From a virus, in IMG/VR virus record IMGVR_UViG_3300050821_006109, positions 1 to 40,101 of that record: 40,101 bases of DNA. One strand, 5' to 3'. The notes under the pieces were generated by a model that did no database searches, was not told the DNA's origin, and worked only from the letters and a program-made list of their open reading frames with translations. Made by a program: the position numbers and the translations under genes. Below, piece after piece: positions 1-40,101 of the stretch (position 1 is its first letter; every line of letters starts with the position of its first letter).

Positions 1-114
1 GCCGCCGACCACGCCGACCACGCCGCCGACTCCGCCGACCGCGCCGCCGACCGCGCCGCCGACCACGCCGACCACGCCGCCGACTCCGCCGACCGCGCCG
101 CCGACCGCGCCGCC
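1..114. repeat. 54-bp in-frame tandem repeat
   Basis: Two perfect 54-bp copies (1-54 and 55-108) and the start of a third. The period is exactly 18 codons, and the repeat lies inside the partial gene read on the minus strand. It encodes Ala-rich amphipathic helix with regularly spaced Trp and Arg. Perfect identity at DNA level points to recent expansion or slippage. The repeat may continue beyond the window. Confidence 0.9.
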
Positions 115-434
115 GACTCACTTCCGGTTCCGTTGGCCAATGCCCGCGCCGCCTCAATCGCCAGTCGCGGTCGCTTATCGTCGGGAAACTGCTTCTCGAA
201 ATGCGGAAGCGCCAGTTCTGCGCAGTCGCAGGCGATATGGACGATATTGTTCCGCGATTCGCTGCCGACAGGGCCAGCCGTGCGCCCGATCACCCAGAGC
301 ATCCATTGCGGCGATTCGCAGTTAGCCCAGGCGGCTTTCGCGCTCGGCTGCTTCTCGGCCCAGGCGAGTGCACATTCGCAAGCTCCGAGTTTTGTGAGCG
401 CGGCCACGTGCGGCTTGAGCTTCGCGATTGGCAT
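1..434 (-). CDS. Immunity-like protein with 18-residue repeats, partial
   Basis: This is an open frame with no stop that runs off the left edge, so the C-terminus is missing. It starts at ATG 434, with an AGGGAG ribosome site about 6 nt upstream. The first ~110 residues contain WMLWVIGRTAG, a CDCAELALPHFEKQFPDDKRP stretch and RLAIEAARAL. They are followed by an Ala/Ser/Trp/Arg helix repeat of 18 residues (units such as ESAAWSAWSAARSAARSA). From memory this layout matches proteins annotated as putative immunity protein, common in Planctomycetota and actinobacteria; their biochemical role is not known to me. It lies 17 nt behind the 452-667 gene and probably shares the transcript that starts at the promoter at 855-883. 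Confidence 0.75.
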   Translation of the reverse strand, partial: MPIAKLKPHVAALTKLGACECALAWAEKQPSAKAAWANCESPQWMLWVIGRTAGPVGSESRNNIVHIACDCAELALPHFEKQFPDDKRPRLAIEAARALANGTGSESAARSAARSAESAAWSAWSAARSAARSAESAAWSAWSA

Positions 435-451
435 CGTGACTCCCTTGCATG

Positions 452-667
452 TTAGTTCGTCGTTTCCAAGTGCGTCAACCTTGCATCGGCCTCACGAATC
501 ACGCGGCAAATCTGCTCAGCCTGTCTCATGCTCAACAGTCCTTCGCTCTGCCAGCGACAGGCCGTGAGGATCGAGTCGATTCGCGCCTCGGGCGTTGCCA
601 CGCCGAACAGGCAGTGACAGCCGCAGTCGAATTTTGCGACGGCGAATAGCTTGATCGGGCTAGGCAT
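452..667 (-). CDS. Small cysteine-containing protein, unknown function
   Basis: A 71-residue protein starting MPSPIKLFAVAKFD. A CGCH cluster near residue 16 is followed by a helical half (MRQAEQICRVIREADARL). I recognise no family. Its ATG overlaps the stop of the upstream HTH gene by 8 bp (ATGCCTAG), which indicates translational coupling. It is therefore the second gene of a minus-strand unit HTH - this gene - immunity-like gene. The Cys/His cluster could bind metal, but only one half of a site is visible. Confidence 0.65.
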   Translation of the reverse strand: MPSPIKLFAVAKFDCGCHCLFGVATPEARIDSILTACRWQSEGLLSMRQAEQICRVIREADARLTHLETTN

Positions 668-848
668 GATGGGCCTCGCGTTTCAACCGCTCGACTTCGG
701 ACGGGGGAAGGAAATGCCTGCCGAATAATTCCACGGTCTTAACTTCTCTGCGGTCGATCATTCTCCGCAGCGTCGTGTGGTGAACGCCAATTTTCTCGGC
801 GGCTTCCATCACGGGCAGGCACTCGGCGATGTTTTTTATGTCGGACAT
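660..848 (-). CDS. Small HTH DNA-binding protein (excisionase/MerR-like)
   Basis: A 62-residue protein. Residues 12-40 (VMEAAEKIGVHHTTLRRMID) form a helix-turn-helix of the excisionase/MerR-like type, and a short wing follows (TVELFGRHFLPPSEVERL). Such proteins act as recombination directionality factors or local repressors. The ATG lies 6 nt after a near-consensus -10 box, so the mRNA is probably leaderless. The downstream gene overlaps its stop by 8 bp. It is likely autoregulated, because its start codon lies within the promoter footprint. Xis and repressor roles cannot be told apart here, and no integrase is present in the window. Confidence 0.8.
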   Translation of the reverse strand: MSDIKNIAECLPVMEAAEKIGVHHTTLRRMIDRREVKTVELFGRHFLPPSEVERLKREAHHA

Positions 849-883
849 GCGAAGATATTAGCGAAGCGGTATGCGGAAGTCAA
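849..883 (-). promoter_or_regulatory. Sigma70-type promoter of HTH gene, leaderless
   Basis: On the minus strand, TTGACT (878-883), a 17-nt spacer and TAATAT (855-860). The ATG begins 6 nt after the -10 box. Transcription is expected about 6-7 nt after the -10 box, that is at the start codon. The direct repeat GCGAAG occurs at 849-854 and 861-866 and flanks the -10 box exactly, so it is a plausible operator. Confidence 0.75.
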
Positions 884-1128
884 GCATAATTTTTATGCCG
901 GTTTTCTTGGCTCTTTTCGCTGCCGCCGGAAATCGGCTGAGCCTCGATCTTGGCGAGCAGTTCCGCGAGGGTTGGAGCAACGCACAGGCGCTGTGTGCGC
1001 AGCAATCGAAAGACAAACCAAGTGCGGCCTTTCTCCGATGGCGAGCGCGTGCTGACGCCAAGGTGCTGCTCGCCTGGCCAGCGCAGCAGCGCCGCCGCTA
1101 GAACTTGCTGCTTGGTCACGCGGGGCAT
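880..1128 (-). CDS. Small hypothetical protein
   Basis: An 82-residue basic protein starting MPRVTKQQVLAAALLRW. The middle part (TWFVFRLLRT) and a helical stretch (APTLAELLAKIEAQ) read like real coding sequence, while the other frames do not. The ATG follows GGGAACCTGACC and lies 2 nt after the stop of the preceding micro-gene. It is the last gene of a run of micro-genes (1449 to 880), and its end touches the -35 box of the next promoter. Function is not recognised. Confidence 0.6.
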   Translation of the reverse strand: MPRVTKQQVLAAALLRWPGEQHLGVSTRSPSEKGRTWFVFRLLRTQRLCVAPTLAELLAKIEAQPISGGSEKSQENRHKNYA

Positions 1129-1130
1129 GG

Positions 1131-1226
1131 TCAGGTTCCCTTCGGTGGTTTGCTGGCCGCAATCGCTTGTTCGTAGTACCGCGCCTTGCGGCGGTAGAGC
1201 TTGACCTTCGTTTGGGCCAGTTTCAA
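1131..1226 (-). CDS. Micro-gene with TTG start
   Basis: A 31-residue basic helical peptide (KLAQTKVKLYRRKARYYEQ within it). The proposed TTG start overlaps the stop of the preceding micro-gene as TTGA, the TTG counterpart of the common ATGA coupling. The sequence looks coding (Lys/Arg/Tyr heptad-like) but is short. The alternative is that this and the 1223-1318 frame are one gene broken by a one-base shift. Function unknown. Confidence 0.4.
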   Translation of the reverse strand: MKLAQTKVKLYRRKARYYEQAIAASKPPKGT

Positions 1227-1318
1227 TTTCCGCTAGCTCGTTTTCGGATTGCGGATTGGCCGCCGTCTTGGGTGTCGCCGATTAGCTTTATCACTCGGCC
1301 GATTCTTGGCTCGTTCAT
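1223..1318 (-). CDS. Micro-gene with strong ribosome site
   Basis: A 31-residue peptide (MNEPRIGRVIKLIGDTQDG at the N-terminus). A full AAGGAG site (1326-1331) lies 7 nt before the ATG, which is the best evidence that this short frame is translated. Its stop overlaps the TTG start of the next micro-gene. Function unknown. Confidence 0.45.
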   Translation of the reverse strand: MNEPRIGRVIKLIGDTQDGGQSAIRKRASGN

Positions 1319-1350
1319 TGTTGGGCTCCTTGTTGGTGGTGGTGGTCGGG

Positions 1351-1449
1351 TTAGTTGCCGATGGCGCAGGCTCGCTTCTCAATCTCGACTTCAAACGGCG
1401 TGAGTTGTGGCGGCGCGCCGGTGGCCTTTTCGATTGCGGTTTCCGGCAT
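1351..1449 (-). CDS. Micro-gene, hypothetical
   Basis: A 32-residue peptide starting MPETAIEKATGAPPQLTP and ending in a short charged helix (FEVEIEKRACAIG). The sequence in front of the ATG (GAGAACCTAACC) nearly equals that in front of the gene starting at 1128 (GGGAACCTGACC). This suggests a shared initiation element. An upstream in-frame extension is possible but has Arg/Pro-rich non-coding character. Confidence 0.4.
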   Translation of the reverse strand: MPETAIEKATGAPPQLTPFEVEIEKRACAIGN

Positions 1450-1486
1450 GGTTAGGTTCTCGGCAGTCGCTTGCCAGGATTTTTCT

Positions 1487-1566
1487 GCGGCGCTACGTGC
1501 GCCGCCAACGCTCCCGAGTCGTCGGGAGTAGCGGCCCCAGCCGGCCCAAGGGCGACCGGCCGGGGC
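1487..1566. other. Cluster of three strong stem-loops, non-coding
   Basis: Three adjacent hairpins: GCGGCGC/GCGCCGC (1487-1493 with 1499-1505), CTCCCGA/TCGGGAG (1511-1517 with 1522-1528, loop GTCG), and GCCCC-A-GCCGG with CCGGC-C-GGGGC (1534-1544 with 1556-1566). No T-run follows on either strand, so they are not simple intrinsic terminators. The region 1450-1700 shows no convincing gene and separates the minus-strand micro-genes from the plus-strand gene at 1702. Confidence 0.6.
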
Positions 1567-1701
1567 AAGGAAAATCGGTGGTGATGTCTTTTGAAAACCG
1601 TCAAGGGAAAAACGGCTTGGGCCAGACGTAGTTGCAATCCGATCCGGCGCGCGGCAGGATGTTGGCTGGCGAAGGCTTAGCCGCATCAGGGGGACGAAGC
1701 G

Positions 1702-1875
1702 ATGTCGCACCGCGAGCCGCATTGGGATTATCGTGCTGAACGCAATGAGGAACTCAATAAGCCTCCCGGACCGCCCCCGACGCCAGGCGAAGCAAGGCTA
1801 GGCTACGCTCTCGTGTGGATATGGTTCTGGGGGCCGCTCATCGCAATCGCGATCATCGTCCTTAAGAGCCTGTAG
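1702..1875 (+). CDS. Small single-TM membrane protein
   Basis: A 57-residue protein starting MSHREPHWDYRAERNEE. A Pro-rich linker (PPGPPPTP) follows, then a C-terminal hydrophobic helix (WIWFWGPLIAIAIIVL, about residues 37-53) and a short KSL end. AGGGGG lies about 7 nt before the ATG. It is a plus-strand gene between minus-strand genes and converges with 1914-2348. Its shape fits a small inner-membrane peptide; function unknown. Confidence 0.65.
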   Translation: MSHREPHWDYRAERNEELNKPPGPPPTPGEARLGYALVWIWFWGPLIAIAIIVLKSL

Positions 1876-1913
1876 CCCCCAGCGCATGAAAACTCCAGCC
1901 GGAGCGGAGATGG

Positions 1914-2348
1914 CTACGACCGCGCAGGCGGGATAGGGCTGCTGGCAGTCTTGTGATTCCACGCCCGTTCCCACCAGTGCCTCACATCGTCGCCAGAATC
2001 AGCCCTTAGCTGAGTTACGAATGAGCGGCGAACATGATGGGCATAGCACCCTGCCACAAATGCGATGCCGGATATGATTGCGCAAACCAGCTCGATTTTC
2101 TGACCATATTCCTTGGTTAGTTCCGACGGATTGCCAGCAGCAAAGATGTTCGACCAAATTCCAATGGCGATGGACAAGAAGAACGTGCAGATAGAAAAGC
2201 AGGCCGTCCCCCAGCTATTGAAAGCCGAAATAGACCGCAGTTCGTGCTGTGCAATGGCGTAATACTTCACGTTTCGAGTCGCATGTTCTGTTAAAACGAT
2301 TCGAGAATCGGCGCGGCCCCTCGTCGGCTTGAAGGTGTTATCTGACAT
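1914..2348 (-). CDS. Two-TM membrane protein
   Basis: A 144-residue protein. Two hydrophobic helices (ACFSICTFFLSIAIGIW, about 50-66, and IELVCAIISGIAFVAGCYA, about 85-103) lie between polar ends. The start overlaps the end of the zinc-ribbon gene by 11 bp, so the two are translated together. Small zinc-ribbon plus membrane-protein pairs recur in bacterial genomes in my recollection, but I know of no established function for this pair. Confidence 0.7.
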   Translation of the reverse strand: MSDNTFKPTRGRADSRIVLTEHATRNVKYYAIAQHELRSISAFNSWGTACFSICTFFLSIAIGIWSNIFAAGNPSELTKEYGQKIELVCAIISGIAFVAGCYAHHVRRSFVTQLRADSGDDVRHWWERAWNHKTASSPIPPARS

Positions 2349-2634
2349 CGGTAGCCTCCAAGCTCTCTGAGGCGTCCACGATGCCCGCGCGAAGGGCGTT
2401 TACAAAAACCATATGGCCGCAGTTGTTGCACATGACGGCGACACATGGGTATGCCTTCCTATGAACTGCTGAAAACCCCCAATTCTTCTCAATTTGGATA
2501 AGCGCTGGATAGGTTGAAACGGTCCAGTCGCTCGCCTCGCATTGCGTGCATTTGCGGGCCGGACCCCACTTCTCTAACAACCACACTGCAATCTTTTTCG
2601 ATTGCTCTTCATTCCATTCGGTGTCTATTGGCAT
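2338..2634 (-). CDS. Zinc-ribbon protein
   Basis: A 98-residue protein from MPIDTEWNEEQ. Two CxxC knuckles (KCTQCEASDW and MCNNCGHMVF) are separated by a strand-rich segment, which is the layout of a treble-clef or zinc-ribbon fold. The closing motif GHMVFVNALRAG is familiar from widespread hypothetical zinc-ribbon proteins. The ATG at 2634 is chosen over an upstream start (2736) because the extension is Gly/Pro-rich and crosses a terminator stem. The membrane-protein gene overlaps its end. A partner role in sensing or anchoring is only inference. Confidence 0.7.
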   Translation of the reverse strand: MPIDTEWNEEQSKKIAVWLLEKWGPARKCTQCEASDWTVSTYPALIQIEKNWGFSAVHRKAYPCVAVMCNNCGHMVFVNALRAGIVDASESLEATDVR

Positions 2635-2719
2635 GGTGGGCCTACCTTGACGAGCGCAGCCGGTAGGCATACCATGCGGGTGTAGATAATCCGCTTGGCT
2701 ACCCCCAGCCGAGAATAGG

Positions 2720-2750
2720 AAAAGGCCGCCCGGCAAGGCGGCCTTTTCAT
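2720..2750 (-). terminator. Bidirectional intrinsic terminator
   Basis: Perfect 11-bp stem AAAAGGCCGCC/GGCGGCCTTTT (2720-2730 with 2737-2747) with loop CGGCAA and T-rich flanks on both strands. It lies directly behind the transposase gene, which ends at 2768 on the minus strand, and insulates the zinc-ribbon pair. Confidence 0.9.
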
Positions 2751-2767
2751 TTTAGCGGATCGGCTGA

Positions 2768-3643
2768 TTAAGCCAACAGCTCATCGAACGACCACAGCCG
2801 ATCCGTCACCTTGGCCGCCATCGCTGGGGAAATCCGCATTTCGCCCGGCCGCCAGCAGAAATTGTAGTAGGCCATGTGGAGGGCGCAGGCGGCTTCCAAG
2901 TTGGCCAGCTTCTTTGAGAAGCCCAGCGCCAGCCGCGTGAACCGCTTCATAAACGTCCGCACGGTCAAGTTGTGCCGCTCGACGTGGCTGGTGCAAATCG
3001 ACCGCTCTTCCGCTTCCGTCATGCTGAACACGGCCCGGCGCTTCGTGCCGACTATTTCCGATGGGGTGTAGGGCAGCAGCGCGTTTTTGTAATCCTTGAT
3101 GATCGTGCCAAACTTCGCATATGGGCCGAAAGCCAGGTCAACCGCCTCGGGATATGCGGCGAATCCATCCGTCGAAATCTGAGTGACCGGCTTGTAGCCG
3201 CCAGCTTGGAAGGCGTGCGCGTCTGAGACGTGCCCGCTCGTCGGCATGGTCAACCGGCTGGCCAAGTCTCGCATGAAGCGCCGGGCATTATCGGCCGACC
3301 GCTTGCCCAGCAGGAACGTCGGAATCAGCTTCGTCCGCTGGTCGATGGAGTACCACAAGTAAATATCGCCGATGTCGCTCCGCTCGGCGCGCTCTTGCAT
3401 CGTGAGCCGCGATTGCTTCTTAGCGACGAACGTCCACATTTCATCCGTCTCCAAATGGTCGAGCGTGAGCGCCTGAAACTCCCGCTCCATCAACTTCTGG
3501 CAATGATCGCCGGCCCAAACGAGCTGGCGCAGGACCGTGCGGATTTGAGTCTGCATCAACCGGCAGACGCTCCGAATCGAATTGCCCTCGACCAGCATCC
3601 GCAAGATCGTGTTTCGCTTCTCGACGCTCATTACGTTGGCCAT
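2768..3643 (-). CDS. IS1-type DDE transposase
   Basis: A 291-residue protein from ATG 3643, with AAAGGGAG in front. Residues 10-45 form an InsA-like HTH (NTILRMLVEGNSIRSVCRLM). The catalytic triad is visible: D67 in ETDEMWTFV, D159 in ISTDGFAAY and E222 in SHVERHN. The C-terminus (LGFSKKLANLEAACALHMAYYNF) is typical of single-frame IS1-family transposases of about 290 residues. No terminal inverted repeats are obvious around it, so it may be a resident or domesticated copy. Transcription probably starts at the minus-strand promoter at 3798-3825, leaving a leader of about 150 nt. Confidence 0.9.
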   Translation of the reverse strand: MANVMSVEKRNTILRMLVEGNSIRSVCRLMQTQIRTVLRQLVWAGDHCQKLMEREFQALTLDHLETDEMWTFVAKKQSRLTMQERAERSDIGDIYLWYSIDQRTKLIPTFLLGKRSADNARRFMRDLASRLTMPTSGHVSDAHAFQAGGYKPVTQISTDGFAAYPEAVDLAFGPYAKFGTIIKDYKNALLPYTPSEIVGTKRRAVFSMTEAEERSICTSHVERHNLTVRTFMKRFTRLALGFSKKLANLEAACALHMAYYNFCWRPGEMRISPAMAAKVTDRLWSFDELLA

Positions 3644-3792
3644 CGCAAAGCTCCCTTTGATTGGGTCGGCTTCGCGAGGTAGAATGCAGGTGTCACGCAG
3701 CATTCTGGCGCTAGCCGCCGGATTGTTGTTGCCCCGATTCAGCCTGCCAGGGTTGAACCGGGGTTTTTTGTCGGAACACCATGCCCGACTGC

Positions 3793-3872
3793 CCACTATT
3801 GTAATTACAAAAGTATTTGGGTCAAGAGGGAAAATGCTCTTGCGGGAAAGAATTTTGCAATTACAATAGTGG
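3793..3872. repeat. 20-bp inverted repeat spanning divergent promoters
   Basis: The left arm (3793-3812) and right arm (3853-3872) are inverted copies with one mismatch: CCACTATTGTAATTACAAAA versus CCACTATTGTAATTGCAAAA. The spacer is 40 bp. Each arm carries the -10 box of one of two outward promoters. This is the expected layout for an operator recognised by the neighbouring ribbon-helix-helix protein. Confidence 0.85.
3798..3825 (-). promoter_or_regulatory. Promoter towards transposase
   Basis: On the minus strand, TTGACC (3820-3825), a 16-nt spacer and TACAAT (3798-3803). The -10 box lies in the left arm of the inverted repeat. It is oriented towards the transposase gene. Confidence 0.65.
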
Positions 3873-3873
3873 C
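3840..3873 (+). promoter_or_regulatory. Promoter of RHH gene, leaderless
   Basis: TTGCGG (3840-3845), a 16-nt spacer and TACAAT (3862-3867). The ATG at 3874 begins 6 nt after the -10 box, so the transcript should start at or next to the start codon. The -10 box lies in the right arm of the inverted repeat, mirroring the minus-strand promoter. The -35 box is weak. Confidence 0.6.
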
Positions 3874-4098
3874 ATGAAGCCGAAAATGGGCCGACCACCG
3901 ATTGACCCTGCCGGACCGCTAGGTAGGGTATTCCAAATTCGCCTTTCTGACGCCGAGCGTGAGGCGTATCAGTGTGCGGCAGACCGTGCAGGCGTGAAGC
4001 TGGCGGCATGGATCAGGGGAAACCTGAACCGGGCGGCAAAACAGGGGGCTAGCGGAAAGAGGGGGAATCGAACCCAACGGCGCATGGCCGTACCCTAG
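3874..4098 (+). CDS. Ribbon-helix-helix regulator
   Basis: A 74-residue protein. Residues 17-56 contain a beta strand (GRVFQIRLSD) followed by two helices (AEREAYQCAADRAG and KLAAWIRGNLNRAA), the Arc/MetJ-type fold. The ATG at 3874 is preferred over 3817 because it sits at the 6-nt spacing behind the -10 box and because the extra N-terminus is encoded by the inverted repeat. The likely target is that repeat, giving autoregulation and control of the transposase. The last ~15 residues run antisense into a tRNA-like gene and are not part of the fold, so the original 3' end may have been replaced. Confidence 0.75.
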   Translation: MKPKMGRPPIDPAGPLGRVFQIRLSDAEREAYQCAADRAGVKLAAWIRGNLNRAAKQGASGKRGNRTQRRMAVP

Positions 4099-4144
4099 TG
4101 GGGTTTATAAGGCCCCTGCGCCACCAAGACGCGGGCCGCTCTCC
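4053..4144 (-). tRNA. tRNA-like gene, apparent UAU anticodon, long variable arm
   Basis: On the minus strand the parts of a tRNA appear in order. Acceptor halves are GGAGAGC and TCTTTCC (six pairs including G-U). The D-arm is GCG-TCTTGGTGG-CGC. The anticodon arm GGGGC-CTTATAA-ACCCC reads UAU. The variable arm is ACGGC-CATGC-GCCGT. The T-arm has loop TTCGATT but only three G-C pairs. There are three extra bases between acceptor and D-stem, and no CCA is encoded. A long variable arm does not fit isoleucine, so this may be a degenerate phage tRNA or the remnant of an integration target. Confidence 0.5.
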
Positions 4145-4245
4145 GTTGCGAAGAAATTGAGGCGGCCGCATTGTCGAAATGGTAGATTGGCTGTTGGCAT
4201 GGAAGCTGTGACACCAAATCTCTCTCCCGGTTCGCCAAACTCAGC

Positions 4246-4974
4246 ATGATCGCAACTGCCGACAATCTGCTCGGCATCGGCCTGTACACGGTCGATGAGG
4301 CCGCGCGCTATGCGCGCCTAATGACGCGAACCGTCAATCGCTGGGTTTTTGGCGATGCCGCCGGGGAATCGGTGGTCGAAGCACAGTTGAGCAAATCCGG
4401 CGAAAAGGTTGTAACCTTTCTCGATTTTATTCAGACGCTTGCCGTCCGCTCTGTCCGCGTTTCCGAGAATAAATTCCCTCTACAGAAGATTCGGCAAGCC
4501 TGCCAGCGCGCTGCAAAAGACTGCAATTTGTCGTTCCCGCTGGCCGCGAAGGATCATCGCATCTTCATTTTCGGACCGCGCGACAACCCGAAAAAGTGCG
4601 AAATGATTATCCGCATAGGCAGCGACGATGCCGGCGAGGATGTCTACCGCCAGTTGACCGGCAAGAAAGCCGGCAACATGATGATTACCAAGATCGTTGA
4701 GCCGTTCATGCAGGGGGTGGAGTTTGGCGACAGCGCGTTTGCGGAAAGATATGTAGCGCTCGCAAGCGGCAAAACGAAAATCGTCATGGACCCACACCAC
4801 CGATTCGGAGAACCTTACTTGCCGTCATGTGGCTACACGGCTTTGGCTCTGTGGGAAGCCTATCGGGCGGAAGGTGGTGCCGAGCGGGCGGCTCGGGCGT
4901 TTGGCGTGTCGGTTAAGGAAATTGAACTGGCGTGTAGTTACTACGATTATCTGACGGGCAACGATGCTGCGTGA
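4246..4974 (+). CDS. Antitoxin-like protein with DUF433 C-terminus
   Basis: A 242-residue protein. The N-terminus (YTVDEAARYARLMTRTVNRW, about 14-33) is an HTH. The middle is not recognised. The C-terminal ~60 residues (IVMDPHHRFGEPYLPSCGY, then AARAFGVSVKEIELACSYY) match the DUF433 pattern. DUF433 proteins are usually ~75-residue partners of DUF5615 PIN-like proteins; here the domain is fused to a DNA-binding front half. The toxin-like gene overlaps by 4 bp (GTGA). Role by analogy: neutralises the partner and represses the pair. Confidence 0.75.
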   Translation: MIATADNLLGIGLYTVDEAARYARLMTRTVNRWVFGDAAGESVVEAQLSKSGEKVVTFLDFIQTLAVRSVRVSENKFPLQKIRQACQRAAKDCNLSFPLAAKDHRIFIFGPRDNPKKCEMIIRIGSDDAGEDVYRQLTGKKAGNMMITKIVEPFMQGVEFGDSAFAERYVALASGKTKIVMDPHHRFGEPYLPSCGYTALALWEAYRAEGGAERAARAFGVSVKEIELACSYYDYLTGNDAA

Positions 4975-5447
4975 CAACGGCAACCCGGCTTCTTTTCGAC
5001 GACTGCCTTAGCAAGCACGCCGTCAACGCTCTGAAAACGCTCGCGGAATTCACCAGCGGCAGTGTTGAATTTGCGCACTTGGTGGACTTCAACCTTAGCG
5101 GCAAGACCGACGATGAGTGGGTTCCAGAGATAGCCGACCAAGGCTGGATCGTAGTGACCACCGATCGTGGCAAAAAGCCAAGTCGAGGCGGAAAACTTCC
5201 GTTCCTCTGCCAGCGTTACGGCGTGACATATGTCATGCTTAGCGCGGCCATCCACAAAAGAAACACGTTCGACAAAATCCGCGCGATGTTTGATGTGTGG
5301 CCACAGTTGGCGGCATTAGTGCCGAGCAATCCCTGCAAGGGCTACTTGATTCAAGGTCCAGCTACCAGCCGCGCCACCATTGCACAGGTCTACCCGGATG
5401 CTGGCCCTGCAATCCAGGTCCAGAAGCCACTCGGCTTGAGCGGCTAA
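4971..5447 (+). CDS. DUF5615-like PIN-type toxin
   Basis: A 158-residue protein with GTG start inside the stop of the previous gene. The acidic residues of the PIN-like fold are visible: LLFDDCLS near the N-terminus, a DDEWVPEIA segment and VVTTDRG. This is the DUF5615 arrangement, and PIN relatives are Mg-dependent RNases. At 158 residues it is longer than usual, with a C-terminal extension from about residue 115. Together with 4246-4974 it forms a type II toxin-antitoxin candidate. Nuclease activity is inferred only. Confidence 0.75.
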   Translation: MTTATRLLFDDCLSKHAVNALKTLAEFTSGSVEFAHLVDFNLSGKTDDEWVPEIADQGWIVVTTDRGKKPSRGGKLPFLCQRYGVTYVMLSAAIHKRNTFDKIRAMFDVWPQLAALVPSNPCKGYLIQGPATSRATIAQVYPDAGPAIQVQKPLGLSG

Positions 5448-5526
5448 ATCACCGCCAAATTTTCTCACGTTCCCCGCTCTTTTCACTGACACCGGGGGCA
5501 AAAGACATCACCACCGGAAAATCGGG

Positions 5527-5880
5527 TCACGTAGCCTCGGTGACGCCGGACGCCGAGATGATGTTGACCCTAATTTCGGACAGTTCGCCGACAACCTCGA
5601 AGCGATCTATCCGCTCAAGCAGCCCATCAATTTTCGATGGTCTGACGAGCACGGGATTCGCCCAATGTTGATCTTGCATTAGGCGAAATCCGAGTTTTTT
5701 TATTTGAATGTCCAGGTCTCGGACAGGGGCGGCAAACGGAATGAATTTGCTCCACGTGGTATTTGGCGGCAAATCCAAAAACAATACCGCTAGTACGTCG
5801 GCCAGATCGCTCACGTTGCGCAGTGGCTCAGTTTTGATTGCCCATCTTGGCTTTGATGCAGATGCCATATTCGCTTCCAT
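5527..5880 (-). CDS. Hypothetical protein
   Basis: A 117-residue protein starting MEANMASASKPRW. GGAG lies 7 nt before the ATG. It is a mixed alpha/beta sequence (LADVLAVLFLDLPPNTTW, then LERIDRFEVVGELSEIRV) without membrane segments or a recognised motif. It converges with the toxin gene. The leader (5881-6040) carries a possible promoter: TTGTAA, 16 nt, TACACT on the minus strand. It also holds a GAGAACCTAACC element at 5949-5960. Confidence 0.6.
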   Translation of the reverse strand: MEANMASASKPRWAIKTEPLRNVSDLADVLAVLFLDLPPNTTWSKFIPFAAPVRDLDIQIKKLGFRLMQDQHWANPVLVRPSKIDGLLERIDRFEVVGELSEIRVNIISASGVTEAT

Positions 5881-6043
5881 TTTTTCGCTCCGACTGTACC
5901 CGCGTCGGCCGGTCCCAGGTTCCGCTGGGGCGGGCGGCTCGTGGCCGCGGTTAGGTTCTCATCGCTGCTGTAAGTGTAGCCATTCGGCAACAGATTACAA
6001 GGGGGATTAGCAAGAATTCTGGAAATAATTTCCGGGACTGTTT

Positions 6044-6265
6044 TCAGGCACTTTTTGCGAGTTTTGGTCGGCCGGAAGGGCGGTCGAGTTTGGCGAACTC
6101 CGCCAATTCGCCACGAGAAAATAGCCAGCGGTCGGCGTACTTTTTTCCGATACGCCCTTCATCGGCAAGCACCTTGATTCGCGCCCGACTCAGGCCGAGA
6201 GCCTTGGCCGCTTTGCCGACGCCGACAAGCGTATCCATTCGTTCAGCTTTTCGTGATGTTGCCAT
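6044..6265 (-). CDS. Small HTH DNA-binding protein
   Basis: A 73-residue protein. Residues 11-45 (TLVGVGKAAKALGLSRARIK, then VLADEGRIG) form an excisionase/MerR-like HTH, followed by a wing (RWLFSRGELAEF) and a basic tail. The ATG at 6265 stands 6 nt behind a near-perfect consensus promoter, as with the HTH gene at 848. A start ten codons later (MDTLVG) is possible but has no good ribosome site. The palindrome GCCATATGGC (6261-6270) covers the start codon and could be an operator. It is divergent from the J-like gene. Confidence 0.75.
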   Translation of the reverse strand: MATSRKAERMDTLVGVGKAAKALGLSRARIKVLADEGRIGKKYADRWLFSRGELAEFAKLDRPSGRPKLAKSA

Positions 6266-6300
6266 ATGGCTATATTATCGGCAGTCGGCCAGCCTGTCAA
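6261..6300 (-). promoter_or_regulatory. Near-consensus sigma70 promoter, leaderless
   Basis: On the minus strand, TTGACA (6295-6300), a 17-nt spacer and TAATAT (6272-6277). The ATG starts 6 nt later. The -35 and spacer are ideal and the -10 differs from TATAAT at one position. The 10-bp palindrome GCCATATGGC (6261-6270) lies over the expected start point. Confidence 0.85.
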
Positions 6301-6321
6301 ATCCCTTTTCCCGGTGTCCCT

Positions 6322-7182
6322 ATGTTCGACGCACTTCATAAGTGGCTCGGCATCCCGCCGGCCGAACAGCCGCCTAACCATTACCGGCTGCTGGGCATCG
6401 CACTATTCGAGTCCGACCCGGACGTAATCGACAACGCGGCCGACGCCCGGATGGCCCTCCTGCGGTCAATGGCGACGGGCCAGCACGCGGAAGAGTCTCA
6501 GCGGCTCTTGAATGAAGTGGCCGCGGCGAAGCTGTGCTTGCTCAAACCGGAGCGGAAGGCGGTCTATGACGCGGGGCTGCCGAATGCGCAGCCGCCGGAA
6601 GCGCCGCCGGTCTTGGTCGAAGGTGAGCAGCCTGAGTTTGTCGCGAGTCGCGACCTGCGGGCCGGCGAACTCATCGCCCTCGAAATCAATCCGGCTCGCC
6701 ACAAGCCCGGTGCACCGCTCTGGCTCATGGTCGGCGGTCCCATCCTCGGAATCGCGGCCTTTGCCTTCGCCGTGGCGCGGCTGGCGGGGGATTCGGAGCA
6801 ATCGCAGCCGGCTCCTGCGCCGGTGCGAAGTGTGGCTGTGCAGCCGATCGAGAGGCCGAAACCAGCGGAGAAAATGGCGACGCCCGCGCCGGTCGAGACT
6901 CCGCCGCCCGTGCGACAGGTTCCGCAGCCGGTGGCTCCGGTGGTTGTGGTTGAGCAGCCGGTGGTGGTGGAAGCGCCGAAGGTGGTTGCGGGCTATCCGC
7001 CAGAGAAGCTGGCCGCATTCAAGTCGCGGCTCGACACCCTCGAAACAATCACGATTCCAAGGCTGCGCAAGATGCGAGCCGACGATATTGCGGAAGGCCG
7101 CAGTTCATTCTCGGCGGATAACGAGTTGCGTGAGGCAAAAACAATGGTTGATTTTCTTAGGTCGGCACTCGCGGCCCGCTGA
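6322..7182 (+). CDS. Planctomycete J-domain-like membrane protein
   Basis: A 286-residue protein. The first ~90 residues start MFDALHKWLGIPPAEQPP and include NHYRLLGIALFE and LLKPERKAVYD. They match the J-like module found in many planctomycete proteins; the HPD triad of true DnaJ is absent. A transmembrane helix follows (about 132-155), then a Pro/Val-rich linker (160-240) and a helical end. The start at 6322 is chosen because homologues begin there; no clear ribosome site is visible. This is a typical host gene type, so it is either captured cargo or a sign that the element sits in a chromosome. Confidence 0.8.
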   Translation: MFDALHKWLGIPPAEQPPNHYRLLGIALFESDPDVIDNAADARMALLRSMATGQHAEESQRLLNEVAAAKLCLLKPERKAVYDAGLPNAQPPEAPPVLVEGEQPEFVASRDLRAGELIALEINPARHKPGAPLWLMVGGPILGIAAFAFAVARLAGDSEQSQPAPAPVRSVAVQPIERPKPAEKMATPAPVETPPPVRQVPQPVAPVVVVEQPVVVEAPKVVAGYPPEKLAAFKSRLDTLETITIPRLRKMRADDIAEGRSSFSADNELREAKTMVDFLRSALAAR

Positions 7183-7224
7183 ATAAGACGAATCACCTTA
7201 GCGCGCAAAGGGACTTCCCTGCTC

Positions 7225-7539
7225 GTGAAAGCTTGGTGTGCCGTCTGTGCTGCAAGGCGTCTCTGGCTGGCCGATGCTATCGGTATCGATGATTTGGTCG
7301 CAAAAAAGTCGCGCGACCTCGACAGAGCCTTAGTGACCCGCGTTTTTGTTCCACTCGAATACGAGTTGGTGGACCCAGGCGCAGTCCCATTGCCGGACCA
7401 GCAGCCATCTGCTGTTTTTCCACCACCGGCGCGTCGCTGGGTAAACTCCCGTGGGAGAACATCGGTTTCGGCTCTCTCATTGGGGCCGCTGCTCGGCTCG
7501 AAAGCCTACTCGGCCCGACGAATCGGCGGGGAACATTGA
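7225..7539 (+). CDS. Doubtful ORF in a gene-poor stretch
   Basis: A 104-codon frame with GTG start. The first half (AIGIDDLVAKKSRDLDRALV) looks protein-like and the second half does not. No ribosome site and no known motif are visible. The interval 7183-7664 otherwise shows no supported gene; antisense frames are Arg/Pro-rich and unconvincing. It may hold a decayed gene or untranslated RNA. Confidence 0.2.
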   Translation: MKAWCAVCAARRLWLADAIGIDDLVAKKSRDLDRALVTRVFVPLEYELVDPGAVPLPDQQPSAVFPPPARRWVNSRGRTSVSALSLGPLLGSKAYSARRIGGEH

Positions 7540-7664
7540 ACCCGCCGCCTTGTTTAACGTGGGTGCTTTTTGATTCCGGGGAAGCTCCCACCGCGACGTA
7601 ACCGGGGCGGCCGAATTGGACGCCATCCTTGCAACTGCGTTCTTAGCCTCCGTGCCCGGCCACT

Positions 7665-7717
7665 AAAAAAAGAAGCCGGCCCCGAAGAGTTTTGCGAGAA
7701 CGCGACGGGGGCCGGCT
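7665..7717 (-). terminator. Terminator of the late operon
   Basis: On the minus strand, the stem AGCCGGCCCC/GGGGCCGGCT (7708-7717 with 7674-7683) is followed by TTCTTTTTTT. It lies about 100 bp behind the stop of the giant fibre gene and ends the long minus-strand operon. Confidence 0.9.
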
Positions 7718-7815
7718 AGTTGGGCTAAAACGCCCGGCTGCAAGGCTCAGTAAGTTGTCGTGCCACGTTCTCGCATGGCGAAATCTTACCAGAACGGGCG
7801 TACACGGTCAAATGG

Positions 7816-10800
7816 CTACGGCCCGAATCTCAGAACCGATACGCTTCCGGCGAAGTCGATCGTATCGCTGTTGGTGCTGTTCGCGCATGTGATCGTTAGC
7901 GCGAGCGTCGTTGTCGGATGGAACATTACGCCGGTTGCCGACGGATTGGCGTCTGCCCGCAGCGAATCCACCAGTGTCCCGTTCAGCAGCGTGCCGAGTC
8001 CGCTAATCGCGCTTCCGGTAAATCCGGCGCTGCCCGCAGCGATCGAAACGCCAACGCTGGTATCGACCGCGTCAAAGCTATCGCGCTTCGCCTGCCCACA
8101 AAGGTTCACTACATACCAACCGGCCGGCCCGGTGAGTTGATTTGAGGTAATCGCGAAATCCGAACCGCTTCCGCCCTGCTGATTCAAGTTGCCGAGAGTG
8201 GCAGTTGTGCTCGATGAAGTCGAAGCCGTGAAAGTTATACTGGCCGCCTCGATACCTGTGGCCATCGGCTGCGCGAACCACTTCTGCAAAAACGTGTCCC
8301 AAAACACCAAGCAAAACTTTCCGCTGGCAACCGCTCCAAACGGAAGATCAACGCCCGTGATTGAATAGCCTTGGTCGCTGCCCGCCGCGTTGTAGATTTC
8401 GATTGTTCCGCTGGTGCTAGTTCCTTTCCCGATGAGCGGTCGGAACATGGGCAGCGCCCACCATTGGGAGTTGGTCACGTCCCAATTCATCACGACCCAA
8501 TCGCCGCTCACGATTTCGCTGTAGGCCAGCGCCGTGACCGCGAAGCCTAGATCGTTCTGCTGATCGTCATAGACTTCGATTGAGCCCGTCGCGCCGGCCA
8601 GAATCGGAGTGCCGCCGCTGTTGTGGTATTTCCCGGTGATGGGTCCGGGGTTCGCCATTGGCACCGCCCACCACTGACCAATCACTCCGGCATTGACGAT
8701 TTGCGGGCTGTAGTCCCAGAAAATCAGCACGTAGGTGCCGACCGGCAAATCCACGACCGGAGCCCACACTTTGTTGGTGTACGTGGCGATGACGGTATTC
8801 AGTTTCGAGTCCAGCACATTGACGACGCCGGTATTCCCGCCGTGCGTAATCGCGGTTGTCACCTTGCCAATCAGCGGGCGGTTGAGCGGCTTGGCGTACC
8901 ACTGTCCCTGCCAGTAGTCGTAAAGCAATTCGACGGTTTCGTTCGTCGCGAACGTGGCCAGCGCGTAGACGTTTGTGAGGTGCAAACTCTGATCGTTGCC
9001 GTGTGAGTCGTATAACTCAATTTGCCCCGTCGCACCCGCGTTGATTCCGACTGAACCGCTGGACCCAGAATATCGCCCGAGTCGTGTTTGGTGAACGCTG
9101 ATCGGAATGGCGTACCACTCGCTCTGATACCAGTCGTACCACAACTCGACTGCGGCCCCGGTTTCCGCCATGTCGAAGCTGGCCCGCGCCGTGAGCGTGA
9201 ATCCGGCAATCGTATTCAACTTGTCGTCCATCACGTCGAACACGCCCGTAGCTTGCTGGGCGAGTCCGTCAGTCGCGCCAGCGCCACCATAGGCCGCCAA
9301 GATCGGCCCCTGTCCAATCGGGATCAAGTAGAAATTCGTGGCCGCAATCGTTCCGCAGCCCGACGTGTAGCTGATTGCAATAACGTAGACCGACTGGCCA
9401 ACGGCTAGCGCACCGAATGGGTTGTAGGCTTGCACGCACTCATTCGTGGCGGTCTCACTGCCCGGCGTTCCCTTGTAGAGTGCGATGGTTCCGGTCGTCT
9501 GCGGCTTGATGATGGCCGTGGTGACTTTGCCCAGCGCCGTCATGTAGCTTTGCACTTCGGCCGACGCGCTAAACGAATCCTGCGAAAGCTGCTCCTCGGG
9601 TCCGAACCCGGCTGGCATCGGGGAAACTTCCGTGTAGTCCTGATACGTCCCGTCGGGCATCTTCAGCACGCCCCAGCGCACGTAATCGTCGTAGCCGGTC
9701 AAAGTCCAATTGCGGATGCCGTTGAACTGGCCGCGCGTGCCGCCGTAGCCTTGATCCCCATAGAACGTCACTGCCGTCCAGTTGAGATAGTCGTCGGCAA
9801 TTTCGTTTAAGAGCGCGTTGATGTCGGCCGCATTGTTCGGCGTGCTGGGGAGCGTGCCGCCGCAGTTGTAAGAGAAGTCGGCCATGAACGTCGTGAAGAA
9901 CGTCTTGGTCGTGCCAGCCTTCACGTTCGGAGTATCATTGTCCAGCACGTTCGAGGTCGGTACGCTCGACTGGAAAACATCGCCGTTGGGCTGCGCCACA
10001 TCGCGCCATGACTTCGGGCAGACGAGCCCCACGTTCTCCGGCAACTGACCATCCCAGCCGTTGTCGCTGCCGTCGTTTAGGTAGCTTTCCGGTCCGCCGG
10101 CGATGAATCCCGCGTCGATTGTGGAATCGGTTGCCGGGTTGTTGTCCTGAAGGCTCTGGGCGGTCTGGTAGTTCATCGACGAGATTACGCCATTGCCTTG
10201 CGGGTTCAGCACCACCCGCTGACCGACCGAGAGACTCACGGCGTCGAACAACAGCGCCACGTTTTCATAGCGGCGAGTGAGTTCCGCCACGTCTGGTTTC
10301 TTGTAGGCGCTGGCGACGGTATCCGCTTTGATCGTCTGGCCGAGTTGCGATTGAATCTGAGTGAACACGTCGGACCAGGCCGACGAACACGTGAGGGCCA
10401 TGTTTCCAGTGTTCAAGAATTGCCAGTAGAACCGCTGATCGACCACCGGCAGAATCCACAGCCCATCGGTCGAAGTCGAGTACCACTGCTTCGACGCCGC
10501 GCCCATAAGGCCATAGAGGGACGTGACGCGCACCGGCCGCAGCACGTTGACCTGAAGGCCGACGCCATCCGTCAAGCTCGGTTCCGCGCCGTTCGTCTTG
10601 AGTGGCGAATCCTGAATAGTCAGCAGATTGCCGCCCAGCGCCGTGACGGCATCGGCCCCTTGATCGTCCACTAGGAATAGGCCAAATCCCCAGCGGGCCG
10701 CGCCCGTCGGCCAGTAGACCGAATTCAGCCGAATCTCCGGCATCGGTGGGTAGTTCGCCACGGGCAAGCCGGTTGCCGCGGTGCGACCGGCTTTCGAGGC

Positions 10801-10941
10801 TCTGCGTAGCGACCAGAACGGGGCAGGCAAGCAGCCGAAAATATGCTCAGCCAAATCGGGGAAGTAGCGCCGCAAGAAACCCTCGACCATATCGTCGGGG
10901 TCTTGCAAGACGATTCGAGTTCCGCCGTAGGATAATATCAT
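7816..10941 (-). CDS. Giant repeat-rich tail fibre / adhesin
   Basis: A 1041-residue virion protein, the last gene of the late operon. The N-terminal ~450 residues have no recognised fold. From about residue 480 to 900 a module of 60-77 residues repeats about six times, each ending in an aromatic signature (EWYAIPI, QWYAKPLNRPLIGK, QWWAVPM, QWWALPMFRPLIGK, KWFAQPM). The last ~140 residues (from ASITFTAST to SVSVLRFGP) look like a C1q/TNF-type jelly-roll, a common trimeric receptor-binding tip. The start sits 7 nt behind the T-run of a terminator without a clear ribosome site. A later start such as MVEGFLRRYF is possible. Role: host binding, inferred. Confidence 0.75.
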   Translation of the reverse strand: MILSYGGTRIVLQDPDDMVEGFLRRYFPDLAEHIFGCLPAPFWSLRRASKAGRTAATGLPVANYPPMPEIRLNSVYWPTGAARWGFGLFLVDDQGADAVTALGGNLLTIQDSPLKTNGAEPSLTDGVGLQVNVLRPVRVTSLYGLMGAASKQWYSTSTDGLWILPVVDQRFYWQFLNTGNMALTCSSAWSDVFTQIQSQLGQTIKADTVASAYKKPDVAELTRRYENVALLFDAVSLSVGQRVVLNPQGNGVISSMNYQTAQSLQDNNPATDSTIDAGFIAGGPESYLNDGSDNGWDGQLPENVGLVCPKSWRDVAQPNGDVFQSSVPTSNVLDNDTPNVKAGTTKTFFTTFMADFSYNCGGTLPSTPNNAADINALLNEIADDYLNWTAVTFYGDQGYGGTRGQFNGIRNWTLTGYDDYVRWGVLKMPDGTYQDYTEVSPMPAGFGPEEQLSQDSFSASAEVQSYMTALGKVTTAIIKPQTTGTIALYKGTPGSETATNECVQAYNPFGALAVGQSVYVIAISYTSGCGTIAATNFYLIPIGQGPILAAYGGAGATDGLAQQATGVFDVMDDKLNTIAGFTLTARASFDMAETGAAVELWYDWYQSEWYAIPISVHQTRLGRYSGSSGSVGINAGATGQIELYDSHGNDQSLHLTNVYALATFATNETVELLYDYWQGQWYAKPLNRPLIGKVTTAITHGGNTGVVNVLDSKLNTVIATYTNKVWAPVVDLPVGTYVLIFWDYSPQIVNAGVIGQWWAVPMANPGPITGKYHNSGGTPILAGATGSIEVYDDQQNDLGFAVTALAYSEIVSGDWVVMNWDVTNSQWWALPMFRPLIGKGTSTSGTIEIYNAAGSDQGYSITGVDLPFGAVASGKFCLVFWDTFLQKWFAQPMATGIEAASITFTASTSSSTTATLGNLNQQGGSGSDFAITSNQLTGPAGWYVVNLCGQAKRDSFDAVDTSVGVSIAAGSAGFTGSAISGLGTLLNGTLVDSLRADANPSATGVMFHPTTTLALTITCANSTNSDTIDFAGSVSVLRFGP
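8270..9330 (-). repeat. Protein-level repeat modules in giant fibre
   Basis: Six diverged copies of a beta-rich unit, spaced about 180-230 bp. Shared features are GKVTTAI- or GKGTSTSG-like openings, an Ile/Glu-Leu/Val-Tyr-Asp strand, a hydrophobic-W/F-D turn (LIFWDY, VMNWDV, LVFWDT) and the W-[YWF]-A-x-P closing signature. DNA identity is low, so the expansion is old. Confidence 0.7.
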
Positions 10942-10947
10942 GGGCGC

Positions 10948-11001
10948 AATAAAAACGGCTCGACACCCGCGCCTTCACGGAAGGCGACAAGCGGCGAGCC
11001 G
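10948..11001 (-). terminator. Terminator-like hairpin before giant fibre gene
   Basis: On the minus strand, the outer stem CGGCTCG/CGAGCCG (10995-11001 with 10956-10962) and inner stem GCCTTC/GAAGGC are followed by TTTTTATT. The next start codon (10941) lies 7 nt beyond. It stands between the aminotransferase gene and the fibre gene in the same orientation. Confidence 0.75.
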
Positions 11002-11024
11002 GGTTCTCCGTACTCGGTAGGTTG

Positions 11025-12134
11025 TCAGTTCAGCTTATCAAACTCGTAGAGGGCTTGCACGACGCGCCGGACCTGTTGCTCTGTCATATCGGCGAACAGT
11101 GGCAGATACATCCCCCGTGCGGCCAGCGCCTGCGATTCGTCGGTTTTCACCGCGGCAACAATGTGTGGCTTGACGTGTGGTTGCTGGGAAAGTGGGGTGA
11201 AGTAACAGCGGGTTTCGATATGCCGATCGGCTAGGCGGAAGCGGAGCGCGTCGCGGGTTGCGTGGTCATGGCACAACAGAGGATAGACCCAAAGCAAACG
11301 ACCAGCCCACAAGGGCTGATGCCAATTCTTTGATAGGCCACCATGATTGGTCGCATCTAAATATGCTGTGCAGAGATTCATACGCGCCGCAATGAATTCA
11401 TCCCGCCGCTCGTGCTGGGCACACCCCAACGCGCCTTGCAATTCCGTCATGCGATAGCCGAACGCCAACTCCCGATGGTTGAAATGCGCTCCCGGCGTGA
11501 AGGCATGGGCGCGGAGGGACCGCAGCCGCTCGGCATCATTTTCCGAGTCGCATAGCACCATACCCCCCTCGCCGCACGTTATCGTCTTGTTGGCGTAGAA
11601 GCTGAAGCAGGCGAAGCGGCCGTGTTGTCCGACGCCCGGAACGTAGTGGGCTTCGGCGCAATCCTCAATCAAGCCGCTGGTGCGCCATTGGAGGTTTTGG
11701 ACCGGCTGCGCATAAGTGTGAACCGCGATAGCCGCTTTGGCTTTGACGTGTTCCGCTAGTGAAAACAAAGATTCTCCATCGACGTTTCCCACGAAATCAT
11801 CACTGCCCAGCACGGCCAGCTTCGCTCCGCAGTACAGCGCCGCATTGGCCACGGCAATCATTGTGTGGTCCGGCACCGCTACCACATCACCCGGATGCAC
11901 GTCAGCGCAAACAAGGGCCAAGTGAAGGGCAGTAGTGCCGCTGTTGCAGGCCACGCCGAACTTGCGCCCGTGCGCCGCCGCGAACTCCCGCTCGAATCGC
12001 TCGACAAATGGGCCGGCCGATAACTGGCAAGCATCGAGCGCCTGATTGACGTAGCGCCGCTCCAAGTCGCCGATTGACGGCTTGGCGACGGGAATAAAAT
12101 CGGGATGTGAGCGGTCTAGTTCAGGTTCAGGCAC
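11025..12134 (-). CDS. DegT/DnrJ/EryC1/StrS-family sugar aminotransferase
   Basis: A 369-residue PLP-dependent enzyme of fold type I. Typical segments are visible: PSIGDLERRYVNQALDA, FGVACNSGTTALHLAL (phosphate-binding), IEDCAEAHY (PLP-stacking Asp and Ala) and FSFYANKTITCGEGGM with the Schiff-base Lys. The family transaminates keto-sugar nucleotides. The GTG start at 12134 overlaps the previous stop by 8 bp and has AGAGG upstream; a longer upstream reading is Arg-rich and unlikely. It is the last gene of the sugar cassette. Substrate: probably an NDP-keto-hexose, inferred. Confidence 0.9.
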   Translation of the reverse strand: MPEPELDRSHPDFIPVAKPSIGDLERRYVNQALDACQLSAGPFVERFEREFAAAHGRKFGVACNSGTTALHLALVCADVHPGDVVAVPDHTMIAVANAALYCGAKLAVLGSDDFVGNVDGESLFSLAEHVKAKAAIAVHTYAQPVQNLQWRTSGLIEDCAEAHYVPGVGQHGRFACFSFYANKTITCGEGGMVLCDSENDAERLRSLRAHAFTPGAHFNHRELAFGYRMTELQGALGCAQHERRDEFIAARMNLCTAYLDATNHGGLSKNWHQPLWAGRLLWVYPLLCHDHATRDALRFRLADRHIETRCYFTPLSQQPHVKPHIVAAVKTDESQALAARGMYLPLFADMTEQQVRRVVQALYEFDKLN

Positions 12135-12657
12135 GATTCGCCTCTGGTTCCAAGATCGCCTTGCGTTCTGCCTCAAGATAAGCCTGCCACGTCGCAATCC
12201 GCTGGTCGATTTCCTCTTTGCTCACGCCGGGAAACAGAATCTCGCGCGCGGCTTGTTCGCGCAGCATCATTTGCCGCTCGGCTTCTTTCATCGCCATCGT
12301 CGAGATTCGTTCCTGCCAATGTTTTTGCTCTGGCGTTGGATCGGGTCGCGGAAATGCCATGATCGGTCCACCGCGACTGGAAAGTTCCTTGAGCATGGCG
12401 TCCATATTTTCTGGCGGCTGGTCGGGATAGACGAAAACACCGCTGGGCAGTTCTCCTAGATCATAGCCCTGCGGCAGCAGTACAACGCGATTGCCGAAGT
12501 ACCCGCTCAAGTATTCTGCCGTCTGCATTTGCAGCCGCTCTTCCTCTGGGTTCTTTGGGATAGGGTGGCGCAGAACGAGAATCGCATCCTTCGCAGGTCG
12601 CAGCAGGATCGGCTCTATTCCGTCCGGGAGATTGAATTGGATGATCGTGTCAGCCAC
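12127..12657 (-). CDS. Hypothetical protein of the sugar cassette
   Basis: A 176-residue protein with GTG start inside an 8-bp overlap (GTGGCTGA). The N-terminal half is beta/alpha (IIQFNLPDGIEPILLRPAKD, then GYDLGELPSGVFVYPDQPP). The C-terminal half is a long charged helix (WQERISTMAMKEAERQMMLR, then EIDQRIATWQAYLEAERKAI). No enzyme motif is recognised. Its place between a glycosyltransferase and an aminotransferase does not settle a function; a virion-assembly role is equally possible. Confidence 0.65.
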   Translation of the reverse strand: MADTIIQFNLPDGIEPILLRPAKDAILVLRHPIPKNPEEERLQMQTAEYLSGYFGNRVVLLPQGYDLGELPSGVFVYPDQPPENMDAMLKELSSRGGPIMAFPRPDPTPEQKHWQERISTMAMKEAERQMMLREQAAREILFPGVSKEEIDQRIATWQAYLEAERKAILEPEANRA

Positions 12658-13660
12658 TCTTCACCCCCATCATCGCGAGCTGCTTGGCAAAGCTCGCCCA
12701 ATCGCCCGGCTTGCACGCCTTGGGAATCTCCGGCACGCCCGCCACTCCGCGCCCGAAGTTGCTGAACGCTTCCAGCAGCCATGTTTGATCGGCGTCGTGC
12801 AAAGGCACCTCGAAACCCGCCGGGGACAGGAATCGGCCAACGCGCTTCATCGGGCAGCGCAGCGATGCTGGCCAGTCGCGATAGGTCGGAAAGTCCGGCA
12901 CGATGCACGGCAAGCCGCAAGCCGCAGCCTCCCGGATCGGCAGCGATAGCCCATCGAAGCGATAGGGATGGACCAAGAGATCGGCATTGGCGTAGAGCCC
13001 GCGGCGGTCGGCGGTCGGCGGCTCGAAACGCACGGCCGAACCCTCAAAGCTGGGCATGACCTTGGGCATTTCCAGCGCCCGGACGGTCAGCAATGCCTCT
13101 GACTTATACAGCCCCCGCGTGGCCGCCAGAATCGCCGCCGTGCAGTTCCGATCGTGGATACCGCCATTGCCCCGGTTGTGGAGCAACCGCCGTGCGGGCC
13201 GCGTCGGGAAGGCCCCAGGGGCCAATGGTGCGGTATCAATCGGCCACTCCAGGCGAATCGAATCGGGATAGTGTTCGGACTCCATCGGCGACGTGGCCAC
13301 GATCAAGTCGCAATCCTTGAACCACGGCGGCGAGCATTCCCACATAGGGAAGCCCAGCATATTTGCGCCGAGCAGTTTGGCTGCGTCGTGCCATAGGACG
13401 TTGTAGCTCGACTCGAAAAACACGATCCACCGATAGCCATCGCACAGCGGGAGAATTTCCTCGAGCGCGGCGGTCGGCGTCACCTTGCCGATGACATTCT
13501 CGAACCGCTCGGGGTAGGTCGGCCGCTTAACGCCGCAGTCCATAATCACGGCGTCGGCTTGCATGTTGCGGCAGAAATCTTCCGCCATCGACGAAATTCC
13601 CATGTTCTCCGCCCTCGCGCAAACGAGCAGCGGCGAGCGGCGCTGTTGCGAATCAGTCAT
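12650..13660 (-). CDS. GT4-like glycosyltransferase
   Basis: A 336-residue protein with the GT-B architecture of GT4 enzymes. The C-terminal donor site is visible as LLVHPYRFDGLSLPIREAAA followed by CGLPCIVPDF, the E-x7-E-type region. The N-terminal half holds the acceptor domain (PLLVCARAENMG, IVFFESSYNVLW). The ATG overlaps the methyltransferase stop by 8 bp (ATGACTGA). It is a soluble protein without membrane segments. Donor and acceptor are unknown. Confidence 0.85.
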   Translation of the reverse strand: MTDSQQRRSPLLVCARAENMGISSMAEDFCRNMQADAVIMDCGVKRPTYPERFENVIGKVTPTAALEEILPLCDGYRWIVFFESSYNVLWHDAAKLLGANMLGFPMWECSPPWFKDCDLIVATSPMESEHYPDSIRLEWPIDTAPLAPGAFPTRPARRLLHNRGNGGIHDRNCTAAILAATRGLYKSEALLTVRALEMPKVMPSFEGSAVRFEPPTADRRGLYANADLLVHPYRFDGLSLPIREAAACGLPCIVPDFPTYRDWPASLRCPMKRVGRFLSPAGFEVPLHDADQTWLLEAFSNFGRGVAGVPEIPKACKPGDWASFAKQLAMMGVKSG

Positions 13661-14210
13661 ACGGCTGCACCTGTACGCGATGAGAGAACCACGGATTGCC
13701 GTGCCACCAAGAAAACAAAGTGAGTTCCATCGCGGCTATGATCCCGTCCGGCTTGAGAAATGGCCGAAATGCCTCCGCGAACGTCGGCTCGTCCATGCCC
13801 AACATCCGCAGCGCCTGTACGCCCAGAATCAAATCGAATGACCGCTCAGGAAGTGACAGCGGCTTGAGGCAGTCCGCCACAATGAACGTCTGATTGGTCA
13901 TGTCGTGCTTCGCCCACAGGTCGCGCATCGCCTCGCAGAAATCTACTCCGGTCCACGATGCGCCTTTGCGAACAATCGCCGGGGCCAGCCGACCATAGCC
14001 GCAGCAAATATCCAGCACTCTCCAGCCGGATTGCACCGTCTCGTCAAGCCATGCCAACACGCGCCGTTCGTATTCGTCGAAGTGCTTAACGTCGAACACC
14101 AGCGCCCGTGCGCCAGATTCGGCGTACTCTTTGGTTCGGGCTTCCCAATACTCTTTGGTCCGAGTTACTTCGGGATTGCTGCGCGGGTCGAGCTTTGCAA
14201 GGTCAGGCAT
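13653..14210 (-). CDS. SAM-dependent methyltransferase, class I
   Basis: A 185-residue protein with motif I VLDICCGYGRLAPAI (about residues 65-79), an acidic residue after the second strand (WTGVDFCEAM) and FDLILGVQALRML as the post-II/III region. It resembles small-molecule or sugar methyltransferases; capping O-methylation of a glycan would fit the neighbours. Both junctions are 8-bp overlaps. It is short for the class but complete through the SAM-binding core. Confidence 0.85.
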   Translation of the reverse strand: MPDLAKLDPRSNPEVTRTKEYWEARTKEYAESGARALVFDVKHFDEYERRVLAWLDETVQSGWRVLDICCGYGRLAPAIVRKGASWTGVDFCEAMRDLWAKHDMTNQTFIVADCLKPLSLPERSFDLILGVQALRMLGMDEPTFAEAFRPFLKPDGIIAAMELTLFSWWHGNPWFSHRVQVQPYD

Positions 14211-15294
14211 GAATCACCGGCAACGGAACGTCGCACTCTCTGAGCAGTACCTTGCACCGCTCGTCATAACTGAAATCCCGCCGACACCGCTCGCGGCCTT
14301 TCGCGGCCATGATCTTGCGCAAGTTGGCTGCCCGCTCATTGCAGAACGCGGCCAGCTTGTTCACGATTACATTCGGATTCGCATTGTGCGGGTAGGTGAA
14401 GAAATCATTACCCGGTTGCCAGCCCTCTTGTTCATAGGGCTGGCCATCCGGCGCGACGTAGCACGCGCCGTATCCTGTGGCGATGTAAATCCGATTGCTC
14501 GCGTAGCCCACCGCCCACGGCGTATCGGGTCCGAGAATCACCTTGCAGCTTGCGGCCAGCGCGGATAGATGATCCGTGCGCACATTGTTGAACTGCCGTA
14601 GCCACAACCGCCGCTCCGCCAATCCGTTGCCGATCGTCGCAAACCACTCGGCCCGGTCGGCGTACAAGTCCCCCAGAAACGCTACGTCGCAGCGGTAGCG
14701 TTCCATCGGGCCTATCGCATCATCGAAGTCATCCGGACACCCTTGGCGCAGCGTCACGGCATTTTCGATATGCGGCGTGGTATAGCCGTCGGTGAGAAAC
14801 ATTCTCGTCATTGACCGCGAGCAGGCCGTCGCCCACGTCCACCGGGCTTGGCGTTGGGCCGGGTCCATGAGGTCGAATGTCCACGAGGCGGTTCTAATTC
14901 CGAGAGCCTCAAGCCGCTTACAGAAGGCGGCAGTCAAAAATCCGTGCGGAGCATCGCCCCAATTGGGCCAATCGGTGAACCGCAGTTTGGCGAACAACAC
15001 CAGGTCAACGCCCCACGTCAAATGCTCCCGGCTGATCGCTTCCATAGCGCCAGCTTCGTCGATCGTCGTTTCCTCGATCTTGACCACCTTGCAGCCGAGT
15101 CGGCGCAAGGCGCGAGCGACGTATGTTTCCGTGGACCATCGTTGTTCATAATGGCCGAAGTAAACGATCCGCGGGCCGGGATGATCGTCGGGATTCCGTG
15201 GCACGGTGACTGACGAATCGAGCGGCCGCTCGGCGCAAGTCGCTTCGTCCAAGCCACGGTCCAAACATTCGTCGATAGCGCCAGAGTCAATCAT
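14203..15294 (-). CDS. CgeB-like glycosyltransferase
   Basis: A 363-residue protein. IVYFGHYEQRWSTETYVARA opens a GT-B N-domain and ASWTFDLMDPAQRQARW follows. The C-terminal part (SCKVILGPDTPWAVGYASNR, then GNDFFTYPHNANP and CRRDFSYDERCKVLL) matches the CgeB/YkvP-type glycosyltransferases with the typical R-[IV]-x-x-ATG-G-A-C segment (RIYIATGYGACYV). Its ATG overlaps the previous stop by 4 bp and its end overlaps the methyltransferase by 8 bp. Probably cytosolic; acceptor unknown. Confidence 0.8.
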   Translation of the reverse strand: MIDSGAIDECLDRGLDEATCAERPLDSSVTVPRNPDDHPGPRIVYFGHYEQRWSTETYVARALRRLGCKVVKIEETTIDEAGAMEAISREHLTWGVDLVLFAKLRFTDWPNWGDAPHGFLTAAFCKRLEALGIRTASWTFDLMDPAQRQARWTWATACSRSMTRMFLTDGYTTPHIENAVTLRQGCPDDFDDAIGPMERYRCDVAFLGDLYADRAEWFATIGNGLAERRLWLRQFNNVRTDHLSALAASCKVILGPDTPWAVGYASNRIYIATGYGACYVAPDGQPYEQEGWQPGNDFFTYPHNANPNVIVNKLAAFCNERAANLRKIMAAKGRERCRRDFSYDERCKVLLRECDVPLPVIHA

Positions 15295-15530
15295 AATTTC
15301 CGCGAGACGAATGAGATATGCCGCCCTTTAATGACCAGAACCATTGTCCCGTTGAGCAAATTGACTGCCACCGGCTCAAGACAAGAATCCCATTCGACTA
15401 CATCACCCTTCTGGATATCGCCTTCGACGAGCGGCCCCCTAAGCCGCACGATTCCCTGCGTCGTGAAATACAAGGTCGTTTCGGTTGGCTCAACCGTTAC
15501 GCAATCGGCGAAAAGGACGATATCTGTCAT
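15291..15530 (-). CDS. Small beta-rich hypothetical protein
   Basis: A 79-residue protein starting MTDIVLFADCVTVEPTETTL. It is almost all beta strand (LYFTTQGIVRLRGPL, VVEWDSCLEPVAVN, GTMVLVIKGRHISFV) and may be a small virion decoration or spike component. AAGGAG lies almost against the ATG, which is closer than normal. The CgeB-like gene overlaps its stop by 4 bp. Confidence 0.6.
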   Translation of the reverse strand: MTDIVLFADCVTVEPTETTLYFTTQGIVRLRGPLVEGDIQKGDVVEWDSCLEPVAVNLLNGTMVLVIKGRHISFVSRKL

Positions 15531-15576
15531 GCTCCTTCACCAGCGCAAATCATCCATTCGAGGGAAGTTGCGGCTA

Positions 15577-15816
15577 TCAAGGGGCAACATCCCGATTGAG
15601 AAACTTGGCGCGACACGGCTTGCCGGCCATTGCCGGGGCCAGCACTTGCGCAGCCGGTTCCTTGATGTTGCCGATGTTATCCGGGCCGTCCAGCGGCAGC
15701 AGCTTGTGGAGCTGGTTGTCGGCTTGCAGCCGGCAGTAGTCTCCGGCCGCCAGATTCTCAAAGGCCGGATAGGCCGCTTCGTTGTCAGTTGCGCCTGGGA
15801 ATTTCGTTCCGATCAT
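15577..15816 (-). CDS. Small hypothetical protein
   Basis: A 79-residue protein starting MIGTKFPGATDNEAAYPAFE. GGAG lies 5 nt upstream and the ATG overlaps the RHH-like gene by 4 bp. Segments AAGDYCRLQADNQLHKLLPL and GKPCRAKFLNRDVAP suggest a compact beta domain. No family recognised; position suggests a minor virion protein. Confidence 0.55.
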   Translation of the reverse strand: MIGTKFPGATDNEAAYPAFENLAAGDYCRLQADNQLHKLLPLDGPDNIGNIKEPAAQVLAPAMAGKPCRAKFLNRDVAP

Positions 15817-15974
15817 GGGTTCTCCAATCCGAGTCGATGGCGGACAAATTCCGTAAGAGAGACAAAGTATTGCCGCTTGGTGCGATTGACCAATCCGGCC
15901 CGCTCTTTAGCCGTCATGCGGATGGTAACAAAGCAATCGCGTTTCAGGCCGGGTGGTTTCCGCTTGGCAACCAT
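15813..15974 (-). CDS. Ribbon-helix-helix-like small protein
   Basis: A 53-residue basic protein: MVAKRKPPGLKRDCFVTIRM, then TAKERAGLVNRTKRQYFVSL and TEFVRHRLGL. The strand-helix-helix pattern with FVTIRMT and SLTEFVRHRL fits an Arc/MobC-like RHH fold. A DNA-binding protein in the middle of a tail and sugar module is unexpected. It overlaps the next gene by 4 bp (ATGA), which supports real translation. Confidence 0.65.
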   Translation of the reverse strand: MVAKRKPPGLKRDCFVTIRMTAKERAGLVNRTKRQYFVSLTEFVRHRLGLENP

Positions 15975-16005
15975 GCCCAAAGCGTATTACGGCATGGCCG
16001 AACCG

Positions 16006-16749
16006 TCAAGGCGAATACTTGTGGGCGCTCGAAACGGTGCCGAAATGATGAGCCAACTCGGTCGGCGGATACCAGAGGCCGCCGTATCTGCTGCCGAAAA
16101 ATCCGACAACTTGATCCACCGCTCGCCAGCCGTACTGACTTCGCCAGCGGTGCAATACCACGTCGGGCGAGCAAAGCAACTCGCGCAAGGCCGGGGCCGT
16201 GAAGAAGAGAGCGCACGCTCCACCGGTCCACCAGCCTTTATCGACTTGCTGCCAGTCGTCCCAGTCGTCCATGCCCGGCGGTTTGTACAACGAACCGACG
16301 ATTGGCTCGTCCGGTGCGCCATGCGACTCCAAGAATTCCGCCAGCACGGCCTTGGTATCTGGCTCGACTACTACGTCATCCTGAAAGTAGATGTAGAGCG
16401 AAGCGTGCGGGCAGCGGTAAAACAAAGTCGAGAGGCAGTGCATGAAAGCGCCGAACGGCCCGAAGTACGGCTTGCTGCAATCGTTCAGCGAACAGCCGCC
16501 GCCAGCGAACCCGGCTTGGAACAGCGAAGTCAGGCACCGCTCAAAGGTCGGCGGCTCGCGAGGGGCCGTGCTGACAATCCACACCAGAGAATTATCGACG
16601 GCCTCGGCGCGGCGGGTGTAGTGTTCGCATTCACTGCAAAACTTCTCATCGGTCGGCGCGTTGAAGAATTTGCAGCCGACAACGGGGCCATTTTCCCAGT
16701 GGTCCGGGTCGCCGCTGAATACGCAACTATAGAGCTTGGGGAGTGGCAT
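16006..16749 (-). CDS. GT2-like glycosyltransferase with DXD-type motif
   Basis: A 247-residue protein. SLVWIVSTAPREPPTFERCL resembles the start of a GT-A fold. IYFQDDVVVEP (about residues 118-128) is a metal-binding QDD motif, and WWTGGACALFFTAPALREL and RAVDQVVGFFGSRYGGLWYP form the acceptor half. The N-terminal ~50 residues carry four Cys (GCKFFNAP, FCSECEHY) and could bind zinc. It is the first gene of the sugar cassette in transcription order. Sugar donor unknown. Confidence 0.75.
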   Translation of the reverse strand: MPLPKLYSCVFSGDPDHWENGPVVGCKFFNAPTDEKFCSECEHYTRRAEAVDNSLVWIVSTAPREPPTFERCLTSLFQAGFAGGGCSLNDCSKPYFGPFGAFMHCLSTLFYRCPHASLYIYFQDDVVVEPDTKAVLAEFLESHGAPDEPIVGSLYKPPGMDDWDDWQQVDKGWWTGGACALFFTAPALRELLCSPDVVLHRWRSQYGWRAVDQVVGFFGSRYGGLWYPPTELAHHFGTVSSAHKYSP

Positions 16750-16758
16750 CTTGCCAGG

Positions 16759-16965
16759 CTAGATGTGCTTGAAAACATGGACCCAACCATCCATATCTGG
16801 GAATCCGAGCGCGGTCCCTTCGGCAATGATGATCGGTGGTCGCTCCTTGTAGGCGTATCCATCTAGGCCGATGAAAACATGATCGCCAGCGTGAACAGCC
16901 TCGACGCCAATATCAGCCGCGCGGCAGCGAATTTCTGCCGTGCCGACGATCAGTTCGTTCGTCAT
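16759..16965 (-). CDS. Small virion-type beta protein
   Basis: A 68-residue protein from MTNELIVGTAEIRCRAADIG. The segment HAGDHVFIGLDGYAYK resembles PAGRMIYVGADGLAYA in the adjacent Tat-signal protein and the turn found in capsid decoration proteins of DUF2190 type. The two neighbouring genes may be an old duplication. Start 16965 is chosen because the extension upstream is in the neighbour's shadow. Confidence 0.55.
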   Translation of the reverse strand: MTNELIVGTAEIRCRAADIGVEAVHAGDHVFIGLDGYAYKERPPIIIAEGTALGFPDMDGWVHVFKHI

Positions 16966-16982
16966 GGTTCGCCGTTGCCCGA

Positions 16983-17297
16983 TCAACTGAGTTCGGTGAG
17001 CCGGCAGACGTTCGCCGGCGTGAATCGTGCGCCATCCATAAACGCTTTTCGACACGGCGCAAGTATATCGACTGGCGGCGGACCCATCGCGTAGGCCAAG
17101 CCATCCGCGCCGACGTAAATCATTCGGCCAGCGGGTATCTCTTGTCCAGCCAATAGGGCGAAGTCGCCGGAATTTCCAGTGATCGTGAAGCTACCGCCAG
17201 TCGGCTGGCTTGCGGCGGAGCGCCACGGAAGTTTGCGGAAAATCGCCAGCGACGGGATGCCTAGTCCAAACAGCTTGAGAAGCGAGCGGCGATTCAT
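16983..17297 (-). CDS. Small protein with Tat signal
   Basis: A 104-residue protein beginning MNRRSLLKLFGLGIPSLAIF, a twin-arginine signal (RRSLLK) with a short hydrophobic core. The mature part has a beta segment (GSFTITGNSGDFALLAGQEI, then PAGRMIYVGADGLAYAMGPP). A Tat signal on a gene between tail genes is unusual. It could direct a folded protein to the periplasm, or the N-terminus may have a virion role. It overlaps the previous gene by 4 bp. Confidence 0.7.
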   Translation of the reverse strand: MNRRSLLKLFGLGIPSLAIFRKLPWRSAASQPTGGSFTITGNSGDFALLAGQEIPAGRMIYVGADGLAYAMGPPPVDILAPCRKAFMDGARFTPANVCRLTELS

Positions 17298-17641
17298 CGG
17301 GCTTTCCTCCGCGGCGGCAGTTCATCGTCACATTCCAGCAGCATGACGCCATGCCACTCATCGCATGTCGGCACGATAATCCTCTTGAGCGGATCGGCCA
17401 GCAGCATCTTGGCTGCGCACTTCAGGCCGAGTTCGTCGGCCTTGGTTGCGGGCGTGCCGTTCTGAACCGGCGGGAGCAAACGCTGTGGCGCGGGATTACC
17501 CTTGGAGTCGAGAATCTGCGGCAGCATCTTGCGCGGGTCGGTGCCGCGCAGCAGATATTCCTTCATCGCAGCCGCAACGTCTGCCGCCAACTTCGGCCCG
17601 TAGTGAGCAGCGATTGCTTCGGAAATGGCGTTGGCTTCCAT
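17294..17641 (-). CDS. Hypothetical protein
   Basis: A 115-residue protein starting MEANAISEAIAAHYGPKLAA. The first half is helical (VAAAMKEYLLRG), then a Pro-rich linker and a C-terminal part with a DEWHGVMLLECDDELPPRR segment. No known motif. Its stop is coupled to the Tat-signal gene (ATGA). Confidence 0.6.
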   Translation of the reverse strand: MEANAISEAIAAHYGPKLAADVAAAMKEYLLRGTDPRKMLPQILDSKGNPAPQRLLPPVQNGTPATKADELGLKCAAKMLLADPLKRIIVPTCDEWHGVMLLECDDELPPRRKAR

Positions 17642-17679
17642 GCCGGGATTCTACCGCCGCGCCAAGCCGTCCGACAAGA

Positions 17680-18507
17680 TCATCCCAGCAGATTCCACTG
17701 GAAGCTGGTCGTGAACGTCACCGCCCACATGCACGTATCGTTTTCTGCCCACGGCGTATGGCTCGGCGTCGGGCAATCGACCGGCAGCATGTTGGACCTG
17801 AGAATTCCCACCAAAGACGCCGTTACGGCATGGCTGCCGCCTGTGGTCGAATCCGTGACGCTGATCTCACCCGGAATGCCAGTCGGATCATTGAACGTGC
17901 ATGTATAGATTACTTGCCCCGGAAGCACGCCAGAACCAACCACAGCGGCCCCAGAGAGGTTCGTTAGGGCTTGCAGGGCTGTCTGTACGTCGGCCGCCGA
18001 AGCGTTGTAGGCGATGTGTCCGGTGGTCTGGGTGCCGCCCAGCGGATTTGTGTAGGTGATCGTGAAATATCCGCCAGTCGGCCCCCCCGAAACGACAACG
18101 GCCTGCGTTGTGGTCGGGGCCGGGTTGAAATCGACCAGCGCCGCCAGAATTCCGCGCTTGAGCTGCATTAGCCCAATCGCATTATTCGTTAGCGCCTGAA
18201 CATCCTGCCCAGCGGCGTCGAGCATCGGCCTGGAGAACAGCCCCACGGCCACCGTCGCATCTTCGGGCGTGTTGTTCTGGCCACCGGCTGAAACCGCGTC
18301 AGTGTCAAACTGGCCAGCGCCCGGCGCGACTTGGACCCACAGCGGCCCCGGCTGCCACTCGGTCGGAGTCAAGAGAGAGACGAAGCAGTTGGCGGCTGTC
18401 AACGGCTCGGGCTCGGTCACGCTGGCGATTAGCTGTGCGACGATCGCCAGCAGCACGACGTCCTGCGTCGCGGCGATTTTCGGGCTCGTTTGGATTGAAA
18501 GGGTCAT
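17680..18507 (-). CDS. Tail structural protein with planctomycete-type beta domain
   Basis: A 275-residue protein. The N-terminal ~130 residues are not recognised. Residues ~140-220 (GGYFTITYTNPLGGTQTTGH, then IAYNASAADVQTALQALTNL) form a beta-sandwich-like module, also seen in the 18747-20396 product and in large extracellular planctomycete proteins as a tandem repeat. It may mediate attachment or be a tail-surface domain. It starts 3 nt behind the stop of the 18511 gene. Confidence 0.65.
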   Translation of the reverse strand: MTLSIQTSPKIAATQDVVLLAIVAQLIASVTEPEPLTAANCFVSLLTPTEWQPGPLWVQVAPGAGQFDTDAVSAGGQNNTPEDATVAVGLFSRPMLDAAGQDVQALTNNAIGLMQLKRGILAALVDFNPAPTTTQAVVVSGGPTGGYFTITYTNPLGGTQTTGHIAYNASAADVQTALQALTNLSGAAVVGSGVLPGQVIYTCTFNDPTGIPGEISVTDSTTGGSHAVTASLVGILRSNMLPVDCPTPSHTPWAENDTCMWAVTFTTSFQWNLLG

Positions 18508-18510
18508 GCG

Positions 18511-18735
18511 CTACGCAGGGAAGGCTGCACCGCGGAACGCCGGCGCAATCGTGAAGCGAACAACGTCCAGCAGCTTTGAGTTAATGACCTCCTGAGCCGG
18601 ATTCGACAAATCGGCGTAGTCGGGTACCGCGAGCAGTGAAGTTTGACACGTCTGGATCGCATTGCTGATCGCCGTGCGGTTCGCGCCGGCAGGCAGAATC
18701 GCCAGCGCATTTGAAAGACCCGTCGCAAAACTCAT
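18511..18735 (-). CDS. Small hypothetical tail-region protein
   Basis: A 74-residue protein from MSFATGLSNALAILPAGANR. AGGAG lies 8 nt before the ATG. It is mostly helical and ends VRFTIAPAFRGAAFPA. It lies between two large tail genes, so a small structural or chaperone role is likely. No family recognised. Confidence 0.65.
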   Translation of the reverse strand: MSFATGLSNALAILPAGANRTAISNAIQTCQTSLLAVPDYADLSNPAQEVINSKLLDVVRFTIAPAFRGAAFPA

Positions 18736-18746
18736 GGTCAAGTCTC

Positions 18747-20396
18747 CTAAGTAATCAGGTTATCGTTCAACAAACTGCCGCCGCTCGACGGGAGCAGCAG
18801 GCCCGTGGAAAGGCCCCGCATATTCCATGCCCTGTCGGCCCAGCTCTGAAATCCAGCCACTCCTGAATTACTGAGCGTATTAGCCGTCACCCACGAATAA
18901 TAATCGCCCACAGTGCAAGGCGGCGCGGCATTCACTTCGATTCCAGGGAACACGGCCAGTGATGGTCCGCCTTGATAGACGGCTTGCATGGGCACTAGCT
19001 GCACCTCGTCGATGATGACGTATTTCGCATTGGTGAACACCGTGCTTTCAACGATCTTAAAATACAGAGTTTCCGGCAACGTGGCCGGGGTCTGGAACGC
19101 CACGCCCACCGCGTTCCAAGCGTTTGCGTTCAAGGCGCTGATCGTCACGGCGAACGATTGATTGACGCCCTGCGCGTTCTGCACTACCGAGTTTGTCGAG
19201 CCGTCGAGCAACTCGAAAGTCAGTACGCCCGCATTGGCCCCGGTCTCGCGGAAGAGTCGCGCGAAGAAGGCGTATTGCGTGAGCGGTTGCAGCGTTACCG
19301 GCTGCATTAGCGCCGTATGCTCGGTGTTGTTCGACACGAACGAAACCGACCGACCCGCGTAGGCCGTTGTTCCGGCCGTCGGCGTGGTGATCGTGAAGGT
19401 GGCGCTATCCGTGAAGTTGATGGCCGACAGTGCTGTTAGCGGACCTGCCACGCCGTTGAATGTAATCTCGAAGGTGAAGTTCGGCGTGGTGCCGGTGGCC
19501 GTTACGCTCACGCCCCCGAGCCCCGCCAGCGATTGCAGCGCCGCTTGCAGCGCGGACGCCGTGCCGTTGAATGGAATCGCCACCGTCTGCTGAGTATTGC
19601 CCAGCGCATCGGTGTAGACCAGATAGTAATAGCCTGTGGTCGGTGTGCCCCCCACGACGATCTGCTGAATCGCCACGGTGGACATAACAATGGTCGTGCC
19701 CGGCGTCCCGGCACCGCTGGGAATCAACCAGCCATTCGGCACGTTGGCGTCCAAGGCGGAAGCGGTGTCCATGCCGCCCCCGGTTAGAATCGTCGCATTG
19801 TTCGTGGTGCTGGGGCCGATACTGGCCGATGCTCCGCTGCCCAGCGGCCATTGAAAGCCTGCGGCCGGATTCGCGGCCGGAGCGCCGACCACTTGCACCT
19901 GGCCCGCTGCGGATTGAACGGTGATGGCCAGAGTCTCGGCCAGCAAGTCCTCATTCTTGAGCCCGTCTCCGCGATAGATGCTCGACACGAAAGCCAAATC
20001 ACTACCGGCGTTCGTTCCGGCTGCGGTGATCGAAGTCACGGCCGGGACGTTTGGGCTGACGTGATAGTTGCCCTCCATTTGTGCAATGAGGATTTGCAGC
20101 GCCGTTTGCAAGTTGAGATTTTGCGTCGGCTGAAAGTCGCTGATCGTCTGAATCAAAAGCGCCTGAGCTGTGGCCATGAGATTCGTCGATGCGCCGTTTA
20201 GGCCAGCCTGCGCACCCGACAGCGTGCGCGGAACAGCGCTGAGAATCGTTTGGTAAGGCGGCGTGAGTTCCGAGAAATCATTGATGATATTCTGGTATTC
20301 GGGAGGCAGCGTCGTCCCGGCGGCAGTGTTGCCAGTAACGGCCGTGCCGAAAATGTGGCCGAGTTGCTCGAACAGAGTGGTAATGCCAAGGCTCAT
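18747..20396 (-). CDS. Large tail protein with shared beta domain
   Basis: A 549-residue protein. The helical N-terminal ~110 residues (SLGITTLFEQLGHIFG, LQTALQILIAQMEGNYHVSP) could be a virion-docking part. The middle contains the module YYYLVYTDALGNTQQTVAIP followed by FNGTASALQAALQSLAG, homologous to that in 17680-18507. The C-terminal half resembles a carbohydrate-binding or CBM-like jelly-roll (YAFFARLFRETGANAGVLTF, then YVIIDEVQLVPM). Likely a tail tip or fibre protein. Confidence 0.65.
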   Translation of the reverse strand: MSLGITTLFEQLGHIFGTAVTGNTAAGTTLPPEYQNIINDFSELTPPYQTILSAVPRTLSGAQAGLNGASTNLMATAQALLIQTISDFQPTQNLNLQTALQILIAQMEGNYHVSPNVPAVTSITAAGTNAGSDLAFVSSIYRGDGLKNEDLLAETLAITVQSAAGQVQVVGAPAANPAAGFQWPLGSGASASIGPSTTNNATILTGGGMDTASALDANVPNGWLIPSGAGTPGTTIVMSTVAIQQIVVGGTPTTGYYYLVYTDALGNTQQTVAIPFNGTASALQAALQSLAGLGGVSVTATGTTPNFTFEITFNGVAGPLTALSAINFTDSATFTITTPTAGTTAYAGRSVSFVSNNTEHTALMQPVTLQPLTQYAFFARLFRETGANAGVLTFELLDGSTNSVVQNAQGVNQSFAVTISALNANAWNAVGVAFQTPATLPETLYFKIVESTVFTNAKYVIIDEVQLVPMQAVYQGGPSLAVFPGIEVNAAPPCTVGDYYSWVTANTLSNSGVAGFQSWADRAWNMRGLSTGLLLPSSGGSLLNDNLIT

Positions 20397-20400
20397 TGAA

Positions 20401-22374
20401 TCACGCTAGGCTAGGATTGTTGCCGGAACTGCTGCTGCCGGTCGCGGGCGGGAAATAGCTGCTGGCCGTGAGTCCAGAGACAGCGCCAGAACCGCCATAG
20501 AGCGCCGCATCCCACGGCACGAAAGCCGCCGGCAATGCCGCGCCGGGCTGCGGTGCGGTTGTCAGCGCCCACCACATTTCAGCTTGCACGGTGTACTGCC
20601 ACTGACCGCTAATCATCGGCTGCCGAGCCGGCTGATTGATCTTTGCGCGTCCGATAGGAAACGCCTTGCCGCCGGCCGGATCATTGTAGGGCTGCTGCAA
20701 GGGAATCGTCGGCGGCTGGCCGACTCGGCTCCCTTCCAAGCGAACAAGTTTCCTGGCGACGGGCGAAGCAATATCAACGACCACGCACGTTCGCTGATCG
20801 TTCTGGGCTACGCCGTCGGCCAACGGGCATTGGGCGCGGATAAAGTCGGTTTCGTAGCGGGTCTCAATTTTCCAGTCGGTGTAGATGCCATTGCTGGTCG
20901 CGGTCGTATTGTTGTCGAGCGCTTTTCCGGTGGGCTGCTGCGCTGGTAGCGACGTGCTTTGGTAGTTCTGCACGGTTGTTCCCGGCGCATTGCCGTTGGT
21001 GTTTCCGCTTCCACTCCCCGGCGTGGCAGTGCTAGGGCTTTTTCCAATTCCCTGGATTCCCGCGCAGGGGTCTTGAAGGAAGCAGACGAACGCATAGGCT
21101 GCCGACCCATCCGGCACATTCGGTATTCCCACTGAGCTGAGCGGGTTGTAAACGAAATCAGCGCCGCCCACGGCCGCATAGATTTGCAGCGGCCCCGCAG
21201 GTTGGTTCGGATCGTTCAGGAACGTCCCCCACACGTCTTGCGGCTGGGCTTGCGTCGATTCCGGGCCGGTTTGTTGAGTGACGAAGTTCTGCGTGAATTG
21301 AACCGTCGTGCTGACCTCGATAATCGAACTGTCAACATGGTCCACCAGCTCCATGCCGAGATAGGTCCACTGGGTGGGCTGACCGTTGGAGTCAACATTC
21401 AGCAGCAGCCGATTTTCAATCACGACTAGCGCACTATTGAGCATCGCGTTCTTATCAACGGTCGGCGGTCCTTCCATGACGATGTAGACACTGCCAATCG
21501 ACATCATCGCGTCTTTCCCGTTGGGCGACGAAATCCGATGGACACACTGCCAGCTCGTCGCGGGATAGGGTGCAGCCTGCGCAACCTGCACGTCATTTAC
21601 GACGTAGAGCAGTTCCAATCCGTCCGCACTGCGGTCCGTAATGATCGAATCGCGGCGGAATCCAGACGACAGCGGCGGGAACGCCATATTGCGAAAGGCG
21701 TCCGGGTCCACCTGCGGCGCTGCAACCCGCAAGCGGCCGGTAATGGTCCGCGTAATGAAGCTGTTGCGATTGACCGCCTCCATGACGCTCCACCGATTCG
21801 AGAGAATCGACGACAGCGGCGAGCCGGTGCAAATCGTGCCCATCGCCTCAATCTCGAATTCGATCTTGAAGATTCCCTTGCCGGCGATTTGTGTCACGCG
21901 GAGATTGAGCGGCTTGGGGCCGTTGTCGATGTCAAATTGCACGTTACCGCCAGCCGACACGCCGGGAATGTAGATACCCGAACTGCCAATGCCGTTGGTG
22001 TTGATCGGTTGTGGGCCGTCCTGATTCCCATAGATCGATACCATCACCTTGCCACCGATGGACAGAGATAGGTTTTGCCGCGGCGTGAGCATCGCCTGGC
22101 GAATGATCGTCTCGGAAGTCACCGTGTCGGATGATGCGGTTGGGCCTGCGCCGGTCAGTCCAAATCCAGTGAACGGCAGCGCGGCTTGGGAAAGCGGAGT
22201 CGAGAGATAGCCCACAAAGAAAATGTAGTAGCGGATTCCAATGGGGTCGGTGCGCGTCGGATCGTATTCGACTTTTTGTAGGAAGTCGCGCGTCGTGCCG
22301 TTGATGATCGTAATCCCACCGTACTGCAAATCGCTGCCGTTGCCGAGGGTGGGGAAATTTCCGGGCTGCGCCAT
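20401..22374 (-). CDS. Tail/baseplate structural protein
   Basis: A 657-residue protein from MAQPGNFPTLGNGSDLQYGG; the longer frame upstream overlaps the previous gene and is rejected. Mostly beta, with a Ser/Gly-rich C-terminus (PATGSSSSGNNPSLA) and a low-complexity linker around residue 465 (TPGSGSGNTNGNAPGTT). Size and place directly after the tape-measure candidate suggest a distal tail or baseplate component. Start and previous stop share one base (TGATG). Confidence 0.6.
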   Translation of the reverse strand: MAQPGNFPTLGNGSDLQYGGITIINGTTRDFLQKVEYDPTRTDPIGIRYYIFFVGYLSTPLSQAALPFTGFGLTGAGPTASSDTVTSETIIRQAMLTPRQNLSLSIGGKVMVSIYGNQDGPQPINTNGIGSSGIYIPGVSAGGNVQFDIDNGPKPLNLRVTQIAGKGIFKIEFEIEAMGTICTGSPLSSILSNRWSVMEAVNRNSFITRTITGRLRVAAPQVDPDAFRNMAFPPLSSGFRRDSIITDRSADGLELLYVVNDVQVAQAAPYPATSWQCVHRISSPNGKDAMMSIGSVYIVMEGPPTVDKNAMLNSALVVIENRLLLNVDSNGQPTQWTYLGMELVDHVDSSIIEVSTTVQFTQNFVTQQTGPESTQAQPQDVWGTFLNDPNQPAGPLQIYAAVGGADFVYNPLSSVGIPNVPDGSAAYAFVCFLQDPCAGIQGIGKSPSTATPGSGSGNTNGNAPGTTVQNYQSTSLPAQQPTGKALDNNTTATSNGIYTDWKIETRYETDFIRAQCPLADGVAQNDQRTCVVVDIASPVARKLVRLEGSRVGQPPTIPLQQPYNDPAGGKAFPIGRAKINQPARQPMISGQWQYTVQAEMWWALTTAPQPGAALPAAFVPWDAALYGGSGAVSGLTASSYFPPATGSSSSGNNPSLA

Positions 22375-23066
22375 CAGAAGCCTCCCACATTGGCCTGGCG
22401 GCCGTTGTCGAGAGGCGCGATACGCTGGTGGCTGTTGGAAATAGAGTGAGCGCGTTCGTGAATGAATTTCCAACCGATTGGACGCCCACCGTCCGGGTCT
22501 ACGTTTTTCGGCGGGGCTAGCAATTTAAGAGCGTCCAGCACGGCTTGAAATCCGGGAATAATTGCGCCGGCATTGGTCGCCAGATTATTCAAGCCGGTGT
22601 CAAACTTGTTTCGCAAAAGCTGCCCAGCCTGCTGAAGCGGTTGGAATTCTTGCTCTAGTCGATTGCGCGAGTCGAGATTTTCTCGAATCGACGGCTCTAA
22701 TGCCGCAGCGTTTTGCTCCTGCCGCACAAGCCGATTTTGTTCGAGTTGAGCGTACTGGCCGCCGACGCGTTCATTCACTTGGCGGAACTGCTCGCTCCGG
22801 CGCTCGACTCCGCTTTGCGGCCCCTGCCAAGCAAAGGTTTGGCTGCCGCCGGAACTGTCGCCACTGCGCGAAGCTACGCCCTTGATCGTGTCCGAGAGTC
22901 GATCGACCGCCCCCGATTCCTGCTTGACCGACTCGGCTTCCTTCTTCGTAGCCTTAGCCGATTCGGCCGCCGACTCGCGCAGCAGGCGCTCTTGAATCCC
23001 CTCGTCGCGCTGGAGCTTTCCGCCCTTCCCCTGGAAGAACGTGCCGAAGATTGATGGGTCAGCCAT
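22374..23066 (-). CDS. Short tape-measure candidate, coiled coil
   Basis: A 230-residue protein. A long charged helix (about 15-60, ESAAESAKATKKEAESVKQE) is followed by a second helical zone (about 85-150, Gln/Arg/Glu-rich) and a hydrophobic stretch (ANAGAIIPGFQAVLDALKLL). It stands directly behind the predicted frameshift chaperone, where tape-measure genes sit in tailed phages. It is far shorter than typical tape measures (600+ residues), so it would imply a very short tail. It may instead be another minor tail protein. Confidence 0.5.
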   Translation of the reverse strand: MADPSIFGTFFQGKGGKLQRDEGIQERLLRESAAESAKATKKEAESVKQESGAVDRLSDTIKGVASRSGDSSGGSQTFAWQGPQSGVERRSEQFRQVNERVGGQYAQLEQNRLVRQEQNAAALEPSIRENLDSRNRLEQEFQPLQQAGQLLRNKFDTGLNNLATNAGAIIPGFQAVLDALKLLAPPKNVDPDGGRPIGWKFIHERAHSISNSHQRIAPLDNGRQANVGGF

Positions 23067-23414
23067 TTAACGAATCCTCCGCGTGCGCACGGTGCAAGCC
23101 TTAATTCCCTGCAGCGCATTGCTCAAAGCCTCTTGCGCCATGCCGTCCAAGATCATTCTTGATTCGCCCTGCGCCGCCACTTCATTGACCTCTTGCACGT
23201 CGTCCGTTTCCGTGAGTTGCATAGCCCGCGATGGATAGCCGCGTTTGGCCGACGTGGCCCCGAGGTAGTGAACCGCTGCCTGAACCGCTTTAAGCCGCGG
23301 CAGGGAAAAGACAGCCGCCATCGCAGCCTCCCGGCGCTCTAGGCGGCTGAGCCCGAGGCTGTCGATAAGACCGGAGCCACTGACGGCGGCGGCGTCCACA
23401 ACGGTGCGCCATTT
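23067..23414 (-). CDS. -1 frame extension of tail assembly chaperone
   Basis: This frame continues from the A9 run at 23412-23420 in the -1 frame and adds 115 residues to the first 109 of the upstream gene. Its sequence (AAVSGSGLIDSLGLSRLERR, EAAMAAVFSLPRLKAVQAAV) is helical and has no good independent start. A GTG at 23399 or ATG at 23321 could be used, but neither has a ribosome site. Expected fusion: about 224 residues, the counterpart of lambda gpGT. Confidence 0.6.
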   Translation of the reverse strand, partial: KWRTVVDAAAVSGSGLIDSLGLSRLERREAAMAAVFSLPRLKAVQAAVHYLGATSAKRGYPSRAMQLTETDDVQEVNEVAAQGESRMILDGMAQEALSNALQGIKACTVRTRRIR

Positions 23415-23740
23415 TTTTTTAGCGCAGACACGTAATCCTTGAGGCAGCAGTAAATCTGGAATGCCTCATTGTCCGTCGTGCCCCGTCCATCCGGCCCCAG
23501 TTCCAAGAGTCCGAACGCTTCCCGCGTGGCCTTGGCGACGTGCGACACGGCCGCCAATCTCTCGACATCATCGGCCGCATAGCAGGCGTCAAATGTCTCG
23601 TCCTGCTTGAACCAATCGAGCGTGCCGAGAATCGACCAGACTTTGAGCGGGTCCGCACAGCGCACACGCCGACCATCGTGGAATCGGAAGATTTCCCGGC
23701 CAGACCACGGCTTGCGAAATAGGCTGCTGAGAAACATCAA
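23339..23740 (-). CDS. Tail assembly chaperone (gpG-like)
   Basis: A 133-residue protein, ATG overlapping the previous stop by 4 bp. The N-terminal part (FRFHDGRRVRCADPLKVWSI, then LGTLDWFKQDETF) and a helical middle (EAFQIYCCLKDYVSALKKN) fit small tail chaperones, though sequence identity cannot be proved here. Position is decisive: after the head-tail connector and tail protein, before a coiled-coil tape-measure candidate, with a slippery A9 run near its 3' end. Confidence 0.6.
   Translation of the reverse strand: MMFLSSLFRKPWSGREIFRFHDGRRVRCADPLKVWSILGTLDWFKQDETFDACYAADDVERLAAVSHVAKATREAFGLLELGPDGRGTTDNEAFQIYCCLKDYVSALKKNGAPLWTPPPSVAPVLSTASGSAA
23411..23436 (-). promoter_or_regulatory. 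A9 slippery site for predicted -1 frameshift
   Basis: On the minus strand nine consecutive A (23412-23420) read CTA AAA AAA AAT in frame, containing the classic A-AAA-AAA heptamer. Shifting -1 leads into the open frame that ends at 23067. An SD-like AAGGA stands about 15 nt upstream, a known stimulator of -1 shifts in bacteria. A GGCG/CGCC pairing is possible just downstream. Confidence 0.65.
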
Positions 23741-24252
23741 GATGTGCTTTGATCGTAAAGGTGATAGGGACTGGCCCGGTCAACGTGCGCCGTTGCCACG
23801 ACCAGATACCGCTCGTATTGCGTGCCGCGATTCGAGGCGATCGGTTCGGTGAACTCGACCAGCGGGAAGTTGATCGGATCGTTGGCCGCGTTCAGCAGCA
23901 GTCGGTAGCCGTAGCCGCCTTGGAATTTCAGGTAGCCGCACTCGTTCGGGTTGAAGATACGGGCCGCGCCGGTGTTGACGCCTTGCAACCGAGCCCGAAT
24001 GCCACTTAGCACGCTTTGATCGAAGTCGGAGATTTCCAGTCGCACGATAGCGATGAATCCGAACGTCTGCCGGTCGGCCGGCGGCCCTGCGTCCCCGCCG
24101 TACAAATCGCTCTGGACGTTCTCAGCGAATTCATGCTCCTCAATTTCCGGCATGTTCCGGCAGTAGCCCAGCAGCGACAGCGACCCAAAGGCAGCGCCAT
24201 ACGCTCCCACGTAGATCGGTGTCGCAGCAGCAACTTGATAGGCTGGGGCCAT
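23737..24252 (-). CDS. Putative tail protein
   Basis: A 171-residue protein starting MAPAYQVAAATPIYVGAYGA. Beta-rich throughout (FGFIAIVRLEISDFDQSVLS, then YLKFQGGYGYRLLLNAANDP). Position between the gp36-like connector and the tail chaperone suggests a tail tube or tail terminator protein. The family is not recognised from sequence alone. Its end overlaps the chaperone start by 4 bp. Confidence 0.6.
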   Translation of the reverse strand: MAPAYQVAAATPIYVGAYGAAFGSLSLLGYCRNMPEIEEHEFAENVQSDLYGGDAGPPADRQTFGFIAIVRLEISDFDQSVLSGIRARLQGVNTGAARIFNPNECGYLKFQGGYGYRLLLNAANDPINFPLVEFTEPIASNRGTQYERYLVVATAHVDRASPYHLYDQSTS

Positions 24253-24253
24253 G

Positions 24254-24766
24254 CTAGGTCACGCGATTGGGGCTGCAAGGAACGCCCGGCGGCGGATAAT
24301 AGTCTCGCGTCCGAGTCGAAATGCCGTTGAGTTGATACAGGCTCGGCAAGCTCAAGCCGGCGACGGTCGGCTGACTGGCGGCTTGCTGGGCTGGTAGGTT
24401 GAAGATGTTCTCGCCACTCCGTAGGCGGCTGATCCAATCGGCGAACATTTCCGCGTATTCCTTTTCTCGCTTGGGATCGACCAACGGGCGACGGCGGTAC
24501 ATCCAAATCATCGCGCCCACGGCGCAAATCGACGCCAGAAACGTCGCGGCCGTGCCGGTAAGGTTCGCCAAGTCGTTTGGTTGATAGAGCCCCGCATTGA
24601 GCAGGGCCGCGTCAATCTCACCGCTGGCCGTGTCGAGCGCCGATTGAAGATTGGGGTCGGTCAACAGCGCTGTCGGCGAAACGATGGCGTTAAGGTCTCC
24701 GGCCAACATGCCGAGCGTCCGCGCGTCAAATTTCTGCAACATCGTGGCGGGAGTGCAGTAACTCAT
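24254..24766 (-). CDS. DUF1320/gp36-like head-tail connector
   Basis: A 170-residue protein beginning MSYCTPATMLQKFDARTLGM. It follows the gp36/DUF1320 pattern: N-terminal helix, LQSALDTASGEIDAALLNAG, LTGTAATFLASICAVGAMIW and YAEMFADWISRLRSGE. These proteins belong to the head completion/adaptor ring. Placement directly after the capsid gene agrees. One base separates it from the tail gene. Confidence 0.8.
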   Translation of the reverse strand: MSYCTPATMLQKFDARTLGMLAGDLNAIVSPTALLTDPNLQSALDTASGEIDAALLNAGLYQPNDLANLTGTAATFLASICAVGAMIWMYRRRPLVDPKREKEYAEMFADWISRLRSGENIFNLPAQQAASQPTVAGLSLPSLYQLNGISTRTRDYYPPPGVPCSPNRVT

Positions 24767-24809
24767 CGGTGCTAGTCTCTAAGTCCGGCATGACGAACTG
24801 CTTGACTGC

Positions 24810-25889
24810 TTACGGCGTGGTATAGGCCGACTGGTAGAGGACCGTGGCGGCCGGAGCCGTGGGCACGACCGCGTAATCCTCGACCACGCGCAGCTTGTCC
24901 ATTCGATCCCAGGTATCGGACACGCGCTCGACGGTCATTTCCTCGAACATGAATTGCGTGAAGCTGGCGAACGACGGACCACCATACGTCCCTTCCAAGC
25001 CACCCGGTCGAGCGCACAGGAACGGCGTGGCGTCCGGCATGACGAACTGCTTGACCGTCGTGACGCCCTTCTGGGTGATCGTCTCGACCGTCTTTTCCAC
25101 GACCAACGGGATGCCGTACAAGTTGTCCGGCAAGCCGAACAGCGTCCGCCGGCCGGGAATCTCGCCGCGGAGAACCGCCAACGCGTCGGGCGACTGCTTG
25201 ATGATGTCGATGAACTCCTGGCAGGCGCGGATGCCTTCCGCCATGTTCGGTGAAATGACGAGAATGAATTCGTCCTCGTTCACCGCCGACAAAGTGTTGA
25301 GCAGGATCACTTGCAAGCCGTACATCAGCGACTTGTAGATGTCCATTCGCACCGAGGTCGAGTCGTTCCACGAGCCCGTCGTATTGGGAATCTCGACGCC
25401 GTAGGTCGGCGAAGCGACACCCGGCGAGAGAATGTTGCTGCTCGCAAAGTTCGCCACGTTGGTTGCCGCCGTCACCACCAGTTGCGTGCGGGCCGTCATG
25501 GCCAGTTGCGCCATGATGCCTTCGTGCATTGAGGCGATGTCCCACGAGGCGTTTTGCAGCGTCCGGTGTCCGAGCGGCACCGGGAATTGGTAGCGCGTGC
25601 AGAAGAAATTCAGCCACTCGAACGATTCTGAGTTGGCGTACCCGAACTGCGCCGGAATGTTATCGGGAAACACGAAGTCTGCCAAGTTGCCGTTGAGGAT
25701 GCGCCCGGCCATTTCGACCGTCATTTGCAGGTAGTAGCCCTGCACCTGAGTCACCGGCACGATTTGCGCGTACTTGTTCACGTCGAACTTCTTGGGATTG
25801 CGCGAGAAGTTGACGATCATCCGGTTCGACGCTTCGTGCGAGGGCACGAATACGTTAGTGGAGGATGGAAAACTGGGGGTCTGCGGCAT
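24810..25889 (-). CDS. Major capsid protein
   Basis: A 359-residue protein. Its place after scaffold and decoration genes and before the connector, its size, and features such as QNASWDIASMHEGIMAQLAM, EDEFILVISPNMAEGI and the late FTQFMFEEMTVERVSDTW fit an HK97-fold capsid subunit. No N-terminal delta domain is obvious, in keeping with a separate scaffold gene. GGAG lies 11 nt before the ATG. The 5' part in the minus strand contains a long out-of-frame shadow that is not a gene. Confidence 0.8.
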   Translation of the reverse strand: MPQTPSFPSSTNVFVPSHEASNRMIVNFSRNPKKFDVNKYAQIVPVTQVQGYYLQMTVEMAGRILNGNLADFVFPDNIPAQFGYANSESFEWLNFFCTRYQFPVPLGHRTLQNASWDIASMHEGIMAQLAMTARTQLVVTAATNVANFASSNILSPGVASPTYGVEIPNTTGSWNDSTSVRMDIYKSLMYGLQVILLNTLSAVNEDEFILVISPNMAEGIRACQEFIDIIKQSPDALAVLRGEIPGRRTLFGLPDNLYGIPLVVEKTVETITQKGVTTVKQFVMPDATPFLCARPGGLEGTYGGPSFASFTQFMFEEMTVERVSDTWDRMDKLRVVEDYAVVPTAPAATVLYQSAYTTP

Positions 25890-25947
25890 GATCGTTCAAG
25901 CTCCTACGAAGAAGTTGGGTTAACTGGTTTCGAGTTCCGGTGTGGGG

Positions 25948-26385
25948 TTAGGTCACGGTGGCGACCGATGCGAAGATGTCAACTTGCACGCGGCACAGCG
26001 CGCCGGCCGGGGCCGATTCGAGCGCCGTCGCGCCGACGTTCTGAGGATAGCCCGTCGTGGCCATTGGCGTGCCGTAGCCGTTCGAGTCCGAGGTGAGCCG
26101 CTGGCCGGCCACAACAGCCGTCGAGCCGATCTTGAGCAGCACCGGCGATTGGCCGTTGGCGTACCACGGGACGCTGTTGCCGTTGGTGGCGGCAGGCAGC
26201 GGATAGGTCGAGCTGGGGAGCGGCGGCTGCTCCGTGCCCTCGAAGGCAATGCCGATCATGCGCCCATTGGCGGTGCATTGGAGTGCTTGGAATCCGGCTG
26301 GCGCCACCAGCGCCGGGTTGAGCATGATGAACGTGGAGGGATAGATCGTCCCATTGGCAATCAGGCCCGGTTGTGGAATTGGCAT
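25948..26385 (-). CDS. Capsid decoration protein
   Basis: A 145-residue beta-rich protein from MPIPQPGLIANGTIYPSTFI. Segments AVVAGQRLTSDSNGYGTPMA and GALCRVQVDIF match the capsid-stabilising/DUF2190-like pattern of small head proteins encoded just before the capsid gene. No signal sequence. Its neighbours are the scaffold-like gene and the major capsid protein. Confidence 0.7.
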   Translation of the reverse strand: MPIPQPGLIANGTIYPSTFIMLNPALVAPAGFQALQCTANGRMIGIAFEGTEQPPLPSSTYPLPAATNGNSVPWYANGQSPVLLKIGSTAVVAGQRLTSDSNGYGTPMATTGYPQNVGATALESAPAGALCRVQVDIFASVATVT

Positions 26386-26439
26386 GGTTCAGAACCTCGC
26401 GCGATGGAAAGGATTTGGTTGTGGGGTGGACTTGATTGC

Positions 26440-28221
26440 TTAGCCGGCGGGAGCGACCGCATGGCCGTTCGAGCCGACGATTCGCTTCAGTTCGTCGTTG
26501 TAGGTCTGGTCGTTGATTTCCTTGCCGTCGCGCTGCATCTTCAGTACGTTTTCGCGGGCCTCGCGGGCCTGCTGCGGCGTGGCTTCCTTGCGCGCCTGGT
26601 CGGCCTTCCAACCGTCGAGCGGCGGCGTCGGCATGAAATTGCGGCCGACCGGGGCGCGCTCGTAGTGCTTGACGATCCGCTCGGCATAGCGCGCGAAGCC
26701 TTCATCGCTGCACTTGTCGGCCTTCGTCTCGGCAGCGGCTTCATCCACGTCGAACACGTAGCCCTGGTGCCGCAGCGATTCGAGCTTGGCATGGCGTTCG
26801 GCGTTGATCCGCTCGAACTTCTCGGCTTCGCCGTTGCGCTGCATCTTTTCGACCGTCTCGCGCAGTTCGCGCAACTCGCGCTGGGTCGCGGCGGCGGCGA
26901 CACGATCCTGATATTGAGCGCTGTACTGCGTCGGCATTCCTGCTCTCCCGTGTTGTGCGACTTGACCCTGAGGTGGGTTGCCGTCGCTGGTTGGGCCGGC
27001 CGAACCCGCTTCGGGAATCCCGGCCGCGTGTTTCTTGGCATCCTCTTTTGGTTCGTCCGCAGCGCCGCCGACTTCCGCACCGACAACGCCACCGATTGCG
27101 CCGCCGACCGGACCAGCGGCAGCGTCACCAATGGCCGTGCCCGAGGCTTCGCCAGCCATTTCACCGGCGGCCATCTTGGCGTAGCACTCGCGGCAGAATT
27201 TCATATGGTCCGGATGGCCCGGATGCGCAGGATGATCGGCGGGAATGTCCATCGCGGCGGGTTCAACTGGAGCGGCATTCATAGGCGGGGTTACTCCTGA
27301 AGGTTTGGCGGCACCGGGGAGCGGGGCCATCGGTTGAGGCGCGGCCATTGGGGCGGCTCCTGGTTGTTGTTGGCCCATATCAGCCGGGGCCGGATTGTTG
27401 GCGTTGATCGTTTCGACCGCTGCCTTCTCACGCTGCTCTTGAATCCATTGGAACCAGTCCATTTGCTCAAGCTGTTGCATCAACTCGCGCAGCGCTCGTG
27501 GGTCGGCGGCCTGGTTGTCGATGGCTGGAGCTGGCACAACGGCCTCCATCTTTTCGGGTTTCTTCGTTTCGCCGAATGACGGGATAGCCGTATTGCTGCT
27601 GCTGGGCGAAGCTGCTGCCGCTGCACCACCGCCACCACTCGCGGCAAACTGTTCCGTTGGACAATCGCGCGAGAAATGCGTCACTGTGCCGAACTCGCCC
27701 CGATAGAATCGCAATCCAAGGTCACGGTTCGGTGTCTGAGCGCCCAAGCGCGCCACTGGATCAATCGTCAGGTCATTCCACAACTCGACTGACCGCCGCG
27801 GATTCTCGCGAGCAAGTTGCCGCTTGTTCTTCTCCACGAACTCATCGGCGGCGATTGCGAACCGTGGATTGACCTTGCCGAACTGAATGAGTTTCGCCGG
27901 CCCGTAGTAGCCGATGATTGGGATTTGCTTGAGCTTCTCTGCGCGGAGCGGATCGTCCTTTGCGGGAGTGTGGCCGACTACCGATGGGCAGAAATCTTCG
28001 CTGTCGGCAATGCGATAGTTCCACGCATCGACCATCTTTTGCAGCAGCGCCTTGTCGTACTTTTTGACGACAGACTTGCCGGACTCGTCCTTCGTCTGCT
28101 GCTCGAATTCATCGAATAGCGGTACGGCCTCTAGCCGGTCGAATTGCTCGGCGGGGAATCGCTGGAGCGCAACGGCTTGGAGGTTATCGAAGTCAAGCAC
28201 GGCTGAATTGGCGTCTGGCAT
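26440..28221 (-). CDS. Capsid protease/scaffold-like protein
   Basis: A 593-residue protein from MPDANSAVLDFDNLQAVALQ. The first ~200 residues carry GHTPAKDDP, IIGYYGPAKLIQFGKVNPRF and PRRSVELWNDLTIDPVARLG, which recall phage prohead protease/scaffold proteins (Mu I-like). A Pro/Ala-rich middle follows, with a His-rich site (DHPAHPGHPDHMKFCRECY) and Gly/Ala repeats. The rest is charged coiled coil (about 455-593), as expected for scaffold. A catalytic site is not certain. The start lies 8 nt behind the T-run of a terminator, without a clear ribosome site. Confidence 0.65.
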   Translation of the reverse strand: MPDANSAVLDFDNLQAVALQRFPAEQFDRLEAVPLFDEFEQQTKDESGKSVVKKYDKALLQKMVDAWNYRIADSEDFCPSVVGHTPAKDDPLRAEKLKQIPIIGYYGPAKLIQFGKVNPRFAIAADEFVEKNKRQLARENPRRSVELWNDLTIDPVARLGAQTPNRDLGLRFYRGEFGTVTHFSRDCPTEQFAASGGGGAAAAASPSSSNTAIPSFGETKKPEKMEAVVPAPAIDNQAADPRALRELMQQLEQMDWFQWIQEQREKAAVETINANNPAPADMGQQQPGAAPMAAPQPMAPLPGAAKPSGVTPPMNAAPVEPAAMDIPADHPAHPGHPDHMKFCRECYAKMAAGEMAGEASGTAIGDAAAGPVGGAIGGVVGAEVGGAADEPKEDAKKHAAGIPEAGSAGPTSDGNPPQGQVAQHGRAGMPTQYSAQYQDRVAAAATQRELRELRETVEKMQRNGEAEKFERINAERHAKLESLRHQGYVFDVDEAAAETKADKCSDEGFARYAERIVKHYERAPVGRNFMPTPPLDGWKADQARKEATPQQAREARENVLKMQRDGKEINDQTYNDELKRIVGSNGHAVAPAG

Positions 28222-28229
28222 AGCGCAAC

Positions 28230-28288
28230 AAAAAACCGGCCCGCGAACCATCCACGCCAGAATTGGCGTTGGAAGATTCACGGGCCGG
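28230..28288 (-). terminator. Terminator-like hairpin before scaffold gene
   Basis: On the minus strand, CCGGCCCG/CGGGCCGG (28281-28288 with 28236-28243) encloses a second hairpin (ACGCCA/TGGCGT) and is followed by TTTTTT (28230-28235). The scaffold-like gene starts at 28221, only 8 nt after the T-run. Confidence 0.8.
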
Positions 28289-28321
28289 CTATCTCGGTCC
28301 CGAACTATTTGGATGCGGCGA

Positions 28322-28525
28322 CTAGCGCCGCTTGTTCACGCGAATGTCCTTGAGGGTCTTAAGCATTCCCGCTTCGATGTTGATTTCCACGCTGACTGTA
28401 GCCCACGCCCGTTCGGCGATGCACGCGGATACCAGTTGCTCTAGTGCGGCGTGCGCTTCCGTTCGCAACCGCTCATTGGCTGCGATAGGGTCATTAGTCA
28501 AATCGTAAGCGGTTTTTGTCGCCAT
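28322..28525 (-). CDS. Small helical hypothetical protein
   Basis: A 67-residue protein from MATKTAYDLTNDPIAANERL; a TTG two codons earlier is an alternative start. It has a long helix (EAHAALEQLVSACIAERAWA) and a basic tail (KTLKDIRVNKRR). No family recognised. It lies between the GroES-like gene and a terminator-like hairpin. Confidence 0.6.
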   Translation of the reverse strand: MATKTAYDLTNDPIAANERLRTEAHAALEQLVSACIAERAWATVSVEINIEAGMLKTLKDIRVNKRR

Positions 28526-28540
28526 TGTCAAGAGAGATTC

Positions 28541-28924
28541 TTATTCTCTCCGCGCCTCCATGCCGTAGACCTCATCCTGCCGATAGTCGCGGTACACTTC
28601 GCCGTCGATCTTGATGGGGTTGCCGGCGTATTCCAGAACCCAAATCACGTCGCCCGGACTGAGCATCATGCAAGCGCAGGTCTTGGCTACTCCGGTTGGT
28701 TCGCCGACCGCGATAACCGTCGCTCGCTTCGGCACCTTTTGTTCGTAGTTCTCCGGGAGTTGGATACCGCCCTTGGTGACTTTCACGGCGTCGATGGGCG
28801 CGGCCAGAATCCGGCCCGGCATAGGTCGGTAGGCCACGGTCTGCTGCGGTGGTTCACCTTGGCCGTGCGCAGCCTTCCATGCCTTGAGACCGTTTTCATC
28901 CTTGTCGATCACTATTGCTGTCAT
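28541..28924 (-). CDS. GroES-like co-chaperonin
   Basis: A 127-residue protein. From residue ~30 it follows the Cpn10 pattern: YRPMPGRILAAPIDAVKV, a mobile-loop region KVTKGGIQLPENYEQKVPKR, ATVIAVGEPTG, LSPGDVIWVLEYAGNPIKID and a final DEVYGM. The N-terminal ~30 residues are extra. Phage T4 gp31 and other phage GroES relatives replace the host co-chaperonin for capsid protein folding. Its place next to capsid genes fits. It overlaps the upstream gene by 4 bp (ATGA). Confidence 0.8.
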   Translation of the reverse strand: MTAIVIDKDENGLKAWKAAHGQGEPPQQTVAYRPMPGRILAAPIDAVKVTKGGIQLPENYEQKVPKRATVIAVGEPTGVAKTCACMMLSPGDVIWVLEYAGNPIKIDGEVYRDYRQDEVYGMEARRE

Positions 28925-29199
28925 TTGGTTTCTCCATTGTCGTGGTAAAAGCCCCGTTGGTTTGATTCGAGCGCTGTAGCCATAACCTCCGGCGCAAAGT
29001 CGTCAAAGCCTCCCCAGCGTTCACCGACGCCGGCCGCATCGACTGACTTCACTCCATAGCGCGTCTGGCCGATCTCGTAAGTGAAGAACGTGACGGATCG
29101 GCCACGGCTTAAGTGTTCTCGGATAGCTTCTGCCAACGGAGTGGCGGTTATCTGGGAACCGGCCCAAATGCGCAGAAACGCTTGAGGAATGTTGCTCAT
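28921..29199 (-). CDS. Small hypothetical protein
   Basis: A 92-residue protein starting MSNIPQAFLRIWAGSQITAT. The start codon overlaps the stop of the 29196-29348 micro-gene (ATGA) and its stop overlaps the GroES-like gene. SVTFFTYEIGQTRYGVKSVD and GERWGGFDDF suggest a compact alpha/beta domain. No family recognised. Confidence 0.6.
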   Translation of the reverse strand: MSNIPQAFLRIWAGSQITATPLAEAIREHLSRGRSVTFFTYEIGQTRYGVKSVDAAGVGERWGGFDDFAPEVMATALESNQRGFYHDNGETK

Positions 29200-29348
29200 G
29201 CGGTTTCTCCACTTGAGGTTTCGCCCGCTTGTGATTCGATATGCTCGCGCAGGTCCGCTTCCCACTCGACAAGATATTCCTCGAGCGCGGCGTCACACTC
29301 CGCTTCGGCTTCTACGCCGGGGTCATCGTCAACGAGTTGCTCACTCAT
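29196..29348 (-). CDS. Acidic micro-protein
   Basis: A 50-residue, strongly acidic protein (MSEQLVDDDPGVEAEAECDA at the start). It overlaps the portal stop by 8 bp (ATGAGTGA) and the next gene by 4 bp, so it is held in a tightly coupled chain. It could be a DNA-mimic or head-assembly accessory, but nothing proves that. Confidence 0.6.
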   Translation of the reverse strand: MSEQLVDDDPGVEAEAECDAALEEYLVEWEADLREHIESQAGETSSGETA

Positions 29349-31749
29349 ATTTCACGCTCGCAATATATCCGGCTTTGGCCTCGTCCGAATTCCAGCCCAC
29401 TCGATCATGCCACCCGTCGAATTTGTAAATGTCCGCCGTCTTGGTGTCCGGGTTGAGAATCACGGTCATCGTCGTGCGCTTGATCGGCTTGCCGGTTTCC
29501 GCTTCCAGCTTTTGCACGATCGCTTCTTTGCGCTCGTGAATCTTCGCTTGCTTCTTGGCGTTCCATTTGGCCTTGGCGGAATCGCTCATCTTGGCCAGCG
29601 CGGCCTTCTCTTTGACGCCCGGCTCACCGATCGTGAGTCGCCACTGTTGGGCTGCTGTGCTATTGCCGCTCTGGCCGGTCTTAGCCTCTATGACCTCGTG
29701 ATCTTCAATTAGGTCAATCGGAAAATTATTCGTCCGCGTATTCATCGGGCGAGCATCCTTCCGGCCGGCACCGCGCAGATACGACACCAAGATTTGTTCT
29801 CCGATCTTGCCGGCCGCTTGCTTATTGATGGGATTTTTGAGCGGCGTGAATTGACCAGAAAAGGCCCGCTGTTTCGTCGGCTTGAGCTTGAGCGTTGCGA
29901 CCTCTTGCGACTTCGGATCGTACTTGCCGCTGCCTAACTGCTTGCGCTCGGTCGGCGTCGCCTTCTCAACCACGTCGCCGGGAATCCACTCGCCACCGGG
30001 ATAGAACTGGCCTCCGATTGTCACGCCGCCCTTGGGCGCGTGCTGCGGTCCTTTCGCAAACTTCTGCGGCTCATAGGACACCTTGTCCGATGAGGGATTA
30101 TCCGGGTACTTCGCCGCTCCATTGCCTCTCGGCAAGAAATCCGTCACCACGCGCCGCCCAGCCGGTTTGCCAAACTGCATTCGCTGGTCACGATAGGGAA
30201 TTGCCGGAACCGCCACGCTCGCCTGCATGGCCTGCTGCTGCATTTGGCTGACCTGTCGCGCCTCCGGGCTTTGCAGCACTTCATCATCCGCGCCCGGCAT
30301 CCCGGCCCCGATGAGCGGGTAAATGTCCTTCGCCGGCAGCGCAGCCCCCATGTCGTAAGCCTGCTTCCAGGCCATCAACTTCGATTCGCTGTCGTCGCTT
30401 TGGGTGTCGATGACGAACTTGACCGGCAGATTCCGAAGGTACGTGTCGGTCCAGTTCCAGCGCTGAAGCGTGCGGACAAGCTGGTTGGTCAGCGTCTCTT
30501 CCATGCCAGCGCAGCAGTACCGCACGATGTCTAGATACGTCCCGAGGTGTAGGTCGGCTACCTTGCTGCCGAGCCCGGTCGAATCTGCTTCGCTGGTCAA
30601 AGTCTGGCCGAGGATGTACCGCTTGATTTGGTGCCCAAAGAAGTCGGTCAATACGCTCTTGATTGTCTCAGCGCCGGCGGCGGGCGGGTCTACTCGGTCG
30701 TAGGCGCTCGTTTGCCCGCTGTCGGGATTGAGATACTGCGGAATGAAAATCACGTTGCGGCCGTTGGCAAACCGCTGCGTTGCTGCGGCCTCAATCTCGG
30801 CCTGAACGGTCGCGTTGCCGGCGGGGTACTGCCAGATTTCGATGCCCAGCGCCGAGCGCTCCAAGTATTCCATGAGGTAGGACAGAGTTTCCTGCTTCTG
30901 AAACCACGTCCAATAGATGCGCGAGCGGATGCCGATGCCGTCAATCGCGCCAGCCGCAATCGGCACTTCATAGGCCGCGTCCTCGATGAAGTAGCGGTGA
31001 ATGACCAACTGCTTTTGCATGTCGGCATCGAGAAAGTACGCCAATCCCCGGTCGGTCCATTCCGTCCCTGAAATGTTCTCGACCTTCAATTCCTTCCACT
31101 GCTGAGTTGGCTGGTCATAGATGCGGAACTTGTCGCCAGGCTTCAGTCCGCCGCTCGTTCGCACGCGGATACCAGGCTGGCCGGCTTCATACTGCCCGCT
31201 GCCGTCGTCGTACCGGAAACAGAGCTTGTCACCGTTGACCGGCTCCCAATCGACCATGCACAAGCACTGCCGGCCGTATATCTGTTTCCAGCCGACCTTG
31301 TGCTGCATCCCTTGCTTGCCGTACCAATCAGCTTCCCAGAGCGAGCGTCGGTATTCAGTGAACGGCTTGGCGCGGATTGCGAACTCGGGGCTTGAACCGG
31401 TGGCCGCGACAATGCCCGTAAGCTGCTTGAGGAAATCGGCGTGTGCGCCTTGCTTCTCGCCGTCGATTTCCAAGTGCCAATTGAGCATCGCGCACGACCG
31501 CTGCCGCTGCTCGAGGCACTCCATGACAGACAGGTCATTTCGCATCGACCGGCTATTCTGGAGTGAATCCTGAAACGCCTGGTCGGGGTTGCGGTAGACC
31601 TTAGCCAGTGAGCTAACGAGCCCCTGGAAGGTAATCGCGTGCGGCAGCACAAAGTCGCCGCGCCCCGGCGGCATACCAGGGATCGGATCATCTTCCGCGA
31701 ATTCGTCGCGATAGCTCTTACCGCCCTGGAGGATAATCTTGCGGATCAT
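29341..31749 (-). CDS. Portal protein with C-terminal nuclease-like domain
   Basis: An 802-residue protein from ATG 31749 (ATGA overlap with the KTSC gene). Residues ~1-480 are of DUF935/gp6-like portal type (CLEQRQRSCAMLNWHLEI, SALGIEIWQYPAG, YILGQTLTSEADSTGLGS). A linker contains KGGVTIGGQFYPGGEWIP, a phrase common in phage head proteins. From residue 647 a domain shows E651 (KIGEQILVSYL), D679 (FPIDLIEDHEV) and E688-A-K690, the layout of a PD-(D/E)XK nuclease. The fusion is unusual; the nuclease could help in packaging or attack competing DNA. Confidence 0.75.
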   Translation of the reverse strand: MIRKIILQGGKSYRDEFAEDDPIPGMPPGRGDFVLPHAITFQGLVSSLAKVYRNPDQAFQDSLQNSRSMRNDLSVMECLEQRQRSCAMLNWHLEIDGEKQGAHADFLKQLTGIVAATGSSPEFAIRAKPFTEYRRSLWEADWYGKQGMQHKVGWKQIYGRQCLCMVDWEPVNGDKLCFRYDDGSGQYEAGQPGIRVRTSGGLKPGDKFRIYDQPTQQWKELKVENISGTEWTDRGLAYFLDADMQKQLVIHRYFIEDAAYEVPIAAGAIDGIGIRSRIYWTWFQKQETLSYLMEYLERSALGIEIWQYPAGNATVQAEIEAAATQRFANGRNVIFIPQYLNPDSGQTSAYDRVDPPAAGAETIKSVLTDFFGHQIKRYILGQTLTSEADSTGLGSKVADLHLGTYLDIVRYCCAGMEETLTNQLVRTLQRWNWTDTYLRNLPVKFVIDTQSDDSESKLMAWKQAYDMGAALPAKDIYPLIGAGMPGADDEVLQSPEARQVSQMQQQAMQASVAVPAIPYRDQRMQFGKPAGRRVVTDFLPRGNGAAKYPDNPSSDKVSYEPQKFAKGPQHAPKGGVTIGGQFYPGGEWIPGDVVEKATPTERKQLGSGKYDPKSQEVATLKLKPTKQRAFSGQFTPLKNPINKQAAGKIGEQILVSYLRGAGRKDARPMNTRTNNFPIDLIEDHEVIEAKTGQSGNSTAAQQWRLTIGEPGVKEKAALAKMSDSAKAKWNAKKQAKIHERKEAIVQKLEAETGKPIKRTTMTVILNPDTKTADIYKFDGWHDRVGWNSDEAKAGYIASVKYE

Positions 31750-32942
31750 TGGCCTCTCCGACGCTTCTTTGTATTTAGCACACCGCGAGTGAACGGCGTT
31801 GCCTCTTGATAGCCAAAACGACTGTGGCGCGTTTTGCCGTTCACCATGAATTGACGTGGCATGTAGACTTCTTTTCCGCTTCCGGCGTATGTCGCCTTGC
31901 GCGGGATGTAGTTTCCTTGGCCCAGACCGGCCAACGAGTAATCGAATTGGTGCCCGCTCACGGTGCCACGAATCCGCAAATGATCCCACACCCAAGTACC
32001 TTTGCTGCCGGTCGTGCGCAGCCGCTTGAACATGCGCATCGGAACCTGATAATAAAAGTACATCGGCCCTGCACCCGATCGCTTTCCATTCCGGCCAGTC
32101 GCCAGAAACCGTATCTTCAGACGAGTTTCCGCAAGGTCGTAGCCAATCGAATGGACGTTGCTGCTATTAACTGGAATCATCTCTCCGGTAAATAAAGGAT
32201 CGGTCGGCGGCACGCGCTCTGTTGACCCAGCTTGTTTGATCGTTAGCGTCCCGGTCTTAGCCCGCTTGACCGTGGCATTGCCGACTGCGAATTCTTCCCG
32301 GCTGATCTTGTCGAGTTCCTTCTCAACGTCGGCTGGCTTCTTACGCGAGAGATTTTTGGACAGCCATTGCTCGGTTGTCTGCGGCCGATTGACGTGCACC
32401 TCCGGAGCTTGCCCAGGCTTCTTGCGCTCCGATACTTCGTAACCGGCCGCCTCCAATACTCTCTTGGCTGCCTCAATCTCGCGTGGCGTTGGCGGCGCTT
32501 GCTTCGTCGGCTTGTGGATGACCTCGAACCCGAACGCTTGCAAGGCCCGGATCATGCTCGACAAATCGCGGGCCGTCTGCGCTGAGCTAGCCACCTTTCC
32601 GCCCATGCCGAGAATCAATCGCACTACATCGGCAATCGGTCCGGTTTGCGCGAATACCTGCTGAAACACTTTCTCGCCAATCTGCCGGCCGAAATTGCCC
32701 CCGCCGCCTTTGGCGAATTGCTCGATCAACTCCGACACGTCATTCGCCGCGCGACCAAAGGCGGATTTCTTGAGGCGATTGCCCACGAACTGCCGTAAGG
32801 CACCGGGAGCATCCTTTGATGCCAAGATGGTTCGCACGTCCCGGCCGGTCTTGAAGATTCCCGATGAGCGCGCACGCTCTAAGGCCGACTCCTGCACTTG
32901 TCGGCTGGCGATGCTGAACAGACTGTTGCTCGGAAGCGTCAT
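31746..32942 (-). CDS. KTSC-domain protein, minor head candidate
   Basis: A 398-residue protein. Helical N-terminal ~190 residues are followed, at about 258-327, by a KTSC-type domain (IPVNSSNVHSIGYDLAETRL, FYYQVPMRMFKRLRTTGSKG). The C-terminus is basic (TKKRRRGQ). KTSC domains also occur in RNA- and lysyl-tRNA-synthetase-associated proteins. Its role in phages is not clear. It overlaps the Acb2/Tad1-like gene and the portal gene by 4 bp each, so it belongs to the packaging/head unit. Confidence 0.7.
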   Translation of the reverse strand: MTLPSNSLFSIASRQVQESALERARSSGIFKTGRDVRTILASKDAPGALRQFVGNRLKKSAFGRAANDVSELIEQFAKGGGGNFGRQIGEKVFQQVFAQTGPIADVVRLILGMGGKVASSAQTARDLSSMIRALQAFGFEVIHKPTKQAPPTPREIEAAKRVLEAAGYEVSERKKPGQAPEVHVNRPQTTEQWLSKNLSRKKPADVEKELDKISREEFAVGNATVKRAKTGTLTIKQAGSTERVPPTDPLFTGEMIPVNSSNVHSIGYDLAETRLKIRFLATGRNGKRSGAGPMYFYYQVPMRMFKRLRTTGSKGTWVWDHLRIRGTVSGHQFDYSLAGLGQGNYIPRKATYAGSGKEVYMPRQFMVNGKTRHSRFGYQEATPFTRGVLNTKKRRRGQ

Positions 32943-33331
32943 ACCGTGCTTGTGCCTTCAACTCCGCGTGCGACTCGTTCGCGCGTGCGATGGTGCAACC
33001 AGTGCATAGCCTCCTGAATCTTGGTCAACGCCAGCGAGTTTTCGCGGCAGGAAAACTGGCTCCCTTGGAAGCATTTAAGGCGGTCCTCGACGATAGCCAA
33101 TAACGCTTCGTTGCTGACGCCGTTGATGCCGGCCTCCGCAATCGGGCCATTCTGGAAGCGAATGCGAGCTTCATGGCCGCCGCAGTGACCACCGTCCGGC
33201 GGATCGACGATCGTATCAGGCCACTCGATTTCGTATTCGTGGTTTGCGCCGCCAGAGCCCGGAGCATCGATGGCCTTGATCGTCAGTGCCTCATTCAGCC
33301 CATTGACCTTGTGACTTGTAATTTCTCGCAT
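32939..33331 (-). CDS. Acb2/Tad1-like cyclic-nucleotide sponge
   Basis: A 130-residue protein from ATG 33331 (AAAGGA 6 nt upstream; an alternative ATG at 33346 overlaps the terminase stop). The signatures I recall for the Acb2/Tad1 family are all present: IDAPGSGGANHEYEIEW (20-36), RFQNGPIAEAGINGVSNEAL (58-77), CRENSLALTKIQEAMHWLHH (95-114) and RERVARGVEGT. These phage proteins bind cyclic signalling nucleotides of CBASS and, for Tad1, of Thoeris. An insert GGHCGGHEA is atypical. It sits inside the packaging operon and so is probably expressed late. Confidence 0.8.
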   Translation of the reverse strand: MREITSHKVNGLNEALTIKAIDAPGSGGANHEYEIEWPDTIVDPPDGGHCGGHEARIRFQNGPIAEAGINGVSNEALLAIVEDRLKCFQGSQFSCRENSLALTKIQEAMHWLHHRTRERVARGVEGTSTV

Positions 33332-33342
33332 ACTTTGTCCTT

Positions 33343-34929
33343 TCATCCTCTGAATCCCGGCGGCACGCCACCGCCATTGCGAAACGGAAACAACCCGCCA
33401 CCGTTGCGGCGCATCGTGTGAATCTTGTTCTGGCCCTCGAATTCAATCCCCTGCCGTGGTCGTGGATCGGCTCGGACGCTGTGCGGTGCCTTCGGTGGTC
33501 CGTAGCGCGTCAGGCGAATAAACGCTCCGCTGCTGGCGTCAACTTGATCGTCATGCCGCGCATTCGGGAAGGTCGTAACCTCGTCAAGCCAGGCGGAGCA
33601 CCAATCGCCGTTGACCAAAGATACGTTCCCCGCTTCGCACTGTGCCGCCAGCGGTTGCGCCCGGACCTCTTTGTCGCCGGTCGGCTTGTCGGCATAGACC
33701 GTGAAGCCTTGGAGCATCTTGGTGAGCCAGTGCGTGACGCTCTTGCCGGCTGAGCCCGGTTCCTCTTCCAATGCGATGCCGACCATGTAGCCGTCGAGCT
33801 GCGCCGTTTGCAGAATCAAGTCGTCGCGTTCGGCTGGTCCCCACTGGCCGCGCATCACGTCCTCGATCACGAATGTTCCATCGGGGCGTGAGGCCATTAG
33901 GCAGCCCACCGTGTAGTCGCCATCGACTGAGGCCGCCAAATCCCAATAGCGGATGCGAGCAATGTCCGGGCCGGCTGGGCGGGCGTCGATGATCTTGAAC
34001 CAGTGCCGCTTGAACATGCCGCCGCCCTTGGGCGCGGGGCGCTGCTGAAACTGACCAGCCCAACCGTAGGAACCGAGGCGCGTTTTCAGTTCGGCAATCG
34101 CGCTAGGCGGGAATCGCTTGGGTGAAAGCAACTCACCTTCGCGCTGCCTTGGGTCGCTCCATCCAATCGACGTTGTGCAGCGCCGGTCAGACTCGAATTC
34201 CATCGGCAAGAGCAAGTGTTCATAGCCGCCTTGCTCAAGTACATGGCCTGCCAAATCGTTTTCGTGGAGTCGCTGCATCACGATAACGTGACAGACGGTT
34301 TTCGGATCATTGCCGCGCGTGGACATTGATTGATCCCACCAATGCAAGACGGCAGCCCGTTCAACGTCCGACTCCGATTGCACGACGTTGTGCGCGTCGT
34401 CTGCCACGATGGCCCAAGCGCCCTCACCTGTGCCCATGCCGCCCGTCGAGCTTGCCAGCCGGAAGCCTGATTGATCGTTGTCGAATCGGACCTTCGTGTT
34501 TTGGTCAGTTCGCAGGCGAAATCGGTCGCCCCATCGCTCCTGATACCACGGCGAGAGAATCACGTCGCGGCAATGCAGGGAATCGCGGGTCGAAAGGTGC
34601 TGGGCGTAGCTGGCGTAAATCCATCGCTTGTCCGGTTCGTTGATCCACACCCATGCGGGCCAGAATACCGAAACGAGTAACGACTTCATCGACCGAGGCG
34701 GCATTGTGATTAAAAGCCGCCGAATCTCCCCGCGCGTACAGGCTTCCAAATGCTCGCAAATCGCCTTTATATGCCAACTGGCGATGAACGGCGTGCCAGG
34801 CTCGACTACCTTCCAAGCCCATTTGACGAAGTGCCACAGCGATTGCTCGCACAAGGCCATCGTAGCCAAGTCGATTCGCTTATCCAGCGCTTCAGCAGTC
34901 TCAACTGGGGATGTAGTCGCCGTTGCCAT
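33343..34929 (-). CDS. terL: Terminase large subunit
   Basis: A 528-residue protein. ATPase: Walker A-like PPRSMKS (77-83, with S-M in place of the usual x-G) and Walker B AIVADD (D177/D178). Nuclease of RNase H fold: D330 (RYWDLAAS), E388-E390 and D460/D461/D464 (ARHDDQVDA). The C-terminus is Gly/Arg-rich. It overlaps the small-terminase candidate by 29 bp. It drives DNA packaging with the portal encoded downstream. Confidence 0.95.
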   Translation of the reverse strand: MATATTSPVETAEALDKRIDLATMALCEQSLWHFVKWAWKVVEPGTPFIASWHIKAICEHLEACTRGEIRRLLITMPPRSMKSLLVSVFWPAWVWINEPDKRWIYASYAQHLSTRDSLHCRDVILSPWYQERWGDRFRLRTDQNTKVRFDNDQSGFRLASSTGGMGTGEGAWAIVADDAHNVVQSESDVERAAVLHWWDQSMSTRGNDPKTVCHVIVMQRLHENDLAGHVLEQGGYEHLLLPMEFESDRRCTTSIGWSDPRQREGELLSPKRFPPSAIAELKTRLGSYGWAGQFQQRPAPKGGGMFKRHWFKIIDARPAGPDIARIRYWDLAASVDGDYTVGCLMASRPDGTFVIEDVMRGQWGPAERDDLILQTAQLDGYMVGIALEEEPGSAGKSVTHWLTKMLQGFTVYADKPTGDKEVRAQPLAAQCEAGNVSLVNGDWCSAWLDEVTTFPNARHDDQVDASSGAFIRLTRYGPPKAPHSVRADPRPRQGIEFEGQNKIHTMRRNGGGLFPFRNGGGVPPGFRG

Positions 34930-35356
34930 TTTCTTCCGGACTCGGTTCGTCGATCGTGTTTAACTCGTCGTCGCTTGGGATGCCGTGCCGCAATTCGTTG
35001 AGGCGGTTGAGCAGTTCCATTTCCTGCGCCGTCATGTTCGCGATTATGACGCGGTTGTCGTTCTGTTGTGGCGGCGGTAGGTCGTCCTGTTGGTTCTGGC
35101 CTTCGGCGCTGATGATGGCCCGTGCGGCTGAAATCGCTTCCCGCGGCTTAGCTCCATCGCCAAGGGCCACGTCAAACAACTTTTCAATTAGCTTCCGCTT
35201 CTTCTCGCGTTTGATCGGCCAACGCTGCCGAATAGCCAAAGCATTAAGGTGGCTGTCACGTTGGCGAGTCAAACCACTCTCGACGCGCTCGGCCCCCCTA
35301 TTCCCCCCGTCGCCTTCTGGAGTTTGAGAATTTTCCTCATTGTTGGGAGCGATCAT
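34901..35356 (-). CDS. Small terminase subunit candidate
   Basis: A 151-residue protein. The polar N-terminus (Asn/Gln/Glu-rich) is followed by a helical part: ALAIRQRWPIKREKKRKLIE, then LFDVALGDGAKPREAISAAR. The C-terminus is acidic. It lies just in front of the large terminase and overlaps it by 29 bp. Position and HTH-free helical oligomerisation-like region make it a TerS candidate; the 35377-36309 product is the other. Confidence 0.6.
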   Translation of the reverse strand: MIAPNNEENSQTPEGDGGNRGAERVESGLTRQRDSHLNALAIRQRWPIKREKKRKLIEKLFDVALGDGAKPREAISAARAIISAEGQNQQDDLPPPQQNDNRVIIANMTAQEMELLNRLNELRHGIPSDDELNTIDEPSPEENGNGDYIPS

Positions 35357-35376
35357 GGACTAAGCCGGCTGGCCCC

Positions 35377-36309
35377 TCATTCGCCTTTAGCGGCTGGCCC
35401 CCGCTTCAATAGCGGCTTCGCCAGCGCTTCCGCCACCACTCCCGCCGGGACGTTCTCATGCTTGGCGATTTCGATGTTGCTGTAGCCCTGATTGCTGTAC
35501 TTCTGGATTTCCGCAACGAGCGGGTCCCCGGCTGCGCTGGGCATGTGCCACCCCTTCTCTTTGATCTTGTCCGTCAGTTCGCCGACTGACATTCGGGCCA
35601 TTCGGGCGATTTGATGGATGGGCACGTTTTCGGAGCAGAGTTGCATTTGCTCGGCGTCGTCAATCGGCTTGCGTTCGCGGCTGGCCTGCGATTGGGCACG
35701 GGCGAGCCGGTCCTCCATTGCCAGTACCTTGGCGGTGTAATCGACCGCTTGCGCTTCCGCCTTGGCGTCGTCGGGGTGTTGCCAGCCTTTCGGGAAGTCC
35801 CACTCTCGGCTGCCGTCTGGCTTGGTGCGGAGATAGGCTTCGACTTGCCACGGTTGGATGCGCCAGATACGGGCGATTTGCGGCACCCCGACCTTTTGGG
35901 CCTTGAGTTCTTCGATCGACTCCCGATAGGCTCGCTTGGCTTGGACGGGGGCCGCTTGGCTGTGCCGAGCCCGCTTGAATCCCTCGAACGCTTCCCAGAG
36001 CTTGTAACTGCCGCTCTGCTTCTTCATGCGGGCCTTGTCGCCTAGCCAGTCCTGATATTCGGCGATGAACTTCATGGCCGCCGTGTGTAGCGCCTTGCAC
36101 TCGTCGGGAATATCGCCCTCGGAGAAGATTTCCAAAAGTGAACCGTCGCAGTTGCGCCCGACGATTGCGTCATTCAGCGGCTGGTCGATGCTCGGTCGGT
36201 TTTTGTCTCCGGACCATGCCGAGTGTTCGGCAATCATGCAATCGGCTGCGCGGCGCAGCTCTTGGATTCGGTTCGCGTTTGATACTTTTGGCTCGGTCGC
36301 TGTCGCCAT
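35377..36309 (-). CDS. Protein with three HTH-like segments, TerS candidate
   Basis: A 310-residue protein from MATATEPKVSNANRIQELRR; GGAG lies 7 nt upstream. Three HTH-like stretches are visible: GVPQIARIWRIQPWQVEAYL (about 142-161), VPIHQIARMARMSVGELTDK (about 228-247) and YSNIEIAKHENVPAGVVAEA (about 273-292). A DNA-binding protein in front of the terminase, next to the structured 36359-36465 element, is well placed to recognise the packaging site. A transcription factor role is the alternative. Confidence 0.65.
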   Translation of the reverse strand: MATATEPKVSNANRIQELRRAADCMIAEHSAWSGDKNRPSIDQPLNDAIVGRNCDGSLLEIFSEGDIPDECKALHTAAMKFIAEYQDWLGDKARMKKQSGSYKLWEAFEGFKRARHSQAAPVQAKRAYRESIEELKAQKVGVPQIARIWRIQPWQVEAYLRTKPDGSREWDFPKGWQHPDDAKAEAQAVDYTAKVLAMEDRLARAQSQASRERKPIDDAEQMQLCSENVPIHQIARMARMSVGELTDKIKEKGWHMPSAAGDPLVAEIQKYSNQGYSNIEIAKHENVPAGVVAEALAKPLLKRGPAAKGE

Positions 36310-36358
36310 TTCGTTGCTCCGAAAAGGGTGAATTGTTTGGTTATGCTATACTGTCGTT

Positions 36359-36465
36359 GCTGGCGGGCTTGAGGTTGGCGGCGACTCCTGACGCCAAAGC
36401 GTACCGTCCGTGCCCAGGGCGGAAGCTAGTGCATAAAACTGCGGGTTGAACTCCCGTCGCCAGCA
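36359..36465 (+). ncRNA. tRNA-like cloverleaf element
   Basis: GCTGGCG (36359-36365) pairs with CGCCAGC (36458-36464), followed by A. Directly inside lies GCGGG-TTGAACT-CCCGT (36441-36457), matching T-arm geometry of 5 bp plus 7 nt with no gap. Further arms are TTGGCG/CGCCAA (36375-36380 with 36392-36397), CGTCC-GTGCCCA-GGGCG (36405-36421, loop with GCC in anticodon place) and AGT/ACT (36428-36440). The spacing is not that of a standard tRNA, the T-loop has G for C at position 56, and no CCA is present. It could be a degenerate tRNA or a structured packaging site. Confidence 0.45.
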
Positions 36466-36479
36466 TCTTTTCCTCTTGG

Positions 36480-37841
36480 TTAGTACACCCGCACGTCACT
36501 AATATAAGTTGGCAGATAGCCTACAATTGTTGGGTAAAGAGGCGTGGTTGTGTTCGACGAGCCGGTAACGGCCAGCGTCTGCCAAGTCGCCGATCCGACC
36601 GGACCCGAACAGCCGTTACCTTGAATCTCGTAGGTATTGGTGTTGTTCGAGTTGGCGGTGATGCGAATTCGGTAAATCGAATTCTCGGTACTGAGCGTTG
36701 GGCCACCCGTGACCGTCCGCAACGTCCCTAATTCGTAGACGCTTAATACGCCATCGGCAACGAGAATCCCCGCCGCCAAATTGGTATAGTTGATTCCGCC
36801 CCCATCCCCGAATCCAATGCCAATTCCGTTGCTGCCGTTGTTGGACCAATCGACGACTAATCGCGGTGCCGAGGCTCTCGTGAACGACGTTTTGCAGAGC
36901 ATTCCGGCGTTGTTAAAACTGCCACTGCCGTCGAGCTTGCACCACTTGTAGTTTGGGTCGATCGCTACTGTCCCGCCGCTCTGCGTGACGGTCCAGAGAT
37001 TCAGGTTGCCGCTGAGAAAATCGTCGCGGAACAAATACGTCGGGCTGATTGGATCGGCAACGGTCCCCCAGTTCGCAGGAAGCTGGTAAAAGAGAATGCC
37101 GCCGGCGCTATCGGCCCCGCCGCTGGTAAACATCTGGGTGGAGCAAGCTGACCATTTTGCGACCGGAAAAAACATCGAATTCGCAGCACTAAAGGCGGTG
37201 AATGCCTCGGCCACTTCGTCGAAGAAGTTGATCGAGAAGTTGTCAGCGCCGCTGAACTCACAATTCAGAACGATCATGCCGGTATTGCCAAAATGCACGT
37301 AGCGGATAATCGTGCCATAGGGGCCCGGGTAGAACGGGTAGACCGTTTGATCGGTGAACCCGGACTGCGCGGAGCCGGGGCCGACGAGCGGCTGATAGCC
37401 AGGCGTCATGGCATCCAGAGTCGCACGCCGCGAGTAGTATATGGATTCTGCGTTGGCGTAGGTCGCGACGAGCGCCGGATTGAGAATCAAGGCACACGCA
37501 TCGCCGCCGAATCCTTGAAATGTTTGCCCAACTGCAAGGGCAAGCGGCTGCCGTGGGTCACGCACATCGAACCACCCGCCCGATTGCAACTGCGTGTGGT
37601 AGCTCGCCATCACATACTTTGGATTCCCAGTGATCGCGTATGCGAACGAACTCACCTGAGGCTGCTCCAGCGCGAGAGGTTCCAATAGGGCGGCGAGCGT
37701 TTGGAAGTAGGGAGCGGAAAGCGATGCAGAAAGACTCGCGCCGGTGATCCCCTTATTCGCGCCGCCTTGCACGATTGGCACCACGTCCGTCGAGCCGAGC
37801 GACGTAGCGGCCGTCATTGCCGAGATTTTCTGATTCGCCAT
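36480..37841 (-). CDS. Tail fibre with lectin-like C-terminus
   Basis: A 453-residue protein. The N-terminus MANQKISAMTAATSLGSTDV followed by VPIVQGGANKGITGASL is the usual start of many tail fibre proteins. The middle (about 60-270) is not recognised. The C-terminal ~180 residues (LFRDDFLSGNLNLWTVTQSG, APRLVVDWSNNGSNGIGIGF, STENSIYRIRITANSNN) look like a concanavalin-A/LamG jelly-roll that may bind surface glycans. GGAG lies 6 nt before the ATG. First large gene of the late unit. Confidence 0.75.
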   Translation of the reverse strand: MANQKISAMTAATSLGSTDVVPIVQGGANKGITGASLSASLSAPYFQTLAALLEPLALEQPQVSSFAYAITGNPKYVMASYHTQLQSGGWFDVRDPRQPLALAVGQTFQGFGGDACALILNPALVATYANAESIYYSRRATLDAMTPGYQPLVGPGSAQSGFTDQTVYPFYPGPYGTIIRYVHFGNTGMIVLNCEFSGADNFSINFFDEVAEAFTAFSAANSMFFPVAKWSACSTQMFTSGGADSAGGILFYQLPANWGTVADPISPTYLFRDDFLSGNLNLWTVTQSGGTVAIDPNYKWCKLDGSGSFNNAGMLCKTSFTRASAPRLVVDWSNNGSNGIGIGFGDGGGINYTNLAAGILVADGVLSVYELGTLRTVTGGPTLSTENSIYRIRITANSNNTNTYEIQGNGCSGPVGSATWQTLAVTGSSNTTTPLYPTIVGYLPTYISDVRVY

Positions 37842-37843
37842 CG

Positions 37844-38272
37844 CTACTCCAACAGGATAACGCCGGTGCCCGATTCCAATTCGATCAAGCCAAGCCCGGA
37901 TTCCAATTCAATCGCGGGCGGAATTGCCGGCGTCGTGCCGCTCAAGCCGCTCGGCCGCTTGAGAATTTGCGAGTTGAACGTCTGGCTTGTATCTGGCGAA
38001 AACACAGGAATACTCACTTCGTAAACCGCAGGGCCAAGATTGTCGCTTCCGCTATAGATGCCGCTTGGATTGCTCGTTCCTCCGCTACTTGGTGGCCCAC
38101 CAATTGCGAATGCCTGATTGCTTATCGCCCAATAGCCGCCGCCAAATGGCGTTACAAAAGTCTCTGGGTCTTTTGTGTAGGCCATCCCAGACCAGTTGTA
38201 GCTACCACTAGCGTCGTACCCGCTTCCGCTAAGCCGTGTAACCAGTACCCCGATTTGGATTCCGTAGAACAC
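37844..38272 (-). CDS. Small virion-region protein with C-terminal repeat
   Basis: A 142-residue protein, GTG start shortly behind the previous stop. It is Gly/Ser/Tyr-rich (SGSGYDASGSYNWSGMAYTK) and closes with a double motif IELESGLGLIELESGTGVIL. Similar ELESG-type endings occur next to phage fibre genes in my recollection. Likely a minor structural protein or fibre accessory. Confidence 0.55.
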   Translation of the reverse strand: MFYGIQIGVLVTRLSGSGYDASGSYNWSGMAYTKDPETFVTPFGGGYWAISNQAFAIGGPPSSGGTSNPSGIYSGSDNLGPAVYEVSIPVFSPDTSQTFNSQILKRPSGLSGTTPAIPPAIELESGLGLIELESGTGVILLE

Positions 38273-38279
38273 ATAACGC

Positions 38280-38630
38280 CTAGCTCTTGAGGTTGATGTC
38301 CACCGCTTCGGAAGCGATACCAGTAATCACCATTTTGATTGCGCCATCGCCAAAGCACGCATCGGGGATGGGGATGCCAAGGCCGGTCGTACTTGGGGCC
38401 AGCCCGCTGTAGGCAATCGCCGTATTCGTTTGATCCAAGCTGGGGGTAAATCCCGTGCTGCCGCCAGCCGTGTTCCCCGCGCCGTAGAACGCGATTCCGG
38501 TAATCGCCGAGTTCGGCTTGAGGTAAATCTTCCCGCCGGCTTCGCGCCCGAAGTTGATCGCTGGCGTCGTGGTCAGTGAATTGGTAAGCGTGACGGTCTG
38601 AAATCCGGGGGTCCGTTCTGCGCCAGCCAT
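38280..38630 (-). CDS. Putative minor structural protein
   Basis: A 116-residue protein from MAGAERTPGFQTVTLTNSLT. It is beta-rich (GKIYLKPNSAITGIAFYGAG, then MVITGIASEAVDINLK), and the pattern resembles small virion surface proteins. AGGAC lies 5 nt upstream of the ATG. The gene follows a terminator-like hairpin at short distance. Confidence 0.6.
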   Translation of the reverse strand: MAGAERTPGFQTVTLTNSLTTTPAINFGREAGGKIYLKPNSAITGIAFYGAGNTAGGSTGFTPSLDQTNTAIAYSGLAPSTTGLGIPIPDACFGDGAIKMVITGIASEAVDINLKS

Positions 38631-38646
38631 GCTTTGTCCTCAAACG

Positions 38647-38686
38647 AAAAAAGCCCGCACAACTCCGACTTGGAGTTGAACGAGCT
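38647..38686 (-). terminator. Terminator-like hairpin
   Basis: On the minus strand, the interrupted stem AAGC..CAACTCC/GGAGTTG..GCTT (38683-38686, 38672-38678 with 38660-38666, 38651-38654) is followed by six T (38647-38652). It stands 17 nt before the start of the 38280-38630 gene. Confidence 0.75.
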
Positions 38687-38705
38687 TCGGTGGAATCCGA
38701 TAACC

Positions 38706-38879
38706 CTAAATCTTTTCGACGCGCGACGGCTCCCGCCGCACGTTCGCAATCTTACCGTCCACAACTCCGAACCGCAAGCAAACTTCCCCAAACCAGCCCG
38801 GCCGCTGCACTTCGTCTAGCAGTTGCTCAAGCGTGGTATGTAGCTTGTCGCGGGCCTTTTGCTTATCTGTGTCTGGCAT
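38706..38879 (-). CDS. Small hypothetical protein
   Basis: A 57-residue protein: MPDTDKQKARDKLHTTLEQL, then LDEVQRPGWFGEVCLRFGVV and DGKIANVRREPSRVEKI. Its helix-then-beta-hairpin pattern with a GWFGEV turn reads like a compact folded protein. The gene precedes a terminator-like hairpin. Function unknown. Confidence 0.65.
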   Translation of the reverse strand: MPDTDKQKARDKLHTTLEQLLDEVQRPGWFGEVCLRFGVVDGKIANVRREPSRVEKI

Positions 38880-38894
38880 CCTGCGCTATTGCTC

Positions 38895-39086
38895 CTATGG
38901 TCCACCAGGCCCCTTGACCACAAAGCCGAAGATTCCCCAGCCCAGCAGGAACAACAACACGAACAGCAGGATGTTGTTCGCGATGAAGCCGTTGAAGCCC
39001 GGCGAGCCAGGCGGAGACCAGTTGGCATACAAGCCGAACACGAACCAAATCACCATCAACAGCCAAAACAAAAGTCCGATTGTCAC
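38895..39086 (-). CDS. Small two-TM protein, holin candidate
   Basis: A 63-residue protein with GTG start; AGGAG lies 8 nt upstream. Two hydrophobic helices (IGLLFWLLMVIWFVFGLY, residues 3-20, and NNILLFVLLFLLGWGIFGFV, about 38-57) are joined by a Pro/Gly/Ser loop. Class II holins have this shape, but small membrane proteins of this type are also common in phages without a lysis role, and no endolysin is nearby. Confidence 0.65.
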   Translation of the reverse strand: MTIGLLFWLLMVIWFVFGLYANWSPPGSPGFNGFIANNILLFVLLFLLGWGIFGFVVKGPGGP

Positions 39087-39110
39087 GATATGTTCTCCTT
39101 TGTAAAATGA

Positions 39111-39147
39111 AGCGAACGAGCCAGCGGTTACAGGCCGCCAGCTCGCT
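39111..39147. terminator. Hairpin between divergent genes
   Basis: AGCGAACGAGC (39111-39121) pairs with GCTCGCT (39141-39147) with one bulge, and an inner CGG/CCG forms the loop base. On the minus strand TTCATTTT follows. It could stop minus-strand transcription from the gene at 39787-40074 before the membrane-protein gene, or shield the HNH gene. Confidence 0.5.
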
Positions 39148-39183
39148 CTAACCACAAGCATCCTTCTCGCGAAAGGACACGTC

Positions 39184-39780
39184 ATGGCTAGCCGCCAATC
39201 TACTCGCGTTGCACGAATTTGCGAAGTCTGTGAAGGTTCTTTCACCGTTTTTCCCTGCGAGGCAAAAAGGGGGGACGGGAAATACTGCTCTATGGCCTGT
39301 GCCCAGATCGGGCGCATCGTCCCTCTTGAAAAGCGTTTTTCTAAGTATGTCGCTCCGCCAACCGAGAGTGGGTGCTTGCTCTGGACGGGGGCACACGACA
39401 ATGACGGATATGGAAAAATCTTTAGCGATTATCCAACTCGGAAGCTCTTGATGGCACATCGGGTCGCTTACGAGCGTGCCTACGGGCCGATACCGGATGG
39501 GATGCTTGTTTTGCATCGCTGCGACCGACCGCCGTGTGTCAATCCCGAGCATTTGTTTCTCGGAACTATTGCCGCCAATGTTGCCGATAGAGTTTACAAG
39601 CGCCGAGGTGCCTGTGGCGAAGCGTGCGGCCGCTCCGTTCTGACTGCCGACGATGTTCGCATTGCTCGCGAGCGATATGCGGCCGGCGACGTTACCCTCA
39701 GCCAGCTTGGCGACGATCTTGGAGCTAGCAAAAGCACCATTGGCCGTGTGTGCCGTCGAGAAACATGGAAGCATATTTGA
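39184..39780 (+). CDS. HNH endonuclease with HTH tail
   Basis: A 198-residue protein. N-terminal Cys motif CEVCEGSFTVFPCEAKRGDG followed by KYCSMAC is a zinc knuckle. The HNH core is at about 85-135: HRVAYERAYGPIP, LVLHRCDRPPCVNPEHLFLG. The C-terminal ~45 residues (VTLSQLGDDLGASKSTIGRV) form an HTH. AGGA lies 7 nt upstream. This is the common free-standing phage homing-type HNH layout. It lies antisense within the otherwise minus-strand late region, which suggests insertion. Confidence 0.85.
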   Translation: MASRQSTRVARICEVCEGSFTVFPCEAKRGDGKYCSMACAQIGRIVPLEKRFSKYVAPPTESGCLLWTGAHDNDGYGKIFSDYPTRKLLMAHRVAYERAYGPIPDGMLVLHRCDRPPCVNPEHLFLGTIAANVADRVYKRRGACGEACGRSVLTADDVRIARERYAAGDVTLSQLGDDLGASKSTIGRVCRRETWKHI

Positions 39781-39786
39781 CTCCTG

Positions 39787-40074
39787 TTACTTCCGTTTCC
39801 GCTTGTGCCTCGGCTTCACCTTCGTTGTTTTCTCCACCGGCCCAATTCCGCGCTTCACGGGCGGTGCCAAAACGGGCAGCGGCGCAGGCAGTGGCGGCGG
39901 CAACGGAGGCAATAGAGCCGCCTTCTTTTCCAGCACGTGCGGCGGTGGTTCTTTCTCAGTCCCGTGTCCGTCGCAGGCCGGGCATGGAACGTACTGCCAG
40001 AATGCAAACCACGGTCTGCCGGGAGTCGCAATCGTCCCGGTGCCGTCGCAAAGTTCGCAGCGCAGGGTATTCAT
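39787..40074 (-). CDS. DnaJ-type zinc-finger protein
   Basis: A 95-residue protein with two CxxCxGxG motifs (CELCDGTGTI near residue 6 and CPACDGHGTE near 32), the half-set of the DnaJ zinc domain. A Pro-rich segment (LLPPLPPPLPAPLPVLAPP) and a very basic C-terminus (KVKPRHKRKRK) follow. GAGG lies 6 nt before the ATG. There is no J-domain. The role may be nucleic-acid or protein binding; it is rightmost in the window and may be part of a larger operon. Confidence 0.75.
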   Translation of the reverse strand: MNTLRCELCDGTGTIATPGRPWFAFWQYVPCPACDGHGTEKEPPPHVLEKKAALLPPLPPPLPAPLPVLAPPVKRGIGPVEKTTKVKPRHKRKRK

Positions 40075-40101
40075 AATTGACCTCTCACTGTTGATTATGC
40101 G

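Follow-up and report, generated by a model that had tools for sequence, protein, structure and literature searches.

The slippery site of gpG/gpGT, the tail chaperone gene of phage lambda, is GGGAAAG. It is widely known that tail chaperones undergo -1 frameshifting at a low level (PMC5009743, PMC10885494); the phenomenon is widely conserved (PMC5009743), and measurements on two HK97-like chaperone genes gave frequencies of 6 to 7% (PMC3711429). In lambda and its analogues (e.g., HK97), two overlapping open reading frames (ORFs) lie between the tail tube and tape-measure positions, and a -1 shift shortly before the first ORF ends yields a short product and a longer fusion (PMC5009743). We found the same arrangement on the minus strand of a 40,101-base IMG/VR virus record (IMGVR_UViG_3300050821_006109), called the window below. 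However, the window pair has no detectable sequence relation to the known chaperone families, and, unlike lambda, the main clade of its relatives carries a run of 8 to 10 A's as the site, around which we found no conserved stimulator. We put the probability at roughly three in four that an uncultivated tailed phage has here a putative gpG/gpGT-like chaperone gene whose fusion is made by a ribosomal -1 slip.

Direct reading of the minus strand confirmed the starting observation of an earlier sequence-only reading, namely, an A9 run at 23412-23420 with an in-frame A-AAA-AAA. The nine T's on the plus strand become A9 in the minus-strand mRNA, which reads CTA AAA AAA AAT GGC in the frame of the ORF running from 23737 to 23339; the overlap therefore contains the X-XXY-YYZ heptamer A-AAA-AAA, and A-AAA-AAT follows one codon later. 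The frame-0 ORF (23339-23737, minus strand), which a hidden Markov model (HMM) of relatives matches, encodes the putative short, gpG-like tail assembly chaperone with 132 aa from the ATG at 23737 or 133 aa from the TTG at 23740. The second ORF overlaps it in the -1 frame (23067-23414, minus strand, with the stop at 23067) and would supply the C half of a putative gpGT-like fusion, whose length of 223 aa from the ATG or 224 aa from the TTG agrees with the previous estimate of about 224 residues. The A9 is the sole homopolymer of at least 8 in the window, but the run alone is weak evidence, because an A/T run of at least 9 arises in 27% of windows simulated with a first-order Markov model of the window.

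The neighboring genes support the proposal that the pair encodes a tail assembly chaperone. Directly upstream of the chaperone gene lies a minus-strand gene (23737-24252) whose AlphaFold model (pLDDT 81) finds largely tail tube and related tail proteins as its best PDB matches, which establishes the tube fold of this neighbor; the window protein had no match in the family libraries, and three other members of the tube alignment match phrog_2175 weakly. The genes farther upstream encode a Mu gp36-like head-tail adaptor, a Mu-type portal, and a large terminase. On the other side, a gene for a 230-aa protein (22374-23066, minus strand) starts where the -1 frame ends. The tape-measure neighbor named in the sequence-only reading thus holds as to its position and its same-position homologues in relatives (215 to 734 aa), but the window protein had no tape-measure match in the family libraries, so its position is all that makes it a tape-measure candidate. 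Neither chaperone half matched a known chaperone family in PHROG or Pfam, and a PDB search with the fold of the N half gave no match either; the top BFVD matches of the N half are annotated tail assembly chaperones, at statistically nonsignificant scores. Position and layout together support a chaperone role, and the placement between the tube and tape-measure positions supports a gpG/gpGT-like pair.

Several other features were seen along the way. The candidate tape measures are short proteins of very variable length, and the tails would be short if these proteins are the rulers; in one relative (L013), the protein at this position (10725-12566) includes a collagen-like repeat stretch (Pfam PF01391, 7.7e-7). 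Elsewhere on the minus strand of the window, an IS1-type DDE transposase match (Pfam DDE_Tnp_IS1, 2.7e-7) spans 2768-3667 in an ORF that runs on to 4009, and a glycan/sugar cassette at 11025-16749 comprises a DegT/DnrJ aminotransferase, two glycosyltransferase-like proteins, and a methyltransferase by Pfam, plus one further ORF.

Because no relatives came up in IMG/VR or the phage collection with the 132-aa protein as sole query, we used as a marker the candidate capsid protein at 24810-25889, which was named from gene order and had no match in the family libraries. Its search returned 11 loci at 43% identity, and alignment-based capsid searches then gave 49 and finally 80 loci in IMG/VR, as well as 11 in genome MAGs, where a first scan with a narrow capsid alignment had given no matches. 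HMMs of both chaperone halves were run against the collected loci. The pair counts take in the loci in which both halves were recognized (L032, L035, and L037 are among those left out), and because there are close relatives among the counted loci, the independent lineages are fewer than the counts. In those three loci, no chaperone pair was recognized after the tube gene, and they may be too divergent or rearranged.

Comparison of the junction in related phages, which the sequence-only reading had proposed as a check, gave a uniform picture. In the first set, the C half lay in the -1 frame in 28 of 28 loci with both halves, with A-AAA-AAA at the junction in 27 and A-AAA-AAG in the remaining one (L029). 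In the full set, all 38 distinct main-clade loci combine the -1 relation with a junction run of 8 to 10 A's, the run of 10 occurring in L052 and the others being 8 or 9. A sister clade has the -1 relation in 12 of 12 loci with both halves, at G-GGA-AAC in 11 (L038, L041, L043, L046, L117, L119-L121, L124, L125, and L127) and at A-AAA-AAC in L047, the slippery site lying 13 nt from the end of the frame-0 ORF. These counts establish the layout and its conservation. A homopolymer of about 8 or more therefore marks the junction in all main-clade loci (A8-A10) and is absent from the sister clade. Across 35 main-clade loci (558 kb), 35 of 35 junctions carry at least 8 A's, whereas A/T runs this long occur 8 times elsewhere when both strands are counted; it is the conservation of the junction run, rather than the run itself, that exceeds chance in these sequences.

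The SD-like AAGGA that had been pointed out upstream of the run is indeed present (23440 to 23436, minus strand, 15 nt upstream) and was considered as a possible stimulator. It is, however, unremarkable, since 14% of positions in the same ORF are as strong, and no consistent counterpart was found across the relatives. The downstream RNA fold in the window was likewise unremarkable, and a search for a conserved stimulator structure gave no support. Neither element is therefore supported as a conserved stimulator.

We infer the ribosome as the slipping agent, as we do the slip rate and the chaperone function. Most ribosomes would read the frame-0 ORF to its stop and release the short 132-aa chaperone, while a minority would slip back one base on A-AAA-AAA within the A9 and continue in the -1 frame to give the 223-aa fusion. 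If lambda is a guide, the N half common to both products would bind the tape-measure protein, and the -1 domain would bring in the tail tube protein, the product of the upstream neighbor. Ribosomal -1 frameshifting on tandem lysine codons has a counterpart in Escherichia coli dnaX, whose heptamer A-AAA-AAG is A rich and holds tandem lysine codons like the main-clade site and is exactly the one found at the L029 junction; dnaX differs in being another gene with another outcome, for there the shift gives the shorter product. In E. coli, A-AAA-AAA is reported to be much less shift prone than A-AAA-AAG (PMC5009743).

The same protein would result if RNA polymerase slipped on the A9, adding one A (or dropping two), and the altered mRNA were translated into the -1 frame; sequence cannot tell the two mechanisms apart. 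The length of the run speaks for the polymerase. With 8 to 10 A's at 38 of 38 main-clade sites, it is at least one A longer than a heptamer needs, and lysine codons outside the junction are mostly AAG in these loci. Runs of more than 7 A's serve transcriptional realignment elsewhere, as does the A9 of Thermus dnaX (PMC3711429) or the A11 of Citrobacter rodentium tssM1, a transcriptional slippage site (PMC4256274). Together with the Shigella type III slippage genes, these two share with the main clade at least 8 A's at the junction and two length variants per gene. However, the run is only A8 in 10 of 35 main-clade cases, and a third lysine in the fusion, conserved among relatives, accounts for part of its length. 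Moreover, the sister-clade relatives depart from such sites in keeping the -1 layout at G-GGA-AAC or A-AAA-AAC. We therefore regard slippage by RNA polymerase as unlikely but by no means negligible, and both mechanisms may contribute to the fusion. It is conceivable, if rather improbable, that the main clade makes its fusion wholly or partly by RNA-polymerase slippage and the sister clade by a ribosomal heptamer, in which case the recoding step would have moved between translation and transcription with its product conserved. Ribosomal frameshifting on the tandem lysine codons is the likeliest and simplest reading, because in the sister clade the layout persists although its heptamers contain no long homopolymer.

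Whichever machine slips, the -1 frame is a coding sequence. HMMs built with the window left out match the window N half at 2e-17, and the C-half model matches, among all frames of the window, the -1 frame after the run (4.8e-6). Selection was measured in pairs of relatives close enough for the purpose, the window itself being too divergent: dN/dS values are 0.09 to 0.42 in the N half and, beyond the frame-0 stop, 0.11 to 0.41 in the C half; most values for the frame-0 tail are 0.56 to 1.9, and in the overlap the constraint is stronger on the -1 frame. The C half is thus under purifying selection in relatives, and the frame-0 tail, whose length varies from 7 to 56 residues across the relatives, is mostly without it. 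The conserved C domain starts directly at the junction. The alternative that the -1 frame is a gene in its own right, read from its own start codon, no fusion being made, has one point in its favor, a GTG in the window (23399) 5 codons past the junction, which qualifies the original remark that this frame lacks a good start. However, no start codon is conserved in the -1 frame of the relatives, and 5 of 21 loci (L003, L013, L029, L031, and L033) lack one over the whole stretch from the -1-frame stop to 30 codons past the junction. With the start of the conserved domain also falling at the junction, the comparative data lead us to reject independent initiation, which we consider very improbable.

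An error of sequencing or assembly, or a decayed gene whose halves truly form one frame, is just as hard to credit and was rejected on the comparative data, since, even though homopolymers are error prone in general and the support rests on assembled sequence, many assemblies contributed the 38 + 12 distinct loci in which the same -1 relation recurs, the heptamers there are of three kinds, and both halves are under purifying selection in relatives. According to the frame relation in both clades, the HMM matches, and the dN/dS values, the frameshift and fusion first proposed from the window are upheld, and the programmed -1 frameshift is, on this comparative evidence, almost certainly real.

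The host is likely to be among the Planctomycetota, because 8 of 11 MAG contigs with a capsid relative are titled as groups of that phylum, a reading that depends on MAG titles and thus on the uncertain binning of viral contigs. None of the capsid candidates tried had a detectable homologue among the isolate phages in the collection, and a literature search on this frameshift and on siphoviruses of Planctomycetota found no report of the frameshift. Therefore, we may describe the pair as a new, well-supported example of a widely known tail-chaperone frameshift, in a clade that escapes current family models. It adds a clade without an isolate match, whose relatives occur mostly in Planctomycetota MAGs, to those phages whose tail chaperone is frameshifted. 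The A8-A10 run at the junction can serve as an annotation marker for chaperone genes that the PHROG and Pfam models miss; meanwhile, the two related clades, one with A runs and the other with G-GGA-AAC at the same junction, offer a natural comparison of ribosomal against transcriptional slippage.
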